From NCBI GenBank assembly GCA_021781795.1, contig JAJXWA010000002.1, positions 62,001 to 126,000 on the forward strand: a stretch of DNA of 64,000 nt, written 5' to 3'. The notes beneath the pieces were generated by a model. The model did not search any database. It had not been told where the DNA came from and saw only the letters and a list, made by a program, of their open reading frames with translations. Positions 1 to 64,000 of the stretch are shown here, piece after piece. This stretch comes from Acidobacteriota bacterium. Lineage in GTDB: Bacteria; Acidobacteriota; Terriglobia; Terriglobales; Acidobacteriaceae. The translations under genes were made by a program, and so were the position numbers. Position 1 is the stretch's first letter. The number at the start of each line of letters is the position of its first letter.

Positions 1-2
1 AT

Positions 3-629
3 CTATACCTTGCTCGTCCCGCTGGCTCACCCATCGCGGGCCTCGTCGTCTTGCAGGAGATCTTCGGCGCCAACGCGCACATTCGTTCCGTCGCGGACGG
101 CTTTGCCAAAGATGGCTTCCTGGCCGTCGCCCCGGCACTCTTCGACCGCATAGAGAAGGGCATCCAGCTTGGCTATGAAGGCGCAGATCGCGACAGGGCC
201 ATGGCCTGCCTGAAGCTGATGGACCCGGCGAATGCCATCAAGGACGTGGCTGCATCGCTCGCCTTTGTGCGCCATGCCACCGGCAGGAAAGCAGGTGTCA
301 TCGGCTACTGCTGGGGCGGACTCATCACCTGGCTTTCAGCCACACGCCTGCATCCCAATGCCGCGGTTGGCTATTATGCCGGTGGAATCGGCAACTTCGC
401 CCACGAAACTCCGCAGGCTCCAGTGCAGCTTCACTTCGGCCGTCTCGACACGCACATTCCTGCCGAACAGGTCAACAAGGTCAGTGCCGCTCATCCGGAT
501 GTCGAGATTCACTGGTATGAAAACGCGGGCCACGCCTTCAACTGCGATATGCGCCCCAGTTATCACGCTGAGTCGGCTGCAGCGGCACGGATCAGCGCAC
601 TCGCTTTCCTGCACAAGCATCTGGCTTGA
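3..629 (+). CDS. Dienelactone hydrolase family protein (5' truncated by window edge)
   Basis: Alpha/beta-hydrolase of the dienelactone hydrolase family, which hydrolyses lactone or ester bonds in the cytoplasm. The reading frame is already open at the first bases of the window and reads LARPAG...GLVVLQEIFG, a family N-terminal pattern, so the true start lies upstream. The nucleophile is the Cys of GYCWGG (codon 309-311), as expected for this family instead of Ser. The Asp of FGRLDTHIP and the His of NAGHAFNC complete the triad. 208 residues are visible, so only about 15-25 are missing. It converges on the FAH gene at 645 with a 15-base gap. The substrate is not predictable from the sequence. 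Confidence 0.9.
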   Translation, partial: LYLARPAGSPIAGLVVLQEIFGANAHIRSVADGFAKDGFLAVAPALFDRIEKGIQLGYEGADRDRAMACLKLMDPANAIKDVAASLAFVRHATGRKAGVIGYCWGGLITWLSATRLHPNAAVGYYAGGIGNFAHETPQAPVQLHFGRLDTHIPAEQVNKVSAAHPDVEIHWYENAGHAFNCDMRPSYHAESAAAARISALAFLHKHLA

Positions 630-644
630 TTGCGATTGGCGTGC

Positions 645-1472
645 TCAGGCCACTTCGTTTTCCAGCACGCCGATGGGCTGAATCGTAATCCGGATGCGGT
701 CGCCGCTTGCCAGCGTGAATGAACTCGGTGGCACAATGCCGGTTCCCGTCATCAGGAAACAGCCGTGCGGAAACGCATTTTCCCGGTGCAGATACTCCAC
801 CAGCACCTTCGGATCGCGCTTCAGCTCCGTAAGGGCCACGCAGCCGGCAAACTCCACCAGCCCCCGCCTGAAGATCTCCAGCATAATCTCCGTTGCATGC
901 GGCAGCGGAGTAGTCGCCAGCAGAATGCAAGGCCCCAGCGCACAGCTCCCGTTGTAGACCTTCGCCTGCGGAAGATAGAGCGGGTTCTCGCCTTCAATGT
1001 CGCGCGAGCTCATATCGTTGCCGATGGTGCAGCCGGTGATGCGCCCTGCCGGGCTCACCAGCAGCGTCAGTTCCGGCTCCGGCACAGACCAGCGCGCATC
1101 CTGCCGAATCCGTACCTTCTCCTCGGGCCCGGCCGTCCGGCTCGCCGTCGATTTGAAGAACAGCTCCGGCCTCTCCGCCGCATACACGCGATCATAAAAG
1201 TCGCCGCCCCCCGCATCTTTCGCCTCTTCCATGCGCGCGCCGCGGCTGCGATAGTAGGTCACGCCCGCTGCCCACACTTCCTGCAGGCCAATCGGCGCGA
1301 GCACCCTCGCTGATTGAAACTCGCTCGATGGGCGCGACGTCGCCACGACGCCCGCCAGAAACTCGGGCAGATCCTCACGCGTCAGCAGCTCGTCCCAGCT
1401 CATCTCTGCCACGCAAAAGTGCTGCGCGTCTTCCTCTACAAAGTTGCCGCGATCCGTCCGATAGAGCTTCAC
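645..1472 (-). CDS. Fumarylacetoacetate hydrolase (FAH) family protein
   Basis: A 275-residue protein of the FAH fold (hydratase, decarboxylase or hydrolase of keto acids such as 2-keto-3-deoxy sugar acids). The C-terminal catalytic half has the family signatures: [11 protein letters not shown] near the substrate loop, PEPELTLLV with acidic metal ligands, [14 protein letters not shown], and a TGTGIVPP-like loop. I chose the GTG start at 1472 because AGGAGG lies 11 bases upstream (1484-1489) and the protein then begins VKLYRTDRG; longer in-frame starts would add an unrelated leader. It follows hutH on the same strand by 66 bases, so the two may be co-transcribed. It could be a GguC/AraD1-like enzyme; the reaction is not determined. 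Confidence 0.82.
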
Positions 1473-1538
1473 TGGTCCGCACGCCTCCTGCGCTCGTCTC
1501 CATGGTACATGGACAAACCCCGTCCGCGTTCCGTCCAA

Positions 1539-3074
1539 CTACGCGCGCAGCATGTCGAACTTCCCGGCCCGCACCGCCGCCGCCAGCGCCTCCATCTCTC
1601 CGGCCAGCACGCGGTCCTGCTCCAGTTTTGGCACGAGGTTCCGCACCGCTTCGAGGGCCTGCTGCACTCCGCGTCCTGGCCGCAGCGGCAACCGGCACTC
1701 CAGCCCCTGCGCTGCACACATCATCTCGATTGCCAGCACGCGCTCCGCGTTCTCCACCACCCGCCGCAGCTTCAGCGCGCCCGTCATGCCCATCGAGACA
1801 TGATCCTCCTTGCCTCCATCCGTCGGAATGCTCCCCGTTGAGGAGGGATGCGAAAGAACCTGGCACTCGCTGATGAGCGCCGCGGAGACGATCTGCGCCA
1901 TCATGAAACCCGAAGACACCCCCGGATCCGCCGCCAGAAACGCCGGCAACCCCTCGTTGATATCCGGATTCAGCAGCCGGTCGATGCGTCTTTCCGTGAT
2001 GCCTGCCAGATCTGTGATCGCAATCGCTGCGTAATCGAACGCGTAGGCCAGCGGCGCTCCATGAAAGTTGCCCCCACTCAACACCACGCCCCGTTTCGCC
2101 CCATCTTCGCCCTGCTCTGAAAAAATCAGCGGATTGTCCGTCGCCGATCCTGCCTCTATCTCCAGAACCCGCGCCACATGCGCAAGCACCCCGCGCACAG
2201 CTCCATGCACCTGCGGCATGCAGCGCAGGCAATACGCATCCTGCACGCGCGTGTCACGCACCCGGTGGGATTCGCGAATCTCCGAGTTCTCCATCAGCTT
2301 CACAAGATGCGCCGCAGCTGCAATCTGCCCCGCATGAGGTCGCACCTCCTGAATCCTCGCATCGAACGCCGACGGGGTCCCCTTCAGAGCCTCCAGGGAC
2401 ATCGCTCCCGCCACATCCGCCAATTCCGCCACACGCACCGCACGCGCCGTGGCCAGCCCGCCCACAGCTGTCATCGCCTGCGTTCCATTCAGCAGCGCCA
2501 GGCCTTCCTTCGCTGTCAGCCTTGCCGGCTCCAGACCTGCGCGCCGCAGCGCCTCGCCGCCGGCCATGCGCTGGCCGTCCAGCCAAGCCTCGCCTTCGCC
2601 GATCACCACCAGCGCCAGATGCGCCAGCGGCGCAAGGTCGCCGCTCGCTCCCACTGATCCCTTCTCGGGTATCACCGGATGCACACCTGCATTCAGCAGC
2701 GCCACCAGCAGTTCCAGCAGTTCCGGCCGCACCCCGCTGTATCCCTTCGCCAGCACGTTGGCCCGCAGCAGCACCATCGCCCGCGACTCCGACTCAGACA
2801 GCGGCTCACCCACTCCGCCCGCATGGCTCCTCACCAGATTCAGTTGCAGCTCAGCCAGACGCTCCGGCGCAATCCGCACATCAGCCAGCTTGCCAAAGCC
2901 CGTGTTCACGCCGTAAACCGTCTCGCCAGCCGCAACAATTTCTTCAATCCGCGCACGACAGGCTGACACACGTTCCAGTGCAGCTGCTGCCACGCGCACC
3001 GGCCTGCGGCCCACCGCTACTGCTTCCATCTCCGCCAGCGTCAGCGGCTGGCCCTCCAGCATCAAAGCGTCCAT
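1539..3074 (-). CDS. hutH: Histidine ammonia-lyase
   Basis: Converts L-histidine to trans-urocanate plus ammonia, the first step of histidine use. The length of 511 residues is typical. The self-processed MIO cofactor triad Ala143-Ser144-Gly145 is in VGASGDLAPL. Ser83-His84 in LVRSHAGGVG is the histidine-type selectivity pair (phenylalanine lyases differ here), and VYGVNTGFG is present. No urocanase, imidazolonepropionase or formiminoglutamate hydrolase gene is in the window, so this is an orphan locus. It is divergent from an Lrp-type regulator across 92 bases that hold a perfect palindrome. There is no clear Shine-Dalgarno sequence at the ATG. Confidence 0.93.
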   Translation of the reverse strand: MDALMLEGQPLTLAEMEAVAVGRRPVRVAAAALERVSACRARIEEIVAAGETVYGVNTGFGKLADVRIAPERLAELQLNLVRSHAGGVGEPLSESESRAMVLLRANVLAKGYSGVRPELLELLVALLNAGVHPVIPEKGSVGASGDLAPLAHLALVVIGEGEAWLDGQRMAGGEALRRAGLEPARLTAKEGLALLNGTQAMTAVGGLATARAVRVAELADVAGAMSLEALKGTPSAFDARIQEVRPHAGQIAAAAHLVKLMENSEIRESHRVRDTRVQDAYCLRCMPQVHGAVRGVLAHVARVLEIEAGSATDNPLIFSEQGEDGAKRGVVLSGGNFHGAPLAYAFDYAAIAITDLAGITERRIDRLLNPDINEGLPAFLAADPGVSSGFMMAQIVSAALISECQVLSHPSSTGSIPTDGGKEDHVSMGMTGALKLRRVVENAERVLAIEMMCAAQGLECRLPLRPGRGVQQALEAVRNLVPKLEQDRVLAGEMEALAAAVRAGKFDMLRA

Positions 3075-3135
3075 ACGGTGATACTAGGCGCGTCGCGTTT
3101 CCATGAACAGAGCTTTCCTCCACTTGTGCTGGACT

Positions 3136-3154
3136 TAGAGAAGGAATTTCTCTA
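3136..3154. promoter_or_regulatory. Palindromic operator candidate between hutH and the Lrp-type gene
   Basis: A perfect inverted repeat, TAGAGAA-GGAAT-TTCTCTA, has 7-base arms and a 5-base spacer. It lies 12 bases before the ATG of the Lrp-type regulator and 61 bases before hutH. Position and symmetry suit autoregulation by the neighbouring Lrp/AsnC protein, whose family binds such degenerate palindromes. That assignment is inference. Confidence 0.5.
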
Positions 3155-3166
3155 GCATTTCAAGTC

Positions 3167-3667
3167 ATGGCAATGGATTCCACGGCACTGATGGATCTCT
3201 ATGGACGAAAGCTCCTCGAAGAGCTGCAGCGCAACGCCCGCCTCAGTCTCGCCGAACTCAGCCGCCGCATCGGGCTCTCCCCCACTGCTACCGCCGAGCG
3301 CCTGCGGCAAATGGAGGAAACAGGCATCATCCGCGGCTACACCATCGACATCGACCACGAATACCTCGGCCTCGAAGTCAGGGCCTTCATCCGCATGAGT
3401 TGCGGCGGGCAGAACTACCGCCGGCTCCTCGACTTCGTTCAGACGCTCGAAGAAGTCCGCGAGTGCCACCACCTCACCGGCAGCGATGATTTTCTTCTCA
3501 AGGTCACCACCACCAACATGGCCGACCTCGAAGCCCTCATTGAAGCGCTGCTCCCCTACGGCACCCCCGTCACCAGCATCGTCCTTTCGTCTCCGGTGGA
3601 ACACCGGCGCTTTGCCGTCACCGGCAAACTCGTCACCGTCACCCGCAAAGCAGCGCGTCGTCGCTAG
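3167..3667 (+). CDS. Lrp/AsnC family transcriptional regulator
   Basis: A 166-residue one-component regulator of the feast/famine family. Residues about 15-60 form the winged HTH (LLEELQRNARLSLAELSRR, GLSPTATAERLRQME). Residues about 70-150 form the effector-binding RAM domain (LGLEVRAFIRM, CHHLTGSDDFLLKV). Proteins of this family form dimers or octamers and respond to amino acids. It is divergently arranged with hutH, so histidine or a related amino acid is the natural ligand guess. A palindrome just upstream of its start suggests autoregulation. The first ATG is used; a second ATG lies two codons later. Confidence 0.9.
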   Translation: MAMDSTALMDLYGRKLLEELQRNARLSLAELSRRIGLSPTATAERLRQMEETGIIRGYTIDIDHEYLGLEVRAFIRMSCGGQNYRRLLDFVQTLEEVRECHHLTGSDDFLLKVTTTNMADLEALIEALLPYGTPVTSIVLSSPVEHRRFAVTGKLVTVTRKAARRR

Positions 3668-3782
3668 CAATTTCCCCTTGCGCATCTCCACCAAAATCGA
3701 TTTTCATGGTGAGGCGTATTTACGGCTGTTTCGCCGTCTTGAAACGTCGCCCAAATCATCCCCAAAAAGCGAGGCCCCATTG

Positions 3783-4868
3783 ATGACGCTCACTCGAAGA
3801 GAATTTACGCGCCTCAGCGCTCTCGGCATCGCCGCTTCTGTCGCTCCTTCGCTCCCGGCGCAATCCTCCAGCACCAAAACCGGATACGCCATCATCGGCC
3901 TCGGACGCATCGCAGACCACTTCATGGCAGGAATCCTAAACACGAGCAACTCGCGCGTCGCGGCGCTCGTCAGCGGCCATCGCGACAAGGCCGAGCGCAT
4001 TGCAGCCCAATATGGCGTGCCCTCTGAGTCGATCTACAGCTACGAGAAGTTCGATGAGATCGCAAAGAACAAGGACGTGCAGGCCGTCTACGTCGCGCTG
4101 CCCAACTCCATGCACGCCGAGTACACCATCCGCGCTGCGAAGGCCGGCAAGCACGTGCTCTGCGAAAAGCCCATGAGCACCTCCGTCGCCGACGCCGAAG
4201 CCATGATCGCCGCCTGCAAGGCCGCCAACGTCAAGCTCATGATCGCGTACCGCTGCCATTACGAGCCCACCAACCTCAAGGCCGTGCAGCTCATCCGCTC
4301 AGGCGCCATCGGACAGGTGCAGGCCATCGAGAGCGCCTTCGGCTTTCCCATCGCCGCCGGCGAGTGGCGTCTCAACAAGAATCTCTCCGGCGGCGGCCCG
4401 CTTGTCGATGTCGGCATCTATGCGCTCAACGCCTGCCGCTACCTCACGGGTGAAGAACCCGCGCACATCTCCGCCTTTGCGTCGGTCATTGACCATGACG
4501 GCCGCTTTAATACAGTGGAAGAGAATGTCTCCTGGACCATGAAGTTTCCATCCGGCATCGTCGCCAGTTGCAACACCACCTACGGGGCGCTGATGGGCGG
4601 CTACTTCCGTGTCCACGGCCCAAAGGGCTGGGTCGCTGCCGATCCCGCGTTCAACTACGATGGCAATCGTCTGCTCGCCAGCTTCGATGGCAAGCAGCTC
4701 GACGAGCCCAACCCCGCGCGTGATCCCTACCAGTTCACGGCGCAGGCCGACCATTTTTCTCATTGCATCCAGTACGGACTTGAGCCAAAAACTCCCGGCG
4801 AAGAGGGCCTGCGCGACATGCGCTATATCGCCGAGATCTATCGCTCCGCAGGCCTCACTCTCGGATAA
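3783..4868 (+). CDS. Gfo/Idh/MocA family oxidoreductase, Tat-exported
   Basis: A 361-residue NAD(P)-dependent sugar oxidoreductase related to glucose-fructose oxidoreductase. The N-terminus carries a Tat signal (TRREFTRLSALGIAAS) ending near LPAQS, so the protein is exported folded, probably with bound cofactor. The Rossmann loop GLGRIA is at residues 39-44 and the catalytic EKP triad is Glu128-Lys129-Pro130. The C-terminal alpha/beta domain has GGGPLVDVGIYALNACRYL. I start at ATG 3783, because the upstream in-frame extension is low-complexity and would bury the Tat signal. It is convergent with the isomerase at 4884. The substrate is unknown. Confidence 0.88.
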   Translation: MTLTRREFTRLSALGIAASVAPSLPAQSSSTKTGYAIIGLGRIADHFMAGILNTSNSRVAALVSGHRDKAERIAAQYGVPSESIYSYEKFDEIAKNKDVQAVYVALPNSMHAEYTIRAAKAGKHVLCEKPMSTSVADAEAMIAACKAANVKLMIAYRCHYEPTNLKAVQLIRSGAIGQVQAIESAFGFPIAAGEWRLNKNLSGGGPLVDVGIYALNACRYLTGEEPAHISAFASVIDHDGRFNTVEENVSWTMKFPSGIVASCNTTYGALMGGYFRVHGPKGWVAADPAFNYDGNRLLASFDGKQLDEPNPARDPYQFTAQADHFSHCIQYGLEPKTPGEEGLRDMRYIAEIYRSAGLTLG

Positions 4869-4883
4869 CTCACGCGCTGTCCG

Positions 4884-5939
4884 TCAGTCGAGCCCGAGAA
4901 TTCTCCGGTTGCGCGCGGCATCCGGAGCCGCGCCCGCAAAGTCGTCAAACGCTCGCTCCGTCACGCGAATCATGTGCGAGCGAATGAACTCCGCGCCTTC
5001 CGCAGCGCCTACCTCGGGATGCTTCAGACAGCACTCCCACTCCATCACCGCCCAGCCCGGATAGTCGTACTGCGCCATCTTGCTGAAGATGGCGCCAAAG
5101 TCAATCTGCCCATCTCCCAGCGAGCGAAAGCGCCCCGCGCGATCCAACCAGCCTTGATAGCCGCCATACACGCCGCTGCGCCCGCTGGGCCGGTACTCTG
5201 CATCCTTCACGTGAAACGCGCGCACGCGCTCGTGATAGAGATCAAGGAATGCAAGATAGTCCATCTGCTGCAGCACCATGTGGCTCGGGTCATACAGAAT
5301 ATTCGCCCGCGGATGATTCTGCACTGCATCCAGGAAGCGCTCGAATGTAACGCCGTCATGCAGGTCCTCGCCCGGATGCAGTTCGAAGCACACATCCACG
5401 CCAGCCTCATCAAAGGCCCGCAGAATCGGCAGCCATCGCCGCGCCAGCTCCGTAAAGGCCTCTTCGATCAGTCCCGCGGGTCGCTGAGGCCATGGATAGA
5501 AAAATGGCCATGCCAGCGCGCCGGAAAACGTTGCATGCCCAGTCAGTCCCAGATTCCGGCTCGCCTTCGCAGCCCACAGCAATTGCTGCACAGCCCACGC
5601 CGTGCGCGCCTTCCCATCGCCATGCACCGCTTGCGGCGCAATGCCGTCCAGCAGCGCGTCATATGCTGCATGGCTCGCAACAAGCTGCCCCTGCAAGTGG
5701 GTTGAAAGCTCCGTCAGCGCCAGCCCGTGCCCGCGCAGCACCCCGAGCAGATCGTCACAATAAGCCTTGCTATCCGCAGCCTGCTTCAAATCAAACAGCC
5801 GCGCATCCCAGCTTGGAATCTGCACGCCCGCGAAGCCCAGACCCGCAGCCCACTTCGCCATCCCCTTCAGCGAGTTGAACGGCTCTGCATCGCCCGCGAA
5901 CTGCGCCAGAAAAATCCCCGGTCCCTGGATGGTCTTCAT
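4884..5939 (-). CDS. Sugar phosphate isomerase/epimerase family protein (TIM barrel)
   Basis: A 351-residue xylose-isomerase-like TIM barrel (AP endonuclease family 2 fold). It shows GFAGVQIPSWD at the start, CFELHPGEDLHDG in mid-barrel with metal-binding Glu/His, ILYDPSHMVLQ with Asp/His, and AFHVKDAEY followed by YPGWAVMEWECC near the end. This is the usual order of metal ligands in the family. The ATG is preceded by GAGG. It is the last gene of a leftward set (SDR, mannonate dehydratase, oxidoreductase, this gene), 32 bases after the oxidoreductase. Its role is probably isomerisation or epimerisation of a sugar or keto-sugar fed to that pathway; the exact substrate is not inferable. Confidence 0.85.
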   Translation of the reverse strand: MKTIQGPGIFLAQFAGDAEPFNSLKGMAKWAAGLGFAGVQIPSWDARLFDLKQAADSKAYCDDLLGVLRGHGLALTELSTHLQGQLVASHAAYDALLDGIAPQAVHGDGKARTAWAVQQLLWAAKASRNLGLTGHATFSGALAWPFFYPWPQRPAGLIEEAFTELARRWLPILRAFDEAGVDVCFELHPGEDLHDGVTFERFLDAVQNHPRANILYDPSHMVLQQMDYLAFLDLYHERVRAFHVKDAEYRPSGRSGVYGGYQGWLDRAGRFRSLGDGQIDFGAIFSKMAQYDYPGWAVMEWECCLKHPEVGAAEGAEFIRSHMIRVTERAFDDFAGAAPDAARNRRILGLD

Positions 5940-5971
5940 CGTCGTTTACCTCGCGGACCACAACAGCCTAC

Positions 5972-7117
5972 TCAAAACTCCAACCATTGCTGCTTCTCAC
6001 TGCTCGCGATAGCGCGTTCGATAAAGCGCATGCCACGCACGCCCGCGCGAATTCCCGGCAGCGTCGCCGGCAGAGGACGCGGCACGCCCCGCTTCCACGC
6101 GACAAGCGAATCCGCAAACTCCCGGTACAGCACTGCAAAGGCCTCAATGAATCCCTCCGGATGCCCGCCCGGCAGCCGCGTCACCGTGCGCGCGTCTTCG
6201 CTCAGATAGGCGCCCGCAGCATGGCGAATCTCTTCAGCCCCATCGAGCCATTTCAGTCGCAGCCGATTTGGGTCCTCCTGCCGCCAGTCCAGCGAACCAT
6301 ACTCGCCGTAGACGCGCAACCGCAGGCCATTGCCTTCGCCCGCGGCAACCTGCGAAGCCATCAGCACCGCGCTCGCGCCGTTCTCCAGCCGCAGCAGCGC
6401 CGTGCAGTCGTCATCCACGCGCCGCCCCGGCACCACGCAGCGCAGCGTCGCGTTCAACCCCGTCACATCCAGCCCCGTCACATACTCCAGCAGGTGAAAC
6501 GCATGCACACCGATGTCGCCTGTGCAGCCGCCCGGCCCGTTCAGTTCAGGATTTGATCGCCAGCCCGCCTGTTTGTGTCCCGTCTGCTCAATAGGGCGGC
6601 TCAGCCATCCCTGCAGATACTCCACCACGATCTTGCGAATCGCTCCCAGTCGCCCGCTTGCGCAGATCGCACGCGCCTCGCGCACCAGTGCGTAGCCTGC
6701 GTAGGTATGCGTCAGCCCATAGGGCAATCCCGATGCTGCCACCGCTCTCTCCAGCGCCAGCGCCTCCTCATACGTTGCAGTCGCCGGCTTGTCGCTCATC
6801 ACCGGAAAGCCCGCTCGTAGAGCAGCCTCCGCCACGGGAAGATGCAGCGCATTCGGTGTCACAATTGTTACAAAGTCGATCGCATCCAGCCTTCCGCGCT
6901 CCGCTGCCATCATCGCTTCATAGCTTGCATAAGCACGCTCCGGCGCAATCCGGTAGCTTTCCCCCGCAGCGCGCGAACGCTCCGCCGACTGCGAAAACGC
7001 CCCCGCCACAAGCTCAATCCGTCCGTCCAGTTCCGCCGCCATGCGATGCACTGGCCCGATAAACGCACCCGGCCCGCCGCCCACCATGCCCATGCGCAAC
7101 TTCCGTTCCCCGCTCAT
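5972..7117 (-). CDS. Gfo/Idh/MocA family oxidoreductase, cytoplasmic
   Basis: A 381-residue NAD(P)-dependent sugar dehydrogenase without a signal peptide. The Rossmann loop VGGGPGAFIG lies near residues 12-21. The catalytic lysine motif reads Asp109-Lys110-Pro111 (SDKPAT), a variant of the usual EKP. GPGGCTGDIGVHAFHLLEYVTGL is the substrate-domain signature. It sits between mannonate dehydratase (31 bases upstream) and the TIM-barrel isomerase (32 bases downstream), so it is very probably in the same operon. A likely role is oxidation or reduction of an inositol-, glycoside- or uronate-type substrate; the family is too broad for a firm assignment. Confidence 0.88.
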   Translation of the reverse strand: MSGERKLRMGMVGGGPGAFIGPVHRMAAELDGRIELVAGAFSQSAERSRAAGESYRIAPERAYASYEAMMAAERGRLDAIDFVTIVTPNALHLPVAEAALRAGFPVMSDKPATATYEEALALERAVAASGLPYGLTHTYAGYALVREARAICASGRLGAIRKIVVEYLQGWLSRPIEQTGHKQAGWRSNPELNGPGGCTGDIGVHAFHLLEYVTGLDVTGLNATLRCVVPGRRVDDDCTALLRLENGASAVLMASQVAAGEGNGLRLRVYGEYGSLDWRQEDPNRLRLKWLDGAEEIRHAAGAYLSEDARTVTRLPGGHPEGFIEAFAVLYREFADSLVAWKRGVPRPLPATLPGIRAGVRGMRFIERAIASSEKQQWLEF

Positions 7118-7148
7118 TGACCCTCTTTCCTCGTTGCCGCTCGCGACC

Positions 7149-8357
7149 TTACCAGTCAGTCAGCGTTCCATCGAGTTTCCGGTTCACCGGCAGATACGCG
7201 CGCTGATACGGATACTTCGCCGCCAGCTTTTCATCTATATCCACGCCCAGCCCCGGCGCATCACCTGGAACCATCATGCCTTCGTTGAAGGAGTACGCGT
7301 GTGGAAACACCGCATCGGTCTCTTCCGTATGAGGCATGTGCTCCTGAATACCGAAGTTGTGAATCGCCGTCCCGAGGTGCAGCGCCGCCGCCATCGTCAC
7401 CGGCGACAGATCCGTCGCGCCGTGGCATCCGGTCCGCACGTGATAGAGAGCCGCAAAGTCCGCGGTCTTCTTCAAGTGCGTCAGTCCGCCGCCATGCACC
7501 ACCGTCATCCGCAGATAATCAATCCACTGGTTGCGAATCAGATCGTGCGCATCCCACACGGAGTTGAACACCTCGCCCACAGCCAGTGGCGTCGTAGTGT
7601 GCTCCCGAATCACCTTGAAGCCTTCCTGCAACTCCGCTGGCGTCGGATCCTCGATCCAAAACAAATGAAATGGTTCAAGTTCCTTGCCCAGCCGCGCCGC
7701 TTCAATGGGCGTCAACCGGTGATGGCAATCGTGCAGCAGATGCACTTCCTCGCCAAAGCTCTCGCGCACCTTCGCAAACAGCTTCGGTGTGTGTCGCAGA
7801 TACGGCTCCGTCGCCCACGCCTGTTCCGACGGCAATCCCCGCTCGGCGGGCTCATAGCGTCCCGCTCCTTTGGGCACTCCATATGTGCTCGGCACTCCGG
7901 GAATGCCGCTCTGCACGCGGATTGCTTTGTAGCCCAGGTCGCGATGCCGCGCCACATCCTCGAGCGCGTGCTCGATATCTTTGCCGTTGGCATGGGCATA
8001 CACCAGCACGCCTTCGCGGCTCTTTCCGCCCAGCAGGTTGTAGACCGGCGTCTTCAGCGCCTTGCCCTTGATGTCCCACAGCGCCACGTCCACAGCGGCA
8101 ATCGCCGACATCGTCACCGGCCCGCGCCGCCAGTAGGTGCCGCGATACAGGTACTGCCAGATATCTTCCGTCTGAAATGGATCGCGCCCAATCAGGCACG
8201 GAATCACATGCTCCGTCAGATAGCTTGCAACCGCGAGTTCGCGCCCGTTCAGCGTCCCATCGCCGAGGCCGTAGATCCCCTCATCCGTCTCTACCTTCAG
8301 CGTCACAAAGTTGCGCCCAGGAGACGTGATATGGACATGTGCGCTCGTAATCTTCAT
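7149..8357 (-). CDS. manD: D-mannonate dehydratase, enolase superfamily (ManD/RspA type)
   Basis: Dehydrates D-mannonate to 2-keto-3-deoxy-D-gluconate (KDG). The protein has 402 residues, the usual length. The residues known for high-activity ManD enzymes fall at the expected numbers: Arg147 (AIRVQS), Tyr159 (PSTYG), Asp210 and His212 (HDCHHR), Glu236 (WIEDPTP) and Glu262 (GEVFNS). The [12 protein letters not shown] loop is also present. GAGGAA directly precedes the ATG. It lies within a leftward operon, and a KDG kinase and KDPG aldolase are divergently encoded 1 kb away, so the full route from mannonate to central metabolism is local. The specificity call rests on motif conservation. Confidence 0.93.
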
Positions 8358-8402
8358 TTCCTCACTGAACCTCTCACTTGAGGATGTTTCAATTCTCAGA
8401 GA

Positions 8403-9179
8403 TCACTGATTCACGCCGCTCGCAAGAAATCCGCCGTCCACGGCGATAATCTCGCCAGTAACAAACGACGCCGCCTCTGAAGCCAGATACACCGCCGTCC
8501 CCGCAATCTCTCGCGCTTCGCCAAACCTCCGCATCGGCGTCCGCATTAGGAGTTCTTCGCCGCGCGGCGTATTCAGCACCAGCCCTGCGTTCAGCGGCGT
8601 CGGAAAAACGCCCGGCGCTATCGCATTCACATTCACGCCCGTCTGCGCCAGCTCAATCGCCAGCACCTTGGTCAGCGCGCCCACCGCAGCTTTGCTCGCC
8701 GCATAAGCCGCTACATGATAGAACCCCACGAACGTCGTCAGCGATCCGAGGTTGATGATCCGGCCGTAGCCAGCCCTCACCATCGTCCTGCCGAAGATCT
8801 GACAGGCGCGCAGCGTACCATTCAGATTCGTATCCATCACGCGCGCCCAGTCGGCCTCGTTCGCGTCCAGTGTCGGCGCTTTGCTGGTCACCCCTGCGGC
8901 ATTCACCAGAATGTCGATCCGGCCGAACTCCCCGAGCACTGCATCGTGCATCGCCTGCAGAGACGCGCTGCTCTGCACGTCGCTGGTCACAGGAAGCGAG
9001 CGCCGTCCTCGCGCCTCAATCTCCGCGGCCACGGTGCTCACCTGCTCCTGACGCCGCGAGGTCGCCACCACGTCGGCACCCGCATCGGCCAGCCCCAGGG
9101 CAATCGCCTGTCCCAGTCCCGTCGTGCCGCCGGTCACCACCGCCACGCGTCCCGTCAGATCAAACAGTCCCCCGCCCAA
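8403..9179 (-). CDS. Short-chain dehydrogenase/reductase, KduD/gluconate 5-dehydrogenase-like
   Basis: A 258-residue classical SDR. The NAD(P) loop TGGTTGLGQAIALG, the NAAG motif (ILVNAAGV), catalytic Ser in INLGSLTT, and YAASK with catalytic Tyr/Lys are all present. The C-terminal IAVDGGFLASG is typical of 2-keto-3-deoxygluconate/gluconate 5-dehydrogenases. I chose the TTG start at 9179, preceded by GGGAG, because the chain then opens with GGGLFDLTGRVAVVTGG; starts further upstream add a leader with no SDR similarity. It is the first gene of the leftward operon, 45 bases before mannonate dehydratase. It probably interconverts a keto-sugar acid that enters that route, for example fructuronate/mannonate or a 5-keto-KDG. 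Confidence 0.85.
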   Translation of the reverse strand: MGGGLFDLTGRVAVVTGGTTGLGQAIALGLADAGADVVATSRRQEQVSTVAAEIEARGRRSLPVTSDVQSSASLQAMHDAVLGEFGRIDILVNAAGVTSKAPTLDANEADWARVMDTNLNGTLRACQIFGRTMVRAGYGRIINLGSLTTFVGFYHVAAYAASKAAVGALTKVLAIELAQTGVNVNAIAPGVFPTPLNAGLVLNTPRGEELLMRTPMRRFGEAREIAGTAVYLASEAASFVTGEIIAVDGGFLASGVNQ

Positions 9180-9355
9180 TCTCGTTCTCCCTTCCTCAAT
9201 GCAACTGCGGCGTCCCAAACCACAGGAAACCGCTCCCCTGCCTGCCTCTGCCGCCCAATGGCAATCTACCACGCATACCGGTTCGTTGAGGAGAAAGCCG
9301 CATCCAGAACGCGCCGATGCTTTACAGTGAGGGACGGAGACTTTTAACCGCTCTC

Positions 9356-10453
9356 ATGGACGCTATTCAGATTCCCGACAGCTCCCGCCGGTGGGATTGC
9401 CTCAGTCTCGGCGAAGTCATGCTTCGCCTCGACCCCGGTGAACTGCGCATCCACACCGCGCGCACCTTCCAGGTCTGGGAGGGTGGCGGCGAATACAACG
9501 TCGCCCGCGGCCTGCGCCGCTGCTTCGGTCTCCGAACCGCCATCGCCACCGCGCTGGCTGACAACGCAGTCGGCCGTCTCGTTGAGGACCTCATCCTGCA
9601 GGGCGGCGTCGATGCCTCTCTGCTGCACTGGGTGCCCTACGACGGCGTGGGCCGCACCGCCCGCAACGGGCTCAACTTCACCGAGCGCGGCTTTGGTCTG
9701 CGCGCTGCCGCCGGATGCAGCGACCGCGGCCACACCGCCATCAGCCTTGTTCAGTCCGGCGAATTCGACTGGGACTCCATCTTTGGCGCACAAAACGGCT
9801 CCCGCTGGTTCCACACCGGCGGCATCTTCGCCGCACTGTCTTCATCCACCGCTCAGGTCGCAGCCGAGGCCATGGATGCCGCGCGTCGCCATCAGACGCC
9901 CGTCTCCTTCGATCTCAACTACCGCGACTCCCTCTGGAAGAGCATCGGCGGCAAAGCCAAAGCGCAGGAAGTCAACCGTGAACTGGTCCGCAAAGTCGAC
10001 CTGCTCCTCGGCAACGAAGAAGACTTCTCCGCGATGCTCGGCGTCAAAATTCCTGGCGTCGGTGACGACTTCGCCGAGCTGCCCATCGCCGGTTACGAAC
10101 ACATGCTGCGCGAGGTCGCCGCGGCCTATCCCAACCTGAAGCTCATCGCCAGCACCCTGCGCACGGCACACACCGCGAGCCGCAACGCCTGGGGCGCCAT
10201 CGCACTCTACCAGGACAAAATCGTCCATTTTCCCCAGCTCGATATCGAGATCCTCGATCGCGTCGGCGGCGGCGACAGCTTCGCCTCCGGACTCATCTAT
10301 GGCCTGCTTGCCGGCAAGCCCATCGAGTGGGCCGTCCGGTGCGGCGTGGCGCACGGCGCGCTCGCCATGACAACGCCCGGCGACACCAGCATGGCTACTC
10401 TCTCTGAAGTCGAACGCGTTATCAAGGGTGGTTCCGCGCGCATCGCCCGTTAG
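9356..10453 (+). CDS. kdgK: PfkB-family 2-keto-3-deoxygluconate kinase
   Basis: A 365-residue ribokinase-fold sugar kinase, most probably phosphorylating KDG to KDPG. The N-terminal pattern LSLGEVMLRLDPGE and GGGEYNVARGLRR is the KDG-kinase version of PfkB signature 1. DRVGGGDSFASG is signature 2, with catalytic Asp307; the usual threonine of DTxGxGD is replaced by Arg-Val. The ATG at 9356 starts a chain that reaches the family core quickly; an alternative ATG at 9317 would add 13 residues, and neither has an ideal ribosome site. KDPG aldolase follows after 9 bases. The gene is divergent from the mannonate operon and supports KDG flux. Confidence 0.9.
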   Translation: MDAIQIPDSSRRWDCLSLGEVMLRLDPGELRIHTARTFQVWEGGGEYNVARGLRRCFGLRTAIATALADNAVGRLVEDLILQGGVDASLLHWVPYDGVGRTARNGLNFTERGFGLRAAAGCSDRGHTAISLVQSGEFDWDSIFGAQNGSRWFHTGGIFAALSSSTAQVAAEAMDAARRHQTPVSFDLNYRDSLWKSIGGKAKAQEVNRELVRKVDLLLGNEEDFSAMLGVKIPGVGDDFAELPIAGYEHMLREVAAAYPNLKLIASTLRTAHTASRNAWGAIALYQDKIVHFPQLDIEILDRVGGGDSFASGLIYGLLAGKPIEWAVRCGVAHGALAMTTPGDTSMATLSEVERVIKGGSARIAR

Positions 10454-10462
10454 GAAGGCTGC

Positions 10463-11122
10463 ATGAAAGAAACTACACGGCACGTCATTGAATCGGTAGG
10501 CCTCATCCCGGTCCTTCGCGCAAAATCTTCCTCACAGGCCCACGCCGTGGTGCAGGCAATGCTCGCCGGCGGCGTCAAAGTCGTTGAGGTCACGATGACT
10601 GTCCCCGGCGCCATCGAACTGCTCAGGGATCTCCGGCACGAATTTGGCTCAGAACTGCTGCTCGGCTCCGGCACCGTCACCACTGCCGAGGAAGCCGCAG
10701 CCACCATCGCTGCTGGCGCTGAATTCGTCGTCAGCCCCAGCCTGCACCTCGAAGTCATCCAGGTCACCAGAGACCACGGCAAGCTCTCCATCCCTGGAGC
10801 GCTCACGCCCACCGAAGTCATCACCGCCTGGCGAGCCGGCGCCGATTACGTCAAAATCTTCCCCTGCTCGGCCATGGGCGGGGCCAGCTACCTCAAGTCG
10901 CTCCTCGCTCCCTTTCCCGACCTGCAGCTCATTCCCACTGGCGGAGTCACGCTGCAGACCGCAGAAAGCTTTCTCAAGGCCGGCGCGCGCGCCCTTGGCG
11001 TAGGCAGCGATCTGGTCAACCTTCAGGCCATTGACAACGGCACCCCCGAGGTCATAACCCACACAGCGCGAGCCTATCTTGAAATCCTGCAAAAATTCCG
11101 CGCAGAGTCCGAATCTCGTTAG
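10463..11122 (+). CDS. eda: 2-dehydro-3-deoxy-6-phosphogluconate (KDPG) aldolase
   Basis: Cleaves KDPG to pyruvate and glyceraldehyde-3-phosphate. The 219-residue class I aldolase has Glu42 (VVEVTMT) and the Schiff-base lysine Lys131 (DYVKIFPCS), plus PTGGVTLQTA and the phosphate-binding GVGSDLV. The position after EVT that is Arg in the E. coli enzyme (EVTLRT) is Thr here (EVTMTV); some Gram-positive homologues also lack it, so activity is still likely. AGGAAGG precedes the ATG. It is directly behind KDG kinase. A sigma70-like promoter 30 bases downstream marks the end of this two-gene unit. Confidence 0.92.
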   Translation: MKETTRHVIESVGLIPVLRAKSSSQAHAVVQAMLAGGVKVVEVTMTVPGAIELLRDLRHEFGSELLLGSGTVTTAEEAAATIAAGAEFVVSPSLHLEVIQVTRDHGKLSIPGALTPTEVITAWRAGADYVKIFPCSAMGGASYLKSLLAPFPDLQLIPTGGVTLQTAESFLKAGARALGVGSDLVNLQAIDNGTPEVITHTARAYLEILQKFRAESESR

Positions 11123-11151
11123 ACACCGGTATCCCTTTCATCTTTTGTTAT

Positions 11152-11179
11152 TTGAGAGTGTTGCATGAACTTGTATACT
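11152..11179 (+). promoter_or_regulatory. Sigma70-type promoter for the SBP-SDR-FAH-aldehyde dehydrogenase set
   Basis: TTGAGA (11152-11157), a 16-base spacer and TATACT (11174-11179) lie in the 114-base gap after KDPG aldolase. This part of the window is AT-richer than its surroundings. Initiation near 11186 would leave a leader of about 50 bases before the GTG of the next gene. It would allow the downstream four genes to be expressed apart from kdgK-eda. Confidence 0.5.
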
Positions 11180-11236
11180 TCGGTTGTCCCTTAATCCAAG
11201 CTTCTGTCCATCATTCGGGATACACCCGGAGGAACG

Positions 11237-12466
11237 GTGACCACGCTCCGCATTGCACTCCGCAACTATGCGGACTTCGAAAGCGCTCTTCAAGAGGAAG
11301 CTCACCTCTTTGAAGCGTTGAATGCCGGAGTAAGGATCGAACTGGTTCCCCTCGGAATCAAAGAACTGCATCAGGAGGCCATTGCCGATCACGGCCTCGC
11401 CTCAGGACGCTTCGACCTTGCCTTGCTCGTTACGGATTGGCTTGCAGAGGGCGTATCCTCAGGATCCATCGAGGATCTTCAGCCGTGGCATCTTCGCCGC
11501 CCCATCCCGCAATGGCCGACAGGCTGGTCCCCTACTCTGGTCCGCCCGCTGCTCTTTGACAAAACCCTCTCAGCCCTGCCATGGCACGATGGCCCAGAGT
11601 GCCTCGTCTACCGCTCCGATCTCTTTTCCGATCCGAATCGCCGTTTAGCATTCCGCGCGCAATATAACCGCAATCTCACACCTCCGGCCACATGGGGGGA
11701 GTTTGAAGAGGTCGCACGTTTCTTCACCAATCCAGAATCGAATCTTTACGGTACAGCCTTTGCCGCGCTCCCCGACGGACACAACACCCTCTACGACTTC
11801 GTCTTGCAGATCTGGTCCCGAGACGGCGACCTGACAGACTATGAAGGCCGTCCGTTGCTGACCTCCGACGCAGCCGTGCAGGGACTCGAGTTTTACCGCA
11901 ATGCTGTCCGCAATCCCTCCATTTGCCATCCTCACTCCACGACACTCGACTCCACTCAGTCTGGTGACCTCTTCCTTGCCGGAGAGGTGGCGATGATGAC
12001 CAACTGGTTCGGCTTCGCAGCGCGCGCCGCACGCGTAGGCTCTCACCTGCGCGGAAAAATCGAGATCGCGCCGCTCCCGGTCCATCCCGGTTGCGATCCA
12101 GTCTCTCTATCCGTCTTTTGGGCGCTCGCCATGGGCGCAGGCTCACGTCAAAAAGCGCTTGCTTGGGACTTCCTGCGTTTCGTCACAGCCGCCGAGCAGG
12201 ACCTTCGTATCACAGAGCATGGAGCCGTCGGCGTTCGTCTCTCCACGTGGAGAAGCCCTGCCCTTCATGATGACATCCCCGCCTACGCCCAGTTGGAACG
12301 CATCTCCATGCGCGCGCGCACGCTGCCCTCATGCCGCTCCATGGCCGCCTTCGCGTCAATCGTTGACGGAGTCATCACACGTGCCCTGCACACAGTTGAC
12401 CCCACAGTCGCTATCCTTGAGGAAGCGCAGCAACAGGTTGATCGCGCTCAATTGAGGCTCGTGTGA
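11237..12466 (+). CDS. Solute-binding-protein-like protein without signal peptide
   Basis: A 409-residue protein with the features of family 1 extracellular (sugar-type) solute-binding proteins: a beta-strand/helix start (TLRIALRNYADFE), DLALLVTDWLAEG, PWHDGPECLVYRSDLF, and near the end WDFLRFVTAAEQD. The GTG start has GGAGG five bases upstream. An in-frame TAA at 11192-11194 rules out a longer N-terminus, so there is no signal peptide or lipobox and the protein should stay in the cytoplasm. No ABC permease or ATPase gene is nearby. Its stop overlaps the next start (GTGA), so it is translationally coupled to the SDR. Possible roles are a cytoplasmic ligand sensor or carrier; this is unproven. 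Confidence 0.75.
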   Translation: MTTLRIALRNYADFESALQEEAHLFEALNAGVRIELVPLGIKELHQEAIADHGLASGRFDLALLVTDWLAEGVSSGSIEDLQPWHLRRPIPQWPTGWSPTLVRPLLFDKTLSALPWHDGPECLVYRSDLFSDPNRRLAFRAQYNRNLTPPATWGEFEEVARFFTNPESNLYGTAFAALPDGHNTLYDFVLQIWSRDGDLTDYEGRPLLTSDAAVQGLEFYRNAVRNPSICHPHSTTLDSTQSGDLFLAGEVAMMTNWFGFAARAARVGSHLRGKIEIAPLPVHPGCDPVSLSVFWALAMGAGSRQKALAWDFLRFVTAAEQDLRITEHGAVGVRLSTWRSPALHDDIPAYAQLERISMRARTLPSCRSMAAFASIVDGVITRALHTVDPTVAILEEAQQQVDRAQLRLV

Positions 12467-13257
12467 AAAATTCCCAGAATTCGGATCCGATTGTTCAGCC
12501 GTTTCGTCTCGACGGTCTGCACGCACTTGTCACCGGCGCAGCCAGCGGCATCGGCGCCGCCACCGCTCGCGAGCTCGCATCCGCGGGCGCCCATGTTCTG
12601 GTTGCCGACATCAACGTCATCGCTGCCGAAGCATTTGCGGCGACGCTGCCCAATGCGCGCGCTCTCCATCTCGATGTCACCAGCCCCAACTCCATTGCAG
12701 CCGCTGTCGCGCGCCACACCCGGCTCGACATCCTCGTCAACAATGCCGGCATCGGCCACGTCGGTTCCATCGAAGCAACCGAACCCGAAGACTTCGACCG
12801 CCTTCTCGACGTGAATGTGCGCTCCGTCTATTTGGTCACTCGCGGCTTTCTTCCTTTGCTTCTTGCCGCGCAGGCCGAGACTGGTCGCACCGGCTGCATC
12901 GTCAACATCGCATCCGTCGCCGGCCTCGTCGGCATCAAACAGCGTTTCGCCTACTGCACCACCAAAGGCGCCGTCGTCGCCATGACCCGTCAGCTCGCCG
13001 TCGAATATCCCAAGACCCTGCGCGTCAATGCCGTCTGCCCCGGCACTGTGGAAACACCCTTTGTCGAGGGCTACCTCGAAAAATTTCACAAGCACAATAA
13101 GGAAGAGGTGCGTGCAGATCTGCGCGCGCGCCAGCCCATCGGCCGGCTCGGCCAGCCAGAAGAGATTGCCTCCATGGTGCGCTATCTCGCCTCCAGTGAA
13201 GCCGCATTCATCACCGGCTCGCTCTTCAACATCGACGGCGGCTGGACCGCAGCCTGA
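12463..13257 (+). CDS. Short-chain dehydrogenase, 2-keto-3-deoxy-L-fuconate/rhamnonate dehydrogenase-like
   Basis: A 264-residue classical SDR: TGAASGIGAATAREL nucleotide loop, ILVNNAGIGH, Ser of VNIASVAG, and YCTTKGAV with Tyr/Lys. The C-terminus has SLFNIDGGWTA. Directly downstream is an FAH-family hydrolase. In the non-phosphorylating L-fucose and L-rhamnose routes an SDR makes a 2,4-diketo-3-deoxy acid that an FAH enzyme cleaves, so this pair fits that chemistry. Its GTG start overlaps the stop of the preceding gene by four bases. The substrate assignment is context inference; a general sugar-acid SDR is the alternative. Confidence 0.83.
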   Translation: MKNSQNSDPIVQPFRLDGLHALVTGAASGIGAATARELASAGAHVLVADINVIAAEAFAATLPNARALHLDVTSPNSIAAAVARHTRLDILVNNAGIGHVGSIEATEPEDFDRLLDVNVRSVYLVTRGFLPLLLAAQAETGRTGCIVNIASVAGLVGIKQRFAYCTTKGAVVAMTRQLAVEYPKTLRVNAVCPGTVETPFVEGYLEKFHKHNKEEVRADLRARQPIGRLGQPEEIASMVRYLASSEAAFITGSLFNIDGGWTAA

Positions 13258-13302
13258 CTGCTCTCCAATTCGCTGCTCCTGATCCTCATCAAGGAATCCG
13301 TC

Positions 13303-14130
13303 ATGAAACTCGTCTCTTTCTCTACGCAAGACGCCGCCATCCGTCCCGGCGCTCTGCTCGCAGATGGCTCCGTGGCCGACCTCTCTGCCGCGGGCTTTGC
13401 AGACGCGCTCAGCGTCATCGCCGCCGGGCACAAGGAAGGCGGCAACTGCCCCGTCGTGCCTGCCGAACAGGTGCGTCTCCATGCGCCTATAGCCAATCCC
13501 CCGCGCGTCATCGCGATTGGGCTCAACTACCGCGATCACGCGAAAGAATCCGGCATGGCCATTCCCACCACGCCGGTCGTCTTCTTTAAGCAGACCACCG
13601 CCATCGTCGGCCCCGGAGACGCCATTGTGCTTCCGAAAAATTCCACCGAGCCCGACTACGAAGCGGAGTTCGCTTTCGTTATCGGCAAAGGCGGCTATCG
13701 CATTCCCGCCTCTGCCTGGCGCGAGCACGTCTACGGCTACACCATCGTCAACGACGTCAGCGCCCGCGATGTCCAGTTCGCCTCGTCGCAGTGGTCCATG
13801 AGCAAAAGCTTTCCCACCTTCTGCCCGCTCGGCCCAGCCATCGTCACCGCCGATGAAATCCCTGATCCGCACAACCTCGCCATTCGCCTCACCATCGATG
13901 GCGAAACCCTCCAGGACTCCAACACCCGCGAGCTTGTCTTTAACATCCCCGACCTTGTGGAATATCTCTCTTCCATCACGCCGTTGCTGCCCGGTGACAT
14001 CGTATCGACCGGCACGCCGCCTGGCGTCGGCCTCGGGCGCAACCCGAAGCGCTGGCTCAAACCCGGCGAAACCGTCACCATCACCATCCAGGGCCTCGGC
14101 TCGCTCAGTAACCCGGTCGTCGCGGAGTAA
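13303..14130 (+). CDS. FAH-family hydrolase, 2,4-diketo-3-deoxy-fuconate/rhamnonate hydrolase-like
   Basis: A 275-residue enzyme of the fumarylacetoacetase/acylpyruvase fold. VIAIGLNYRDHAKESG is the substrate loop. DYEAEFAFVIGKG carries the Glu metal ligands, and VNDVSARDVQF plus STGTPPGVGLG are the C-terminal signatures. It is expected to be an Mg-dependent cytoplasmic C-C bond hydrolase. It lies 45 bases after the SDR and 64 bases before the aldehyde dehydrogenase. Together these match the end of an L-fucose/L-rhamnose-type oxidative path that yields pyruvate and a hydroxy acid. No fuconate- or rhamnonate-type dehydratase is in the window unless mannonate dehydratase has a second role. Confidence 0.87.
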   Translation: MKLVSFSTQDAAIRPGALLADGSVADLSAAGFADALSVIAAGHKEGGNCPVVPAEQVRLHAPIANPPRVIAIGLNYRDHAKESGMAIPTTPVVFFKQTTAIVGPGDAIVLPKNSTEPDYEAEFAFVIGKGGYRIPASAWREHVYGYTIVNDVSARDVQFASSQWSMSKSFPTFCPLGPAIVTADEIPDPHNLAIRLTIDGETLQDSNTRELVFNIPDLVEYLSSITPLLPGDIVSTGTPPGVGLGRNPKRWLKPGETVTITIQGLGSLSNPVVAE

Positions 14131-14194
14131 ACTCGCCTCCAGAGCAACCCGGCTGGTGCGGTACCCGCACGGAAGCAAAGATGGAAAGGCAACG

Positions 14195-15781
14195 ATGGAA
14201 CTGACTGGACAATCCTTTCTCGGCGATCGTCGCGGCGCAATGCACGGCGCCAGCTTTCACGCGATCAACCCGCAAACAAGCGAGGCCCTTTCGCCTGCTT
14301 ATTTCTCTGCTTCGCCGTCCGAGGTCGATGCCGCCTGCCAGCTCGCCTCGCAGGCCTTCGCGTCCTTCTCGCAGTCCGCCGGCAAAGCACGCGCGGCATT
14401 TCTGCGCCGCGCCGCCGACGGCATCACCGCCCGCCAGCAGGAACTGGCCGAACGCGCCCATCTTGAAACGGCTCTGCCCATGCCGCGACTACTCGGCGAA
14501 GCCGCGCGCACAGCCAATCAGCTTCGCCTCTTTGCCTCCCTCGTGGAAGAAGGCTCATGGGTGCAGGCGCGCATTGATCCAGCGCTTCCCAACCGCCAGC
14601 CCATTCCCCGGCCTGACATCCGCTCCATGCTGCGCCCGCTCGGCCCCGTCGCCGTCTTCGGCGCCAGCAACTTCCCGCTCGCCTTCTCCGTCGCCGGCGG
14701 AGACACCGCCTCTGCTCTCGCCGCTGGCTGCCCTGTCGTCGTCAAGGCGCATTCCGCGCACCCCGGAACCAGCGAGATTGCTGCCGATATCCTCACCCAG
14801 GCTGCTGCCGCCGAAGGCCTCCACCCCGGCGTCTTTACCATGCTCTTTGATGCGGGCATCGACGCAGGCACGGCACTCGTCCGCCATCCACTCATCCGCG
14901 CCGTAGCATTCACCGGTTCGCTCCGCGGTGGACGCGCCCTCATGGACATGGCCGCCGCCCGCCCCGATCCCATCCCATGCTTCGCAGAGATGTCCAGCGG
15001 CAACCCCGTATTCATCCTGCCCGGCGCGCTCAAGTCCAACCCAGCAGAACTCGCCCAGGTCCTCTTCAACTCATTTACTCTCGGCGCAGGCCAGCAATGC
15101 ACCAAGCCCGGCATCGTACTCGTCGCCGGCGCGACTGGCGACCAGGCCTTCCTCGACGCGCTGCGCCCCATGGTGCAGGCCGCTGCGCCGTCCACACTCC
15201 TCACCGCAGACATCGCCCGCGCCTATACACGCGCCACCGACGCGCGCGCTCGTGAGATTCCCCTTGCCGCCAGTGCTCCAGCTCCTCAAGGCGCATCGCC
15301 CTGTCTCGCCCAAACTAAAATCTTCACCGTATGTCTCGATGAATTTCTCGCGAAACCGGAGCTCGCGCACGAGGTCTTCGGACCCAACACACTCCTCGTC
15401 CACTGCGATGAGCCCGGCGACTTCCTCCGCGCCGCCCACTCCCTTGAAGGCCACCTCACCGCTTCCGTCTTTGGAACCGATCAGGATCTTGTCGCCCATC
15501 GCGAGCTGATTCAATTGCTGGAGCAGAAGGCTGGACGCCTCATCTTCAACGGCGTCCCGACCGGTGTAGACGTAGGCCACGCCATGATTCATGGCGGCCC
15601 TTATCCTTCCACGTCGGACTCGCGCTTTACCTCGGTCGGCAGCCTGGCCATCTACCGCTTTGCGCGGCCTGTCTGCTTCCAGAACTGCCCGCAGGCGCTG
15701 CTTCCGCCGGAGTTGCAGGACGCAAATCCTCTCGGCATCGCGCGCCTCATCGATGGCAAGCCGGAGCGGCCCACCACCTGA
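14195..15781 (+). CDS. NAD(P)-dependent aldehyde dehydrogenase, ketoglutarate-semialdehyde type
   Basis: A 528-residue ALDH-superfamily enzyme. Pro-Asn-like VFGASNFPLAFS, catalytic Glu265 (AEMSSGN) and nucleophile Cys302 (AGQQCTKPG) are in place. The long N-terminus (LTGQSFLGDRRG) and the overall length match 2,5-dioxovalerate (alpha-ketoglutarate semialdehyde) dehydrogenases of non-phosphorylating pentose and sugar-acid pathways. I place the start at ATG 14195, preceded by GGAAAGGC; the open frame continues upstream only inside the FAH gene in another frame. It is the last gene of the rightward set. It could also oxidise lactaldehyde or glycolaldehyde released upstream in the path. Confidence 0.88.
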   Translation: MELTGQSFLGDRRGAMHGASFHAINPQTSEALSPAYFSASPSEVDAACQLASQAFASFSQSAGKARAAFLRRAADGITARQQELAERAHLETALPMPRLLGEAARTANQLRLFASLVEEGSWVQARIDPALPNRQPIPRPDIRSMLRPLGPVAVFGASNFPLAFSVAGGDTASALAAGCPVVVKAHSAHPGTSEIAADILTQAAAAEGLHPGVFTMLFDAGIDAGTALVRHPLIRAVAFTGSLRGGRALMDMAAARPDPIPCFAEMSSGNPVFILPGALKSNPAELAQVLFNSFTLGAGQQCTKPGIVLVAGATGDQAFLDALRPMVQAAAPSTLLTADIARAYTRATDARAREIPLAASAPAPQGASPCLAQTKIFTVCLDEFLAKPELAHEVFGPNTLLVHCDEPGDFLRAAHSLEGHLTASVFGTDQDLVAHRELIQLLEQKAGRLIFNGVPTGVDVGHAMIHGGPYPSTSDSRFTSVGSLAIYRFARPVCFQNCPQALLPPELQDANPLGIARLIDGKPERPTT

Positions 15782-15796
15782 GTTCCAGAATGCTCT

Positions 15797-16060
15797 CTAT
15801 TGGGGTGGCCGGTATCGAATCACTTCGCCGTCCAGCTTGTACTCCGCCGAGCAGCTATCCCCGCCGCAGATCATCGTCTCCCCGGCGCAGAGCTGCTTTC
15901 GCGTAATCAGCCCCATTGTGCCGCAGCGCGGGCACGACATCACAGCGACGAACGGGTTATCGGCCTTCCCCAGCTTCGTCTGATTCTCCAGAACAAAGAC
16001 GGTTCCGGGGTCCATCTTTTCGGGGATCCATTCTTCCAGAAACTGCAGGTCGGCTGACAT
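15797..16060 (-). CDS. Small zinc-ribbon protein of unknown function
   Basis: An 87-residue protein. Two cysteine pairs (SCPRCGTMGL and ICGGDSC) form a plausible treble-clef or zinc-ribbon site. The N-terminal third is acidic and helical (LQFLEEWIPEKMD). The chain ends KLDGEVIRYRPP. I chose ATG 16060 because GGAGG lies five bases upstream; four more residues would be added by an upstream ATG. It converges with the aldehyde dehydrogenase (15 bases) and lies 207 bases after the transglycosylase stop on the same strand. I do not recognise a named family. Confidence 0.62.
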   Translation of the reverse strand: MSADLQFLEEWIPEKMDPGTVFVLENQTKLGKADNPFVAVMSCPRCGTMGLITRKQLCAGETMICGGDSCSAEYKLDGEVIRYRPPQ

Positions 16061-16267
16061 CCTGGCCTCCATCGGCTGAGATGACGGAGCGGCGCCGCTG
16101 GTTCACGCCTTTCCGTTGTGCAACAACAGCAGGCTGCGAATGGTACCGCGGCACCCTACAAGCTGCCGCTTGCCTTCGAGTCTCTGCGTGCCTTATCCAA
16201 ACGTCAATCGCAATCCAGCCTCTGGGAGTATCAACCCGGATTCCTCGCGCGCGATGCGGTCGCCCAC

Positions 16268-18637
16268 TCAATTTCCTCCCGTTGCCCCCGTCTTCTTCGA
16301 CCCCGCCACATCGATCTCTCGATACATCTCAATGTTCCGCAGAATTGCTTCCACATATTCACGCGTCTGCGTAAATGGAATCGACTCCACAAATTCATCC
16401 ATCCCCGAATACGGTCCTGCTGCCTGCCAGTCCGTCACGCGATTGTCGCCGGCGTTGTAAGCGGCCAGCGCATACTCTGTCACGCCGTCAAACCGGTCCA
16501 GCATCTGCCGCAGGTAGCGCGTCCCCAGCCGGATATTCGTCTCCGGATTGAGCAGCTGATACGTCGCAAACCGCGTCATTCCCTCCTCACGCGCCAGCTT
16601 GCGACCCACTGACGGCAATAGCTGCATCAGTCCCCACGCATTCGCGTACGACACTACGGACGGGTTGAACTCCGACTCTTGCCGGATGAGTGACGCCACA
16701 AGATACGGATCCAGATGATTCTTTGCCGATTCGGTCTTGATCGTCTCCCAGTACGGCTGCGGAAACAGAATCCGCCAGTAGGCCAGCGGAATCGCCGGAA
16801 TCTGCGCCGAGGCTGCATACGGTAGCGCGCGCTTCAGCGACCGCAGCGCCAGAAAGTTCTCGCCGTAGCTGGCATAAATCTGTGCCTCGGCCAGCGCGCT
16901 CCATGAGGCCGAGTCCGGGTCCGCCGCAATCTCCCGCGGAATGTATTCATTCAATCCCGCATTGCCTAGCAGCTTCGCCTTGGCCAGATGCTCGTTATCA
17001 TCCGGAAAGCTCGCGTCCAGCGCCGGCACATTCATCGGCTTAAAGCGGTCCAGCCCCGGCGCCGCTGCAGGCGTCACCCGCTGCATCCCATCCAGCCGTT
17101 TGCGCGCCATCTGCGCGTAAAAATAATGCGGGTACGCCCTCACGATGGCCCGATAATTCGCGGCCGCTCGCTCGGGATTGTGGTCCTGCGTCTCATAGAG
17201 TCGCCCGCGCCAGTAGAGCGCCGCCACCGTCTCGCTCGCACTCGGATACCGCGTAATCTGGTCATCAAACAGCCGCGCCGCATCCTGGTAGAGTCCCTGC
17301 CGGTAGCTCAGCCATCCCGCCCGCCAGTGCGCCGCCGCTGCATTTTTGCTTCCCGGGAAATGTTCCGCGAGATAGCCGTAATATGTCACCGCCTTCGGAT
17401 AATCTCGCCGCAGCATGTACATGTTGCCGCTTGAGAAAAGTGCCTCAGCCAGCCAGTCGCTCGTGCCAAATCGCGTCTCCATCGAGGAAACAATCGACTG
17501 CTGCTGATCGAGGTCATTCCGATCCCGAGCCAGTTCCATCAGCAGATACATCCGCCGCGCACCGTTCTCATCCTGCGAATCCGGCAAGGCCTCTGCTTCT
17601 GCAACCGTCAGCCGCTTCAGCTTCAGGTCGCACGCCGCCGCAGCAATCTCAAATCCATCCTTCGCGGCCTGCGGAAGATCTGGCTTCCTCGTCAGCGCAC
17701 GATACTGCTCGCCCGCCAGGTTGTAACGATGCGCCCGGTAGTACGCATCCGCCAGGCTCCGCAGCTCACTGATCGTCAATGTCTCTTCCGCGCCCAGCTC
17801 GGTCAGCTTCGCCCGCGCTTTCGACGCCTCATCACTCAGCGGATGTGCCACCAGCACGGCCTTGTACAGGCCGACGGCCTGCGCTTGATCGCCCAGCGCT
17901 TCGGCTGTTTCGGCCTTGGCCAGTTGATAACCCGACCGGTCCGCTCCCGGCCCATTCGCCGCTGCCTCCAGCACGCGCCTTGCTCCGGCCGCATCCTTCA
18001 TCGCCAGCAGCACCGTCGCCTCAGTCTCTGGCGCCTGCGCCACAAAAATGCTGTCGGGATACCGCGCCGCAAATCCCTTCAGCAGCGTCTCCGCACCAAT
18101 GTCGTTCCCCGCGCCATGCTGCGCTTGCGCCCCCAGAAAATCCGCAAAATCGGCCAGCAGGTCGCCCGCCGCGCGCGCCTTCGCCAGATTCGCCGCCGCC
18201 TCGGTGTATTGCTTGTCCAGCAGGTAGGCATGTCCCAGGGCAAGGTACGCAGCCGCAGCCGTCTCACCCGTGTGCCGCCGCGCATACGCCGCCACTCCCG
18301 CATACGCCTCGGGCGTGCGCATCGTCGCCAGTTGCTGCGCCATGGGCTGCAACTCAGCCGAAGCGACAAAAGCCTGCCGGATGCGCCGCGTTCGCGCCGT
18401 CGGCGCACGTCTCGTGCGACGCGTCTTTTTCGCGGCGCTCTTCCCCGTGGCGTGCTTCTTTGTCCCGGACGATGTCGAACTCCCCGTCGGGCTTGTCGTC
18501 GGAGTTGTCGCCGGACTTGTCGTCGCTCCAGCAGCGCTCTGCGCCACAGCAGGCGGCATGGCCAGCAGGCCTGCCAGCAGAGCAGACATCGCCCGCGTCC
18601 AGCCTTTCGCCTCGGTCATCCTTCGCGCATCATCCAT
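16268..18637 (-). CDS. slt: Soluble lytic murein transglycosylase with TPR-rich N-terminus
   Basis: A 789-residue periplasmic enzyme that cleaves peptidoglycan glycan strands with 1,6-anhydro product formation. The signal peptide is about residues 10-33 (MSALLAGLLAMPPAVAQS). A Ser/Thr/Lys-rich linker follows (TTSPTGSSTSSGTKK), then many TPR-like helical repeats (AAAYLALGHAYLLDKQYTEA and similar) forming the Slt superhelix. The SLT domain is at about residues 610-770: ASLIRQESEFNPSVVSYANA with the catalytic Glu, GLMQLLPSVG, NIRLGTRYL and ALAAYNAGDNRV. An alternative start six codons later is possible. It is divergent from the ECF sigma gene. Confidence 0.9.
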   Translation of the reverse strand: MDDARRMTEAKGWTRAMSALLAGLLAMPPAVAQSAAGATTSPATTPTTSPTGSSTSSGTKKHATGKSAAKKTRRTRRAPTARTRRIRQAFVASAELQPMAQQLATMRTPEAYAGVAAYARRHTGETAAAAYLALGHAYLLDKQYTEAAANLAKARAAGDLLADFADFLGAQAQHGAGNDIGAETLLKGFAARYPDSIFVAQAPETEATVLLAMKDAAGARRVLEAAANGPGADRSGYQLAKAETAEALGDQAQAVGLYKAVLVAHPLSDEASKARAKLTELGAEETLTISELRSLADAYYRAHRYNLAGEQYRALTRKPDLPQAAKDGFEIAAAACDLKLKRLTVAEAEALPDSQDENGARRMYLLMELARDRNDLDQQQSIVSSMETRFGTSDWLAEALFSSGNMYMLRRDYPKAVTYYGYLAEHFPGSKNAAAAHWRAGWLSYRQGLYQDAARLFDDQITRYPSASETVAALYWRGRLYETQDHNPERAAANYRAIVRAYPHYFYAQMARKRLDGMQRVTPAAAPGLDRFKPMNVPALDASFPDDNEHLAKAKLLGNAGLNEYIPREIAADPDSASWSALAEAQIYASYGENFLALRSLKRALPYAASAQIPAIPLAYWRILFPQPYWETIKTESAKNHLDPYLVASLIRQESEFNPSVVSYANAWGLMQLLPSVGRKLAREEGMTRFATYQLLNPETNIRLGTRYLRQMLDRFDGVTEYALAAYNAGDNRVTDWQAAGPYSGMDEFVESIPFTQTREYVEAILRNIEMYREIDVAGSKKTGATGGN

Positions 18638-18845
18638 ATCTTCACTCTATGCCGCCACCACTGCACTGCAAGTCAGAGGTACCACGGACGTAACCGCCTG
18701 CAGCCCTCACTTGCAAAGACTTCGCCCCCGTCCCAAAGGAAGCAACGGAAGTTTGTTGACTCGCGCCGTGCTCCGCTACACTCAAGGAACAGGCCCCGCG
18801 GGCGTCCCCTTCATTTTCTCCGGGGATTTTCCGCATCCAAAGCGC

Positions 18846-19472
18846 ATGGCGACCATCCAATCAGTTACGGGCGAAAACGAGCAGCACCCCGACGTCACAC
18901 TCGTCGAACAGGTGCGAGCCGGTGACGTCTCCGCCTACGATCAGCTGGTCCGCAAATATGAACGCCAGGTCTTCCGCATCGCGCAGCACATCACCCAGAA
19001 TCGTGAAGACGCAGAAGACGTCATGCAGGACGCCTTCCTCAAGGCATTTGAAAAGCTCGACCAGTTTCAGGGCAACTCCAAGTTCTACACATGGCTGGTT
19101 CGCATTGCGGTTAACGAGAGTCTCATGCGCCTGCGCAAGCGGCGCACCGGAAAAATGGTCTCCATCGACGAGGATGTCGAAACCGAGGAGGGCAGCGTCC
19201 CCCGCGACCTCGCCGACTGGGCTCCCGATCCCGAGCAGAACTACACCCAGACCGAACTCGCAGAGATTCTCCGCAAAACCATTCAGGGTCTGCCGCCCGG
19301 CTTTCGCATCGTCTTCGTCCTGCGCGACGTGGACGGTCTCTCGACAGAGGAGACGGCAGAGACCCTCGGCCTCAGTGTTCCTGCCGTCAAATCCCGGCTC
19401 CTTCGCGCGCGCCTCCAGCTTCGCGAGCGCCTCAGCCGCTACTTCCGCAAAAAGCAGGGGAGGAAGAAATGA
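18846..19472 (+). CDS. ECF-type RNA polymerase sigma factor
   Basis: A 208-residue sigma factor of the RpoE/SigW class. Region 2 is about residues 30-100 (YDQLVRKYERQVFRIA, NREDAEDVMQDAFLKAF, KFYTWLVRIAVNESL). Region 4 is about residues 150-205 (LPPGFRIVFVLRDVDGL, ETAETLGLSVPAVKSRL). The start ATG 18846 gives the normal length; the frame is open far upstream but that part is antisense to slt. Its stop overlaps the start of the anti-sigma gene in ATGA. TACACT at 18777 may be its -10 element. It probably answers an envelope or redox signal through its neighbour. Confidence 0.92.
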   Translation: MATIQSVTGENEQHPDVTLVEQVRAGDVSAYDQLVRKYERQVFRIAQHITQNREDAEDVMQDAFLKAFEKLDQFQGNSKFYTWLVRIAVNESLMRLRKRRTGKMVSIDEDVETEEGSVPRDLADWAPDPEQNYTQTELAEILRKTIQGLPPGFRIVFVLRDVDGLSTEETAETLGLSVPAVKSRLLRARLQLRERLSRYFRKKQGRKK

Positions 19473-19705
19473 CCTGTACTGAATTTCTTGCCCTCCTCGA
19501 CGATCTCATTGACGACTCGGTCAACTCCGACACGCGCGCCGAGCTGCAGCAGCACCTCAAAGGCTGCGAGCACTGCGAAGTCACCCTCAACACCACTCGC
19601 AAGACCATTGAAATCTACCGCTCCCACGAAATCTACGAGCTCCCCGCCGGCCTGCGTGAACGCCTTCACGCCGCCATCATGGCCCGTTGCAAAAAGGGCT
19701 GCTGA
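19469..19705 (+). CDS. Soluble zinc-binding anti-sigma factor (zf-HC2)
   Basis: A 78-residue partner of the ECF sigma factor. The ZAS motif His-x3-Cys-x2-Cys is in QQHLKGCEHC (residues 29-38), with a further Cys at residue 3 as a possible fourth ligand. A helix follows (LPAGLRERLHAAIMARC). There is no transmembrane segment, so it is a cytoplasmic anti-sigma like RsrA or ChrR rather than a membrane-anchored one. Zinc release on oxidation is how that class works; whether this one is redox-responsive is not shown. The start overlaps the sigma stop by four bases, typical for stoichiometric pairs. Confidence 0.85.
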   Translation: MTCTEFLALLDDLIDDSVNSDTRAELQQHLKGCEHCEVTLNTTRKTIEIYRSHEIYELPAGLRERLHAAIMARCKKGC

Positions 19706-19855
19706 CCCTCTTCCAGCACGCACTCCCGCATTCCCCGCGTATTCACCGCACCCCACCACAACTTTCTTTTCGCCGCCGCGTTTGACCTTCCAGCAGGCCT
19801 GTGCGTCAGGCAGGCATAAGGTCCCTTTATTTCCCTCTTTTCAGGAGTGCCGAAG

Positions 19856-22009
19856 ATGCCGTTCTTCCGCTCAACGGTCTCTGCTCAGCTGTGCATCTGC
19901 CTGCTCCTGCCGTCCGGTGCATCACTGGCGCAAACGCCGGACACCCCGGCCCGAAACACTTCCACACGCCCCGGTTATCACTCCCCTCAACTGCAGGGTG
20001 ACGCTCGCATCCTGCACGCTCTCAATCGCTTCACCTTCGGCCCGCGGCCCGGGGATGTTGAAGTAGTCCGCTCCATCGGCCTCGATAAGTGGTTTGCACA
20101 GCAGCTTCACCCAGAGACCATCGACCTCTCCGATCTCAACCAGCGTCTCGCTCAGTACCCGGCCATGCAGTTGAGCACGGATCGGTTGCTCTACAGTCTG
20201 CCCAGCAACGCGCTCATCCGCCAGGCCCTCAATGGCCGCCTGCCAGTCCCCACCGGCGAACCCCTGCAGGCCGTCTACGAGAACCAGATGGACCGTATCT
20301 CCGCGCGCATCACACAGCAGCGCCAGCAGGATCGTCAGCCGGCACCTGCGTCGCAGACTGCGCCGAACGGCCCGGCCGGCAGCCCCGCCATGAATCCAGA
20401 AGCAGAGGCCGCGCCCAATCCCAACCCCATGAGCCGCGCTTCAACCGACGCCGCCGCGCCGCAGTCCATGTCCTCCAGCATGGAACCCGCCGCCGGCTCA
20501 TCCGCCACCCCGTTCGATACACTCCTCATTCAGGACATCCTCGGCTTGCCTCCGCAGCAGCGCGTCTCCCGTCTCGTCTCCATGCGTCAGCCGGAGCTCG
20601 ACGCCTTCCTCAAATCGCTGCGCCCCAAAGAGCGCGCCGACCTCAACGCGGGCCTTACGCCCCAGCAGGCCGAGCTCGTTTCCGCACTCGAAAACCCCGA
20701 GCGCACCGTCATCGAAGAGCTCATCGCGCAGCGCCTCACGCGCGACATCGAATCCTCCGCGCAGCTCCAGGAAGTGATGACCGACTTCTGGCTCAATCAC
20801 TTCAACATCTACCTGCAGAAAAACGAGGTCATGCCCTACGAGCTCGTCGGCTTCGAGCGCGATGTCATTCGTCCTCTTGCCCTGGGCAAGTTTGAAGATC
20901 TGCTGGAAGCCACCGCGCACAGCCCCGCCATGCTGCTCTATCTCGACAACGCCAGCAGTATTGGCCCGCACTCCGTCGCCGCCGAGCGCGCCTCGCGCAA
21001 TGCCTCGCGCCGCCCTCCCAATCAGCGTCAGGCTCCTGAGGGTCTCAATGAAAACTACGCCCGCGAGCTCATGGAGCTGCACACCCTCGGCGTCAACGGC
21101 GGATACACGCAGGCAGACGTCACGCAGGTCGCCCGCATCCTCACTGGGTGGGGTGTCGCGCAGCCCCAGCGCGGCGGCGGCTTCGAGTTCAATCCCAATC
21201 GCCATGAGCCTGGCACAAAGAAAGTGATGGGCCAGAAATTCAAGGAGCACGGCGAAGACGAAGGCCGCGCGCTGCTTCACTTCCTCGCCACACGCCCCGC
21301 CACAGCGCAGTTTCTTTCGCGACAGCTCGCTATCCGCTTCGTCTCCGACGATCCGCCGCAGCCCCTCATCGACCGCATGGCGCGCACCTACATGACCTCA
21401 GGAGGCGACATCGCGCAGGTCCTCGACACGCTCTATCACTCGCCTGAGTTCTGGTCCACCAGCGTCGATCGCGCCAAGATCAAGACGCCCATCGAATACG
21501 TCGTCTCAGCCGTACGCGCCAGTGACGCCAGCATCGACAACCTGCGCCCGCTCGCCAACGCCCTCCGCCAGATGGGCATGCCCCTCTATGGCTGCATCCC
21601 CCCCAGCGGATACAGTTGGAAGTCCACCAACTGGGTCAGCACCGGCTCGCTCGTGGATCGCATGAACTTTGCCCTGGGCCTCGCTGCCAATCGTCTCCCC
21701 GGCATCTTTGCAGACTGGGCTCCGCAGCCGCAGGACGACCCTCCGCCCTCTGCCGAGCAGTCCTCCGACCCAATCGCGAATGAAGAGGCCCGCCTTGAGG
21801 CCGAACTTCTTCCCGGCGGACTCGACGCCACTACGCGCGCCGCTCTGCTTCAGCAATTTCACGATCAGATCGCGCAGCGCGCGCCCGGCGCCGCCCTTGC
21901 AGCAGCTAACCCCAACGTCAACCCGCGCCGCGCAGCCAACGTCCTTCAACGCGAGGACCAGTTGCTTGCCGGCCTGCTCATCGGCTCGCCCGACTTCCAG
22001 CGCCGCTAG
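19856..22009 (+). CDS. DUF1800 family exported protein
   Basis: A 717-residue protein. The signal peptide is residues 1-25 (LCICLLLPSGASLA). The DUF1800 hallmark HALNRFTFGPRPGDVE appears early, followed by DFWLNHFNIYLQKNE, NENYARELMELHTLGVNGGY and VARILTGWGV. A Pro/Gln/Ser-rich insertion (about residues 145-220) interrupts the domain. ATG 19856 has AGGAG eight bases upstream and is preferred over the GTG nine bases earlier. Members are nearly always next to a DUF1501 protein, as here (14-base gap). The biochemical role is unknown; an envelope or secreted-polymer function is often proposed. Confidence 0.88.
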   Translation: MPFFRSTVSAQLCICLLLPSGASLAQTPDTPARNTSTRPGYHSPQLQGDARILHALNRFTFGPRPGDVEVVRSIGLDKWFAQQLHPETIDLSDLNQRLAQYPAMQLSTDRLLYSLPSNALIRQALNGRLPVPTGEPLQAVYENQMDRISARITQQRQQDRQPAPASQTAPNGPAGSPAMNPEAEAAPNPNPMSRASTDAAAPQSMSSSMEPAAGSSATPFDTLLIQDILGLPPQQRVSRLVSMRQPELDAFLKSLRPKERADLNAGLTPQQAELVSALENPERTVIEELIAQRLTRDIESSAQLQEVMTDFWLNHFNIYLQKNEVMPYELVGFERDVIRPLALGKFEDLLEATAHSPAMLLYLDNASSIGPHSVAAERASRNASRRPPNQRQAPEGLNENYARELMELHTLGVNGGYTQADVTQVARILTGWGVAQPQRGGGFEFNPNRHEPGTKKVMGQKFKEHGEDEGRALLHFLATRPATAQFLSRQLAIRFVSDDPPQPLIDRMARTYMTSGGDIAQVLDTLYHSPEFWSTSVDRAKIKTPIEYVVSAVRASDASIDNLRPLANALRQMGMPLYGCIPPSGYSWKSTNWVSTGSLVDRMNFALGLAANRLPGIFADWAPQPQDDPPPSAEQSSDPIANEEARLEAELLPGGLDATTRAALLQQFHDQIAQRAPGAALAAANPNVNPRRAANVLQREDQLLAGLLIGSPDFQRR

Positions 22010-22023
22010 AAAGGAGCATACCC

Positions 22024-23271
22024 ATGTCCACCTCGCGCCGCTTCTTCCTCCGCAACGGAGCCTTCGCGCTCGCAGGCACCACAGCCCTCCCCGGCTTCCT
22101 TGTCCGCTCCGTGCTCGCGCAAGCCGCCTCCGTCGCGCCCACCCGCCGCCTCGTCGTCATCTTCCAACGCGGCGCAGCCGACGGCCTCAACATCGTCGTC
22201 CCTCACCGCGAAAAGAACTACTACGCGATGCGCCCCAGCATCGCCATTCCGCAGAGCCAGGTTCTCGACCTCGACGGCTTTTTCGGTCTGCACCCCTCGC
22301 TCGCGTCCTTCAAGCCCCTCTACGATCAGGGCCACCTCGCCATCGTCCACGCCGTCGGCTCGCCCGATATGACGCGCTCCCACTTCGACGCGCAGGACTT
22401 CATGGAGTCCGGCACGCCCGGCAACAAGAGCACGCGCGATGGCTGGCTCAACCGAGCCCTCCAGGCCGAAGATCTCCGCCGCCACGCCTCGCACACCGCC
22501 TTTCGCGCCGTCGCCCTCAGCGCCGACGTGCCGCTCACCCTCGCCGGCCAGATCCCCGCCATCGCCCTCAACAACGTCAACAACTTTGCCGTAGGAGGCA
22601 GAGGCCCCACATCATCGCCCGCAGCCAGCGCCTTTGAGGCCATGTACGGCTCATCCGGCGATCGCATCTTCCACACCGCTGGCGAAGAGACCTTCGACGC
22701 CGTTCAAATGCTCCGCGCCGCCGACCCTTCGCAGTACGCACCCGCCAACGGCGCTGCCTACCCGGCTTCTGAGTTCGGCAGCAACATGCGCCAGATCGCG
22801 CAGCTTCTCAAGGCCAATCTCGGCGTCGAAGCCGCCTTCACCGACGTCACCGGATGGGACACCCACCAGAATCAGGGCAGCGTCAACGGCCAACTCGCCA
22901 ATCGCCTCCGCGACTTCTCCGATTCCATCGCCGCCTTCTGGCGCGACATGGGCGACAGCGCCGAGGACATCACCCTCGTCACCATGTCCGAGTTCGGCCG
23001 CACCGCCCGCGAAAACGGCACCGGCGGCACCGACCACGGTCACGCCAACGTCATGTTCGTCCTCGGCGGCCATGTTCGCGGCGGCAAGGTCTACGGCAGG
23101 TGGCCCGGCCTCGATAACGACCAGCTCAACCAGGGCCGCGATCTCGCCCTCACCACCGACTACCGCCAGGTCCTCGGAGAGGTCGTCGCCACCTCGCTTG
23201 GCGCAAACAACCTCGGCCTCGTCTTCCCCGGAGCCGCCATCACTCCCAACCGCTTCCTGCGTCTGGCGTAG
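22024..23271 (+). CDS. DUF1501 family protein, Tat-exported
   Basis: A 415-residue protein of the alkaline-phosphatase/sulfatase-like DUF1501 family. The twin-arginine signal SRRFFLRNGAFALAG opens it. LVVIFQRGAADGLNIVVPH is the family start, SHFDAQDFMESG follows, and the C-terminal ITLVTMSEFGRTARENGTGGTDHGHA holds the conserved Asp/His/Glu residues that probably bind metal. It is the obligate partner of the DUF1800 gene just upstream. AGGAGC precedes the ATG. A 14-base-pair hairpin follows the stop codon (23294-23332). The function is unknown; folded export suggests a metal- or cofactor-containing enzyme. Confidence 0.9.
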   Translation: MSTSRRFFLRNGAFALAGTTALPGFLVRSVLAQAASVAPTRRLVVIFQRGAADGLNIVVPHREKNYYAMRPSIAIPQSQVLDLDGFFGLHPSLASFKPLYDQGHLAIVHAVGSPDMTRSHFDAQDFMESGTPGNKSTRDGWLNRALQAEDLRRHASHTAFRAVALSADVPLTLAGQIPAIALNNVNNFAVGGRGPTSSPAASAFEAMYGSSGDRIFHTAGEETFDAVQMLRAADPSQYAPANGAAYPASEFGSNMRQIAQLLKANLGVEAAFTDVTGWDTHQNQGSVNGQLANRLRDFSDSIAAFWRDMGDSAEDITLVTMSEFGRTARENGTGGTDHGHANVMFVLGGHVRGGKVYGRWPGLDNDQLNQGRDLALTTDYRQVLGEVVATSLGANNLGLVFPGAAITPNRFLRLA

Positions 23272-23293
23272 GCCTCACGCACGACGCAGGAAC

Positions 23294-23332
23294 CTCCATC
23301 CTTTCCGAGTCCACGGCCCGGAAAGGATGGAG
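23294..23332. terminator. Hairpin after the DUF1501 gene, terminator-like
   Basis: A 14-base perfect stem, CTCCATCCTTTCCG (23294-23307) with CGGAAAGGATGGAG (23319-23332), and an 11-base loop. It is followed by CGATTCTT, a weak T-rich tail. It shares the 12-base core CCATCCTTTCCG with the hairpin at 34027. It probably ends the sigma/DUF1800/DUF1501 transcript. Confidence 0.55.
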
Positions 23333-23405
23333 CGATTCTTGCTCTCCTCGCTTCCCATCTCTCATTAGCGACCCGCGCCACCCGTGTTGTACCCTCAAAA
23401 TTGGC

Positions 23406-24128
23406 ATGAAACTTCACCCTCGCTTCATCGCACCGGCCGCTATTCTCGCCTTCGCCGCCGCGTCCTTCGCGCAGGACACCACCAAGCCTGCCGCCGATAT
23501 TCCCGACGCGCCCACCGCCACGCCCGCTGCCCTCGTCCAGCCCAATGGCCCCTACGTCATCATGGACACCTCCATGGGCCGCATCACCTGCCAGTTCTTT
23601 CAGAAGCAGGCCCCGAACGCCGTCGCCAACTTCATCGCCCTCGCGCAGGGCACCAAAGATTGGACCGACCCCACAACCCACAAGAAGCAGCACAACAAGC
23701 CGCTCTACGACGGCACCACCTTCCACCGTGTCATTCCCGAGTTCATGATTCAGGGCGGTGACCCCGCCGGCACCGGCATGGGCGATCCCGGCTACACCTT
23801 CCCCGACGAGTTCGATCCCAACCTCAACTTCGATGTTCCCGGTCGCCTCGCCATGGCCAACTCCGGCCCTGACACCAACGGCAGCCAGTTCTTCATCACC
23901 GAACAGGCCTACCCCTCGCTCGATCAGCACTACACCCTCTTCGGCCAGTGCGACCCCTCCAGCATCCTCGTCGTCCAGTCCATCGCCCGCGTCGAGCGCG
24001 ACGCCAACGACAAGCCCCTCACGCCGGTCTATCTGAACAAAGTCACCATCGTCCCCGAAGGCCAGCCGCTGCCGCCACTGCCCGCTGCGCCACCTGCACC
24101 CGCCGCCGCCCCTGCACCGCAGCAGTAG
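23406..24128 (+). CDS. Exported peptidyl-prolyl cis-trans isomerase, cyclophilin type
   Basis: A 240-residue periplasmic proline isomerase that helps protein folding. The signal peptide is about residues 1-21 (AAILAFAAASFAQ). The cyclophilin core starts at VIMDTSMGRITCQFF and has the hallmark FHRVIPEFMIQGGDP (catalytic Arg, with Phe/Met/Gln of the pocket), LAMANSGPDTNGSQFFIT and HYTLFGQC. The C-terminus is a Pro/Ala-rich tail. No Shine-Dalgarno sequence is visible; TACCCT at 23390-23395 lies just upstream, so the message may be leaderless. The M19 dipeptidase follows after 83 bases with its own promoter-like box. Confidence 0.92.
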   Translation: MKLHPRFIAPAAILAFAAASFAQDTTKPAADIPDAPTATPAALVQPNGPYVIMDTSMGRITCQFFQKQAPNAVANFIALAQGTKDWTDPTTHKKQHNKPLYDGTTFHRVIPEFMIQGGDPAGTGMGDPGYTFPDEFDPNLNFDVPGRLAMANSGPDTNGSQFFITEQAYPSLDQHYTLFGQCDPSSILVVQSIARVERDANDKPLTPVYLNKVTIVPEGQPLPPLPAAPPAPAAAPAPQQ

Positions 24129-24171
24129 GAATTAAGCCACTTCTCCGTCGCGCCGCGCGTACTCGTCCACC

Positions 24172-24199
24172 TTGTGCGCGCGGCGCTCCGTTGTACACT
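24172..24199 (+). promoter_or_regulatory. Promoter candidate for the M19 dipeptidase, possibly leaderless transcript
   Basis: TTGTGC (24172-24177), a 16-base spacer and TACACT (24194-24199). The ATG is at 24212, so initiation 6-8 bases after the -10 box would leave a leader of only about 5-7 bases. No ribosome-binding sequence is present in that gap, which agrees with a leaderless message. Confidence 0.4.
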
Positions 24200-24211
24200 C
24201 TTCGCAAGCCC

Positions 24212-25540
24212 ATGACAGCACGCTCCGCTTTTCTCTTACAGATCTCACTTGGCTTTGCTCTCTTCACCCTTCCTTCGCACGCTCCCGCGCAACCCGCACC
24301 CAAGGCTTCCCCAAAGATGACCAAAGCCCTCACTCCTGAAGAAGTCCAGCGCTCCGCCATCGTCATTGACACTCACGCCGACACACCCCAGCGCTTCGTC
24401 GATGAAGGCTACGACCTCTCCGACCCGCTCAACGGCGGCAACTTCAATCTCGACTCCGCGCGCAAAGGCAACCTCGGCGCGGAGTTCTTCTCCATCTGGG
24501 TCGAGCCGGAGGCAAACAAGGGCCACTACGCCCGCCGCACACTCATCCTCATTGACTCCGTAAAGCAGCAGGTCGCCCGCCACCCCGATGCCGTGCTCTT
24601 CGCCACCTCGCCCGCCGACATCGAACGCGCCCATCGCGAGCACAAGCTCGCCGCGCTCATGGGCATCGAGGGCGGCCACTCCATCGAAGATTCCCTCGCC
24701 CTGCTGCGCCAGTACTACGCCCTCGGCGTCCGCTACATGACCCTCACCTGGGCCAACTCCAATGGCTGGGCCGACAGCTCCGGCGACATCGACGATCCCA
24801 ACGTCCCGCACACCAAAGAGGGCCTCAACGAGTTCGGCAAAGACGTCGTTTACGAGATGAACCGCCTCGGCATGATGGTCGACATCTCACACGTCTCCGA
24901 TCGCACCTTCTACCGCACCCTTATCATCACTCGCGCGCCGATCATCGCATCCCACTCCGGCGCACGCGCCCTCTGCGACTCACCGCGCAACATGACCGAC
25001 GACATGCTTCGCGCCATCGCCAACTCCGGCGGCCCCGACTCCAAAGGCGGCGTCGTCCAGGTGAACTTCTACTCGGCCTTCATCTCGCAGTCCTATCGCA
25101 ACGCGCTCAAAGCCATGCAGCCCGAGGCCGACAAGGCCGTCCAGGCCCTCAAAGACAAATACAAGGCAGAAGGAAAAGAAACACCGCAGGCCGAAATCGA
25201 AAAGCTCCAGCGCCAGTACGCCGACCGCATCCCGCGCCCGCCGCTCTCCGACCTCATCGATCAGATTGACCACATCGCCAAAGTTGCCGGCATCGATCAC
25301 GTCGGCCTCGGCTCCGACTTCGACGGCGTCAACGGCCAGCTCCCGCAGGGCATCGACTCCCCCGCCGACCTGCCCAAAATCACCGCAGCCCTAATGGCCC
25401 GCGGTTACTCACCGGAGGATTGTCGCAAGATTCTCGGTGGCAACCTGCTTCGCGTCTTTCGTGAAGTGGAGCAGGTCAGCAGACAGCTTCAGGCTGAAAA
25501 CCGCCCGCGTATCACCAGCAAGCAGCCCTTCGACAAATAA
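24212..25540 (+). CDS. Membrane dipeptidase (peptidase family M19), exported
   Basis: A 442-residue zinc dipeptidase of the renal dipeptidase type, which hydrolyses dipeptides including D-amino acid forms. The signal peptide is residues 1-27 (LQISLGFALFTLPSHAPAQ). The zinc ligands follow family order: His-x-Asp in VIDTHADTPQRF, Glu in MGIEGGHSIED, His in DISHVSDRTF and His in IIASHSGAR, then HVGLGSDFDGV. A Lys/Glu-rich helix (residues about 310-340) is inserted before the last motif. I chose ATG 24212; upstream in-frame codons belong to the cyclophilin region in a shadow frame. Confidence 0.92.
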   Translation: MTARSAFLLQISLGFALFTLPSHAPAQPAPKASPKMTKALTPEEVQRSAIVIDTHADTPQRFVDEGYDLSDPLNGGNFNLDSARKGNLGAEFFSIWVEPEANKGHYARRTLILIDSVKQQVARHPDAVLFATSPADIERAHREHKLAALMGIEGGHSIEDSLALLRQYYALGVRYMTLTWANSNGWADSSGDIDDPNVPHTKEGLNEFGKDVVYEMNRLGMMVDISHVSDRTFYRTLIITRAPIIASHSGARALCDSPRNMTDDMLRAIANSGGPDSKGGVVQVNFYSAFISQSYRNALKAMQPEADKAVQALKDKYKAEGKETPQAEIEKLQRQYADRIPRPPLSDLIDQIDHIAKVAGIDHVGLGSDFDGVNGQLPQGIDSPADLPKITAALMARGYSPEDCRKILGGNLLRVFREVEQVSRQLQAENRPRITSKQPFDK

Positions 25541-25561
25541 GCGCTCGGCTTTCGCTTCTGC

Positions 25562-25684
25562 TTACGCCGCGCTCCGCGCCTCAGACACTTCTTTTGCGCG
25601 GTCCAGCTCCACCTGAATGTTCGGCATGATGTACTCGCGACCCATGTGATCCAAAAAGTGCGCGCCCTCCAGCAGTTTGGACGG
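25562..25684 (-). pseudogene. Possible 3' remnant of a lost gene (40 codons)
   Basis: Between the dipeptidase and the acetyltransferase the minus strand holds 40 sense codons ending in TAA. They read protein-like: KLLEGAHFLDHMGREYIMPN, then a Gln/Val/Glu/Leu helix and a short Ala-rich tail. An in-frame TAG (25685-25687) precedes it, and there is no start codon with a ribosome site other than an internal ATG. This would fit the end of a decayed gene, but a chance open frame cannot be excluded. I do not recognise the family. Confidence 0.25.
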
Positions 25685-25707
25685 CTAACTCATCGCATCG
25701 CTCCGTC

Positions 25708-26190
25708 TCACTCTTCCTCCGCGCAGTTTCTATGCCCCAGCAACTTCACCAGAATCCGCGCCCCGCGCCCCGGCCCGTAGAAATCCTCCGCGCTGCCGCC
25801 CTCCATATAACCGTGCCTGCGATACAGGCTCAGGGCCGCCTCATTCCGTGCTTCCACATGCAGCCAGATTGCCTCCGCGCCCGCTGCCTGCGCCGACTCT
25901 TCCGCCTTCCCCAGCAACGCCCCGCCAACGCCCTGCCTCCGCTGCTCCTGCACTACTTCAAGCGTCACCAGGTAGGCCACCACGACGTCATCCCGGCGTC
26001 GCTTCCACTCCACCACGGCAAAGCCCGCCGGATTCCCTTCATCGCTCACCGCCACCCAAGTCGCGCTGCTCCTCGCCCGCGTCAGTTTCTCGAGATATGC
26101 GCGCTCAAATCGCAGCGGCGGCGTGAAGCACTCCACTTCAATCGCATACAGTGCCTCAAATTCCTCCGGCTTGTACAAGCGATACAGCAT
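25708..26190 (-). CDS. GNAT-family N-acetyltransferase (RimI-like)
   Basis: A 160-residue acetyl-CoA-dependent acetyltransferase. The acetyl-CoA loop is EQRRQGVGGALLGKA (residues about 84-98), preceded by the strand AYLVTLEVV and followed by AIWLHVEARNEAALSLYRRHGY, the typical C-terminal GNAT pattern of RimI-like proteins. Start ATG 26190 has GGAGG six bases upstream (26197-26201); further upstream in-frame codons fall into a terminator hairpin. No room exists for a promoter between that terminator and the ribosome site, so expression seems to depend on read-through from the phosphofructokinase gene. The acetyl acceptor is unknown. Confidence 0.85.
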   Translation of the reverse strand: MLYRLYKPEEFEALYAIEVECFTPPLRFERAYLEKLTRARSSATWVAVSDEGNPAGFAVVEWKRRRDDVVVAYLVTLEVVQEQRRQGVGGALLGKAEESAQAAGAEAIWLHVEARNEAALSLYRRHGYMEGGSAEDFYGPGRGARILVKLLGHRNCAEEE

Positions 26191-26206
26191 CCACATCCTC
26201 CAGAAC

Positions 26207-26247
26207 AAAAAACAAAGGGCCACCCTCGCTCGGAGGATGACCCTTTG
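26207..26247 (-). terminator. Rho-independent terminator between phosphofructokinase and the acetyltransferase
   Basis: On the minus strand CAAAGGG (26247-26241) pairs with CCCTTTG (26219-26213), with an inner CCTC/GAGG pairing, and is followed by six T (26212-26207). It lies 27 bases after the phosphofructokinase stop and only six bases before the GGAGG of the acetyltransferase. It should end most pfk transcripts and attenuate the acetyltransferase. Confidence 0.8.
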
Positions 26248-26274
26248 CTGTGCCGCGCCAGTCCGTGCGCCAGC

Positions 26275-27309
26275 CTATACCTTTGCTTCGAGATCCCGAA
26301 TCACATCAAAGAACTGTTTGCTGAGCCGGCGATTCGTTGAAATCGCTTCCTTGATCGTGATGTCCGTGATCTCCGTTCCGCGCAGCACCGCGATCCTGCC
26401 CCATTTCTTCTCATGCACCATGTCAATCGCATGCAGACCGTACCGCTGTCCCAGCAACCGGTCGTAGGCCGTCGGCACGCCGCCGCGCTGCGTGTGCCCC
26501 AGATTCACAGAGCGCGTCTCGAATCCCGTCTTCTTCTCAATCAGGTCCGCCAGCGCCTCACCAATCCCCGAAAGCCGCGCATGCCCGAATGAGTCCACCT
26601 CGGCCGAACCGATGACCTGGCCCACCTCCGGCAGATGGCAGCCTTCCGCCACCACCACCACGCCGTAGTGCTTGCCGTGGTCATAGTTGTACTTGAGTAG
26701 AGCGCAGACATGATCGATGTCGATTTCCATCTCCGGCACCAGCACCACATGCGCGCCGCCGGCAATGCCCGACGCGTACGCAATCCATCCCGCATCGCGG
26801 CCCATCACCTCAACCACCACCACGCGGTTATGCGAGTCCGCCGTCGTGTGGATGCGATCAATCGCCTCCGTCGCAATCGACACCGCGGTGTCGTAGCCAA
26901 AAGTCGCGTCGGTTCCGTTGATGTCGTTGTCGATCGTCTTCGGCACGCCCACGCTTGGCACGCCGTTCTCGCTCAGGAACAGCGTCACCGACTGCGTGTC
27001 ATCGCCGCCCAGCGCAATCAGCGCATCGATCTTGTTCTGCTTCAGAACCTCCTGCACCTTCTCTATTCCGCCCGGAATCTTCTTCACGTTCGTGCGCGAA
27101 GAGTGCAAAATCGTTCCGCCCTTTAGCTGAATGCCATCTGTATTCTCCAGCGTCAGCGGAATCCAGTTGTTGTCCAGCACGCCACGCCAGCCGTTCAGAA
27201 AGCCGATGAACTCGTCGCCGTAGGTTTGAATTCCTTTGCGCACCGCAGCATAAATCACCGCATTCAAACCGGGGCAGTCGCCTCCGCCGGTCAACAATGC
27301 AACTCGCAT
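26275..27309 (-). CDS. pfkA: Phosphofructokinase, PPi-type active-site residues
   Basis: Phosphorylates fructose-6-phosphate at C1 in glycolysis. A 344-residue PfkA-family protein: GGGDCPGLNAVI start, TIDNDINGTDATFGYDTA, MGRDAGWIAYASGIAGG and LGHTQRGGVPTAYDR. At the two positions that set the phosphoryl donor, the sequence has Asp in GGDDT (Gly104 in the E. coli ATP enzyme) and Lys in VPKTIDND (Gly124 there). This Asp/Lys pair is known for PPi-dependent enzymes, so pyrophosphate rather than ATP is the likely donor and the reaction would be reversible. GAGGAG precedes the ATG. A terminator follows directly. Confidence 0.93.
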   Translation of the reverse strand: MRVALLTGGGDCPGLNAVIYAAVRKGIQTYGDEFIGFLNGWRGVLDNNWIPLTLENTDGIQLKGGTILHSSRTNVKKIPGGIEKVQEVLKQNKIDALIALGGDDTQSVTLFLSENGVPSVGVPKTIDNDINGTDATFGYDTAVSIATEAIDRIHTTADSHNRVVVVEVMGRDAGWIAYASGIAGGAHVVLVPEMEIDIDHVCALLKYNYDHGKHYGVVVVAEGCHLPEVGQVIGSAEVDSFGHARLSGIGEALADLIEKKTGFETRSVNLGHTQRGGVPTAYDRLLGQRYGLHAIDMVHEKKWGRIAVLRGTEITDITIKEAISTNRRLSKQFFDVIRDLEAKV

Positions 27310-27545
27310 TCGCAGATTCTCCTCGTTGGTTGGCGCAGCCTCGCTGAGTCACGCCGGGAATCATTTCCCTTGGAATTACCGCCGGCCCGCGGGTAAGCGG
27401 GACACTCGACGCCTTATCTAGTGTACTCCGTCCCTGTAAAGAGAAATCGTGAGATTGCTCACACCGTTATGGTTTTCCGTTGCCCCATCCCTCTTTTTGC
27501 CGCATCATCCACGCCCGTAAGGCTGAATCGATGATTCAATAAGAT

Positions 27546-28202
27546 ATGCCCGGAACCGGAGCGCTCCTGCTTCTGGCCTTCGCCAGCCTCGTCGTCGTCG
27601 TGTTGCTCATCCTTCTGCAACTCACCCGTCTGGGCTTTCTCATCCGCTCCACCATCCCGGATCGCCCCCGCCGCCGCATGTTCATCGCCTCAGTCTCTTT
27701 CTTCTTCACCTTCCTGGGCGTGCGGCTGCTCGTCAGCCTCGTCATCCACAACCACGGCCCGTTTGACTGGGTAGTCGTCCACGGCCGCCACATCCATCAC
27801 CTTGTCTGGGGAATCCTGATTCTTTTGCTCGTTGGCTATGGCTGGCTGCTCGACCTCGGCAGGTCCCATTCGCCGCTCTCCATCTTTTTCAGCCGGCTCA
27901 TGTCCGTCAGCTACGGCGTCGGCGCCGCGCTTACACTCGACGAATTCGCCCTCTGGCTCAACCTTGAGCCCAACGCCTACTGGTCCCGCGAGGGCCGCAT
28001 CAGCATCGATGCCGTCATCCTCTTCGGAGCCATCCTGGCCATGGGCGCATGGGGCGCGCCCTTTTTTCGCGGGCTTCAGCGTATGTGGACAAAACGCGGA
28101 CTGCTTCGCCCCAGACCCGGCGTGGTCCTCACGCCTATCCGCCGTGTGAGGTTGCTTCGTCCTCGTAGAGTGCGGCGATCACACTCGCATAGCGCTCGTT
28201 GA
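27546..28202 (+). CDS. Integral membrane protein of unknown function
   Basis: A 218-residue hydrophobic protein. Predicted membrane helices are about residues 4-28 (LLLLAFASLVVVVLLILL), 48-66 (FFFTFLGVRLLVSLVI), 82-102 (HLVWGILILLLVGYGWLLD), 108-130 and 155-175. A conserved-looking polar stretch, HGRHIHHLVWG and ALTLDEFALWLN, could form a metal or proton site in the membrane. The last 25 residues are Arg-rich and are encoded in a 68-base overlap with the convergent acyl-CoA synthetase gene. I do not recognise a named family. Confidence 0.72.
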   Translation: MPGTGALLLLAFASLVVVVLLILLQLTRLGFLIRSTIPDRPRRRMFIASVSFFFTFLGVRLLVSLVIHNHGPFDWVVVHGRHIHHLVWGILILLLVGYGWLLDLGRSHSPLSIFFSRLMSVSYGVGAALTLDEFALWLNLEPNAYWSREGRISIDAVILFGAILAMGAWGAPFFRGLQRMWTKRGLLRPRPGVVLTPIRRVRLLRPRRVRRSHSHSAR

Positions 28203-29940
28203 TCGCCCGCCGCTTCAGCTTCATCGAGGGCGTCAGCTCGCCCGTCTCCTGCGTCCACTCCTCGGCCACCACTCTGAAGCGCTTCACCGTCTCAAAGTTC
28301 GCCAGACCCACATTGGCTTCCTGCACAATCGCCTCATAGCGCGCCACCACCCGCGCATCCGCCACCAGCGCCGCGCGGTTGCCAGCTTCGATTCCCTGCT
28401 GCTTCGCCCACGCTTCCAACGCCGCAAAGTTCGGCGAAATCAGCGCGGAGATAAACTTGTGCTTGTCGCCCACCAGCGCCGCCTGCGCCACCAGCATGTT
28501 CACCTTCAGCTTGTTCTCAATCGGTTGCGGCGCCACCAGCTTCCCGCCCGATGTCTTCAGCAGCTCTTTCTTGCGGTCTGTGATGTACAGGAATCCATCC
28601 GCGTCCAGGCGGCCTATATCGCCCGTGCTGAACCATCCCTCGGCATCCACGCACTCCGCAGTCGCCTCCGGCTTCTGCCAATACCCCTTGAAGATGGACG
28701 CCCCCCGCACCAGCAGCTCCCCATCCTCTGCAATACGCAGCTCCACATTCGGCATCAGCGGGCCAACAGACCCCATCCTCTGCTTCTTTTGTGAATTCAG
28801 CGCGATCACCGGAGAGGTCTCCGTCAGCCCATACCCCTCCCACGCCGCAATGCCCACCGCCGCAAACCAGCGCGCTGTGTCCATCCCCAGCGGCGCGCCG
28901 CCGGATAGAAAGATCCGCACCCTGCCGCCAAACGCCTCGCGCACCTTCGCGAAGACCAGCCTGTCCGCAACCTTCCACGTCAAGGCCGTGGGCTTCTTCC
29001 CCGCATAGACCACGTCGCCACGCCGCGCGCCCACCTTCAGCGCCCGCGCCAGCAGCCGCTTCTTCACCGGCGAGAGCGATGCGCGCCGCTCCACCTCCTG
29101 GCGAATCTTTTCGTACACGCGAGGCACGCCCACAATCACCGATGGCCGTACCTCCTTCATCGCCTGCGGCAGCCGGTCAAACTGCGAGCAATACGCAATC
29201 TGCGCCCCGCGTCCGAACAACACATAGTCCAGCGCCCGCGCCGTGATGTGCGACAACGGCAGAAACGAAATGCAGGAATCCTGCGCGTTGATGTCGAAGT
29301 CCGCAACGCACACGTTCTGGTTGGATGCGATGTTCCCGTGCGTCAGCATCACGCCCTTCGGCTCGCCCGTCGTGCCCGATGTGTAGATCAGTGTCGCCAG
29401 ATCTTCTGGCTTCACCGCGCGCGTCTGCGCATCAAACGCATCATCGCGTTCACTGCCCTTCGCGTCTGCATCGCCTATCGCTTCGCTGAACTGCGTCGCA
29501 CCCGCCGGCGCATCCTGCGAATCCATCATCAGAATCCGTTCCAGGTCCGTCTGCCCGCGCACCGCATTCAGCTTGTCGAACTGCTGCCGCGTCGAAACAA
29601 TCGCAATCCGGCATCCCGCATCCTTCAGCAGCACCGCAATCTGCTCTCCGGTCAGCGTCGGATACACCGGCACGTCCGCCGCACCAATCGCCAGAATCGC
29701 AAAATCGGAGACCGCCCACTCCCAGCGATTCTCGCTGATCAGCGCCACGCGGTCGCCGGGCTTCACGCCCCAGCGTCTGAGAGCACTGCCCAGCGCACGC
29801 ACGCGCTGATAAAGCTGATCGGAAGAAATCGGCAGCCATTGGCCGCGCTTGTCCTGCCACAGCACCGCGCGCGGATTGCCCGCCCCGGCGACACGAAGAA
29901 AGAGATCGTTGACCGTGTTCAACTCAAAGACTGCACTCAT
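28135..29940 (-). CDS. Long-chain fatty acid--CoA ligase (AMP-binding)
   Basis: Activates fatty acids to acyl-CoA through an acyl-AMP. The 601-residue protein has the AMP-binding motif LIYTSGTTGEPKGVMLTHGN (about residues 185-204), the VPRVYEKI helix typical of FadD15-type ligases, GYGLTETSPVIALN, and the C-terminal hinge ITDRKKELLKTSGGKLVAPQ with its catalytic Lys. The ending PSMKLKRRAINERYASVI is typical of this subfamily. Its last 68 bases overlap the convergent membrane-protein gene. It is monocistronic as far as seen; a 370-base gap separates it from the diguanylate cyclase. Confidence 0.92.
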   Translation of the reverse strand: MSAVFELNTVNDLFLRVAGAGNPRAVLWQDKRGQWLPISSDQLYQRVRALGSALRRWGVKPGDRVALISENRWEWAVSDFAILAIGAADVPVYPTLTGEQIAVLLKDAGCRIAIVSTRQQFDKLNAVRGQTDLERILMMDSQDAPAGATQFSEAIGDADAKGSERDDAFDAQTRAVKPEDLATLIYTSGTTGEPKGVMLTHGNIASNQNVCVADFDINAQDSCISFLPLSHITARALDYVLFGRGAQIAYCSQFDRLPQAMKEVRPSVIVGVPRVYEKIRQEVERRASLSPVKKRLLARALKVGARRGDVVYAGKKPTALTWKVADRLVFAKVREAFGGRVRIFLSGGAPLGMDTARWFAAVGIAAWEGYGLTETSPVIALNSQKKQRMGSVGPLMPNVELRIAEDGELLVRGASIFKGYWQKPEATAECVDAEGWFSTGDIGRLDADGFLYITDRKKELLKTSGGKLVAPQPIENKLKVNMLVAQAALVGDKHKFISALISPNFAALEAWAKQQGIEAGNRAALVADARVVARYEAIVQEANVGLANFETVKRFRVVAEEWTQETGELTPSMKLKRRAINERYASVIAALYEDEATSHGG

Positions 29941-30310
29941 GGGAGAAGGATGGCCGCCTGTCCGCTCAGTCGCTTGGATTCCTCGAAAGTGTACCAGCCA
30001 TTACCAAAGAAATGCCTTGCGCTCCGCGCAGTCCTCCGCGGCGATTCACGAATTCTGGGCACATCTGCGCCGGCCTCGCCTTCTACACATCTCTTTCAGA
30101 CCCTTGATTCATGCAGGTTTGCTCATCCACACCGCTCACAAACTCAAGCTCCCGCTCTGATTGAATGCTTCTCCAGAGGCGGCGCTAACTCGTGCTGCCA
30201 GAACACGCTGCAACCTTCGTAGCATTCTTCCCAGACAGATTTTCCGTGAACATAGAATGTGAGTTGCAAGGCTTCCGGTCGTTCCTACGTGCCTCCCGGC
30301 AGCAGCCTCT
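29941..30310. other. Intergenic stretch without a recognisable gene
   Basis: This gap lies between the start of the acyl-CoA ligase (leftward) and the start of the diguanylate cyclase (rightward). I see no convincing open frame, structured RNA or operator in it. It presumably holds both promoters; no strong -35/-10 pair stands out. Confidence 0.4.
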
Positions 30311-31708
30311 ATGAGCCAGATGACTGACCTTCACACAGCTCCGGTCTATGACGAACCGAGCCCCAGGCTGCTGCACACGCTCTTCTTCATGGAGCAGGTC
30401 TGTCTCGGGTTGACGGTTCAGATCGCCGCCATTGTCCTCATCGCCTGGCTCGTTCCCGGAACAGAAAGTCTCTTCCCCGCAGCATTGCTGCATATCGGAC
30501 CGGAAGAAGCGCTTTCCGCACTCTTCTGTTCCATCAGCTTCTTCCTCTCGGAACCCAACCGCTCCACGCCTCTTCGCATCATCGGCTGGCTCTGTGCGGG
30601 TTTCACACTGTTTCTATCCAGCGCCTGCGTCTTGCATGGAGATTGCGTCCTTCCCCCAGGCATCGCTCACCTCTTCCCCGCACTCGCATCTCCCGATCGG
30701 CTTCTGGCCGTTCAAACAGGCGCCTCCGTGCGCTCTGCCATCATCTTCGGACTGCTGGCCATCATCAGCATCCTCGTCCGGTCCGGCGCCACCTGGGCCA
30801 ACCGCATCGCCGACTTCCTCAAAATCGCTGCGCTCCTCATCTTCATCCATATCTTCTGGGAGTTTCTTCTCAGCGTCACCGGCATTCTGCCCGTCGATGG
30901 GCGAAAGATTGTCTCGCCAGAATTGCTCTCCTGCCTCGCGCTTCTCGTCGGTGTCTCTGTTCTTCGCGAATCGGCGCTGCCCCTCTTTCGTGTCTACATC
31001 GGCTCTTCCATGGGAAGTCGCATTGCTCGCTGGCTCCTCCCGGTCCTCTTCACTCTTCAGATCCTTCGGGAGATCATCCGCGGGCACTTCACTCACATCC
31101 CTTCCGTCTCCGTCTTCTATAGCCTCCCCATCCTCACAACCATCGCTTCGCTCACGATCTTCGTACTCGTGCTGTTCATCGCCCTCCGTATTAACCGCCT
31201 GGAGCGCACCATCCGCGATCTCACCCTCCGCGACGGCCTCACTGGCCTCTACAACGTCAAGGGCTTCCACCTGCTCGCTGAGAGCGCGCTCCTCACCTCC
31301 CGAAGGGCGGGCCTCCCCTTCGCTGTCCTCTTCATTGACCTTGACCGCCTCAAGCAGATTAACGACACCCACGGCCACCACATCGGCTCAGCCGCGCTCA
31401 CTGAGACAGCCAAGCTCCTCGCCAATACCTTCCGCGAGAATGACGTCGTGGGCCGCATCGGCGGAGACGAATTCGCCGTCGCCGGTCAATTCGACGAGCT
31501 CACACTCGACTCTGCCATCAATCGCCTCCGCGCCGGCACAGCCTCGCGTAGTCCTGAACTTCAGCGCCGCTTCCCCCTCAGTTTCAGCATCGGCTACGCC
31601 GTCGCTGAGCAGGACAGCGCCGAGTCGCTCCGCGAACTCATCGCCCGCGCTGACTCCGCCATGTACCACGACAAATCCTCCTCGCGCGAAATGCACCTCC
31701 CTGCCTGA
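30311..31708 (+). CDS. Membrane-bound diguanylate cyclase (GGDEF)
   Basis: Makes the second messenger c-di-GMP from two GTP. 465 residues. The N-terminal half (about 35-285) has seven or eight hydrophobic helices (LTVQIAAIVLIAWLV, FGLLAIISILV, LIFIHIFWEFLLSV, IFVLVLFIALRI), a membrane sensor resembling MASE-type domains. A short linker (RLERTIRDLTLRDGLTGLYN) leads into the GGDEF domain at about 310-460: FIDLDRLKQINDTHGH metal site and GRIGGDEFAVAG active site. No RxxD inhibitory site is seen before the active loop. Upstream is the 370-base gap; downstream the glycogen synthase gene converges after 12 bases. Confidence 0.9.
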   Translation: MSQMTDLHTAPVYDEPSPRLLHTLFFMEQVCLGLTVQIAAIVLIAWLVPGTESLFPAALLHIGPEEALSALFCSISFFLSEPNRSTPLRIIGWLCAGFTLFLSSACVLHGDCVLPPGIAHLFPALASPDRLLAVQTGASVRSAIIFGLLAIISILVRSGATWANRIADFLKIAALLIFIHIFWEFLLSVTGILPVDGRKIVSPELLSCLALLVGVSVLRESALPLFRVYIGSSMGSRIARWLLPVLFTLQILREIIRGHFTHIPSVSVFYSLPILTTIASLTIFVLVLFIALRINRLERTIRDLTLRDGLTGLYNVKGFHLLAESALLTSRRAGLPFAVLFIDLDRLKQINDTHGHHIGSAALTETAKLLANTFRENDVVGRIGGDEFAVAGQFDELTLDSAINRLRAGTASRSPELQRRFPLSFSIGYAVAEQDSAESLRELIARADSAMYHDKSSSREMHLPA

Positions 31709-31720
31709 GCCCCTCCCCGC

Positions 31721-33187
31721 TCAGCCGCGGCTCCCTCTGTGCCTTGCCGCTTCTTCATACACCTGCCCATACTCCCGCGCCGCATCCGCCCAATTGAAGT
31801 CCTTCGCCATCCCGTTTCGCATGACCCGCGTCCACTGCTCCCGATCCGCAAACACACCTGACGCGCGATCCACTGCAGCCACCAGCGCCCCGCTCGTCGC
31901 ATCCGCGAACTTGAATCCCGTCCCTGTGCCTGTTTCCGCAGTCCACTCGTCCACCGTATCGTCCAGCCCGCCCGTCGCCCGCACCACAGGCACGGTCCCA
32001 TAGCGCATCGCGCACATCTGGTTCAGCCCGCACGGCTCATAGCGCGACGGCATTAGCACCATATCCGCGCCCGCCGTCACCTTGTGCGCCAGCACGTCGT
32101 CGTAACGCACCTGCACCGCCACGCGCCCCGGCCGCCGCGCCGCCCACGCCCGCATCTGCCCCTCGTAGTACGCCTCGCCCGTTCCCAGAATCACCACCGC
32201 CACATCCCGCGCATCCAGCCCATCGGCTGCCCCGGCCAGCAGGTCGATTCCCTTCTGATGCGCCAGCCGCGACACCATCCCAATCACCGCCTTCCCGTCC
32301 TCCACGTCTTCCAGGCCAAATGCATGCAGCAGGTCCGCCCTGCACGCGCGCTTCCCCTCCAGCCGTTCGCTCGTATAGTGCGCCGCCAGTCTGCCATCCT
32401 TCGCGGGATCCCACTCGCTGTAGTCCACCCCATTCAGAATTCCGCGCAGATCCCCGCGCCTCCAGCGCAGCACCCCATCAAGACTCGCGCCAAACTCCTC
32501 CGTCTGAAGCTCCTCGGCATATCTCCGGCTCACCGTCGTGATCTGGTCGCTGAAGACAATCCCGCCCTTCAGGAAGTTGAACCGACCATAGTGCTCCACT
32601 CCGTCCGGCGTGTACGCCGCCCATGGCAGCAGCAGCCGCTCCACCGTCTCCGCCGCAAACGCCCCCTGATACCCGGCATTGTGAATCGTCAGCACCGCCG
32701 CTGCCTCGCGAAGCGCCGCATCGCCCAGATACACCGTCCGCAGATACACCGCCGTCATCGCCGCCTGCCAGTCGTGCAGGTGAAAGATCTCCGGCGCACC
32801 CAACTGTTTCGCCGCCTCCAGCACCGCGCGGCAGAACAGCCCGAATCGCTCCCAGTTATCGCCGTATTCGCCGCCCGGACCTCCATACAGCCCCTCGCGT
32901 CCAAACATCTCCGGGCAGTCGATGAAGTAAAACTGTACGCCTTCGCGCCTGCCCCCATCCACCACGCGCGCAAAGCGGTTCGAGTGCTCAAACGGAATCG
33001 TGATGGATGCAATCGCCGCTTTCTGGTCGTGGCCCACCGCGTCACGCACCGCGCTATAGAACGGCGCATACACCGTCACCTCATGCCCCTGCCGCGCCAG
33101 CTCAGCGGAGAGCGCGCCCACCACCTCGCCCAATCCGCCCGTCGATGCAAATGGAACGCACTCCGAAGCCACCATCGCAATTCGCAT
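31721..33187 (-). CDS. glgA: Glycogen synthase (GT5)
   Basis: Transfers glucose from ADP- or UDP-glucose to growing glycogen. A 488-residue GT-B enzyme. The N-terminal nucleotide-sugar loop is ASTGGLGEVVGAL (the Lys of the usual KTGGL is Ser here), followed by EIFHLHDWQA, LTIHNAGYQG and ILNGVDYSEWDP. The C-terminal domain has VSRLAHQKGIDLL and MPSRYEPCGLNQMCAMRYG with the catalytic Glu. I start at ATG 33187 with AGGAGG about ten bases upstream; an upstream start adds 13 residues before the family N-terminus. No other glg genes are adjacent. Confidence 0.92.
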   Translation of the reverse strand: MRIAMVASECVPFASTGGLGEVVGALSAELARQGHEVTVYAPFYSAVRDAVGHDQKAAIASITIPFEHSNRFARVVDGGRREGVQFYFIDCPEMFGREGLYGGPGGEYGDNWERFGLFCRAVLEAAKQLGAPEIFHLHDWQAAMTAVYLRTVYLGDAALREAAAVLTIHNAGYQGAFAAETVERLLLPWAAYTPDGVEHYGRFNFLKGGIVFSDQITTVSRRYAEELQTEEFGASLDGVLRWRRGDLRGILNGVDYSEWDPAKDGRLAAHYTSERLEGKRACRADLLHAFGLEDVEDGKAVIGMVSRLAHQKGIDLLAGAADGLDARDVAVVILGTGEAYYEGQMRAWAARRPGRVAVQVRYDDVLAHKVTAGADMVLMPSRYEPCGLNQMCAMRYGTVPVVRATGGLDDTVDEWTAETGTGTGFKFADATSGALVAAVDRASGVFADREQWTRVMRNGMAKDFNWADAAREYGQVYEEAARHRGSRG

Positions 33188-33270
33188 CCGTCCCGTCCTC
33201 CTCTCAACTGCGCGCCGGTCCTGCACTCACTCTCCGCATCGGCCGACCCGCTTCCGGTATCTTGAACTCA

Positions 33271-34020
33271 ATGACCGCGCCGCACCCGCTCGACAACCCC
33301 ATCTGGAGCGCCCTCCAGACCGAGCACGTCCGCTTCGCCCTCGGCAACTCCCTCGCGGCGCGCTACCTGCCCGACATCGGCCCGCTCAGCGCCGTCTGCC
33401 ATCCTTCGCCTTCTGCCTATGATGCGCTTCGCGGCCTTGCCGCTCCCGGAGAATCCCTCGCCGTCTTCCTTCTCACTCCGCCAGAGCCGCAACCCGGCTG
33501 GTCGCTCCTGCGCTCCGAACCTCTCGACCAGATGATCCTTCAAAACCAGGGCTCCGATTCCTCCGGCATCAGTCACTCCGGTCTCGACGAACCTCTCTCA
33601 TCCACCGCATGGGGGCTGGACCCGCAGCTTCTCCTCCGCCGTCTCACCGCCGCCGATGTCCCCGCCATGCGCGAACTCGCCTCCCTCACCGAGCCCGGCC
33701 CCTTCCGCCAGCACACCTGCGAGCTCGGGTGCTTCTGGGGCGTCTTCAAGGGCGAATCCCTCCTTGCCATGGCCGGCCAGCGTCTCCACCTGCCCCACTT
33801 CGTCGAGGTCAGCGCCGTCTGCACGCACCCCAACGCACGCGGTCGCGGCCTTGCGCGCATCCTTGTTCGCGTCTCCATGCACCACATCCTCCACCACGGC
33901 CGCACGCCCTTCCTTCACGTCCTGCCCGGCAATGAATCGGCCATCCGCGTCTACCGCGCTCTCGGCTTCGTCCTGCGCCGCGATCTCCACCTCGCCGTCT
34001 TCCGCCGGGAATCCTGCTGA
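33271..34020 (+). CDS. GNAT-family acetyltransferase (FR47-like)
   Basis: A 249-residue protein. The C-terminal half (about 120-245) is the GNAT domain: LLRRLTAADVPAMRELA, EVSAVCTHPNARGRGLARIL (acetyl-CoA loop) and PFLHVLPGNESAIRVYRALGF. The N-terminal half resembles the substrate-side domain of FR47/GCN5-like proteins. The ATG at 33271 has no strong ribosome site. It is divergent from glgA (83-base gap) and followed by a 14-base-pair palindrome before rsmA. Upstream open frame belongs to the antisense of glgA. The acceptor is unknown. Confidence 0.82.
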   Translation: MTAPHPLDNPIWSALQTEHVRFALGNSLAARYLPDIGPLSAVCHPSPSAYDALRGLAAPGESLAVFLLTPPEPQPGWSLLRSEPLDQMILQNQGSDSSGISHSGLDEPLSSTAWGLDPQLLLRRLTAADVPAMRELASLTEPGPFRQHTCELGCFWGVFKGESLLAMAGQRLHLPHFVEVSAVCTHPNARGRGLARILVRVSMHHILHHGRTPFLHVLPGNESAIRVYRALGFVLRRDLHLAVFRRESC

Positions 34021-34026
34021 TCCGGC

Positions 34027-34062
34027 CCCATCCTTTCCGCGTTTTTTTGCGGAAGGGATGGG
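34027..34062. repeat. 14-bp hairpin between the acetyltransferase and rsmA
   Basis: CCCATCCTTTCCGC (34027-34040), an 8-base T-rich loop, then GCGGAAGGGATGGG (34049-34062), with one G-T wobble. No T run follows on either strand, so it is not a classical terminator. Its core CCATCCTTTCCG is identical to the arm of the hairpin at 23294. Confidence 0.6.
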
Positions 34063-34132
34063 AAAGTACGGTCTTGTCCATTCGGGCCGGATCGATAGTT
34101 CCAGTCCCCCCTCGATTACCATCAGGAAAGCC

Positions 34133-34957
34133 ATGCCCGCCCGCTCCAGACTCGGCCAGAACTTCCTGCATGATGCCGCCGCCATTCAGCGCATCGTCGC
34201 GGCGCTCGGCGACTGCGCCCACCGCCTCGTCGTCGAAATCGGCCCCGGTCGTGGCGCCATCACGCGCCTCCTCGCTGCGCGCGCACGGCAAGTCCTCGCT
34301 ATCGAACTCGACCCCGTTCTCGCCGCGCAGCTCCGCGAAACATTCCCGCCCGAGCGCGTCACGGTCGTCCCCATCGATGTGTTGGATTTTGACTTTGCCG
34401 CCACTGCGGCCGGCGCAGGCGAGCGCCTCATCGTCGTCGGCAACCTGCCCTACTACATCACGTCGCCCATTCTGCTCAAGCTCGCCGCTAACGCCACTGC
34501 GCTTGACTCCGCCGTCCTCATGGTCCAGCGCGAAGTGGCCGACCGCGTCGTAGCCGCTCCCGGCTCACGCGACTACGGCCTGCTCTCCGTCACCGTCCAG
34601 TTGCACGGCCCCGTGCAGCCGCTTTTTACGCTGCCGCCTGCGGCATTCTCGCCGCCACCGGAGGTCCACTCCACCGTCTTCCGCTGGCGCTTCGAGCCGC
34701 GCTTTCAAGCTCTCGGCATCGAGCCCGAACCATTCTTTGTCTTTCTCAGGCAGGCCTTCGCGCAGAAGCGCAAGACCCTCGCCAACAATCTTCGCGCCGC
34801 CGGCTATCCCGCCAGCCAGGTCCAGACGGCGCTCTCCATCGCCGCCATCTCCCCGGCAACCCGCGCCGAAGCCTTGTCGATCGAAACCTTCGCCGCTCTC
34901 TGGAAATCTCTTCGGCCCAACCCAGCCCCGTCGGCATCTTCAACGCCGGAACGCTAA
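34133..34957 (+). CDS. rsmA: 16S rRNA (adenine(1518)-N(6)/adenine(1519)-N(6))-dimethyltransferase
   Basis: Dimethylates two adjacent adenines in the 3' hairpin of 16S rRNA using S-adenosylmethionine, a late step in 30S assembly. 274 residues. Motif X is LGQNFLHD, motif I VEIGPGRGAIT (SAM loop), the acidic end of beta-2 is AIELDP, motif IV is NLPYYITSP, and the C-terminal RNA-binding domain has FVFLRQAFAQKRKTLANNL. I use ATG 34133, preceded by AGGAAAG; the open frame extends about 480 bases upstream inside the acetyltransferase gene but has no family similarity there. It converges on the FecR-domain gene. Confidence 0.95.
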   Translation: MPARSRLGQNFLHDAAAIQRIVAALGDCAHRLVVEIGPGRGAITRLLAARARQVLAIELDPVLAAQLRETFPPERVTVVPIDVLDFDFAATAAGAGERLIVVGNLPYYITSPILLKLAANATALDSAVLMVQREVADRVVAAPGSRDYGLLSVTVQLHGPVQPLFTLPPAAFSPPPEVHSTVFRWRFEPRFQALGIEPEPFFVFLRQAFAQKRKTLANNLRAAGYPASQVQTALSIAAISPATRAEALSIETFAALWKSLRPNPAPSASSTPER

Positions 34958-34973
34958 CTGTGCTCTGTGGCTC

Positions 34974-36587
34974 TTAGCGATGACCGCCACCGCCCCCTCC
35001 ACCGCCACCATGGGAGCCGCCACCACCTCCACCGCCGCTATGCGAACCACCGCCCCCACCACCGCCTCCGTGGAAGCCGCCCCCACCCCCGCTAATATGC
35101 GAGCCGCCTCCGGAAGACGATACATGCCCCCCGTAGCTGCCGCCGCCGGGACTCACAGGCCGCCCATACGCTCCGCTCTGCCTGCTGCCTGAGCTGCCCG
35201 CCCAGTAGCCCTGCCGTCCTCCTGTGCTGCCATACGGGTTGCCGCTGTAGCCGTAGTGCACTCCGCTCGTCGGCCTTCCAAAGACCGCCATCTGTCGGCC
35301 CTGGCTGTTTTGGAAGCTATTCGTATACGTCGCTCGCGGCGCCAGGGGCCTCATCGGCTGCACCGTATTCCCGGCGATCACCCTCGGCTGGCTCGACACC
35401 GGCGCAGTCACGCGCGTCGCGCCCGGCGGCATCCGGTTCACTGTAATCACGGGGTGCGCAACGTACCTGGCCTGCAACATCCCAGCCCCGCCCTTCGGCA
35501 GCACCGGCCCGCCCCTTGGCTGGATGGGAGGTTGCGGCGGCTGATACCGCTGCGGTCCGTTGCCTACATTTGAGGCCCATCCGCCGCCTCCGCCCCACCA
35601 GTACCCGGCTCCCGGCATCCAGCCCCATCCAAATCCGGGATAGTAATTCCACATCCCCATCGCATACGGCATAAAGCCCCACGGCTCGCCTGAGACCCAT
35701 CCATAGCCCATCCCCGGCGTCCACATCCAGCTTCCCCAGCCGTAGGGGTCCCACCCTGCGTTCTGCGCCTCATACGGCGACCACACATTGCCCTGGCCCG
35801 GCACGTCATACCACTCGCCGTTGGCGTCCAGATCGCTCCACGCCGGGTTCGCGCTTTGCGGCACATTTGTGGTGGCCTGCGTTCGCGCCGCCTCCTGCGC
35901 CGTCAGTGCCTGGTCGCGGTCTGCATTCCACGCATCCCACGAATCTGGGTCAATCGACTCCACCAGCGCCCAGTTCGTCGGGTCCGCCGCGTTCAGCCGC
36001 ACCGTCTCTCCGCCATGCATGTCCACCGACATCGTGCCGCCGTTGTCCAGATGCGCGTTGCCGCTGAAGACCGCCAGTTCTCCCGGCGGATTATCCAGAT
36101 CGACCCGCAGCACCGTAAAGCCGCTCGCCGAAGCCACGTTGCTCCCAAACCGCACCCGCATTCGGCCCGCCGCGCTGTCGCCCTGCAGCTCAAAATACCC
36201 AAGCCCGCTCTGCATCAGCACTTCCGTGTCCGTCGCGTCGCCCTCTTGGCGCAGAACGCTCAACGTCATCGAGCTGTTCGGAGAGAGCCGCGCGACGCTC
36301 CCGTCCTCAAACTCCACCTCGGCCCGCCCATCGTCCGCCGTCGTAATCTGCGACCCTTCAAATAGCGGAGCGTTCACCGGAGCCTGCTGCGCCAGAATCT
36401 GGTTCCCCTGTGAAATCTGCACCTGGCCTTCCACGTAGCTCAGGCGCACCGCTCGCTGTCCTGTCTGCTGTCCGGCCTGCTGCGCCTTCAACCCGGCCGT
36501 CCCGGCCATCAGGAGGAACGCTGCCGCAAAGGCCGCGCAAGCCGCCCAATTCCAACGCCTCGCCCCATTCCCCCGCGTGGTTTTCAT
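34974..36587 (-). CDS. FecR-domain, Gly-rich exported protein (DUF6600-like)
   Basis: A 537-residue exported protein. The signal peptide is about residues 12-36 (AAFAAAFLLMAGTAGLKAQ). A FecR-like domain follows (about 45-200): VRLSYVEGQVQISQG, ADDGRAEVEFEDGSVARL, GELAVFSGNAHLDNGG. Then comes an aromatic, Trp/Tyr/Gly/Pro-rich region (about 250-340) with repeated PYGWGSWMWTPGMGYGW-type units, as in DUF6600 proteins. The last 60 residues are Gly/Ser/His repeats. Such proteins are common and multicopy in Acidobacteria. The Gly/His tail may be disordered or bind metal. A surface role is inferred; no FecI/FecA partner is adjacent. Confidence 0.82.
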   Translation of the reverse strand: MKTTRGNGARRWNWAACAAFAAAFLLMAGTAGLKAQQAGQQTGQRAVRLSYVEGQVQISQGNQILAQQAPVNAPLFEGSQITTADDGRAEVEFEDGSVARLSPNSSMTLSVLRQEGDATDTEVLMQSGLGYFELQGDSAAGRMRVRFGSNVASASGFTVLRVDLDNPPGELAVFSGNAHLDNGGTMSVDMHGGETVRLNAADPTNWALVESIDPDSWDAWNADRDQALTAQEAARTQATTNVPQSANPAWSDLDANGEWYDVPGQGNVWSPYEAQNAGWDPYGWGSWMWTPGMGYGWVSGEPWGFMPYAMGMWNYYPGFGWGWMPGAGYWWGGGGGWASNVGNGPQRYQPPQPPIQPRGGPVLPKGGAGMLQARYVAHPVITVNRMPPGATRVTAPVSSQPRVIAGNTVQPMRPLAPRATYTNSFQNSQGRQMAVFGRPTSGVHYGYSGNPYGSTGGRQGYWAGSSGSRQSGAYGRPVSPGGGSYGGHVSSSGGGSHISGGGGGFHGGGGGGGGSHSGGGGGGGSHGGGGGGGGGHR

Positions 36588-36720
36588 CTGCTTTCACCCT
36601 TTCAGGCCGTTCCTGACACTGCCTCGCCCTAATGCGGCCGTAACCCTTTTATGACACCCCCGGCAGGCAAAAAGTTGCTCTCCCCAGGCATCAATTCCAC
36701 ACAAATCCACCCCACTTCAA

Positions 36721-37377
36721 TCACCGGTCGCACTGGGAAAGCTTCCCTGCCCGCTTCCGGACTCGCTCCATCACCCCAGGATCGGCCGCCAGTTGCGCCA
36801 GCGTCTCCCGGATGGTGCAGAGCTGCTGCAGCCGCCCATCCGCCGCGGCCTCCGTCATGAACTGAATCTCCTTATCCAGCCCCAGCGGATCGTGCTGCCA
36901 GATCATCCGCAGCCGCTCGCCTTCAATCAGGGTCGCCGCCACTGAGACCAGCGAATCAGCCACCTCGCCCACCTCCCGCTCCTTCGCATAGTTGAAGGTG
37001 CAGCTCTGCTCTCCGTCGGGCCCGCGAAACTGCAGCGTCTTCATCCCCTGGAACGCCACCTTGCTCCTGCTTTCGCAGTTCCCTGCCTGGGGCGGATGCT
37101 GCTGGATCATCGCGAAGATCCTTCCCGCAAACTCCTCGCTCAGTTGCACATCCCGGTCGATCACCGCCGGCTCCATCGACGCCTCATCCTGATTCCGATC
37201 CTTCGCGTTGCCCCGCTCCGCATGGAAGTGCCCACGCCCATCCGGCCACATCACCAGCGTCCATTGCGCAGGCATCAGATTGGGATTGGAATACTCCAGC
37301 CTGAGCTCATTCATCTGCGCCGCCTGCATCCGCGCAGCTGCCACCCCCAGCACCACTGCCAGGCCCAGCACCCTCAT
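36721..37377 (-). CDS. Exported protein of unknown function coupled to ruvC
   Basis: A 218-residue protein with a short signal peptide (LGLAVVLGVAAARMQAAQ). The body is charged: WTLVMWPDGRGHFHAERG, FAGRIFAMIQQHPPQAGNCE, LQFRGPDGEQSCTFNYAKE. Two cysteines (in GNCESR and QSCTFN) could form a disulfide. Start ATG 37377 has GGAGG six bases upstream and overlaps the ruvC stop as ATGA, so it is translationally coupled to ruvC, although the functions look unrelated. The family is unknown to me; similar small proteins in other Acidobacteria would be the first place to look. Confidence 0.72.
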   Translation of the reverse strand: MRVLGLAVVLGVAAARMQAAQMNELRLEYSNPNLMPAQWTLVMWPDGRGHFHAERGNAKDRNQDEASMEPAVIDRDVQLSEEFAGRIFAMIQQHPPQAGNCESRSKVAFQGMKTLQFRGPDGEQSCTFNYAKEREVGEVADSLVSVAATLIEGERLRMIWQHDPLGLDKEIQFMTEAAADGRLQQLCTIRETLAQLAADPGVMERVRKRAGKLSQCDR

Positions 37378-37883
37378 CGAGCTCCTCCGCTTCGCTCCAT
37401 CGTCTGCGCCGTATGAATATGGCAGATCGCCACCGCCAGCGCGTCCGCCGCGTCCGCCGGCTCGGGAGTCTCCTTCAGCCCCAGCAGCCGCGCCACCATA
37501 TACTGCACCTGCTGCTTGTCCGCCAACCCGTACCCCACGACGCTCGACTTGATGCGCAGCGGCGCATACTCGGCCACCTTCACGCCCTGCGTTGCCGCCG
37601 CCAGCAACGCCACGCCGCGCACCTGCCCCAGCTTCAGCGCAGACTTCGCATTCACTGAGTAGAAGACCTCTTCGATCGCCACCACTTCCGGCTGCCACTC
37701 TGCCATCTGCGTGGCCAGCTCGCCGTACACCTGCGCCAGCCGCTCCGGCAGCGTCTTCGCCTTGCTCAGCCGGATCGCCCCCATCGCCTTGCACGTCAGC
37801 CCCGCCTCGCGGCCAAAGTCATTGGACTCCACCACGCCAAAGCCCGTCACCTCGGTGCCGCAATCGATTCCGAAGACCCGCAT
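37374..37883 (-). CDS. ruvC: Crossover junction endodeoxyribonuclease RuvC
   Basis: Resolves Holliday junctions with RuvAB. 169 residues, normal length. The first catalytic Asp is in VFGIDCGTEVTGFG, the Glu is in VVAIEEVFYSVNAKSALKLG, and the last acidic residues are in PADAADALAVAICH. I start at ATG 37883, giving the standard N-terminus; longer versions add a charged leader. No ruvA or ruvB is in the window. The stop overlaps the next start by four bases. Confidence 0.94.
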   Translation of the reverse strand: MRVFGIDCGTEVTGFGVVESNDFGREAGLTCKAMGAIRLSKAKTLPERLAQVYGELATQMAEWQPEVVAIEEVFYSVNAKSALKLGQVRGVALLAAATQGVKVAEYAPLRIKSSVVGYGLADKQQVQYMVARLLGLKETPEPADAADALAVAICHIHTAQTMERSGGAR

Positions 37884-38144
37884 CGGGCCAAGTGTATCGC
37901 AGCCCCTGCCCGCCGCGCGCTTGTCCCCGCCTGCATTCCTGCCATCCCGCATTGCGGCGGCCGTCTCTCACCGTGTGACCTCAATCACCCGCGATTCCCT
38001 CGCCGCCTGTTAGCCTCGTCTTTTGACGCGCTGTTTCCACCGCGGCATCTTTGCCCCTTCCGCCCGTCTGCAAAGTGCCGCGCAGCACAGAAAGGCTCCA
38101 TCACGCGCTGACTCGTTCAGCCCCACTTGCGAGGGTATTGCTGC

Positions 38145-39341
38145 ATGTCGTCCCTGTCCGTCCTGGTCCTCAACAGCGGCTCATCGTCCATCAAGTTCTC
38201 CCTCTACGAGGCAGCCAACGGCCAGCGCAGCCGCCTCTTCGAGGGCGCAGTCGATGGCATCGGCACCGATCGTGGCGCCTTCTGGATTAAGAACGCCTCC
38301 GGCGCCAAGCTCATCGACCAGTCCCCCGCCCTGCCCAATCGCGCCGTCGCCTTTCAACTCGTCGCCGACGCCCTCCACTCCGGCCAGTTCCCGCTCCCCG
38401 TCGCCATCGGCCATCGCATGGTCTCCGGTGGCCCTACCATCCAGCACAACCAGCGCATCACCCCCGCCCTCATCGACGAGATGGAGTCCTACACCGCCTT
38501 CGCGCCGCTCCATACTCCCATCGCCGTTTACATCATGCGAGAGGCCCTGCGCCTCTTTCCGGGCGTGCCCAACTTCGTCTGCCTCGACACCTACTTCCAC
38601 CGCACCATGCCAGAAGAAGCCTGGCACATGCCCATCCCCGACGAGTACTCCGCCATCGGCGTCCGTCGCTACGGCTATCATGGCCTCAGTTACGAATCCA
38701 TCGTCTACCAGCTCGGCGCGGAGACGCCCGCGCGCCTTATCGTCGCCCACCTCGGCAACGGTGCCTCCATCACCGCCATTCGCGACGGACAATGCGTCGA
38801 CACCTCCATGGGACTCACACCCACCGGCGGCATCATCAGCGGCACCCGCACCGGCGACATCGACCCCGGCGTTCTCCTCTTCGTCCTCCGTCGCATCGCC
38901 GCGAAAATTCCCAACACCGCCGACGCCGCCGACCAGCTGGAAGTCTTCGCCAGCAAAAAAGCCGGCCTCCTCGGCGTCAGCGGACTCACCAACGATATGC
39001 GCGGCCTCCGCGACGCCATCGCCCAGGGCAATCCCCGTGCATGCCTCGCCGTCACTCTCTTCACCCGCACCATCGCCAAATGGATTGGCAGCTTCATGGC
39101 CGTCCTCGGGGGCCTCGACATGCTCGTCTTCACCGGCGGCATCGGCGAAAACGACATCGCCTCCCGCGCCGAAATCTGCGCCGGCCTCGTCCCGCTCGGC
39201 ATCGTTCTCGATCCCGCGCGCAACAACAACCGCGGCGCCGCCGTCATCTCCGCTCCCAGCTCGCCCGTCACCATTCGCGTCATTCCACCATTGGAAGACC
39301 TTATGATCGTCAATCACGTCGTCCGCCTGCTCGGCGCGTAA
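38145..39341 (+). CDS. ackA: Acetate kinase
   Basis: Interconverts acetate + ATP and acetyl phosphate + ADP. A 398-residue ASKHA-fold kinase: LVLNSGSSSIKFSLYE start, GHRMVSGGP with the substrate Arg region, FDTYFH-equivalent CLDTYFHRTMPEEAW with catalytic Asp, RRYGYHGLSYE, AHLGNGASITAI, MGLTPTGG and FTGGIGEND. I start at ATG 38145, with GAGGG about 12 bases upstream. It is divergent from ruvC across about 260 bases. A phosphate acyltransferase that could supply acetyl phosphate is encoded 20 kb away (59375), not next to it. It may act on propionate or butyrate as well. Confidence 0.94.
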   Translation: MSSLSVLVLNSGSSSIKFSLYEAANGQRSRLFEGAVDGIGTDRGAFWIKNASGAKLIDQSPALPNRAVAFQLVADALHSGQFPLPVAIGHRMVSGGPTIQHNQRITPALIDEMESYTAFAPLHTPIAVYIMREALRLFPGVPNFVCLDTYFHRTMPEEAWHMPIPDEYSAIGVRRYGYHGLSYESIVYQLGAETPARLIVAHLGNGASITAIRDGQCVDTSMGLTPTGGIISGTRTGDIDPGVLLFVLRRIAAKIPNTADAADQLEVFASKKAGLLGVSGLTNDMRGLRDAIAQGNPRACLAVTLFTRTIAKWIGSFMAVLGGLDMLVFTGGIGENDIASRAEICAGLVPLGIVLDPARNNNRGAAVISAPSSPVTIRVIPPLEDLMIVNHVVRLLGA

Positions 39342-39417
39342 GCGCTCCGCTCGCTCACATACAAGCGGCGTCTCCGCACTGCTTTACACTGAGAGGTACT
39401 CCTCGGAGCCTGCCTGC

Positions 39418-40377
39418 ATGCCGTCTGCTACCGCTTCATCTACTGCTGCCCAGCTTCCTTCACTTGCCTTGCGCCGCTTTGCCTGGCTCGTCGTCGCCTA
39501 CTTCATCGCCGTGATTCTCTGGGGAACCGTCGTGCGCGCCACCGGCTCCGGAGCCGGCTGCGGAGATCACTGGCCCCTCTGCAACGGCACCGTCCTTCAG
39601 CACTCGGCCCGCGTCGACACCATGATTGAGTTCGCCCACCGCATCACCAGCGGCCTCTCCTTCTTCGCCGCCGTCGGCCTCGTCGTCTGGACCCTCGCCG
39701 CAACGCCGCGTCGTCATCTCGCCCGCAACACCGCTATCGCTGCCGTGGTCTTCACGCTCATTGAGGCGATCCTCGGCGCGCTGCTCGTCAAGCTCGGCCT
39801 CACCGCGCAAAGCACATCCCCGCTCCGCGCCCCCTATCTCGCTCTCCACCTCACCAACACGCTGCTCATGCTCGGCTCGCTCGCCCTCACCGCGCACCTG
39901 CTCGGCCGCACCCACGGCGCGCTCCGCGGAACGGTACGCCTGGTCGCCCCCATCCGCGCCGCCGCTGGTCTCCTAGTTGTGTTGGTGGTCGGCGTCACCG
40001 GCTCGCTGGCCGCCCTCGGCGATACGCTCTTCCCCGTCTCGTCGCTCAGTTCCGCGCTTGCAGAGGACTTCTCGCCCACCAGCGGCTGGCTCGTGCGCTG
40101 GCGCTGGACGCATCCCTCCATCGCTTTCCTCGCCAGCATTTTCCTCATCTGGCTGCTCGTCCGCGCCGCGCAGCGCAACGCCTGGTGGGACAATCGCGGC
40201 CTCTCGGCTGCCGTCCTCATCCTGCTTGCTGCGCAATACCTGCTCGGCCTGCTCGACGTCGTCCTGCTCGCGCCCGTCTGGCTTCAGGTCCTGCACCTGC
40301 TCGGCGCAGATCTCCTCTGGGCCGCGCTCATCGTGCTCACCGCACGCCTCACACTGCAACCCAGCGAAGTTGCATAG
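39418..40377 (+). CDS. ctaA: Heme A synthase (COX15/CtaA family)
   Basis: Oxidises the C8 methyl of heme O to make heme A for cytochrome oxidase. A 319-residue polytopic membrane protein with eight predicted helices in two homologous four-helix halves. Helix 1 is FAWLVVAYFIAVILWGTVVRATGSG, followed by GDHWPLCNG, EFAHRITSGLSFFAAV and LALHLTNTLLMLG; the His residues ligate the two hemes. TSGWLVRWRWTHPSIAF is in the second half. GGAG lies nine bases before the ATG, and TACACT at 39385 may be part of its promoter. No oxidase genes are adjacent. Confidence 0.88.
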   Translation: MPSATASSTAAQLPSLALRRFAWLVVAYFIAVILWGTVVRATGSGAGCGDHWPLCNGTVLQHSARVDTMIEFAHRITSGLSFFAAVGLVVWTLAATPRRHLARNTAIAAVVFTLIEAILGALLVKLGLTAQSTSPLRAPYLALHLTNTLLMLGSLALTAHLLGRTHGALRGTVRLVAPIRAAAGLLVVLVVGVTGSLAALGDTLFPVSSLSSALAEDFSPTSGWLVRWRWTHPSIAFLASIFLIWLLVRAAQRNAWWDNRGLSAAVLILLAAQYLLGLLDVVLLAPVWLQVLHLLGADLLWAALIVLTARLTLQPSEVA

Positions 40378-40392
40378 CCCCACACGCAAAGC

Positions 40393-40423
40393 GGGCGCTC
40401 AATGCATTCTCTGCCGAGCGCCC
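40393..40423. terminator. Hairpin after heme A synthase
   Basis: GGGCGCTC (40393-40400) pairs perfectly with GAGCGCCC (40416-40423) around a 15-base loop. It lies 16 bases after the ctaA stop, in the gap before the convergent M24-family gene. There is no T run, so efficiency as a terminator is uncertain. Confidence 0.5.
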
Positions 40424-40430
40424 ACTTAAT

Positions 40431-40469
40431 CCCTGGTCCCTGATCACTGGCCCCTGATCACTGACCACT
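40431..40469. repeat. CCTGATCACTG direct repeats, copy 1
   Basis: Two copies of CCTGATCACTG plus partial units (CCTGGTCC, CTGACCACT) lie just past the M24-family stop codon. The same unit occurs in tandem at 41702-41727, on the other side of that gene. Each unit is centred on the palindrome TGATCA. Confidence 0.6.
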
Positions 40470-40476
40470 CGCATCT

Positions 40477-41631
40477 TCACTTCACCAGCACTCCCGCCGC
40501 CGGATACGCCATCCCATTCACCACCGGCTCAATCACCGGCAGCCCCGGCGTCGCCGTCAGCCACTCAATGCGCCCATTGTGCAGCAGCACCGTGTCCTCG
40601 GCCTTCCCGCCGCGAATGCTGGGGTTCCACGCAAACGCCTGCTGATTCACCACCGTCTCCGTGCCGCTGGGCGTCGCCACCCACTCGCGCTCACCATAGC
40701 CCGTCGGTCCGCCCTGGTGGTGCAGCCGCTCCTCGCCCGGATACCCTTCCGCCTCATACGCCTTCTGCGCCACGCGAAACAGCTCCGCACTCGTCGCGCC
40801 GACCTTCGTCGCATCCAGCAGCGCCGCATTCACCTTCGCAGCCGACTGGAACCGCGCCTCCAACTCCGCCGCTGGCTTGCCAAAGTGCACAAACCGCGTG
40901 ATCGAAATCGCCAACCCCCACTTCCGCGTGCAAAGGTTCAGCATCGCGTACTGCTTCAGTCGCGCCCCGCGCGGCACCGCGTGCTTGTACTTATAAATTC
41001 GCTCGTCCACCGCATACAGCGCCACGGACGGCAAGATCCCGCGCCGCAGCAAGATCTCCTCGGTCATCGCCTCCAGGTCATACTCCGTCTGGCCCGGCTC
41101 CACGGCCTTCAGCGCCTGTGCCGTCGCCGCCGCCGTCTCTGCGCCCAGCCAGCGATACCGCATCATCTCGCTGCCGCTCAGCGCCGCGCGCAGTGGATAC
41201 AAACTCACCAGCGTCGTGCCCGTGCCCGGCGCATCACATCCCAGCGCGCCGCCCGCCAGCTTCGCCGCCATCGCCACCGTGTCATCGCCCCACCACGGAA
41301 ACGTCACCGGCTCAAAATCCAGCGCGCCAAATTCCTCATCGTTGAGCCGCGGCGCTTCATTCTCCGTCGTGAAGTAGTACCGCTTGCCTTCCGCCGTCAC
41401 CATCACCGACGCCACGCCCGTCTCGCACGGGGTCAGCACGCGCACCTCCACCGCTCCGCCCGTCACCCACGCCAGGTTCTCGCTCCGCCGCAGCAGCACG
41501 CCGCCGAGCTTCTGGCTCCGTATCCACTCCACCAGCCGCTGATGCTTGCTCTCCATCTCCGCATTCCACGCCGGCTGTTCCACCACCGTCGTCCCTTGCA
41601 CCACCAGGCTCTTCCTGACTCGTTCACTCAT
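40477..41631 (-). CDS. M24-family (pita-bread fold) protein lacking metal ligands
   Basis: A 384-residue homologue of Xaa-Pro aminopeptidase/creatinase. The N-terminal creatinase-like domain has KLGGVLLRRSENLAWVTGG. In the catalytic domain the two metal-binding Asp of the DxG...SDxTR pattern are Asn and Ser (LNLCTRKWGLAISITRF). The next Glu (EPG) is Asn (AWNPSIRG), while His (LHHQGG) and the last Glu (KAEDTVLL) remain. It therefore probably does not act as a metalloprotease; creatinase is a metal-free precedent. I chose ATG 41631, with GGAG eight bases upstream. It is the last gene of a sugar-transport cassette and is flanked on both sides by CTGATCACTG repeats. Confidence 0.8.
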   Translation of the reverse strand: MSERVRKSLVVQGTTVVEQPAWNAEMESKHQRLVEWIRSQKLGGVLLRRSENLAWVTGGAVEVRVLTPCETGVASVMVTAEGKRYYFTTENEAPRLNDEEFGALDFEPVTFPWWGDDTVAMAAKLAGGALGCDAPGTGTTLVSLYPLRAALSGSEMMRYRWLGAETAAATAQALKAVEPGQTEYDLEAMTEEILLRRGILPSVALYAVDERIYKYKHAVPRGARLKQYAMLNLCTRKWGLAISITRFVHFGKPAAELEARFQSAAKVNAALLDATKVGATSAELFRVAQKAYEAEGYPGEERLHHQGGPTGYGEREWVATPSGTETVVNQQAFAWNPSIRGGKAEDTVLLHNGRIEWLTATPGLPVIEPVVNGMAYPAAGVLVK

Positions 41632-41701
41632 TCGCTGCTCTCCATCGTCCCCGCACCTGTTTCCATCCAAGACCGCGACGGGCGCCCATGCAGGCACCCG
41701 T

Positions 41702-41727
41702 CCCTGACCACTGATCACTGATCACTG
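41702..41727. repeat. CTGATCACTG tandem repeats, copy 2
   Basis: CCCTGACCACTG followed by two overlapping TGATCACTG units, located between the stop of the isomerase-like gene (41730) and the start of the M24-family gene. Same unit as at 40431-40469. Confidence 0.6.
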
Positions 41728-41729
41728 CC

Positions 41730-43154
41730 TTACTCTTCGATCTCCGGATGGTAGTGGCTCTCCCATCCCATATACCGCGCCGCTTCATGCACGGCCTTCG
41801 ACACATCGCTGAAGTTCGCCGCCACATGATGCTCAAATCCTTCGCGGCAGATGTACTTCAGCAGCTTCTGCAGTTGCGGAATCTCCGCCACTCCTGCGCC
41901 GCCAAACGTCTCCAGCGGATCCTCCGTGAACCGGCCCGCGCCCGTGTACCCGCGAATCACGCCGCGCCGGTCGTCCGTCGAGAAGCGCGCAAAGCTCATC
42001 ACGCCCGGCTTCACGCGGCCCACGCAGGTGCCAAACGTATTCAGCTTGCCCACCGTTCCCGCAATGATTTCCTGGTAGTCCATCTTCACGTCCTGGAAGA
42101 AGTGCTTCGGCAGGTTCGAGCAGTGGAAGCACACGCACTTGTTCGGATCGTTGCCGTAATTGTTGTTCCAGTCCAGCAGCGCCGACGGCGTCCCCGAGGC
42201 CAGTGCCAGCATGTACATGCTCAGCGTGCCCGGTACGTCCACCTCGCAGGCTGAAGGAATCAGCTCGTTCGACATCATGCTCATGATCGTGCACGGCACC
42301 ACGCCAAAGAACTCTTCCATCGACGTCCAGCACTGGACCGCGCTCACCGTCACGTGCGTCTGCTTCATCCAGCCGTCAATCACCGCGCCCAGCTTCGCCA
42401 TCTTCAGCAGCGCGTCATCGGGAATCCCCGCCGTCGTCACATACTTCTTGATCGCCGCCAGCTTGGCCTGCGCCGCATCGTCGTTGTCCTTCATCCGCCC
42501 GATGCGCCCGAAGATCTCAGACAGGTCAATCGTCTCGATCGTGATCCCACTCGTCTCCAGAATCCGCTCCGAGTAGCGCACCGTGTTGAACGCCGTCGGC
42601 CGCGCGCCAATTGCGCCAATCCGCAGGTTCTTCAACCCCTTCACAATCCGGCACACCGCGGAAAACCACTCCAGGTCCGCCTTGAACTCCGCCGAGGTCA
42701 GGCTCTCCGTATGCAGCGTCGTCAGCGAGTACTGAATGCCGTACTGCATCATGTTGTTGCACGCGCTCATCTTTCCGCAGAAGCTGTCCCGCCGCGTCGC
42801 AATCGTCATCGCATCCGAGCGGTCCGGCGTCGCCTGCACCAGCACCGGCACCTTCAGCCCCGACAGCCGGATGGCATCCACAATCCCGCGCTCCTCGCCA
42901 AAGTTCGGCAGCGTCACGATGATGCCGTCCATCTCATCGGCATGCTTCTTGAACAGCTCCGCGCAGCGCTGCGACTCCACATACGTTTCCACCGCGCCGT
43001 ACTTCGATTCTTCAGGGCTCAGCACAATCGCCCGCGCGCCTGCCTTTTCCAGCACCGAAAGAATCTCTTCGCGTCCCGTCTTTGCCAAATGATCCGGAAA
43101 AAAGCCGCGATTCCCCACCACCACGCCGAACGTCATCTTCCTCTGCGTTGCCAT
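41730..43154 (-). CDS. L-fucose/L-arabinose isomerase family protein
   Basis: A 474-residue protein with the three-domain fucose/arabinose isomerase architecture. The N-terminus FGVVVGNRGFFPDHLA and IIVTLPNFGEE are typical; the middle domain has GARPTAFNTVRYSE. The C-terminal part CWTSMEEFFGVVPCTIMSMM, SACEVDVPGTLSMYMLALASG and DWNNNYGNDP carries the Glu, Asp and Asn expected around the Mn site. It should interconvert an aldose and a ketose in the cytoplasm. It lies between an SSS symporter/small membrane protein pair and an M24-family gene on one strand, so its substrate is presumably what the symporter imports. The exact sugar, including sulfo- or deoxy-sugars, is unknown. Confidence 0.83.
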   Translation of the reverse strand: MATQRKMTFGVVVGNRGFFPDHLAKTGREEILSVLEKAGARAIVLSPEESKYGAVETYVESQRCAELFKKHADEMDGIIVTLPNFGEERGIVDAIRLSGLKVPVLVQATPDRSDAMTIATRRDSFCGKMSACNNMMQYGIQYSLTTLHTESLTSAEFKADLEWFSAVCRIVKGLKNLRIGAIGARPTAFNTVRYSERILETSGITIETIDLSEIFGRIGRMKDNDDAAQAKLAAIKKYVTTAGIPDDALLKMAKLGAVIDGWMKQTHVTVSAVQCWTSMEEFFGVVPCTIMSMMSNELIPSACEVDVPGTLSMYMLALASGTPSALLDWNNNYGNDPNKCVCFHCSNLPKHFFQDVKMDYQEIIAGTVGKLNTFGTCVGRVKPGVMSFARFSTDDRRGVIRGYTGAGRFTEDPLETFGGAGVAEIPQLQKLLKYICREGFEHHVAANFSDVSKAVHEAARYMGWESHYHPEIEE

Positions 43155-43332
43155 CGATCTTCTCCTTCAGTCCTCTCGCCGCTGCCACGGCCACTTCACC
43201 CTGCGCCCCACCAGAGAAACCGTCCTCATCTCCGGCTGCCGGTCGCAGAAATTTGTTTTCTATTGCCCGCGTGCCAGGACGGCGCGGCACGTATCTTTCA
43301 CCTCGGCGAAGCCTGCGCCTCGCCGCACCACA

Positions 43333-43554
43333 TCACTTCGCGTTGCGACCCGGCCGGAACTTCACCAGGTAAATCGCCCCAATCACCGCAAGCAGGCCAC
43401 CCCACCAGATCGGCGTATGCAGCTCCGTCAGTTGCACACCCGCCGGATAGTTGCCCGTCGCGGCCTCAACAATCCCGGCCCCGCAAATCAACACACCGTA
43501 GATCTCCAGCAGCAAGCCGATAAAAAACCAGATCGGAATCTTTGAACCATGCAT
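43333..43554 (-). CDS. Small two-helix membrane protein of the symporter cassette
   Basis: A 73-residue protein with two predicted membrane helices, residues about 8-30 (IWFFIGLLLEIYGVLICGAGI) and 47-66 (IWWGGLLAVIGAIYLVKF). The C-terminus is basic (KFRPGRNAK), probably cytoplasmic. It begins 18 bases after the symporter stop, so it is very likely co-transcribed and perhaps a transporter subunit or stabiliser. I do not recognise a named family. Confidence 0.7.
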   Translation of the reverse strand: MHGSKIPIWFFIGLLLEIYGVLICGAGIVEAATGNYPAGVQLTELHTPIWWGGLLAVIGAIYLVKFRPGRNAK

Positions 43555-43572
43555 CGCTCGGTCTCCTTCCCC

Positions 43573-45453
43573 TTACCAGAACATGATGTTGAGAATGGCG
43601 AAGATGACCACCACCGCCACGGCCCAGAACCACTCCCGCATATAGAACGCCACCGTTTCTTCCTTCGGCAGCACCGTCGCGCCATACACCAGCCCGTCCA
43701 GTTCCTTCACCGGTCGCGGCTTCGTCACCAGGCTCACGCCCACAATAATCACGGATGCGAACAGGAAGGCCCACAGCGCGCGGAACACATTCTCCGCCAT
43801 CGGCTTTGCATCCGGTGAAAGCGCCACAATCGCCAGCGCCGAAGGCACAAGCTTCACCCACACAAACAAGCCCGCCGAAAACAGAATCCCCAGCAGCAGC
43901 CCAAGGAATCCCGCCAGCCGCGTCGCCTTTGACCAGAACATTCCGAACAGAATCGCCGCCAGCAGCGGCGCCACAAACACGCTGAACAGCGCCTGCACAT
44001 AATCCATAATGCCGTGGAACTGCTGCACCAGGTACGCCGCGCCAATCGACACAATCACGCCTGCAACAATCGACAGCCTCCCGACCATCACGTAGTGGCT
44101 GTCATTCGCCTTCTTGTTGATCAGCGGCTTGTAGATGTCGTACGTCCACACCGTCGAGAACGCGCTCACATTGCCCGCCATGCCGCTCATAAATCCCGCA
44201 ATCAGCGCCGTGATGCCCAGTCCCAGCAGCCCCGGCCCCAGGTAGCGCACCATCATCAGCGGCAGCGCCTGGTTGTACGTGTGCAGCTCCGCGCCCGGCG
44301 CGCCATTCAACACCTTCTGTTGAAACTCCGGCGTCAGGTTCGTCTTCTCCATCGCCGCCGAACACGCGCTCGCATCCGTCGGCACGCCCGCCGCATTCGC
44401 CGTGCATGCCGCCGTCACATCCTCGCCCACCAGTTGCCGTCGGCTCCCATCCGGATTCTGCAGCAGCACCAGCCCCAGCAGACCCGGCAGAATCACGATG
44501 AACGGAACCGCCATCTTGAAGAACGAGCCGATAATTGGCGCCAGCCGCGCCGCGCGCAGGTTATGCGCCGCCAGCACGCGCTGCACCACCAGGAAGTCCG
44601 TCGTCCAGTAACCGAAGCTGATCACAAACCCCAGCCCGAAGACGATTCCCGTCCAGTGCACGCCCATCGGGTTCGCGGAGAAATGTCCTGTGTCACGCCA
44701 CAGATGAAAGTAGCTGTCGTTGTGCAGATTGCTCATGATCTTCCGCTGCAATCCATACCAGCCGCCGGCCTGCACCATGCCCAGAATCGGCACCAGCAGT
44801 GCGCCGCCCCAGATCAGCACAAACTGCAGCACCTCGTTGAAGATCGCCGACCGCAGCCCGCCCAGTCCCACATACAATGCCACGGCCACCGAGCTCACAA
44901 TGATGCTGAAGTTGATGTCCCAACCCAGCACCACCTTCATCACCACGGCCATCGCAAACATGTTCACGCCGCTCATCAGGATCATCTCGGTCGCAAACGC
45001 CACCGCCGCCACGCTCCGCGCCCGCCCGTCGTATCTCAGATCCAGATATCCCGGCACCGAGTGCGTCTTCGACACGTAGTAGAACGGCATCATCACCAGG
45101 CCGAGGAACAGCATTGCCGGAATCGCGCCAATCCAGTACCAGTGCGTCGCCAGAATGCCGTACTGATACGCCGAGCCCGCCCAGCCCATCAGTTCCAGCG
45201 ATCCCATGTTGGCCGAAACAAAACTAAGGCCCGCGATCCAGGCCGTCATCTCGCGCCCGGCCATAAAGAACTCTTCGCTCGTGTTCGACTGGCCCTTCAG
45301 ATGAAAGCCAATCCAGATCACCATCGCGAAGTAAATGGCGACCACGGCAATATCCAGCGTCCCCAGCCGCGCCAGCGGGGTCGCGCTCAAGGCCAGTGCA
45401 CTCGGCAGCGCCGCAGGCGCTCCGGCAATTGTCAGTGGGGCAAATCCGAGCAT
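43573..45453 (-). CDS. Sodium:solute symporter (SSS family)
   Basis: A 626-residue sodium-coupled carrier of the vSGLT type. An extracytoplasmic N-terminal stretch is followed by about 14 helices. Family signatures: DIAVVAIYFAMVIWIG in the first helix, SEEFFMAGREMTAWIAG, GLSFVSANMGSLELMGWAG, VPGYLDLRYDGRARS, and FGYWTTDFLVVQRVLAAHN. GLGGLRSAIFNEVLQFVLI is the usual helix 6/7 region. Between later helices is a long loop with paired Cys (VTAACTANAAG, DASACSAAMEK). It is the first gene of a leftward cassette (carrier, small membrane protein, isomerase, M24 homologue), so the substrate is probably a monosaccharide. Two operator-like palindromes lie upstream. Confidence 0.9.
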   Translation of the reverse strand: MLGFAPLTIAGAPAALPSALALSATPLARLGTLDIAVVAIYFAMVIWIGFHLKGQSNTSEEFFMAGREMTAWIAGLSFVSANMGSLELMGWAGSAYQYGILATHWYWIGAIPAMLFLGLVMMPFYYVSKTHSVPGYLDLRYDGRARSVAAVAFATEMILMSGVNMFAMAVVMKVVLGWDINFSIIVSSVAVALYVGLGGLRSAIFNEVLQFVLIWGGALLVPILGMVQAGGWYGLQRKIMSNLHNDSYFHLWRDTGHFSANPMGVHWTGIVFGLGFVISFGYWTTDFLVVQRVLAAHNLRAARLAPIIGSFFKMAVPFIVILPGLLGLVLLQNPDGSRRQLVGEDVTAACTANAAGVPTDASACSAAMEKTNLTPEFQQKVLNGAPGAELHTYNQALPLMMVRYLGPGLLGLGITALIAGFMSGMAGNVSAFSTVWTYDIYKPLINKKANDSHYVMVGRLSIVAGVIVSIGAAYLVQQFHGIMDYVQALFSVFVAPLLAAILFGMFWSKATRLAGFLGLLLGILFSAGLFVWVKLVPSALAIVALSPDAKPMAENVFRALWAFLFASVIIVGVSLVTKPRPVKELDGLVYGATVLPKEETVAFYMREWFWAVAVVVIFAILNIMFW

Positions 45454-45508
45454 CGTCTCACCTGAACCAATCCGTTGCGCCCGCCTGTACCGCCAGACGC
45501 ACTCACTA

Positions 45509-45524
45509 AGTAAATGGGTTTACT
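45509..45524. promoter_or_regulatory. Operator candidate AGTAAA-TGGG-TTTACT before the symporter cassette
   Basis: A perfect 6+6 inverted repeat with a 4-base spacer, centred 63 bases before the symporter ATG. One half-site reads GTAAAC on the reverse strand, as in the second palindrome at 45632. The gap from 45454 to 45898 contains these two sites and no recognisable gene. Confidence 0.5.
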
Positions 45525-45631
45525 GCAAAGATTGTCAAGCAGCAAAACAACTCTTTCTCTGCATCTCCCCAGGCGTCCCGCCGCGCCACCTTCCACCCGT
45601 TTTGAGCCGTGGATTTACGCCTCGCAGTTTC

Positions 45632-45647
45632 GGGAAAGCGTTTACCC
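45632..45647. promoter_or_regulatory. LacI-family-like operator with central CG
   Basis: GGGAAAGCGTTTACCC is a near-perfect 16-base palindrome with CG in the centre, the form preferred by LacI/GalR-type repressors (half-site GTAAACG). It lies 178 bases before the symporter and 252 bases before the rightward aminotransferase-like gene. No LacI-type gene is in the window. Confidence 0.5.
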
Positions 45648-45898
45648 GCCAAAGTGTAGCACACACGCTCCCTCTCTGCGCCACCCCCTCCCACTCCTTC
45701 CACTCTCGCATCTCCACTCGTCGCGTTCTTCCTCGACCTCCGTATGCGTTTCCCCTTGAACTCCGCCTGCCGCAGCGATACCTTGGGTCATGGGACGCGT
45801 CTTCTCTTCTCCAACCTCCGGCATTTCTTCCCTGGTCGTACCGCCCCCCACTCCCGCACTCCTTCGCGCCCCGCAGATCCTTTCCCAAAGGAGCACCC

Positions 45899-47116
45899 GT
45901 GCCGCCATCCGTTGAATCCCTTGCCGCCACCGGTCTTTCGCGCCGATCCTTCTTCCGATTTGCAGCCGGCGCATCCGCGCTCGCCACCACTCCGTTCCTC
46001 AGCGAATCCCATCTCGCCTTCGCCGCCATCCCCGACTTCGCCGACCCCAACATCGGCATCCACATCGATGCCAATGAAAATCCCATGGGCCCCTGCGATG
46101 CAGCGCGTCAGGCCATCGCCAACATCATTCCCCGTGGCGGACGCTACCTCTTCCCGCTCGATGACGTGCCCGCGCAGACCTTTGCGAAGCAGCAAGGCCT
46201 CGATCCCGAGTTCGTCGTTTCCTTTGCTGGCTCCTCCGAGCCGCTCCACTATACCGTCCTCGCCTTCACCGGCAAAGACAAGCCTCTCGTCACCGCCGAC
46301 CCCGGCTATGAAGCCCCCATCTGGGCTGCCAAGGCAGCGGGCGCGCCCGTCATCAAAGTCCCTCTCGCCGATCCCAAAGGCGCGGCCACGCACGACATCA
46401 AGGCCATGCTCGCCGCCTCGCCCAATCCCGGCGTCCTCTACATCTGCAACCCCAACAACCCCACCGGCACCGTCACGCCGCGCGAGCAGATCGAATACGC
46501 TGTCCACAACGCGCCCAAGGACACAGTCCTCCTCATCGACGAGGCCTACATCCATTTTTGCGATCAGCCCAGTTCTCTCCAGTACGTTAAAGAGGGCAGG
46601 AACGTCATCGTCCTGCGCACCTTCTCCAAGATCTACGGCATGGCCGGCCTCCGCATGGGCTTCGCCATCGGCCGCCCCGACCTGCTCAAAAAAATCGCTC
46701 GCTTTTACGGACTCAACGCTCTGCCCATCACCGCCGTCGCCGCTGCCAACGCCAGCCTCGCCGATTCTAGCCTTGTTCCCACGCGCAAAAAACTCATCGG
46801 CGACACCCGCACGGAAACCATCGCTTGGCTCAAGAGCAAGGGCTACTCCACCACGCCCTCTGTCAGCAACTGCTTCATGCTCGACGTCGGCCGCCCCGGC
46901 AAAGAGGTTCAGGCCGCTCTCGCCGCGAAACAGATGTTCGTCGGCCGCATCTGGCCCGCATGGCCCAACTCACTCCGCATCACCGTCGGCACACCCGATG
47001 AGATGATGGCCTTCCGCAAAGCCTTCTCTGAAGTGATGAGCGGCGCCACCGCAGGCCTCAAGCCCGCACCGCTCCCCGGCCGCCTCGCCGCGTACCCTTA
47101 CACCCACCTCTCCTAG
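45899..47116 (+). CDS. Histidinol-phosphate-aminotransferase-like PLP enzyme with Tat signal
   Basis: A 405-residue fold-type I aminotransferase. A twin-arginine signal, SRRSFFRFAAGASALATTPF, occupies residues about 14-33. The catalytic domain is HisC-like: IDANENPMGP, LYICNPNNPTGTV (pocket Asn), VLLIDEAYIHF, and the PLP-binding Lys in LRTFSKIYGMAGLRMGF. The start is GTG 45899 with AAAGGAGC upstream; no ATG fits. Being Tat-exported it should carry PLP into the periplasm, so it is unlikely to serve histidine synthesis. A terminator at 47142 follows. Confidence 0.85.
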   Translation: MPPSVESLAATGLSRRSFFRFAAGASALATTPFLSESHLAFAAIPDFADPNIGIHIDANENPMGPCDAARQAIANIIPRGGRYLFPLDDVPAQTFAKQQGLDPEFVVSFAGSSEPLHYTVLAFTGKDKPLVTADPGYEAPIWAAKAAGAPVIKVPLADPKGAATHDIKAMLAASPNPGVLYICNPNNPTGTVTPREQIEYAVHNAPKDTVLLIDEAYIHFCDQPSSLQYVKEGRNVIVLRTFSKIYGMAGLRMGFAIGRPDLLKKIARFYGLNALPITAVAAANASLADSSLVPTRKKLIGDTRTETIAWLKSKGYSTTPSVSNCFMLDVGRPGKEVQAALAAKQMFVGRIWPAWPNSLRITVGTPDEMMAFRKAFSEVMSGATAGLKPAPLPGRLAAYPYTHLS

Positions 47117-47141
47117 CGCTTCATCAAACTTCCGCACCAAC

Positions 47142-47170
47142 AAAAAGCCCCACCGTCCGGTGGGGCTTTT
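47142..47170. terminator. Bidirectional rho-independent terminator
   Basis: AAAAAGCCCCACC-GTCC-GGTGGGGCTTTT: an 8-bp GC stem (GCCCCACC/GGTGGGGC) flanked by A and T runs, so it works in both directions. It lies between the convergent aminotransferase-like gene and the molybdoenzyme gene. Confidence 0.9.
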
Positions 47171-47192
47171 CATCTGCGCATCGCGCGCCGCT

Positions 47193-47951
47193 TCAAATCC
47201 CCGCGAACCATGCGTACCCACCCTCCGGCGAAGCCGATCCCAATCCTTTACCGAACCTTTTCATCGAATCCGTCACGGTAATGTGGTGCAGAAATTTCAG
47301 ATTCTTGTAACCCAGTTGCATCGGCACCCGCATCCGCAGCGGACCGCCAAACGCCACCGGCAGCTCGCCGTCATTCATCCCCATCGTCAAATAGGTCTGC
47401 GGATGCAGCGCCTCGCCCATATCGAGGCTGTCCCACTGGTCCGGCTCCACGCTGAAGTACGCCACATACCGCGCCTGCGGCAGCACGCCCACCTCGCGCA
47501 GCACCCCGCTCAGTGGCGTCCCAATCCACTCCGCCACGTACGACCAACCCTCTTCGCACGCCACCTCCGTAATCTGACTCCGCACCGGCATCGCCTTCAA
47601 ATCCGCCAGCGAGAACGACGTCGGCCGCGCCACCATTCCGTCCACTGTCAGACGCCAGTCTTTGAAGCCCCCAGCCTGCGACCGCTTGAACGCATCGCTC
47701 GGCGGCGCAATCGGCACCGCAAACGGATCCTTCGAAATCATGCTCCGCGAAAACTCACGCGCCGGCCTGTGCGCCGTCAGCAGGCTCTGCGCTGCATACG
47801 TCAGCGTCTCGCCCGGCCCAAAGAGGCCACCCGCATCCGGCGGCAGCAATCCATAGCGTCGCGCCAGCCGGTCCGCCACCGCCAGCCCTGCCACGCCCGC
47901 CGTCGCCGCCAGCCCGCCCGCAATCAGCTTCCTGCGCGAAAATCCGCTCAT
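47193..47951 (-). CDS. Molybdopterin-dependent oxidoreductase, Tat-exported (MsrP/sulfite-oxidase fold)
   Basis: A 252-residue periplasmic enzyme of the sulfite oxidase fold. Tat signal FSRRKLIAGGLAATAGV at the start; the Mo-ligating Cys is in EVACEEGWSYVAEWIGTPL. The usual RPxxFSLADLKAMP and GGPLRMRVPMQLGYKNLKFL follow. The closest known function is repair of methionine sulfoxide (MsrP) or sulfite oxidation; the substrate is not decided by the sequence. The gene overlaps the stop of the cytochrome b gene (ATGA), so the two form an electron-transfer pair in which the membrane cytochrome would pass electrons to or from the quinone pool. Confidence 0.88.
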   Translation of the reverse strand: MSGFSRRKLIAGGLAATAGVAGLAVADRLARRYGLLPPDAGGLFGPGETLTYAAQSLLTAHRPAREFSRSMISKDPFAVPIAPPSDAFKRSQAGGFKDWRLTVDGMVARPTSFSLADLKAMPVRSQITEVACEEGWSYVAEWIGTPLSGVLREVGVLPQARYVAYFSVEPDQWDSLDMGEALHPQTYLTMGMNDGELPVAFGGPLRMRVPMQLGYKNLKFLHHITVTDSMKRFGKGLGSASPEGGYAWFAGI

Positions 47952-48682
47952 GCATCCTCCTTCGCAGCCGCCCGCCCGGTGATCATCGCTCGCGTTCGTG
48001 TCCAGAACCCCGCCAGCGCGACCATTGCCACATGCACCCCAAGAAAGCCCACCAGCAGCAGCGTGATGAAGAAGTGCAGCGTCCGCGCGCTCTGCCGCCC
48101 GCCCAGCAGTTCCGCCGATGCCGGAAACGCCGATGTAAACGAAGGCGATAACGCCAGCCCCGTCCAGATCACCATCGGAAACAGCACAAAGATCACGACC
48201 AGATACGTCACCCGCTGCAAAGTGTTATACGTGTGTGCTCCTGCGTCCTTTGCGCGCCCGCCCCGCAGCGGCGTCCTCACCCGCTGCCACAGTGCGCCCA
48301 CAGAGCGCTCGCCACGTTCCGGCGTCAGATGCCTCCTGAAGTGCCCGCGCCATACGCCCCACAGCACATACACCAGCCCCGTCAGCACCACCAGCCACGC
48401 CGCTTCAAAGTGCAGATACCGGCCCCAGCCGTTTCCATCCGGCATCGCCGTGCCAAATCCGTTGTTCACCCATGGCCGCGACGTCGGCAGCGGCAGCGAG
48501 AACAGCGGATGCATGTTGGGATTTCCGCTCTCGCCCCAGTAGAACCGTGGATGGGAAATCAGAATCTCAGCGCCCGTCACCAGCAGCGCCAGAAACGCAA
48601 CCACCGTCAGCCAGTGCGTAATGCGCACGACCAACGCGTGCCGCGGAGCAGCCGAGATAGCCCTAGGGGAAGCCGTTGCCAT
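47948..48682 (-). CDS. Cytochrome b-type membrane subunit partner of the molybdoenzyme
   Basis: A 244-residue b-type cytochrome of the thiosulfate reductase/formate dehydrogenase gamma type. Four or five helices: VVRITHWLTVVAFLALLVTGA with heme His, YLHFEAAWLVVLTGLVYVLWG, TYLVVIFVLFPMVIWTGLAL and TLHFFITLLLVGFLGVHVAMVAL with two further His. It differs from MsrQ, the usual MsrP partner. The start is uncertain: ATG 48682 is taken because upstream in-frame codons (to 48721) are Ala/Arg-rich; neither has a strong ribosome site. Confidence 0.85.
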   Translation of the reverse strand: MATASPRAISAAPRHALVVRITHWLTVVAFLALLVTGAEILISHPRFYWGESGNPNMHPLFSLPLPTSRPWVNNGFGTAMPDGNGWGRYLHFEAAWLVVLTGLVYVLWGVWRGHFRRHLTPERGERSVGALWQRVRTPLRGGRAKDAGAHTYNTLQRVTYLVVIFVLFPMVIWTGLALSPSFTSAFPASAELLGGRQSARTLHFFITLLLVGFLGVHVAMVALAGFWTRTRAMITGRAAAKEDA

Positions 48683-48807
48683 TGCCGAAGCATAGCACGC
48701 CCTTCGCGCGCTTTCACTCACTTTATCCCGTGCAAATTCAGCAAGCGGCTGCCCCCGCCTCGCCAGCCAGTTCAGTGAAGGCAGCCAGCATCAGATGACG
48801 CGCAGAA

Positions 48808-49179
48808 TCAGTTCGTCTTCTGCTCTGCGCCCTTCTTTGCCCCGTGGAAAGCGCCTTTCGTCGTGTCCTTGGTCTTGTCCCATGCCTTCCGCGTGTCTTT
48901 CGCGGTCGCATGTGCGGCCTCTTTCGTGTCCTTCGCCGTCGCGTGGGCTACCTTCTTGGTGTCCTTCGCCGTGGCATGAGCGGCTTTCTTCGTGTCTTTC
49001 TCGGTCGCATGCGTCGCCTTCACGGTGTCTTTCTTCACATCGTGGCCGGCTGCCTTCATGTCGTGTTTCATGCCGTTATTCTGCGCTGAGTTAGAAGATT
49101 GACTCCATCCGAGAGCAGCCGCAAAAAACACAGCCATTCCCAGAGCTTTGGCGGTTGTCAGCATTTGTTGTGTCTTCAT
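48808..49179 (-). CDS. Exported LEA-like Lys/Ala/His repeat protein
   Basis: A 123-residue protein. Signal peptide about residues 9-27 (ALGMAVFFAAALGWSQ). The mature part consists of 11-residue repeats of the type HATAKDTKKAA (at least four copies), ending WDKTKDTTKGAFHGAKKG. This resembles group 3 LEA and desiccation-protectant amphipathic helices. It is the leftward partner of a universal stress protein; the shared 174-base region holds an FNR/CRP-type palindrome. GGAG overlaps close to the ATG. The role is probably envelope protection under stress. Confidence 0.75.
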   Translation of the reverse strand: MKTQQMLTTAKALGMAVFFAAALGWSQSSNSAQNNGMKHDMKAAGHDVKKDTVKATHATEKDTKKAAHATAKDTKKVAHATAKDTKEAAHATAKDTRKAWDKTKDTTKGAFHGAKKGAEQKTN

Positions 49180-49263
49180 GCTCCGGGAGTATAGGCCCTG
49201 CCTCCGCACCCCGACAAGCCACGACCCAGGCCCTTCACAGGACCTCCCGCCACCACCGCTTCC

Positions 49264-49277
49264 GTGATCCAAATCAC
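49264..49277. promoter_or_regulatory. FNR/CRP-type palindrome GTGAT-CCAA-ATCAC
   Basis: Perfect 5+5 inverted repeat with a 4-base spacer, FNR geometry with CRP-like outer G/C. It lies 85 bases before the ATG of the leftward LEA-like gene and 77 bases before the ATG of the rightward universal stress protein. A matching FNR-type regulator is encoded 1.8 kb away. Confidence 0.7.
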
Positions 49278-49353
49278 ACCTTGCGGTGCGACTCACCACA
49301 GTATCCAGACTCGCTTCGTGCCATCTTTCTCTCAGAGAAGCGAGGATTCGGCC

Positions 49354-50301
49354 ATGACATCTCCTTGCGAGGAACGATGGGCGCATCCCGAGGTCATCCT
49401 CGTCGCCACCGATCTGCTCGATCTAGACCGCCTCATGCCCTTTGCAGTCGCCCAGGCCGTCGAAACCGGATCGCGCCTCATTCTCCTCCACGTACTGCCT
49501 CCGGCTGCTGGCTTTGGCACAGACCCCGCCGGCATGCCCCAGTACGACCCCTCGGCCGCCGTGGAACTTGCCGCACGCGAGCTTCATCGCTGGAGCAGCC
49601 TCGCCCGCAACAAAGGTATAGAGTGTCATGCCCTTGTCCGGGAAGGAGAGACTGCCCAACAGATTGCAGCCTGTGTACGACAGTTCCACGTCGGTCGTAT
49701 ACTACTAGGCACTCGGAGCCGGGGGAAGGTCAGCAAACTTCTCCTTGGTTCTGTTGCAGAGCAGGTGCTGCGCTCGGTTCACCTCCCGGTCTACACCGTG
49801 GGACCCGAGGCTCATCTCCCGGTGAGCGGCAGGGACGGCAAACAGGTCGTCCTGCACGCCACCACATTGAGAGAGACCTCTCGCCCGAGCGCAGTGCTTG
49901 CCTGCCATGTCGCCGCAACCCAGAACGCTCGCCTCGTTCTGCTGCACGTTCTTCCACCCATGCGTGATCCCGAAGCGAGCCTCCGCCTGGACGCCACCAC
50001 CCTCCGCGAGCTGGAACTTCTCGCGCGTGAAACGCGCGACCAGGACACTGCAAGCGTTCCTGTTGAATCGCGCATCGTCCACGGCAATCCCTGCATTGAG
50101 ATTCTCGCCACGGCATCTGAGCTGAATGCCGCCCTCATCATTCTCGGCGCCACCCATCGCTCCGCTTTGCAGAACCTCACGCGCGACCATACCATCTACC
50201 GCGTTCTCGCGCATGCGCGCTGCCCCGTTCTCACGCTGCGCGAAATCAGCGCGGAAGAATGCTCCGAGGTCAACCTCGAAAGCGCGCAATCCACCTTCTA
50301 G
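49354..50301 (+). CDS. Universal stress protein with two UspA domains
   Basis: A 315-residue tandem-Usp protein. Domain 1 is about 12-150: VILVATDLLDLDRLMPFA, ILLHVLPP, and ILLGTRSRGKVSKLLLGS, close to the G-2x-G-9x-G(S) ATP motif with Ser at the second Gly. Domain 2 is about 165-300: VVLHATTLRETSRPS, LVLLHVLPP, IILGATHRSALQNL, without the ATP motif. GAGG precedes ATG 49354; a longer frame upstream would start inside the FNR/CRP-type site. Proteins of this sort are induced by anoxia and other stress. Same local module as the second Usp gene at 51857. Confidence 0.88.
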   Translation: MTSPCEERWAHPEVILVATDLLDLDRLMPFAVAQAVETGSRLILLHVLPPAAGFGTDPAGMPQYDPSAAVELAARELHRWSSLARNKGIECHALVREGETAQQIAACVRQFHVGRILLGTRSRGKVSKLLLGSVAEQVLRSVHLPVYTVGPEAHLPVSGRDGKQVVLHATTLRETSRPSAVLACHVAATQNARLVLLHVLPPMRDPEASLRLDATTLRELELLARETRDQDTASVPVESRIVHGNPCIEILATASELNAALIILGATHRSALQNLTRDHTIYRVLAHARCPVLTLREISAEECSEVNLESAQSTF

Positions 50302-50376
50302 CCCGCGCACAGGTCTCGCTGCGCATGACCTTTTGCGCGGCATCCTGGTTCTTTTGTTCTGTGAGTTTCTCGGCTC

Positions 50377-51090
50377 TTACGCAGTCAGCCGTTCCAGTTG
50401 GTCCGGCTTCACAATCGTCATGCTTGCGCCCTTGATCGTGATCCACTGGTCGCGCCGGAACTGATTCAGCAAGCGCGTCACCGTCTCGCGCGAGGTTCCC
50501 GCCATGTTGGCGATCTCCTCATGCGTCAGCGCCATCGTGAACCGGATCTCCGGCTTTCCATTCGAGGCCGAGCGGCCCCAGTCCAGCAGCAAACGCGCCA
50601 GCCGCCCCGCCGCAGACCCTGAAAGCGCCAGCCGCTTCGCGTCGTGGAACACCGTCAGGTACTCGCCCGATAACGCCTGCGCCGCGTGCATGCTTGCAAT
50701 ACCATGCCGCCCCAGAAAATCCACAAACTCCTGCTTGCGGATGGTCTTCACCTGGCATGGTTCCAGCGCCTCGGCCGTCACCTCATGCGGAACGTTCGCC
50801 AGCACCGCGCTCAATCCCATCACGTCGCCCGGTCCGGCTATCTTCAGGATCATCGTCTTGCCATCCCGCGACGTCGACGAGATCTTCACCTGCCCGAAGC
50901 ACACGATGAACACGTTGCGCGCCACATCGCCTTCTGAGAACAGCTTCGCGCCGCGCGCATGGTTCATCATGATTCCGATCGCGTCGAAATCCCGCAGAGC
51001 TTCAGTTGTCAGATTGCAGAACATCCGCAGATGGCGATGCTCGCAGTTCAGGCAATCTTCCGGAGGGTGATGGGTATGGAACTCAGCCAT
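50377..51090 (-). CDS. Crp/Fnr-family regulator with FNR-type cysteine set
   Basis: A 237-residue regulator. N-terminal cysteines Cys13, Cys16 and Cys25 (EDCLNCEHRHLRMFC) plus Cys112 (LEPCQVKT) match the positions of the FNR iron-sulfur ligands, with an 8-residue instead of 5-residue second spacing. The cNMP-fold domain is about 25-150. The winged HTH is about 185-225: LTHEEIANMAGTSRETVTRLL, with Arg-Glu-x-x-x-Arg contacts as in CRP, which recognise GTGA. This predicts GTGAT-N4-ATCAC sites, two of which occur nearby. ATG 51090 gives the usual N-terminus; longer frames upstream have no homology. Likely an oxygen sensor. Confidence 0.88.
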   Translation of the reverse strand: MAEFHTHHPPEDCLNCEHRHLRMFCNLTTEALRDFDAIGIMMNHARGAKLFSEGDVARNVFIVCFGQVKISSTSRDGKTMILKIAGPGDVMGLSAVLANVPHEVTAEALEPCQVKTIRKQEFVDFLGRHGIASMHAAQALSGEYLTVFHDAKRLALSGSAAGRLARLLLDWGRSASNGKPEIRFTMALTHEEIANMAGTSRETVTRLLNQFRRDQWITIKGASMTIVKPDQLERLTA

Positions 51091-51206
51091 AGTTCTGCCG
51101 CGACTCTGCGACAAGTATAACCCACTTTGCGGCGCCGAATACTCATCAGTTTCTACGCCCTCCAATGCCTCGGCTCCCGGCTCCTCCACCTCTGCGCCAT
51201 CCTCCC

Positions 51207-51725
51207 TCATCGAACCCCCTGGGCACCGGAAGAGTACCTGCCCTCTGTTCTGCGCCGGCGCATCCCCGCCACGCGGAGCGAGAAGCACGCGTCATACGCC
51301 CGCGAGACCTCCCGCGCCAATTCCTCTAAAAGCTGCATCCGCAGCGGCGGATACGCCTTGAAGGCCGCTTCCAGCGCCTCATGCGGAAACAGCAGCAGCG
51401 TCGCCGGGCTTAGCGCCCTCAACGTATAGGTATGCCGCGGTTCCCCCAGCACCGCCGCCAGCTCCACCACATCGCCCACGCGCACCGTGCCCAGCGTCAG
51501 CCGCGCATCCAGCCGCTCGGTCCGCCGTTGCAACTCCCCCCCCATCACCACATACAGTCCGCGACTCTCCTGCCCCTGCCAGAAGATCGTCGCGCCGCTT
51601 TGAAATTCCAGGCTCTGCACCGCCGCGCTCAACACCCGGCCCGTCTCCGGCGGACATGCCAAAAGCTCCGCCAGCGGATGCGCCGCTGCGCTACCTTGTT
51701 CCCTCGCCTGCCCTTGCGTCTGCAT
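51207..51725 (-). CDS. Stand-alone cyclic-nucleotide-binding-like domain protein
   Basis: A 172-residue protein with a single Crp/Fnr-type beta-roll: GATIFWQGQESRGLYVVMGGELQRR, VGDVVELAAVLGEPRHTYTLRALSPATLLLFP. A helix follows (YPPLRMQLLEELAREVSRAYD), but there is no helix-turn-helix. The protein ends with a basic tail. The cAMP phosphate Arg of true receptors is not evident. Start ATG 51725. It is 116 bases upstream of the FNR-type gene on the same strand, so the two may share a transcript. It might dimerise with or modulate that regulator; this is speculative. Confidence 0.72.
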   Translation of the reverse strand: MQTQGQAREQGSAAAHPLAELLACPPETGRVLSAAVQSLEFQSGATIFWQGQESRGLYVVMGGELQRRTERLDARLTLGTVRVGDVVELAAVLGEPRHTYTLRALSPATLLLFPHEALEAAFKAYPPLRMQLLEELAREVSRAYDACFSLRVAGMRRRRTEGRYSSGAQGVR

Positions 51726-51856
51726 TTCTACCGCCCAGCCTCCTGAAGGCCTGCCCGGTCTCCATTCCTTGTCCTTCGCGCTGCTTCGCGGGCGCGTATC
51801 CTTCCCTGCTCCCACGCTCATCGTTCTCCAGGCAATCGCGTTTCCCTTTGATCCAC

Positions 51857-52756
51857 TCAACGTCCGACGATCGCTTCCTGACTTTCCGCGCTCTCCATCT
51901 TCTCCATCGCGTCCGGCGGCACGCAGATCACCGGCACGCGCGACCGCGCCAGCAGCGAAAACGCCGTTCCATGCGGTCCCGGAGTGCCGCTTGCACGCTT
52001 CACTCCCACCACCAGCACGCTCGGCCGGTTCTGCTCAATCGCCGCCACCACCGCGTCCACCGCCGTCCCATCCTTCACCATGCAGCGCACAGCCACAGCG
52101 CCCGTCTCATGAATCCCAAACTGCTCCAGCGTCGTCGCGCAGGGATTCAGAAACGCCGAAGCCTCCGCCGCCGTCCGCGCATGCACCACCAGCAGCGGCC
52201 GCTGGAACGTCTCCGCCAGCGAGAGCGCCGTGTCCACCGCCGCAGCCATCGCCTCGTTCTTCTCCATCGCCAGCAGCACTGGCCCGCCCGGCGTCGGCCT
52301 GAATTGCCCCGCATTCCAGTCCGCCGCTACCGCCATCACCGCGCACGGCGCCACCCGCACCAGTTGCTCCACCACCGAGCCCACCAGCACCGGCCCAGCC
52401 CCATACCGCCCCTTCGTGCCCACCAGGATCAACCCCGCGTCATACTGCTTCGCCACGCGAACCAGCATCTCCGTCACTTCCCCCTGCCGCACCTCAGAGT
52501 GGCTGGGAATCCCCGCCTGCAGCAGTTCCGCCGCCATCCGCTCCAGCGTCGCCTGCGCCTCCTCCGGAAGCTTCGTCAACACCCGCCCCGGCACGCCTCC
52601 CACCGTCGCGTAGTCCACCGGGTCCACCCCGTGCGCCAGCACAATCCGCGCTCCATACGCGCCCGCCAGCTTCCGCGCATACTCCAGCGCCCCGTCCGAA
52701 CCCCCATCCAGCGCCGTCGCCACCACAATCGTCTTCAGGCCGTTGCGAATGCTCAT
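51857..52756 (-). CDS. Universal stress protein with two UspA domains, ATP-binding type
   Basis: A 299-residue tandem-Usp protein. Domain 1 (about 5-145) has TIVVATALDGGSDGALEYA, ARIVLAHGVDP, and LILVGTKGRYGAGPVLVGS, an intact G-2x-G-9x-G-S ATP motif. Domain 2 (about 155-285) has PVLLAMEKNEAMAAAVDTAL and VLVVGVKRA but lacks the ATP loop. Start ATG 52756 has AGGAGG six bases upstream. It is divergent from the MFS carrier, with a perfect FNR/CRP palindrome between them. It belongs to the same stress group as the Usp at 49354. Confidence 0.88.
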   Translation of the reverse strand: MSIRNGLKTIVVATALDGGSDGALEYARKLAGAYGARIVLAHGVDPVDYATVGGVPGRVLTKLPEEAQATLERMAAELLQAGIPSHSEVRQGEVTEMLVRVAKQYDAGLILVGTKGRYGAGPVLVGSVVEQLVRVAPCAVMAVAADWNAGQFRPTPGGPVLLAMEKNEAMAAAVDTALSLAETFQRPLLVVHARTAAEASAFLNPCATTLEQFGIHETGAVAVRCMVKDGTAVDAVVAAIEQNRPSVLVVGVKRASGTPGPHGTAFSLLARSRVPVICVPPDAMEKMESAESQEAIVGR

Positions 52757-52927
52757 CGCCAACCTCCTCTCAGCCTTCAAACTCAGCATCCCCGCCTGGT
52801 CGCGGTGATGCGCCCGCTTCCCTCCCAGAAAGCGCCATGGCGCCGCTCCCGGCGCCCATTCCTGACCCTTTAACTCTTGAGTTTGAATCGACTTCCCCGC
52901 GCAGGCTGTGACATCTTGCACCCGCTT

Positions 52928-52945
52928 ATGTGATTCAAATCACAT
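52928..52945. promoter_or_regulatory. FNR/CRP-type palindrome ATGTGATTCAAATCACAT
   Basis: A perfect 18-base palindrome apart from its centre, containing GTGAT-TCAA-ATCAC (52930-52943) and also the CRP consensus TGTGA-N6-TCACA. Centred 68 bases before the MFS ATG and 180 bases before the leftward universal stress gene. Only one base of the inner spacer differs from the site at 49264. Confidence 0.78.
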
Positions 52946-53004
52946 ACTGCTCCGCCCCGGCTCGGCTCTCCGGCTCGCTCCCAACCTCTGCTATCCTCCC
53001 CGTG

Positions 53005-54231
53005 ATGTCCTTCCTTCAAGACTTCCAGAGGCTGACCTCCGCGCAGCGCCACACCTTCCTCGCGTCCTTCCTTGGCTGGACCCTCGACAGCCTCGACTTC
53101 TTCCTCCTCGTCTTCTGTGTCAAAGCCATCGCCTCCGACTTCCACACCCGCCCCTCCGCAGTCCTCGTCGCCGTCTTCTGGACGCAGGCGCTCCGGCCCG
53201 TCGGCGCGCTCCTCTTCGGCCTCCTCGCCGACCGCTACGGCCGCCGCCCCATCCTCGTCTTCAACATCCTCAGCTTCTCCGTCATCGAGTTCGCCTGCGC
53301 CTTCGCTCCCTCGCTCCCCGTCCTGCTCGCTCTGCGCGCCCTCTTCGGCATCGCCATGGGAGGCGAGTGGGGCGTCGGAGCCGCCCTCACCTTTGAATCC
53401 CTACCCAAAGAAGGCCGCGGAGCCTTCAGCGGCATCCTTCAGGAGGGCTACGCCCTCGGCTCCATCCTCGCCTCTGCCGCCTTCGGCCTCCTCTTTCACT
53501 GGATCGGCTGGCGCGGCCTCTTCCTCGTCGGCGCCACTCCCGCCCTGCTCGTCCTCTACGTCCAGGCCCGCGTGCAGGAGAGCCCAGTCTGGCTCGCCCG
53601 CTCCGCCGCACCCAACACCAAAACCTCGACCCGCCTCATTCCCGCCCACATCACCCAGTTCCTGCCGCGCTTCCTGTTCCTGATCCTGCTCATGACCGCC
53701 TTCATGAGCTTTTCCCACGGCACGCAGGACGTCTACCCCACCTTCCTCGCCGTCCAGATGCACCTCACCCCGCAGACCGTCGGCCTCATCGGCGTTCTCT
53801 ACGGCTTCGGCTCCATCGCCGGCGGATTTGTCTTTGGGATTCTTTCTGAAAATTGGGGCCGCAAGCGCGCCATCATCGCTGCCGCCCTGCTCGCCCTGCC
53901 CGTCATTCCCCTTTGGGCCTACGGGCACTCCGCCGCCACTCTCGCTGCCGGAGCCATCCTCATGCAGTTCATGGTCCAGGGCGCCTGGGGAGTCGTACCC
54001 GCCTATCTCACCGAGCTCTCACCCGCGCCCGTCCGCGCCACCGCCCCCGGTCTCGCCTACCAGCTCGGCGGACTCATCACCTCATGGAACGGCGTCCTCC
54101 AGGCTCGTCTCGCCGAGCGCTTCGGCAACTACCCCGCCGTCCTCGGCGGCACTGTCCTTCTCGTCGCCATCACGCTCGCCCTCCTCGCCACCCTCGGCCA
54201 CGAAGCCAAAGGCGCCGACATGTCCACCTGA
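53005..54231 (+). CDS. MFS transporter, carboxylate (SHS/lactate-type) family
   Basis: A 408-residue carrier with 12 predicted helices. WTLDSLDFFLLVFCVKAIASDF is the first helix of the sialate/lactate-type (Jen/NanT-like) carriers. GLLADRYGRRPI is the MFS motif A. GIAMGGEWGVGAALTFESLPKEGRG is the conserved TM4 loop, and the second half repeats it as ILSENWGRKRAI. Proton-coupled uptake or export of a monocarboxylate is the likely role. Start ATG 53005 is preferred over an upstream extension through the FNR/CRP site. Regulation by that site fits a fermentation-acid carrier controlled by oxygen. Confidence 0.86.
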   Translation: MSFLQDFQRLTSAQRHTFLASFLGWTLDSLDFFLLVFCVKAIASDFHTRPSAVLVAVFWTQALRPVGALLFGLLADRYGRRPILVFNILSFSVIEFACAFAPSLPVLLALRALFGIAMGGEWGVGAALTFESLPKEGRGAFSGILQEGYALGSILASAAFGLLFHWIGWRGLFLVGATPALLVLYVQARVQESPVWLARSAAPNTKTSTRLIPAHITQFLPRFLFLILLMTAFMSFSHGTQDVYPTFLAVQMHLTPQTVGLIGVLYGFGSIAGGFVFGILSENWGRKRAIIAAALLALPVIPLWAYGHSAATLAAGAILMQFMVQGAWGVVPAYLTELSPAPVRATAPGLAYQLGGLITSWNGVLQARLAERFGNYPAVLGGTVLLVAITLALLATLGHEAKGADMST

Positions 54232-54359
54232 ACTTCCCCATCGCTCATCACGCCCCGCCCGAGATTCCTCATCTTGAGGGTGCGATGCAAAGGTCCGCAC
54301 CCCCAGGCCTTTTCGCCGTTCCAGCAGCTTGACAAGGCATACCCTTTCCGCGGGCAAGG

Positions 54360-55493
54360 TCAATACAACCTTGTTGCCGTAATGTTCAGGCTCCCGGTTT
54401 GGTTGCAACTGCTTCCAGCGTCTGTGGCAGTGCCAGAGAACGAGCTGCCATCCGAAGCCTCTGTGGCAACGATAGTGGCGGTGCAACCGTTTGGACTGAC
54501 CGAAGCAACATCGATCGCTGGGCCAATTGCCGTCCCGCTCACCGTATCTAAGGATCCATCTTGCGCTAATGCGGACCCGCTCACGCTCTGCCCGCTCTGA
54601 GTCAAGGCCGCCAAAGTTGACCCATTGACGACCCAGGCGCCAGATACGTTCAACCCTGGCGAGGCAAGCGGGTTGAACATCATGGAGACGCTTCCATGAT
54701 GATTCACTTCCGTGCAGCTGGTCTGGGACGTTATGCCCGTCACGCTACCGAAGCCCGTCTCTGGGCCGCCGTATCCAGGAGGAGCGGCACACGGAATACC
54801 GGGCGCGCACTTCATGCTCGTGGTCGTGATTCCCACGGTCTGGCAGTTGGAGAACGTCGTAAAATTCCACGTCGCCACGATTGTGCCATCCGGCTCCACG
54901 TTACCCGTGATATCGCCCACCTTAACTCCGGGATCGTAGATTGTCCCAGTGAAATTCGCACCCTGTTCCACGAGGGCCAGGGTTCCCGAGGCCGTGGTGC
55001 CATCATCCAGCAAAAAGGCATAACCCCAGTTTCCAGTTACGTCTGTATTCGTGAGGCTGAAGCTCGCCGTTCCGGTTCCTCCTGAAATTGAGGCCACCAC
55101 GCTGTAGTTGCCCGCCGTGCTATCGGCGGTGAACGCCGGAGCAGTGGCGACACCGGTGCTGTTTGTTATCGCAGTCGTCGTGTTGCTGCCACCGTTGAAA
55201 GTGCCCCCCGCGCCGCTTGAAGGCCCCGTGAATGTCACCGTTACCCCGGACACGGCGTTCCCCGAGCCATCCTTCACGGTTGTCTGAAGTGCCGTTGGAA
55301 ATGCCGTGGAAATTGGAGAGAACTGCGCGTTGCCCGCCGTGGCGCTAATTGCCGACCCGCCATTCCCTCCACCTCCCCCATTTCCACCGTTCCCCACAAT
55401 CCCGGCCAGACTGCAACCGGTCAATAACAGAACTGCCAACGTCTTCGATCCAGAGAATACGCAGAGAACTGTTCGGCCACAGCAGCGGTCCAT
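54360..55493 (-). CDS. Ig-like domain lipoprotein of unknown function
   Basis: A 377-residue lipoprotein. The signal peptide ends in the lipobox LLLTGC (Cys at about residue 27). A Gly/Asn linker follows (GIVGNGGNGGGGGNGGS), then a Big-1/invasin-like Ig domain (ALQTTVKDGSGNAVSGVTVT, ATAPAFTADSTAGNYSVVAS), then a Thr/Ser/Gly-rich beta region with two Cys pairs (NCQTVGIT, SMKCAPGIPCA, TSCTEVN). It is probably anchored in the outer membrane and surface exposed. Base composition and codon use look less GC-rich than in neighbours. Similar proteins are often multicopy in Acidobacteria. No binding partner is suggested by context. Confidence 0.78.
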   Translation of the reverse strand: MDRCCGRTVLCVFSGSKTLAVLLLTGCSLAGIVGNGGNGGGGGNGGSAISATAGNAQFSPISTAFPTALQTTVKDGSGNAVSGVTVTFTGPSSGAGGTFNGGSNTTTAITNSTGVATAPAFTADSTAGNYSVVASISGGTGTASFSLTNTDVTGNWGYAFLLDDGTTASGTLALVEQGANFTGTIYDPGVKVGDITGNVEPDGTIVATWNFTTFSNCQTVGITTTSMKCAPGIPCAAPPGYGGPETGFGSVTGITSQTSCTEVNHHGSVSMMFNPLASPGLNVSGAWVVNGSTLAALTQSGQSVSGSALAQDGSLDTVSGTAIGPAIDVASVSPNGCTATIVATEASDGSSFSGTATDAGSSCNQTGSLNITATRLY

Positions 55494-55707
55494 AGACCAA
55501 AGCCTCCTTTGTCATCGTTCTTCGAGAGGAGCTGGTATAGCCAAGGAAAGACCAACCCCATTTGAAATCGAAGTGATTGAAAAGGAGTTTGCTCAAATGC
55601 TGCTTCTGCCGTATAGAACGTTATTGCTCTCTGAAGTGGTCGCCATGGCATGACGCGCAATCACCATTGAAATAGTTGGAACTGCTCAGAACTCCACGGT
55701 TGACCAT

Positions 55708-56550
55708 CTAGGTGCCCTTGTGCACCATCGCTGCGTATTGCCCTGGAGTGACCCCATAGGCACGTCGAAAGTGTCGAATGAGATGGCTTTGGTCTGCGAA
55801 TCCAGCCTCGACAGCTTGGATTGGAAACCCTGAGCGGAGCAACATCCGGATTCTTTCTAACCGCAGCCGGATTTGGAATGCGTGGGGAGGCAAGCCAAAT
55901 TCTCGAGTGAAGGCTCGCAGAAAGTGGAAGCGGCTGAGGCCCGCAATCTGCGCCAGTTGCTCAATGGCGACGTTCTCTTCGAAGTGCTCCACCAGAAAGT
56001 CACGTGCCCACTCAAGGCGACGGCGGCCCGGGTAGGCAAGGGACGGCAGGTTCTTCTCGCAGGAACTGCATAACAGCGCCCCGATGCAGTTTACGAAAAG
56101 CGACTGGAGATGGAGGAGGCTTGTCCTCTGCGTCAGCGCGCGGTGAAATTCTATAAAGTTGCCGTACAACCGAGGATCATCGAGAACGGCGCCGCAGAAA
56201 TGGGGATTGGCGACACCGCCCGCTTCAAGGGCGATTCTGCCAAGGAGCCCGGGGTCAATGAGCAGGACCGAGAAATCGCATGGCGGCGAAGGCCTTGGGT
56301 TGTGGTGAATTTCTCCCGGCTCCATAAGAGAAAGAGTCCGCGCCGGGCTATGATTGACCCTGCGACGATAGACCCATTCAGACGCGCCAGAACACGGCAA
56401 ACCGTCCTCAGATTGAAATCCTTCGATGCTGCAGATTGCGTACGTCTCGTGGTAGACGGACCAGGTGCGTTGGTTGTTCTTTGCGGAGATGACTTGGACT
56501 TCGGGAAGGTCCGGTGAACTCAACCAGGCAATCTTTTCTATTAGCGGCAT
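55708..56550 (-). CDS. AraC-family transcriptional regulator
   Basis: A 280-residue regulator. The N-terminal AraC-binding-like domain (about 1-160) has TLSLMEPGEIHHNPRP and CDFSVLLIDPGLLGRIAL, a cupin-type ligand pocket. The C-terminal double HTH (about 180-280) has LVEHFEENVAIEQLAQIAGLSRFHFLRAFTREFG and the AraC signature ending in AGFADQSHLIRHFRRAYGVTPGQY. Start ATG 56550 with GGAG five bases upstream. The flanking lipoprotein gene on the same strand, and the unusual base composition of both, suggest a small acquired block. The ligand is unknown. Confidence 0.9.
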   Translation of the reverse strand: MPLIEKIAWLSSPDLPEVQVISAKNNQRTWSVYHETYAICSIEGFQSEDGLPCSGASEWVYRRRVNHSPARTLSLMEPGEIHHNPRPSPPCDFSVLLIDPGLLGRIALEAGGVANPHFCGAVLDDPRLYGNFIEFHRALTQRTSLLHLQSLFVNCIGALLCSSCEKNLPSLAYPGRRRLEWARDFLVEHFEENVAIEQLAQIAGLSRFHFLRAFTREFGLPPHAFQIRLRLERIRMLLRSGFPIQAVEAGFADQSHLIRHFRRAYGVTPGQYAAMVHKGT

Positions 56551-57124
56551 CCCCGCTCCGTCAGCCTGCACCCGACAAGCTACCCGGTAAAACAGAGAAA
56601 TAGCAAGCATTTTTCAGGATCGATGGCGCGTGGTCCAGGTGCCGGGCAAACACACAAACCCCATCCCTGCCACCACCAAGCTAGGATCGAGCAGCTGGAT
56701 GCCCGTCAAGGCCTCTCGCCCAAAATATTTTCTATCTCCCTCATTCCAAAAACAATTCTCCCCGCCCCGTTTTGCAGGTTAATTCCCTTGAAACGCGCAC
56801 AATAAAAGTAGTCATGAAATGCCACGCCCTCGAACCCGTCGCACCCTGCCTCTCGATCAGGCAAGCTCTGCCCGCCAACCCCGCAGCCACAAACCGAGAG
56901 ACCCCCACCCCCTGTACGCTGCGCCATTTCTTCGCCCTTTTGCCCACTCCCCGCATCGCTTCGTTGCAAACAAACGACTTACGGAAGGAAAAATTAATAC
57001 CCACCCCCCTCAATTTATTTGCGGTTTTCCACATTTCGCTTGCGCAAAATCCCTCATGGGGATTCGCTTGATTTTCGCCTTTTAGGGTCAGCAATGCCTT
57101 CGTCGCGCCGCCCGCTCTACCTTG
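56551..57124. other. Intergenic stretch without a recognisable gene
   Basis: About 570 bases between the AraC-type gene and the PEBP-family gene. Open frames exist on both strands but are low-complexity, lack ribosome sites and match no family I know. The part around 56970-57060 is AT-rich for this window. I see no structured RNA or repeat. Confidence 0.4.
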
Positions 57125-57712
57125 TTACCGCCCGTAGCGGGCCATCACCTGCGCATGGCCCAGCACATGCCCGCGCATGGCCGTCTCAATCTGGTTGCGC
57201 GTCGCTCCCGGTCTCGCTGTCAGCACGGTGTCCAGCGCATACAGATCGAAAAAGTACCGATGAGCCGGCCCCTTCGGCGGGCATGGGCCGCCGTAACCAA
57301 TCCGGCCAAAGTCATTCTGCCCCTGCCGGCTGCCGTCCGCCAGTTGCGGCTGCGGAGGCACGCCATCCACGAGGTGGTGTCGCGCTGCCGGCATGTCGAA
57401 CAGCACCCAGTGCACCCACGTTCCCGCAGGCGCATCCGGGTCTGTCACCAGCAGCACGAGGCTCTTCGTCCCCGCCGGCGGTGCCGTCCAACTCAGCTGG
57501 GGCGAGCGGTCCGCCCCGTCGCACGTGTGCTCCACCGGAACCCGCCCATCCTGAAAACTGGGAATTCTCAGTTCCATCGCTGTCCCTCCTGCTGCGCCCG
57601 CCTTCCCATGGCACGCCGCAAACAGCGCCAGCAACACAGCCGCACAGGCTCCTCCGGCGCACCGCCGACAGGACCAGTTCTGCAGTTGAATGGGATTCGA
57701 ACAGGCGTTCAC
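57125..57712 (-). CDS. YbhB/YbcL family PEBP-like lipoprotein
   Basis: A 195-residue protein of the phosphatidylethanolamine-binding (Raf kinase inhibitor-like) family. An N-terminal hydrophobic segment ends in the lipobox LFAAC (Cys at about residue 34). The core has SPQLSWTAPPAGTKSLVLLV, DPDAPAGTWVHWVLFDM (ligand-site Asp/His), GYGGPCPPKGPAHRYFFDLYALD, and a conserved C-terminus with GHVLGHAQVMARY. Its cellular role is unknown in bacteria. It could bind lipid or small anionic ligands at the membrane. It stands alone, leftward, 102 bases after the flavin reductase stop. Confidence 0.88.
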   Translation of the reverse strand: MNACSNPIQLQNWSCRRCAGGACAAVLLALFAACHGKAGAAGGTAMELRIPSFQDGRVPVEHTCDGADRSPQLSWTAPPAGTKSLVLLVTDPDAPAGTWVHWVLFDMPAARHHLVDGVPPQPQLADGSRQGQNDFGRIGYGGPCPPKGPAHRYFFDLYALDTVLTARPGATRNQIETAMRGHVLGHAQVMARYGR

Positions 57713-57814
57713 GAGCCTCCTTCCCGCGCCAACCGGCGCCGACCAAGGCTCTTACTCCATTACGCTAGGACAGTTTCCGGCTCCGGCGCAGTGACGGCCA
57801 CCGCTCCGCTCGCT

Positions 57815-58459
57815 CTATCTGGGCCTTTCCAGCTCCAGCAACTCCCGCGTCCGCACCCAGGTATTCCCCGCCATGCGTCCCACCGCGGCCAGCCCCGCGG
57901 CATCCACGTGGAAATTCTCCACCAGGTCCGCCCGCACATGGAAGCGCAGCACCTCGCCCAGCACGATCACCCCCGCGCCCGGCACATGCCCTGTGTAGAT
58001 CACCTGCAGCAGCTTGCACTCCATCTGCGCCGGCGACTCCGCCACCCGCGGAGGCTTGACGGCTTCACTGGCCAGCGGCGTCAGCCCCGCCAGCTTGAAC
58101 TCGTCCACCTCCGGCGCAACCTCAGCCGCCGTCGCATTCGCAGCCGCCGCCATCGCCTCGCTCACCACGTTCACGACAAACTCGCCCGTCTGCTCCACGT
58201 TATGCAGCGTGTCCTTGCGATGCCCCGCCGGACCCTCCGTTGCCCGCCGCAGCGTCGGGCAGAACAGCACCGTCGGCGGCACCGAGCCGACTCCGGTAAA
58301 AAAGCTGAACGGCGCCAGATTCACTCGCCCCTGCTCATCCACCGTGGACACCAGCGCCACAGGCCGCGGCACAATCAACCCGCTCATCAGCTTGTAGCTG
58401 TCCCGCGCCGCGCACTCCGCCGCATCGAATGAAACCATCGGTACTGTAGACGAATCCAT
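57815..58459 (-). CDS. Flavin reductase-like domain protein
   Basis: A 214-residue FMN-binding split-barrel protein. The family start is YKLMSGLIVPRPVALVSTVDEQGRVNLAPFSFF, followed by PTVLFCP, KDTLHNVEQTGEFVVNVV, and the C-terminal ECKLLQVIYTGHVPGAGVIVLGEVLRFHV. Such proteins reduce free flavin with NAD(P)H or act as flavoredoxins. The physiological partner is not in the window. It is divergent from phoU. Confidence 0.88.
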   Translation of the reverse strand: MDSSTVPMVSFDAAECAARDSYKLMSGLIVPRPVALVSTVDEQGRVNLAPFSFFTGVGSVPPTVLFCPTLRRATEGPAGHRKDTLHNVEQTGEFVVNVVSEAMAAAANATAAEVAPEVDEFKLAGLTPLASEAVKPPRVAESPAQMECKLLQVIYTGHVPGAGVIVLGEVLRFHVRADLVENFHVDAAGLAAVGRMAGNTWVRTRELLELERPR

Positions 58460-58609
58460 GCAATCAGCCTAAAACATCGAAAAGGCCTCCGGCGCGTCCA
58501 ACCTCCTGTAGCCTGCCCGCTTCGCCTTGATGCTTCTGGTGCAGCCTGCGAAATTTGCAAACTGGTAACACGGCTTGGTGCACAATCAATAAAGGAGAAC
58601 GATTAGTCC

Positions 58610-59281
58610 GTGCCGCGCATTCACTTCCAACTGCAGCTCGCCGAACTCAAGGACAAGCTCCTTGCCATGGCTGCCCTCGCGCAGCAGGCGGTCGAGTCCG
58701 CCGTGGACGCCTACCTTCAGCGCGATCTCAATCTTTGCCAGTACGTCAGGCAGAACGAAACCGCCATCAATACAGCGGAGCGCGAACTCGACGAGATGGC
58801 CTACGAACTCCTCGCCAAAGAGCAGCCTATGGCCATCGATCTGCGCTTCATTCTCGCCGTCATCAAAATCAACGGCGACCTCGAGCGCATCGGCGACCAG
58901 TCCATGGGTATCGCCCGGCGGACACGCGATATCGTGAAGTCTGACTTCATCGACCTGCCAGTGGACTTTGCCTCCATGGGCGAGTACGCCGGTCGCATGA
59001 TCCGCACCGCCATCCACTCCCTGCTCGAAGGCGACGCGCGCCTCGCCGACACCGTGCGCGAGATGGACGACGAGATTGACCGCATGAACCGCCGTGCCCA
59101 TGCCGACCTGCTCAAGCTCATCCAGGAAAAGCCTGAACTAACTCAGCAGGCCATGAACGGCCTCATGGTCTCGCGCAGCCTGGAACGCATCGCCGACCAC
59201 GCCTCCAACATCGCCACCGACGTCATCTTCTGGATCCGCGGCGCCGACGTCCGGCACCAGCTCAGCCTGGCAATGGACTAG
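58610..59281 (+). CDS. phoU: Phosphate-specific transport system accessory protein PhoU
   Basis: A 223-residue negative regulator that links the Pst phosphate transporter to the PhoR/PhoB two-component system. Two three-helix PhoU repeats: LKDKLLAMAALAQQAVESAVDAYLQRD with the metal-binding ETAINTAERELDEM, and DTVREMDDEIDRMNRRAHADLL with LERIADHASNIATDVIFWI. The GTG start has AAGGAGAA about 11 bases upstream. No pst genes or phoBR are in the window, so it is detached from its usual operon. A hairpin terminator at 59311 follows. Confidence 0.93.
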   Translation: MPRIHFQLQLAELKDKLLAMAALAQQAVESAVDAYLQRDLNLCQYVRQNETAINTAERELDEMAYELLAKEQPMAIDLRFILAVIKINGDLERIGDQSMGIARRTRDIVKSDFIDLPVDFASMGEYAGRMIRTAIHSLLEGDARLADTVREMDDEIDRMNRRAHADLLKLIQEKPELTQQAMNGLMVSRSLERIADHASNIATDVIFWIRGADVRHQLSLAMD

Positions 59282-59304
59282 CCACTCAGCCATCTGCAAT
59301 CAGC

Positions 59305-59337
59305 AAAAAAGGCGCATCGCTCACTCAGAGATGCGCC
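59305..59337. terminator. Terminator between phoU and the phosphate acyltransferase
   Basis: GGCGCATC (59311-59318) pairs with GATGCGCC (59330-59337) around an 11-base loop. The six A at 59305-59310 give a T run on the minus strand, so it is a good terminator for the leftward acyltransferase. It may also act on phoU. Confidence 0.8.
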
Positions 59338-59374
59338 CTCTTGCTTTACAGCCCGGAACCGCCCCGCCTGCTCC

Positions 59375-60355
59375 TTACACGGCCGCCTGGTTCGCGTAGT
59401 GCAGCAGCACCGCCACCGCACAGCTCGTCAGCCGCGTCTCGGCAGAGTCCGCGCGGCTCGTCAGAATCACCGGCACCCGCGCGCCCAGCACAATGCCCGC
59501 CAGTTGCGCTCCGCCCAGATACTCAAGCTGCTTGGCCAACATGTTGCCGCTCTCCAGATCCGGCACCACCAGAATATCTGCCTGCCCCGTCACCGGCGAA
59601 TCAAGATGCTTAATCTTCGCGGCCTTCAGGCTCACCGCCGTATCAAATGCCAGTGGCCCATCCAGTATGCCGCCTGTAATCTGCCCGCGATCGGCCATCT
59701 TGCACAGCGCCGCCGCTTCCATCGTCGAAGGAATCTTCGGGTTCACCGTCTCCACCGCCGAGAGCAGCGCCACCTTCGGCTCCGGAATCCCCAGCGCATG
59801 AGCCAGATCAATCGCGTTCTGCACGATGTGAATCTTGTCTTCAAACTCCGGCTTGATGTTGATCGCCGCGTCCGTAATCAGCAGCGTCCGTGCATAGGCC
59901 GGCGTATCCATCACAAACACATGCGTGATCCGTCTTGCCGTACGCAGTCCGGTATCGCGCGCCATCGCCACCTTCATCAGCTCATCGGTGTGCAAGCTGC
60001 CCTTCATCATGGCTTGCGCCTTGCCGCTGCGGCACATCTGTACACTCAGCTCGGCAGCCTTGGTCTCCGTCTCCGCATCGACGATGGGAAACTTCGAAAT
60101 GTCCACGCCAGTCTTCGCGGCCAGCGCCTTCATCGCCGCTTCATCGCCAATCAGCGTCGGCTCAATCAGTCCCGCGGCAGCCGCTTCCACTGCGCCGCGC
60201 AACGCCACATCCGACAGCGGCCAGCACACCGCCGTCGTAATCGCCGGCAGGCACTTGCAACGCTCAAGAAACTTGTGAAAGACGTGGTAGTCCGCCGGAT
60301 GACCTACCAGCGGGTCAACCACAACAGCTTCAGCCAAAGGGGCAAGATCGCTCAT
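59375..60355 (-). CDS. Phosphate acetyl/butyryltransferase
   Basis: A 326-residue enzyme of the PTA/PTB family that exchanges CoA and phosphate on acyl groups. The family pattern includes VALRGAVEAAAAGLIEPTLIGDE, AMMKGSLHTDELMKVAM, and VVPDLESGNMLAKQLEYLGGAQLAGIVLGARVPVILTSRAD near the C-terminus. The length fits single-domain Pta/Ptb rather than long Pta. GGAG lies upstream of ATG 60355; longer frames add an unrelated leader. It could work with the acetate kinase at 38145, but the two are 20 kb apart. Whether acetyl-CoA or butyryl-CoA is preferred is not clear. Confidence 0.88.
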   Translation of the reverse strand: MSDLAPLAEAVVVDPLVGHPADYHVFHKFLERCKCLPAITTAVCWPLSDVALRGAVEAAAAGLIEPTLIGDEAAMKALAAKTGVDISKFPIVDAETETKAAELSVQMCRSGKAQAMMKGSLHTDELMKVAMARDTGLRTARRITHVFVMDTPAYARTLLITDAAINIKPEFEDKIHIVQNAIDLAHALGIPEPKVALLSAVETVNPKIPSTMEAAALCKMADRGQITGGILDGPLAFDTAVSLKAAKIKHLDSPVTGQADILVVPDLESGNMLAKQLEYLGGAQLAGIVLGARVPVILTSRADSAETRLTSCAVAVLLHYANQAAV

Positions 60356-60584
60356 CAGTTGGATTCTCCAGGGGGGCCGGCGCGTCGTTTCGCGGAGCGG
60401 CCTTACGCAATCATTCTCACCCGGCGCGTTCGCGCAGCTTGTGCCTCGCGTCACACTTCGGATAGGCATCTCTGATTGTGATACAGGTTGCCGGTCTCTC
60501 CAACTCCGTTGACCGCGGCGTCGCTCAAACTGTTATCCTTGCCAGCGTTGAGAAAACCGATTTAGGCAATTGAGGTGAACGGCG

Positions 60585-62060
60585 ATGTGGTTCCTTGGCA
60601 TGGATGTCGGTACAGGCGGCACGCGAGCGGTCGTTGTCGATGCAACGGGCAAGGTCATCTCCAGCGCCTCCAGCGAACACGCCCCATTCCGCACGCCGCA
60701 TCCCGGCTGGGCCGAGCAGGATCCTGAAGACTGGTGGCGCGCAGCGCAGGAGGCCATCCGCCTTGCACTTGCGGCCGCGCCCGAGCCGCGCCAGCCCATC
60801 ACCGCCATCGGCCTCACCGGCCAGATGCACGGCGCCGTCCTGCTCGATGAAAGCGGCACTGTGCTGCGTCCCTCGCTCATCTGGTGCGACACCCGCACGC
60901 AACCCGAGTGCGACTGGCTCCACGAGAAAATCGGCTACGACCGGCTCATCGAGCTCACCTGCAACCCTGCCCTGCCCAACTTCACGCTGACCAAGCTCCT
61001 CTGGGTCAAGACCCATGAGCCGGAGATCTTCGCGAAAACCCGCCACATCCTGTGCCCCAAGGACTATGTTCGCTACCGCCTAACCGGCGAGTTCGCGATC
61101 GACGTGCAGGAGGCCAGCGGCACGCTGCTGCTCGACGTCACCCATCGCCGCTGGTCGCGCGAAGTCGCCGAGGCCGCGGGCATACCCGAGAGTTGGCTGC
61201 CGCGCGTTTATGAATCCCCCGAGGTCTGCGCGCGCATCACCAAGTCCGCCGCCGCACACACCGGCCTCGCCGCAGGCACACCCGTCGTCGCGGGCGCGGG
61301 CGATCAGGGCGCGGGCGCGGTCGGCATGGGCATTCTGCAGCCCGGCTCCGTCTCGGCCACCATCGGAACCTCCGGCGTCGTCTTCGCCGCCACCGCTAAC
61401 CCCACGCGTGATCCCAAAGGCCGCCTGCACACCTTCTGCCATGCCGTCCCCGGCGTCTGGCACGTCATGGGCGTCACGCAATCGGCGGGCCTCAGCTTCC
61501 GCTGGCTCAAGGAAACCTTTTTCGCCACGCAGGATTACGATTCCCTCACCGTCTCTGCCGAAAAAATTCCCGCAGGCAGTCAGGGCCTCATCTGGGCTCC
61601 CTATCTGCTGGGCGAGCGCACACCGCACCTCGACCCCGAAGTCCGCGCGGCCTTCGCCGGCATCAGCAGCGTCCACGCCGCCGCGCATTTTGTCCGCGCC
61701 GTGCTTGAGGGCGTCGCCTACTCACTGCAGGACACCTTCACCCTTTTCGCCGAACTCGGCATTCCCGTCAGCGCCGTGCGCCTCGGCGGCGGCGGCGCCC
61801 GCGGCCCGCTCTGGCGCAGGATTCAGGCAGGTATCTACAACCAGACCGTCGAAGTCCTCACCGCTGAAGAAGGTGGGGCTTTCGGTTCCGCGCTGCTTGC
61901 TGGTGTCGGCGCAGGCCACTGGTCCAATCTCGACGCTGCCTGCGGCCAGGCCATCGAAGTCGCCCAGCGCATCGCCCCTGACCCTGCCGATGTTGCCGCC
62001 TACAGGACCGGCTACGCGCACTGGCGCAAGCTCTATCCTGCGCTGCGCAGCCTGCGCTAG
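60585..62060 (+). CDS. xylB: Xylulokinase (FGGY family)
   Basis: Phosphorylates D-xylulose at O5 for the pentose phosphate pathway. A 491-residue FGGY kinase: FLGMDVGTGGTRAVVVD ATP-phosphate loop, ITAIGLTGQMHGAVLLDESG (substrate-binding Met-His), LIWCDTRTQPECDWL, CPKDYVRYRLTGEFAIDVQEASGTLLLD, catalytic-Asp GAGDQGAGAVGMG, and LLGERTPHLDPEVR. The C-terminus has VRLGGGGARGPLWRRI. The ATG lacks a strong site (GAGGTGAACGGCG). No xylose isomerase is adjacent. A GH20 enzyme follows after 75 bases; no functional link is obvious. Confidence 0.93.
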   Translation: MWFLGMDVGTGGTRAVVVDATGKVISSASSEHAPFRTPHPGWAEQDPEDWWRAAQEAIRLALAAAPEPRQPITAIGLTGQMHGAVLLDESGTVLRPSLIWCDTRTQPECDWLHEKIGYDRLIELTCNPALPNFTLTKLLWVKTHEPEIFAKTRHILCPKDYVRYRLTGEFAIDVQEASGTLLLDVTHRRWSREVAEAAGIPESWLPRVYESPEVCARITKSAAAHTGLAAGTPVVAGAGDQGAGAVGMGILQPGSVSATIGTSGVVFAATANPTRDPKGRLHTFCHAVPGVWHVMGVTQSAGLSFRWLKETFFATQDYDSLTVSAEKIPAGSQGLIWAPYLLGERTPHLDPEVRAAFAGISSVHAAAHFVRAVLEGVAYSLQDTFTLFAELGIPVSAVRLGGGGARGPLWRRIQAGIYNQTVEVLTAEEGGAFGSALLAGVGAGHWSNLDAACGQAIEVAQRIAPDPADVAAYRTGYAHWRKLYPALRSLR

Positions 62061-62135
62061 TCCATCGCACAGGGTGTACACACCGGAACGCCATGATGTA
62101 GCCTTGCTCCGATTTCGAAATTGCGGGGCTCCCTC

Positions 62136-64000
62136 ATGCGTTCTCTTGTTCTTGCCGGTTTGCTCTCTGTCACATGTGCTTCTTTGACCTTCACCGCAGC
62201 AGCGCAGTCCGCGCCGACATGCGCGAATCTGCGCCTCATTCCCGCGCCGCGCGAGTGCACGGCTGTTGCCTCCATTTCTCTCGGCTCCGGCGGCGTCCGC
62301 ATTGAAGCCGAACACAACGCCGACGACGAGTTTGCCGCCAGCGATCTCGAAGACGCCCTGAAAGCCCGTGGGGTCCACACCGCGGCAGAGCACGATGCCG
62401 TCACCATCCGTCTGCTGCGCGCCGAGTCGCCCGCCGCAAAGCAGATCCTCACTCACCACGCGCTCGCGCTCGACCCCGCCATGCATGACGAAGGCTACAT
62501 TGTGGCTCCTGATGGCGCGCGCGGCCTCGCCGTCATCGCCGACACCGCGACAGGCATCTTCTACGGCGCGCAAACCGTCAAGCAACTCGTCCGCGGCACC
62601 GGCAAAGCGCAAGAACTGCTCACGCCCACCCTGCGCGACTGGCCCGCCATGCCCCACCGCGGCGTTTCCGACGACTGGTCGCGCGGCCCACTGCCTACCA
62701 TGGACTTCCTCAAGCGCGAACTGCGCACCCTCGCCGCGTACAAATACAACATCTTCTCGCCTTATTTTGAGGCAACCTTCGCCTACGCCAGTACACCCGT
62801 CGCGGCCTATCCCGGCGGCGCCATGACGCCCGATGAGGCTCGCGAGATGGTCGCCTATGCGGCGAAGTACCACATCACCATCATTCCCGAACAGGAGTCC
62901 TTCGGCCATCTGCATCATCTCCTCAAGTTCGACGAGTACGCGCCGCTCGGCGAAACGCCCCACGGCTCCGTGCTTGCGCCCGGCGACCCGGCTACGCTGC
63001 CGCTCATCGCCGGCTGGTTCGGTGAACTCGCAAAGATCTTTCCTGGTCCCTGGGCGCACATCGGCGCTGATGAAACCTTCGAGCTGGGTCTGGGCCGCAC
63101 TCGCGCGGAGGTGCAACAGAAGGGCCTCAGCCCCGTCTACCTGGACTTCCTCACCCGCATCCACGCCGCTCTCGCGCCCATCCACAAGCAGCTTCTCTTC
63201 TGGGGCGATATCGCCGTCAAGTCACCCGAACTGGTCGGCACGCTGCCCAAAGACATGATCGCCGTGCCGTGGATCTACGACGCCCGGCCCGATTTCACCA
63301 AAGACATTCTTCCCTTCACCAACGCTGGCCTTGAAACCTGGGTCGCCACCGGCGTCAACAACTGGAACCGCGTCTACCCCAACAACAACGAGGCCCTCGG
63401 CAACATCCGCGCCTTTGTGCGCGACGGCCAGAAGCTCGGCGCAAAGGGCCTGCTCAACACCGTCTGGAACGACGATGGTGAAGGCGTCTTCGACGAGAAC
63501 TGGTTCGGCATCCTCTTTGGCGCAGCCGCGGGATGGCAGCCCGGCGAGAGCTCCGAGGCAGCTTTTACCGATTCTTACGGCCTCGCCTTCCACAATGACC
63601 CCACCGGCAAAATCAACGACGCGCAGCGCGCCCTGATGGCCGCCCACGCCGTCTTTCGCAAGGCCGATCTCAACGACGTGGAGGACGGCTACTTCTGGGC
63701 CGATCCCTTCTCGACACATGGCCAACAGACGAGCGAAAAGCTTCTGCCCGTGGCCCGTGAGATGCGCCTTGACGCCGAGCGCGCCATCACGCTGCTGGCG
63801 CAGGCACGCGACGCTGCAAAGTCAGACGGCCGCACCCTCGCGAACCCGGAGGCTCTCGACGCCTTGGAACTCGGCGCCCGCCGCATGGACTTCATCGGGC
63901 TCAAATTTGAGGAAGCCGCCGAGTGCGCGCAGATCTACAGCGAAGCCCGCTCCATCTCAGCCGACAAGACCCGCTGGGACGAGGTCTCAGAGATGCTGGA
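62136..64000 (+). CDS. Beta-N-acetylhexosaminidase (GH20), 3' truncated by window edge
   Basis: An exported glycoside hydrolase family 20 enzyme that removes terminal N-acetylglucosamine or N-acetylgalactosamine by substrate-assisted catalysis. The frame is open from ATG 62136 to the last base (621 residues visible). Signal peptide residues 1-24 (LLSVTCASLTFTAAAQS). An N-terminal zincin-like GH20b domain is about 28-165 (LRLIPAPREC, FYGAQTVKQLV). The TIM barrel starts at HRGVSDDWSRGP; ITIIPEQESFGHLHHLL is the strand before the active site. The catalytic pair is Asp312-Glu313 in HIGADETFELG. A helical C-terminal domain is running at the edge. It probably scavenges chitin or glycoprotein amino sugars. 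Confidence 0.9.
   Translation, partial: MRSLVLAGLLSVTCASLTFTAAAQSAPTCANLRLIPAPRECTAVASISLGSGGVRIEAEHNADDEFAASDLEDALKARGVHTAAEHDAVTIRLLRAESPAAKQILTHHALALDPAMHDEGYIVAPDGARGLAVIADTATGIFYGAQTVKQLVRGTGKAQELLTPTLRDWPAMPHRGVSDDWSRGPLPTMDFLKRELRTLAAYKYNIFSPYFEATFAYASTPVAAYPGGAMTPDEAREMVAYAAKYHITIIPEQESFGHLHHLLKFDEYAPLGETPHGSVLAPGDPATLPLIAGWFGELAKIFPGPWAHIGADETFELGLGRTRAEVQQKGLSPVYLDFLTRIHAALAPIHKQLLFWGDIAVKSPELVGTLPKDMIAVPWIYDARPDFTKDILPFTNAGLETWVATGVNNWNRVYPNNNEALGNIRAFVRDGQKLGAKGLLNTVWNDDGEGVFDENWFGILFGAAAGWQPGESSEAAFTDSYGLAFHNDPTGKINDAQRALMAAHAVFRKADLNDVEDGYFWADPFSTHGQQTSEKLLPVAREMRLDAERAITLLAQARDAAKSDGRTLANPEALDALELGARRMDFIGLKFEEAAECAQIYSEARSISADKTRWDEVSEML

Follow-up and report, generated by a model that had tools for sequence, protein, structure and literature searches.

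A solute-binding-protein homologue without a signal peptide, encoded among sugar-acid catabolic genes, points to a little-known intracellular job

What is the task of a sugar-binding protein whose gene provides no export signal and is coupled to genes of catabolic enzymes? The question is raised by a gene, here named SBP1, in a stretch of 64,000 nucleotides of Acidobacteriota DNA (the window), for which a preliminary description had proposed a binding protein that remains inside the cell and is built into a sugar-acid degradation operon. The gene, its signals and its neighbours are as follows.

5972 to 7117, minus strand: Gfo/Idh/MocA oxidoreductase adjoining the ManD gene (Pfam scan)
7149 to 8357, minus strand: D-mannonate dehydratase ManD (NF043051, above cut-off)
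8403 to 9272, minus strand: KduD-like SDR of the divergent unit (among the matches listed, the broad subfamily NF005559 alone passes its cut-off)
9317 to 10453, plus strand: PfkB-family sugar kinase, KDG kinase-like, in the adjacent upstream unit (none of the NCBIfam cut-offs reached)
10463 to 11122, plus strand: KDPG/KHG aldolase (TIGR01182, above cut-off)
11152 to 11179, plus strand: sigma70-like promoter TTGAGA-N16-TATACT before the SBP1 unit (-35 at 11152-11157, -10 at 11174-11179)
11228 to 11232, plus strand: Shine-Dalgarno sequence GGAGG ahead of SBP1, read from the sequence
11237 to 12466, plus strand: SBP1, SBP_bac_1-family protein, very probably cytosolic, of 409 aa with a GTG start and no signal peptide
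12463 to 13257, plus strand: SDR dehydrogenase, candidate 2-keto-3-deoxy-aldonate dehydrogenase (nearest solved relative DHRS6, 2ag5)
13303 to 14130, plus strand: FAH-family hydrolase (nearest solved relative L-2,4-diketo-3-deoxyrhamnonate hydrolase, 8gsr, 3.2e-61; NF053535 score 239.6, under the cut-off of 500)
14195 to 15781, plus strand: aldehyde dehydrogenase (nearest solved relatives 1eyy and 3v4c)

In the sequence itself, the GTG at 11237 stands behind a strong ribosome site, an in-frame TAA at 11192-11194 lies 15 codons 5' of it, and the TGA at 12464-12466 shares the letters GTGA with the GTG start of the SDR gene at 12463, an overlap of 4 bp. These features of the preliminary description were all confirmed, and both the GTG and the GGAGG are conserved in the six near relatives aligned. 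The promoter ascribed to the unit is present as well, with a TATACT-like -10 element retained in four of the six; in the other two SBP1 directly follows the aldolase gene, and the promoter was rejected as a defining feature because it is absent there. SBP1 is under purifying selection, with dN/dS of about 0.11-0.14 in two pairs (window copy and nearest relative, dN 0.135 and dS 1.23; L040 and L041, dN 0.014 and dS 0.099). Pfam scanning of the main ORFs in window positions 1-18.6 kb (11 kb upstream and 6 kb downstream of SBP1) revealed no ABC permease or ATPase, as originally stated, and further detected a second Gfo/Idh/MocA oxidoreductase, a TIM barrel, another FAH, an aromatic amino acid lyase and a lytic transglycosylase.

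Of 104 relatives the best 80 were taken, and the SBP1 sample comprised 92 distinct loci from about ten phyla, haloarchaea included; twelve loci (L020-L023, L026-L032 and L035) were left out as copies of loci already counted, and so was L123, where the SBP is of the ordinary kind. In 91 of the 92 a start codon is found no more than 12 codons from the mature N-terminus, the exception (L062) being cut by a contig end, and the same N-terminus occurs in archaea, Bacteroidota and Chloroflexota. A second family found in these loci, SBP2, behaves alike: 46 complete proteins of 47 begin at the mature domain, and L061 is cut by a contig end. While N-terminal hydropathy was 1.66-3.14 in seven exported controls, the medians were 0.56 for SBP1 and 0.36 for SBP2, and a value of 1.6 is reached within 45 residues in three of 91 SBP1 proteins. 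Plasmid records annotate proteins of the SBP1 type as "extracellular" or as parts of an "ABC transporter". The core of the proposal, a binding protein inside the cell that is coupled to catabolic genes, thus withstands the comparison with homologues, and nothing points to a frameshift or sequencing error hiding a signal peptide; SBP1 is very probably located in the cytosol and not engaged in transport.

By sequence the window protein belongs to SBP_bac_1 (Pfam, 2.9e-22), and its AlphaFold model (pLDDT 95.9) predicts the two-lobed fold of a complete sugar-type SBP. The protein opens directly with the first strand, which spans residues 2-9 in the model and makes a hidden signal peptide very unlikely. 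From its first residue on, the model matches 5iai (Z 45.7, rmsd 2.2, 387 residues aligned) and 1eu8 (Z 45.4). Cleft residues were located by sequence alignment, with the ligand residue numbers of 1eu8: the Asn-Trp of sugar SBPs and one further Trp position are retained, and the acid of the -DAGLLYYRKDL- motif is substituted, within H-D-G-P-E. An alignment of 62 SBP1 sequences contains 31 invariant positions, with H117, D180, H182, N183 and D187 invariant and D118 and E121 nearly so.

The window copy falls within a branch of the Acidobacteriota that occurs in sugar-acid operons with SDR and FAH genes, and relatives of its SDR, 69-72% identical, stand immediately 3' of SBP1 in L024, L025, L051 and L055. 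Many sister operons lack SBP1, and orthologous SDRs and fuconate operons exist without it, so that "built into" was too strong and the window SBP1 is an accessory component of a sugar-acid operon. Regions from twelve of the 25 genus genomes with the SDR and without SBP1 were looked at, as were ten of the 15 family genomes with SBP2 but without SBP1 at 1e-25. The operons devoid of SBP1 mostly carry no gene in its place, and one sister operon (L155) holds an in-frame deletion remnant of it. BLAST found no SBP1 in 24 L-fuconate dehydratase regions (of 38 genomes; one region of only 3 kb), and a search of the window genome, 87.7% complete, did not find an L-fuconate dehydratase, the best match having 32% identity at 3e-18.

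The catabolic setting of the preliminary description holds in its SDR and FAH genes for the window branch and proved too narrow for the family, whose commonest setting consists of genes for a class III CoA transferase, a MaoC dehydratase, a Gfo/Idh/MocA oxidoreductase and SBP2, with frequent overlaps of 4 bp. Within the stretch examined at each of the 92 loci, we found the CoA transferase in 53, MaoC in 53, Gfo in 51 and SBP2 in 47; all four partners occur in 30 loci and none in 25, which include the window and some short contigs. SBP2 is accompanied by the CoA transferase in 46 of its 47 loci, and same-strand adjacent pairs number 38 for SBP2 and CoA transferase (20 of them overlapping by 4 or 1 bp), 21 for CoA transferase and SBP1 and 11 for MaoC and SBP1. 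The gene maps behind these counts were drawn from long ORFs and BLAST to references without a gene finder, and contain some starts that are too long and some missed genes. Residue D170 of the CoA transferase, the presumed catalytic Asp of class III enzymes, is kept in at least 90% of 62 aligned rows (two of 64 places were omitted for length). No fusion of SBP1 with the CoA transferase was noticed among the listed ORFs, and fusion was dropped as proof of partnership. Neighbours of SBP1 include alpha-L-fucosidase, RhaT and L-fuconate dehydratase (1yey, 7.7e-161), and records carrying SBP1, SBP2 and the CoA transferase include Acidipila rosea (L057), Paracidobacterium acidisoli (L056) and Stakelama flava (L092). 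The window's genome has such a cluster too, the one class III CoA transferase detected there (sole PF02515 match at 1e-10) lying between SBP2 and an SBP1 paralogue; a module-type Gfo was not found in the window's own clade. In the open-licence literature, as far as titles and abstract openings tell, no description of either family or of the module was found.

The explanation we place first, to which we give not quite an even chance, is that SBP1 works in the cytosol, where it either converts a sugar lactone or acid or passes it on. It would descend from sugar-binding proteins of ABC transporters, having lost the transport role, and would be accessory to sugar-acid catabolism, of the L-fucose or L-rhamnose type in the best-annotated relatives. 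Its place may be the node at which sugar oxidation by Gfo/Idh/MocA or another dehydrogenase leads to enzymes that use aldonic acids, be it class III CoA transferase with MaoC or fuconate dehydratase, SDR and FAH. The two-lobed cleft would bind the lactone or acid of a sugar, or some form of these, and SBP1 may convert this ligand or fix its form, for example by lactone opening or anomer or isomer conversion, steps that would also occur spontaneously, ahead of the enzyme encoded by the next, often overlapping, gene. SBP2 would be a second family of similar history, paired with the CoA transferase. Here we infer the ligand class, catalysis, the hand-over and the loss of transport; the enzymatic part taken alone is plausible and falls somewhat short of probable. 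The facultative presence of SBP1 fits a step that also proceeds unaided, and an enzyme would suit the evidence no less than the sensor, chaperone or carrier first suggested. A plain lactonase as the sole reading is weakened both by amidohydrolase-family genes in three SBP1 loci (annotated in L122; weak BLAST matches of 26-29% in L065 and L075), the known fuconolactonase being an amidohydrolase, and by the SBP1-less operons without any replacement gene.

Alternatively, SBP1 and SBP2 could be non-catalytic intracellular carriers or specificity subunits that present a sugar acid or lactone, being scarce or reactive, to the SDR or CoA transferase, or buffer it, which we consider rather unlikely but the most serious of the other readings. 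The whole sugar-SBP fold predicted for SBP1 would suit such a function, as would the frequent adjacency or overlap of each SBP gene with one particular enzyme gene, as in the pairs counted above and in the 11 of 11 window-type copies, from 59 genomes of the genus, in which SBP1 lies immediately before the SDR gene. The SDRs and fuconate operons that occur without SBP1 speak against it, and the altered, invariant H/D/E-rich motifs seem to exceed the needs of a binding site, though this is only suggestive. An intracellular sensor, which would signal the presence of a pathway sugar to a regulator, for instance a neighbouring IclR protein, is improbable: an IclR gene of one cluster is present in 18 of the 69 SBP1 loci flanked by 3 kb or more on each side and missing from the other 51, SBP1 is mostly encoded between enzyme genes, and IclR proteins bind their effectors themselves.

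Since it plainly belongs to SBP_bac_1 and is predicted to fold like transport SBPs, SBP1 could also be taken for an ordinary periplasmic protein whose signal peptide or permease was missed through a frameshift, a wrong start or a permease encoded elsewhere. ABC genes are indeed close to at least 17 of the 92 loci (RbsABC-type genes to at least 12, with BPD_transp_1-type permeases in 5), in L092 and L118 the SBP1 gene and that of an RbsC-type permease share 4 bp, and an alternative start 12-60 codons upstream exists in 28 of 91 loci, of which six have a stretch of moderate hydrophobicity (1.16-1.56). However, an in-frame stop precedes the start by 40 codons or fewer in the window and in 59 of the 92 loci, including L040-L043, which are close relatives of the loci bearing those hydrophobic stretches, and the N-terminus is the same in archaea, Bacteroidota and Chloroflexota. 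Moreover, the ABC genes checked bring exported SBPs of their own: an RbsB-type protein at L080, L091, L092 and L118, and at L103 an additional SBP_bac_1 protein that carries a Tat/lipoprotein-like signal and follows SBP1 together with a BPD_transp_1 permease, with a similar signal-bearing ORF in L105 and L106. Some homologues thus do lie beside ABC permeases, yet these homologues are signal-less, and with starts at the mature domain in all loci but one and the first strand of the model at residue 2, we reject the periplasmic reading as highly improbable. A functionless relic carried along in the operon, for which the facultative presence and the single remnant might speak, is hardly credible given the low dN/dS in both pairs and the 31 invariant residues.

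SBP1 and SBP2 appear to be two widespread families misnamed by default SBP annotation, whose genes are markers of a sugar-acid/CoA module across about ten phyla, archaea among them; if they are enzymes or carriers, they would exemplify a transport protein becoming part of metabolism. The module predicts a degradation chemistry for sugars via aldonyl-CoA, on which no publication was found in the open-licence literature. As a tentative proposal, more readily doubted than accepted, bacteria and haloarchaea may possess an undescribed catabolic route for oxidised (deoxy)sugars: class III CoA transferases would form the aldonyl-CoA, MaoC would dehydrate it, and the two SBP families, having moved into the cytosol, would serve as enzymes or specificity subunits. 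The window gene would then be a copy recruited to a sugar-acid operon that does not depend on CoA.

Compared with the SBP_bac_1 sugar-binding proteins of ABC transporters (trehalose/maltose-binding 1eu8, MalE3 6dtq, Arad_9887 5iai and SmoF 7ofy), SBP1 shares the full-length fold (Z 44.8-45.7), the Pfam family, the Asn-Trp and the second Trp position, but differs in the missing signal peptide, in having no permease genes of its own in view, in another invariant cleft motif and in a gene placed among those of catabolic enzymes. An SBP fold without export signal or own transporter is as found in an SBP-derived enzyme; MqnA/MqnD and thiaminase I are enzymes from this fold. Cyclohexadienyl dehydratase is a further one, evolved from a solute-binding protein and linked to an arginine SBP (PMC7683729); there, as proposed for SBP1, the fold was put to another job, whereas SBP1 is tied to the SBP_bac_1 sugar family, with catalysis only a candidate. 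In the literature searched, no described case of an enzyme derived from that sugar family was found. With the non-phosphorylative L-fucose pathway the sister operons share L-fuconate dehydratase, SDR, FAH hydrolase and in some cases a fucosidase, while no fuconate dehydratase was found in the window genome and the accessible part of the pathway's account does not mention an SBP (PMC13406643). Finally, the module resembles catabolic clusters of class III CoA transferase and MaoC in its CoA_transf_3 and MaoC families and the conserved Asp, but differs from them in its pairing with two signal-less SBP families and Gfo, near fucosidases and RhaT.

All sequence details that the preliminary description gave for the start, promoter and downstream overlap of SBP1, a signal-less solute-binding protein (SBP) of the SBP_bac_1 type (gene at 11237-12466, plus strand), are present in the DNA.

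Features around the window SBP1 gene, read from sequence
11152-11179, plus strand: promoter TTGAGA-N16-TATACT
11192-11194, plus strand: in-frame TAA upstream of the SBP1 start
11228-11232, plus strand: Shine-Dalgarno GGAGG
11237, plus strand: SBP1 start codon GTG
12463-12466, plus strand: GTGA overlap of the SBP1 stop and the start of the dehydrogenase (SDR) gene

The protein matches Pfam SBP_bac_1 at 2.9e-22, and no NCBIfam model matched it at E 0.01 or better. The claim that no permease or ATPase gene lies nearby also holds for the main ORFs between 1 and 18.6 kb of the window. The dN/dS ratio was ~0.11 between the window SBP1 and its closest relative and ~0.14 between L040 and L041, the estimates being restricted to these two pairs, with dS saturated in the others. 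Elsewhere in the window, a FAH-family hydrolase gene adjoins an aromatic amino acid lyase gene (645-3074, minus strand), and a second Gfo/Idh/MocA oxidoreductase gene (3486-4868), whose ORF looks overlong at the 5' end, carries a Tat-like RREFTRL stretch close to its likely true start.

SBP1 is real and widespread. Its own genome encodes a 40% paralogue on contig C15, and relatives were found at 1e-40 in 12 of 59 genomes of the genus. At 1e-25 they occur in 17 of 200 genomes sampled from the family and in 5 of 396 sampled from the phylum. Scanning genome contigs gave 104 confirmed relatives; the best 80 of these 104 include hosts from Acidobacteriota, Chloroflexota, Thermomicrobiota, Latescibacterota, Pseudomonadota, Planctomycetota, Verrucomicrobiota, Armatimonadota and haloarchaea, and Bacteroidota were added from plasmids. 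After removal of copies, 92 SBP1 loci (L-numbers) were analysed.

The AlphaFold model (62 sequences, pLDDT 95.9) places strand 1 at residues 2-9, and the closest solved structures in structural searches that included Foldseek are sugar SBPs over their full length (5iai, Z 45.7, rmsd 2.2, 387 aligned; 1eu8, Z 45.4; 6dtq, Z 45.2). The mature parts of these solved SBPs align from SBP1 residue 1, which leaves no room for a signal. The missing signal peptide extends to the homologues, which start at the mature N-terminus (start codon within 12 codons of it) in 91 of 92 loci, the sole exception, L062, being cut by a contig end; in 59 of 92 the 40 codons upstream contain an in-frame stop. Peak 14-residue hydropathy in the first 30 residues is at most 1.06 over 91 SBP1 proteins; within 45 residues, 3 of 91 reach 1.6 (top 1.66), and seven exported controls score 1.66-3.14. 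An alternative start exists 12-60 codons upstream in 28 of 91 loci, and in six of these 28 (L038, L039, L044, L046, L048, L114) the upstream stretch has a hydropathy of 1.16-1.56. These six count against the signal-less reading; we take them as chance because close relatives carry a stop there. In Rufibacter (L120:8992-10239), the public gene start at 9112 looks internal, and the frame runs upstream to TTG 8992, matching the family N-terminus. A second family, SBP2, is predicted to share this fold (pLDDT 95.4; Z 39.0 to 1eu8) and likewise lacks a signal (46 of 47 proteins complete; none of the 46 reaches 1.6 within 45 residues, top 1.33). Annotation of SBP1 as extracellular is thus very likely wrong.

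An unlikely explanation, that SBP1 belongs to a transporter, draws on RbsABC-type genes near at least 12 of 92 loci, BPD_transp_1-type permeases near five of 92, and a 4-bp overlap of SBP1 with an RbsC-type permease gene (L092:7823-10176, L118:7871-10188). Even the SBP1 proteins of L092 and L118 lack a signal peptide, and an exported RbsB-type SBP accompanies the ABC genes in L080, L091, L092 and L118. A SBP_bac_1 protein with a Tat/lipoprotein-like signal adjoins the BPD_transp_1 permease in L103, and a similar signal-bearing ORF occurs in L105 and L106. In the loci checked (L080, L091, L092, L103 and L118) the ABC genes are thus accompanied by a separate exported SBP, and SBP1 appears not to be a transporter part.

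The prevalent setting of SBP1 is a module with class III CoA transferase, MaoC dehydratase, Gfo/Idh/MocA oxidoreductase (Gfo) and SBP2. Within stretches of up to ~9 kb on each side of the 92 loci, CoA transferase III occurs in 53, MaoC in 53, Gfo in 51 and SBP2 in 47; SBP2 and CoA transferase occur together in 46, all four partners in 30 and none in 25, including the window. In the 69 loci flanked by at least 3 kb on each side the counts are 39 (CoA transferase), 39 (Gfo), 41 (MaoC), 35 (SBP2), 18 (FAH), 14 (fucosidase) and 18 (IclR), and at least one of CoA transferase, FAH and Gfo is present in 64, none of the three in five. SBP2 and CoA transferase adjoin on the same strand in 38 cases (4- or 1-bp overlap in 20), as do CoA transferase and SBP1 in 21 (nine overlapping) and MaoC and SBP1 in 11 (nine overlapping). 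Three annotated bacterial plasmids carry two SBP genes with CoA transferases, Gfo/Idh/MocA and MaoC, adjoining alpha-L-fucosidase and/or RhaT, and a haloarchaeal plasmid carries SBP1 with one CoA transferase, an AMP-binding protein, MaoC and Gfo next to fucosidase and L-rhamnose mutarotase. The haloarchaeal loci L115, L117 and L122 have CoA transferase, AMP-binding protein and MaoC, with no SBP2 found.

Of the five PF01547 matches over cut-off in the window's own genome (87.7% complete), three belong to the SBP1 and SBP2 families, and the genome's only PF02515 match at 1e-10 lies between SBP2 and the SBP1 paralogue:
L033:15039-19267 (contig C15, near contig end): MaoC / SBP2 - CoA transferase III - SBP1 cluster
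Among 200 family genomes, 24 carry SBP2, and 15 of these 24 have no SBP1 at 1e-25. Among ten of these 15 regions viewed, SBP2 clusters with CoA transferase in L294, L295, L298, L299 and L303 and with MaoC in L298 and L300; the L297 region has no CoA transferase, MaoC, Gfo or mandelate-racemase-type protein. SBP2 is found with Gfo and a mandelate-racemase-type protein in L292, L293 and L296; these hold a further SBP2 variant, with no CoA transferase within the stretch.

In a tree of 91 rows (quick method) the window groups with FAH/SDR-carrying loci, in a wider group shared with the CoA-transferase-linked acidobacterial loci L054, L056, L057 and L078; with the root not fixed, we infer that the window branch may have moved out of the CoA setting. 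SBP1 adjoins a gene of the L-fuconate dehydratase cluster (a member matches 1yey at 7.7e-161) in six family genomes (L024, L025, L050, L051, L052, L055), with the order Gfo-SBP1-SDR-dehydratase-FAH in L024, L025, L051 and L055 and a fucosidase in three of these four. The L-fucose route, as outlined in PMC13406643, comprises a dehydrogenase, lactonase, fuconate dehydratase, second dehydrogenase and FAH-family hydrolase; no L-fuconate dehydratase was found in the 87.7% complete window genome. Among 24 fuconate dehydratase regions inspected that lack SBP1, L155, L156, L161 and L176 retain the Gfo-SDR-dehydratase-FAH order and also carry a fucosidase (a distant one in L161). The gene is cleanly absent from L156; L155 retains an in-frame internal-deletion remnant of 66 codons (~9820-10029, minus strand) that keeps both the N- and C-terminal ends (1.35e-10 and 3.6e-10) and still overlaps the SDR start. 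Of 59 genus genomes, 36 have the SDR and 11 the window-type SBP1 (one partial), directly before the SDR in 11 of 11 with aligned ends at most 57 bp apart. Of the 25 SBP1-less SDR regions, 12 were inspected: KDPG aldolase lies directly upstream with no gene replacing SBP1 in eight, and other ORFs occupy its place in four. As read from gene content, SBP1 is accessory rather than essential in sugar-acid operons.

Cleft residues were placed by visual inspection of a sequence alignment. SBP1 retains the Asn-Trp and a second Trp of sugar SBPs (N256, W257, W295), whereas the acid of the -DAGLLYYRKDL- motif aligns with G119 of H117-D118-G119-P120-E121. Across 62 SBP1 sequences from about nine phyla, 31 positions are invariant, including H117, D180, H182, N183, D187, R334 and W338, and D118, E121 and W295 are at least 90% conserved; PDB titles record R49, D118, W287 and R356 as mutated in a related alpha-glycoside-binding protein. 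This pattern suggests a fixed, altered ligand or chemistry but does not prove catalysis. SBP1 could be a pure carrier, which would look much the same. Our preferred role for SBP1 is that of an accessory enzyme or handler acting on a sugar lactone or aldonic acid. Three points speak for it: SBP1 sits among oxidising and acid-using enzymes in two distinct routes, its facultative presence is what a step that can also proceed spontaneously would lead one to expect, and its cleft was altered and then frozen; amidohydrolase genes in three loci, which could be separate lactonases, count against this role. The boldest reading, which we regard as tentative and less likely than not, is that the module degrades sugars through aldonyl-CoA with components derived from SBPs. 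Our literature search of open-licence PMC papers found no description of the SBP1 family or the module. Enzymes derived from SBPs are known in principle (PMC7683729), and SBP1 is, judged by its genes and predicted structure, a known fold in a new use inside the cell.
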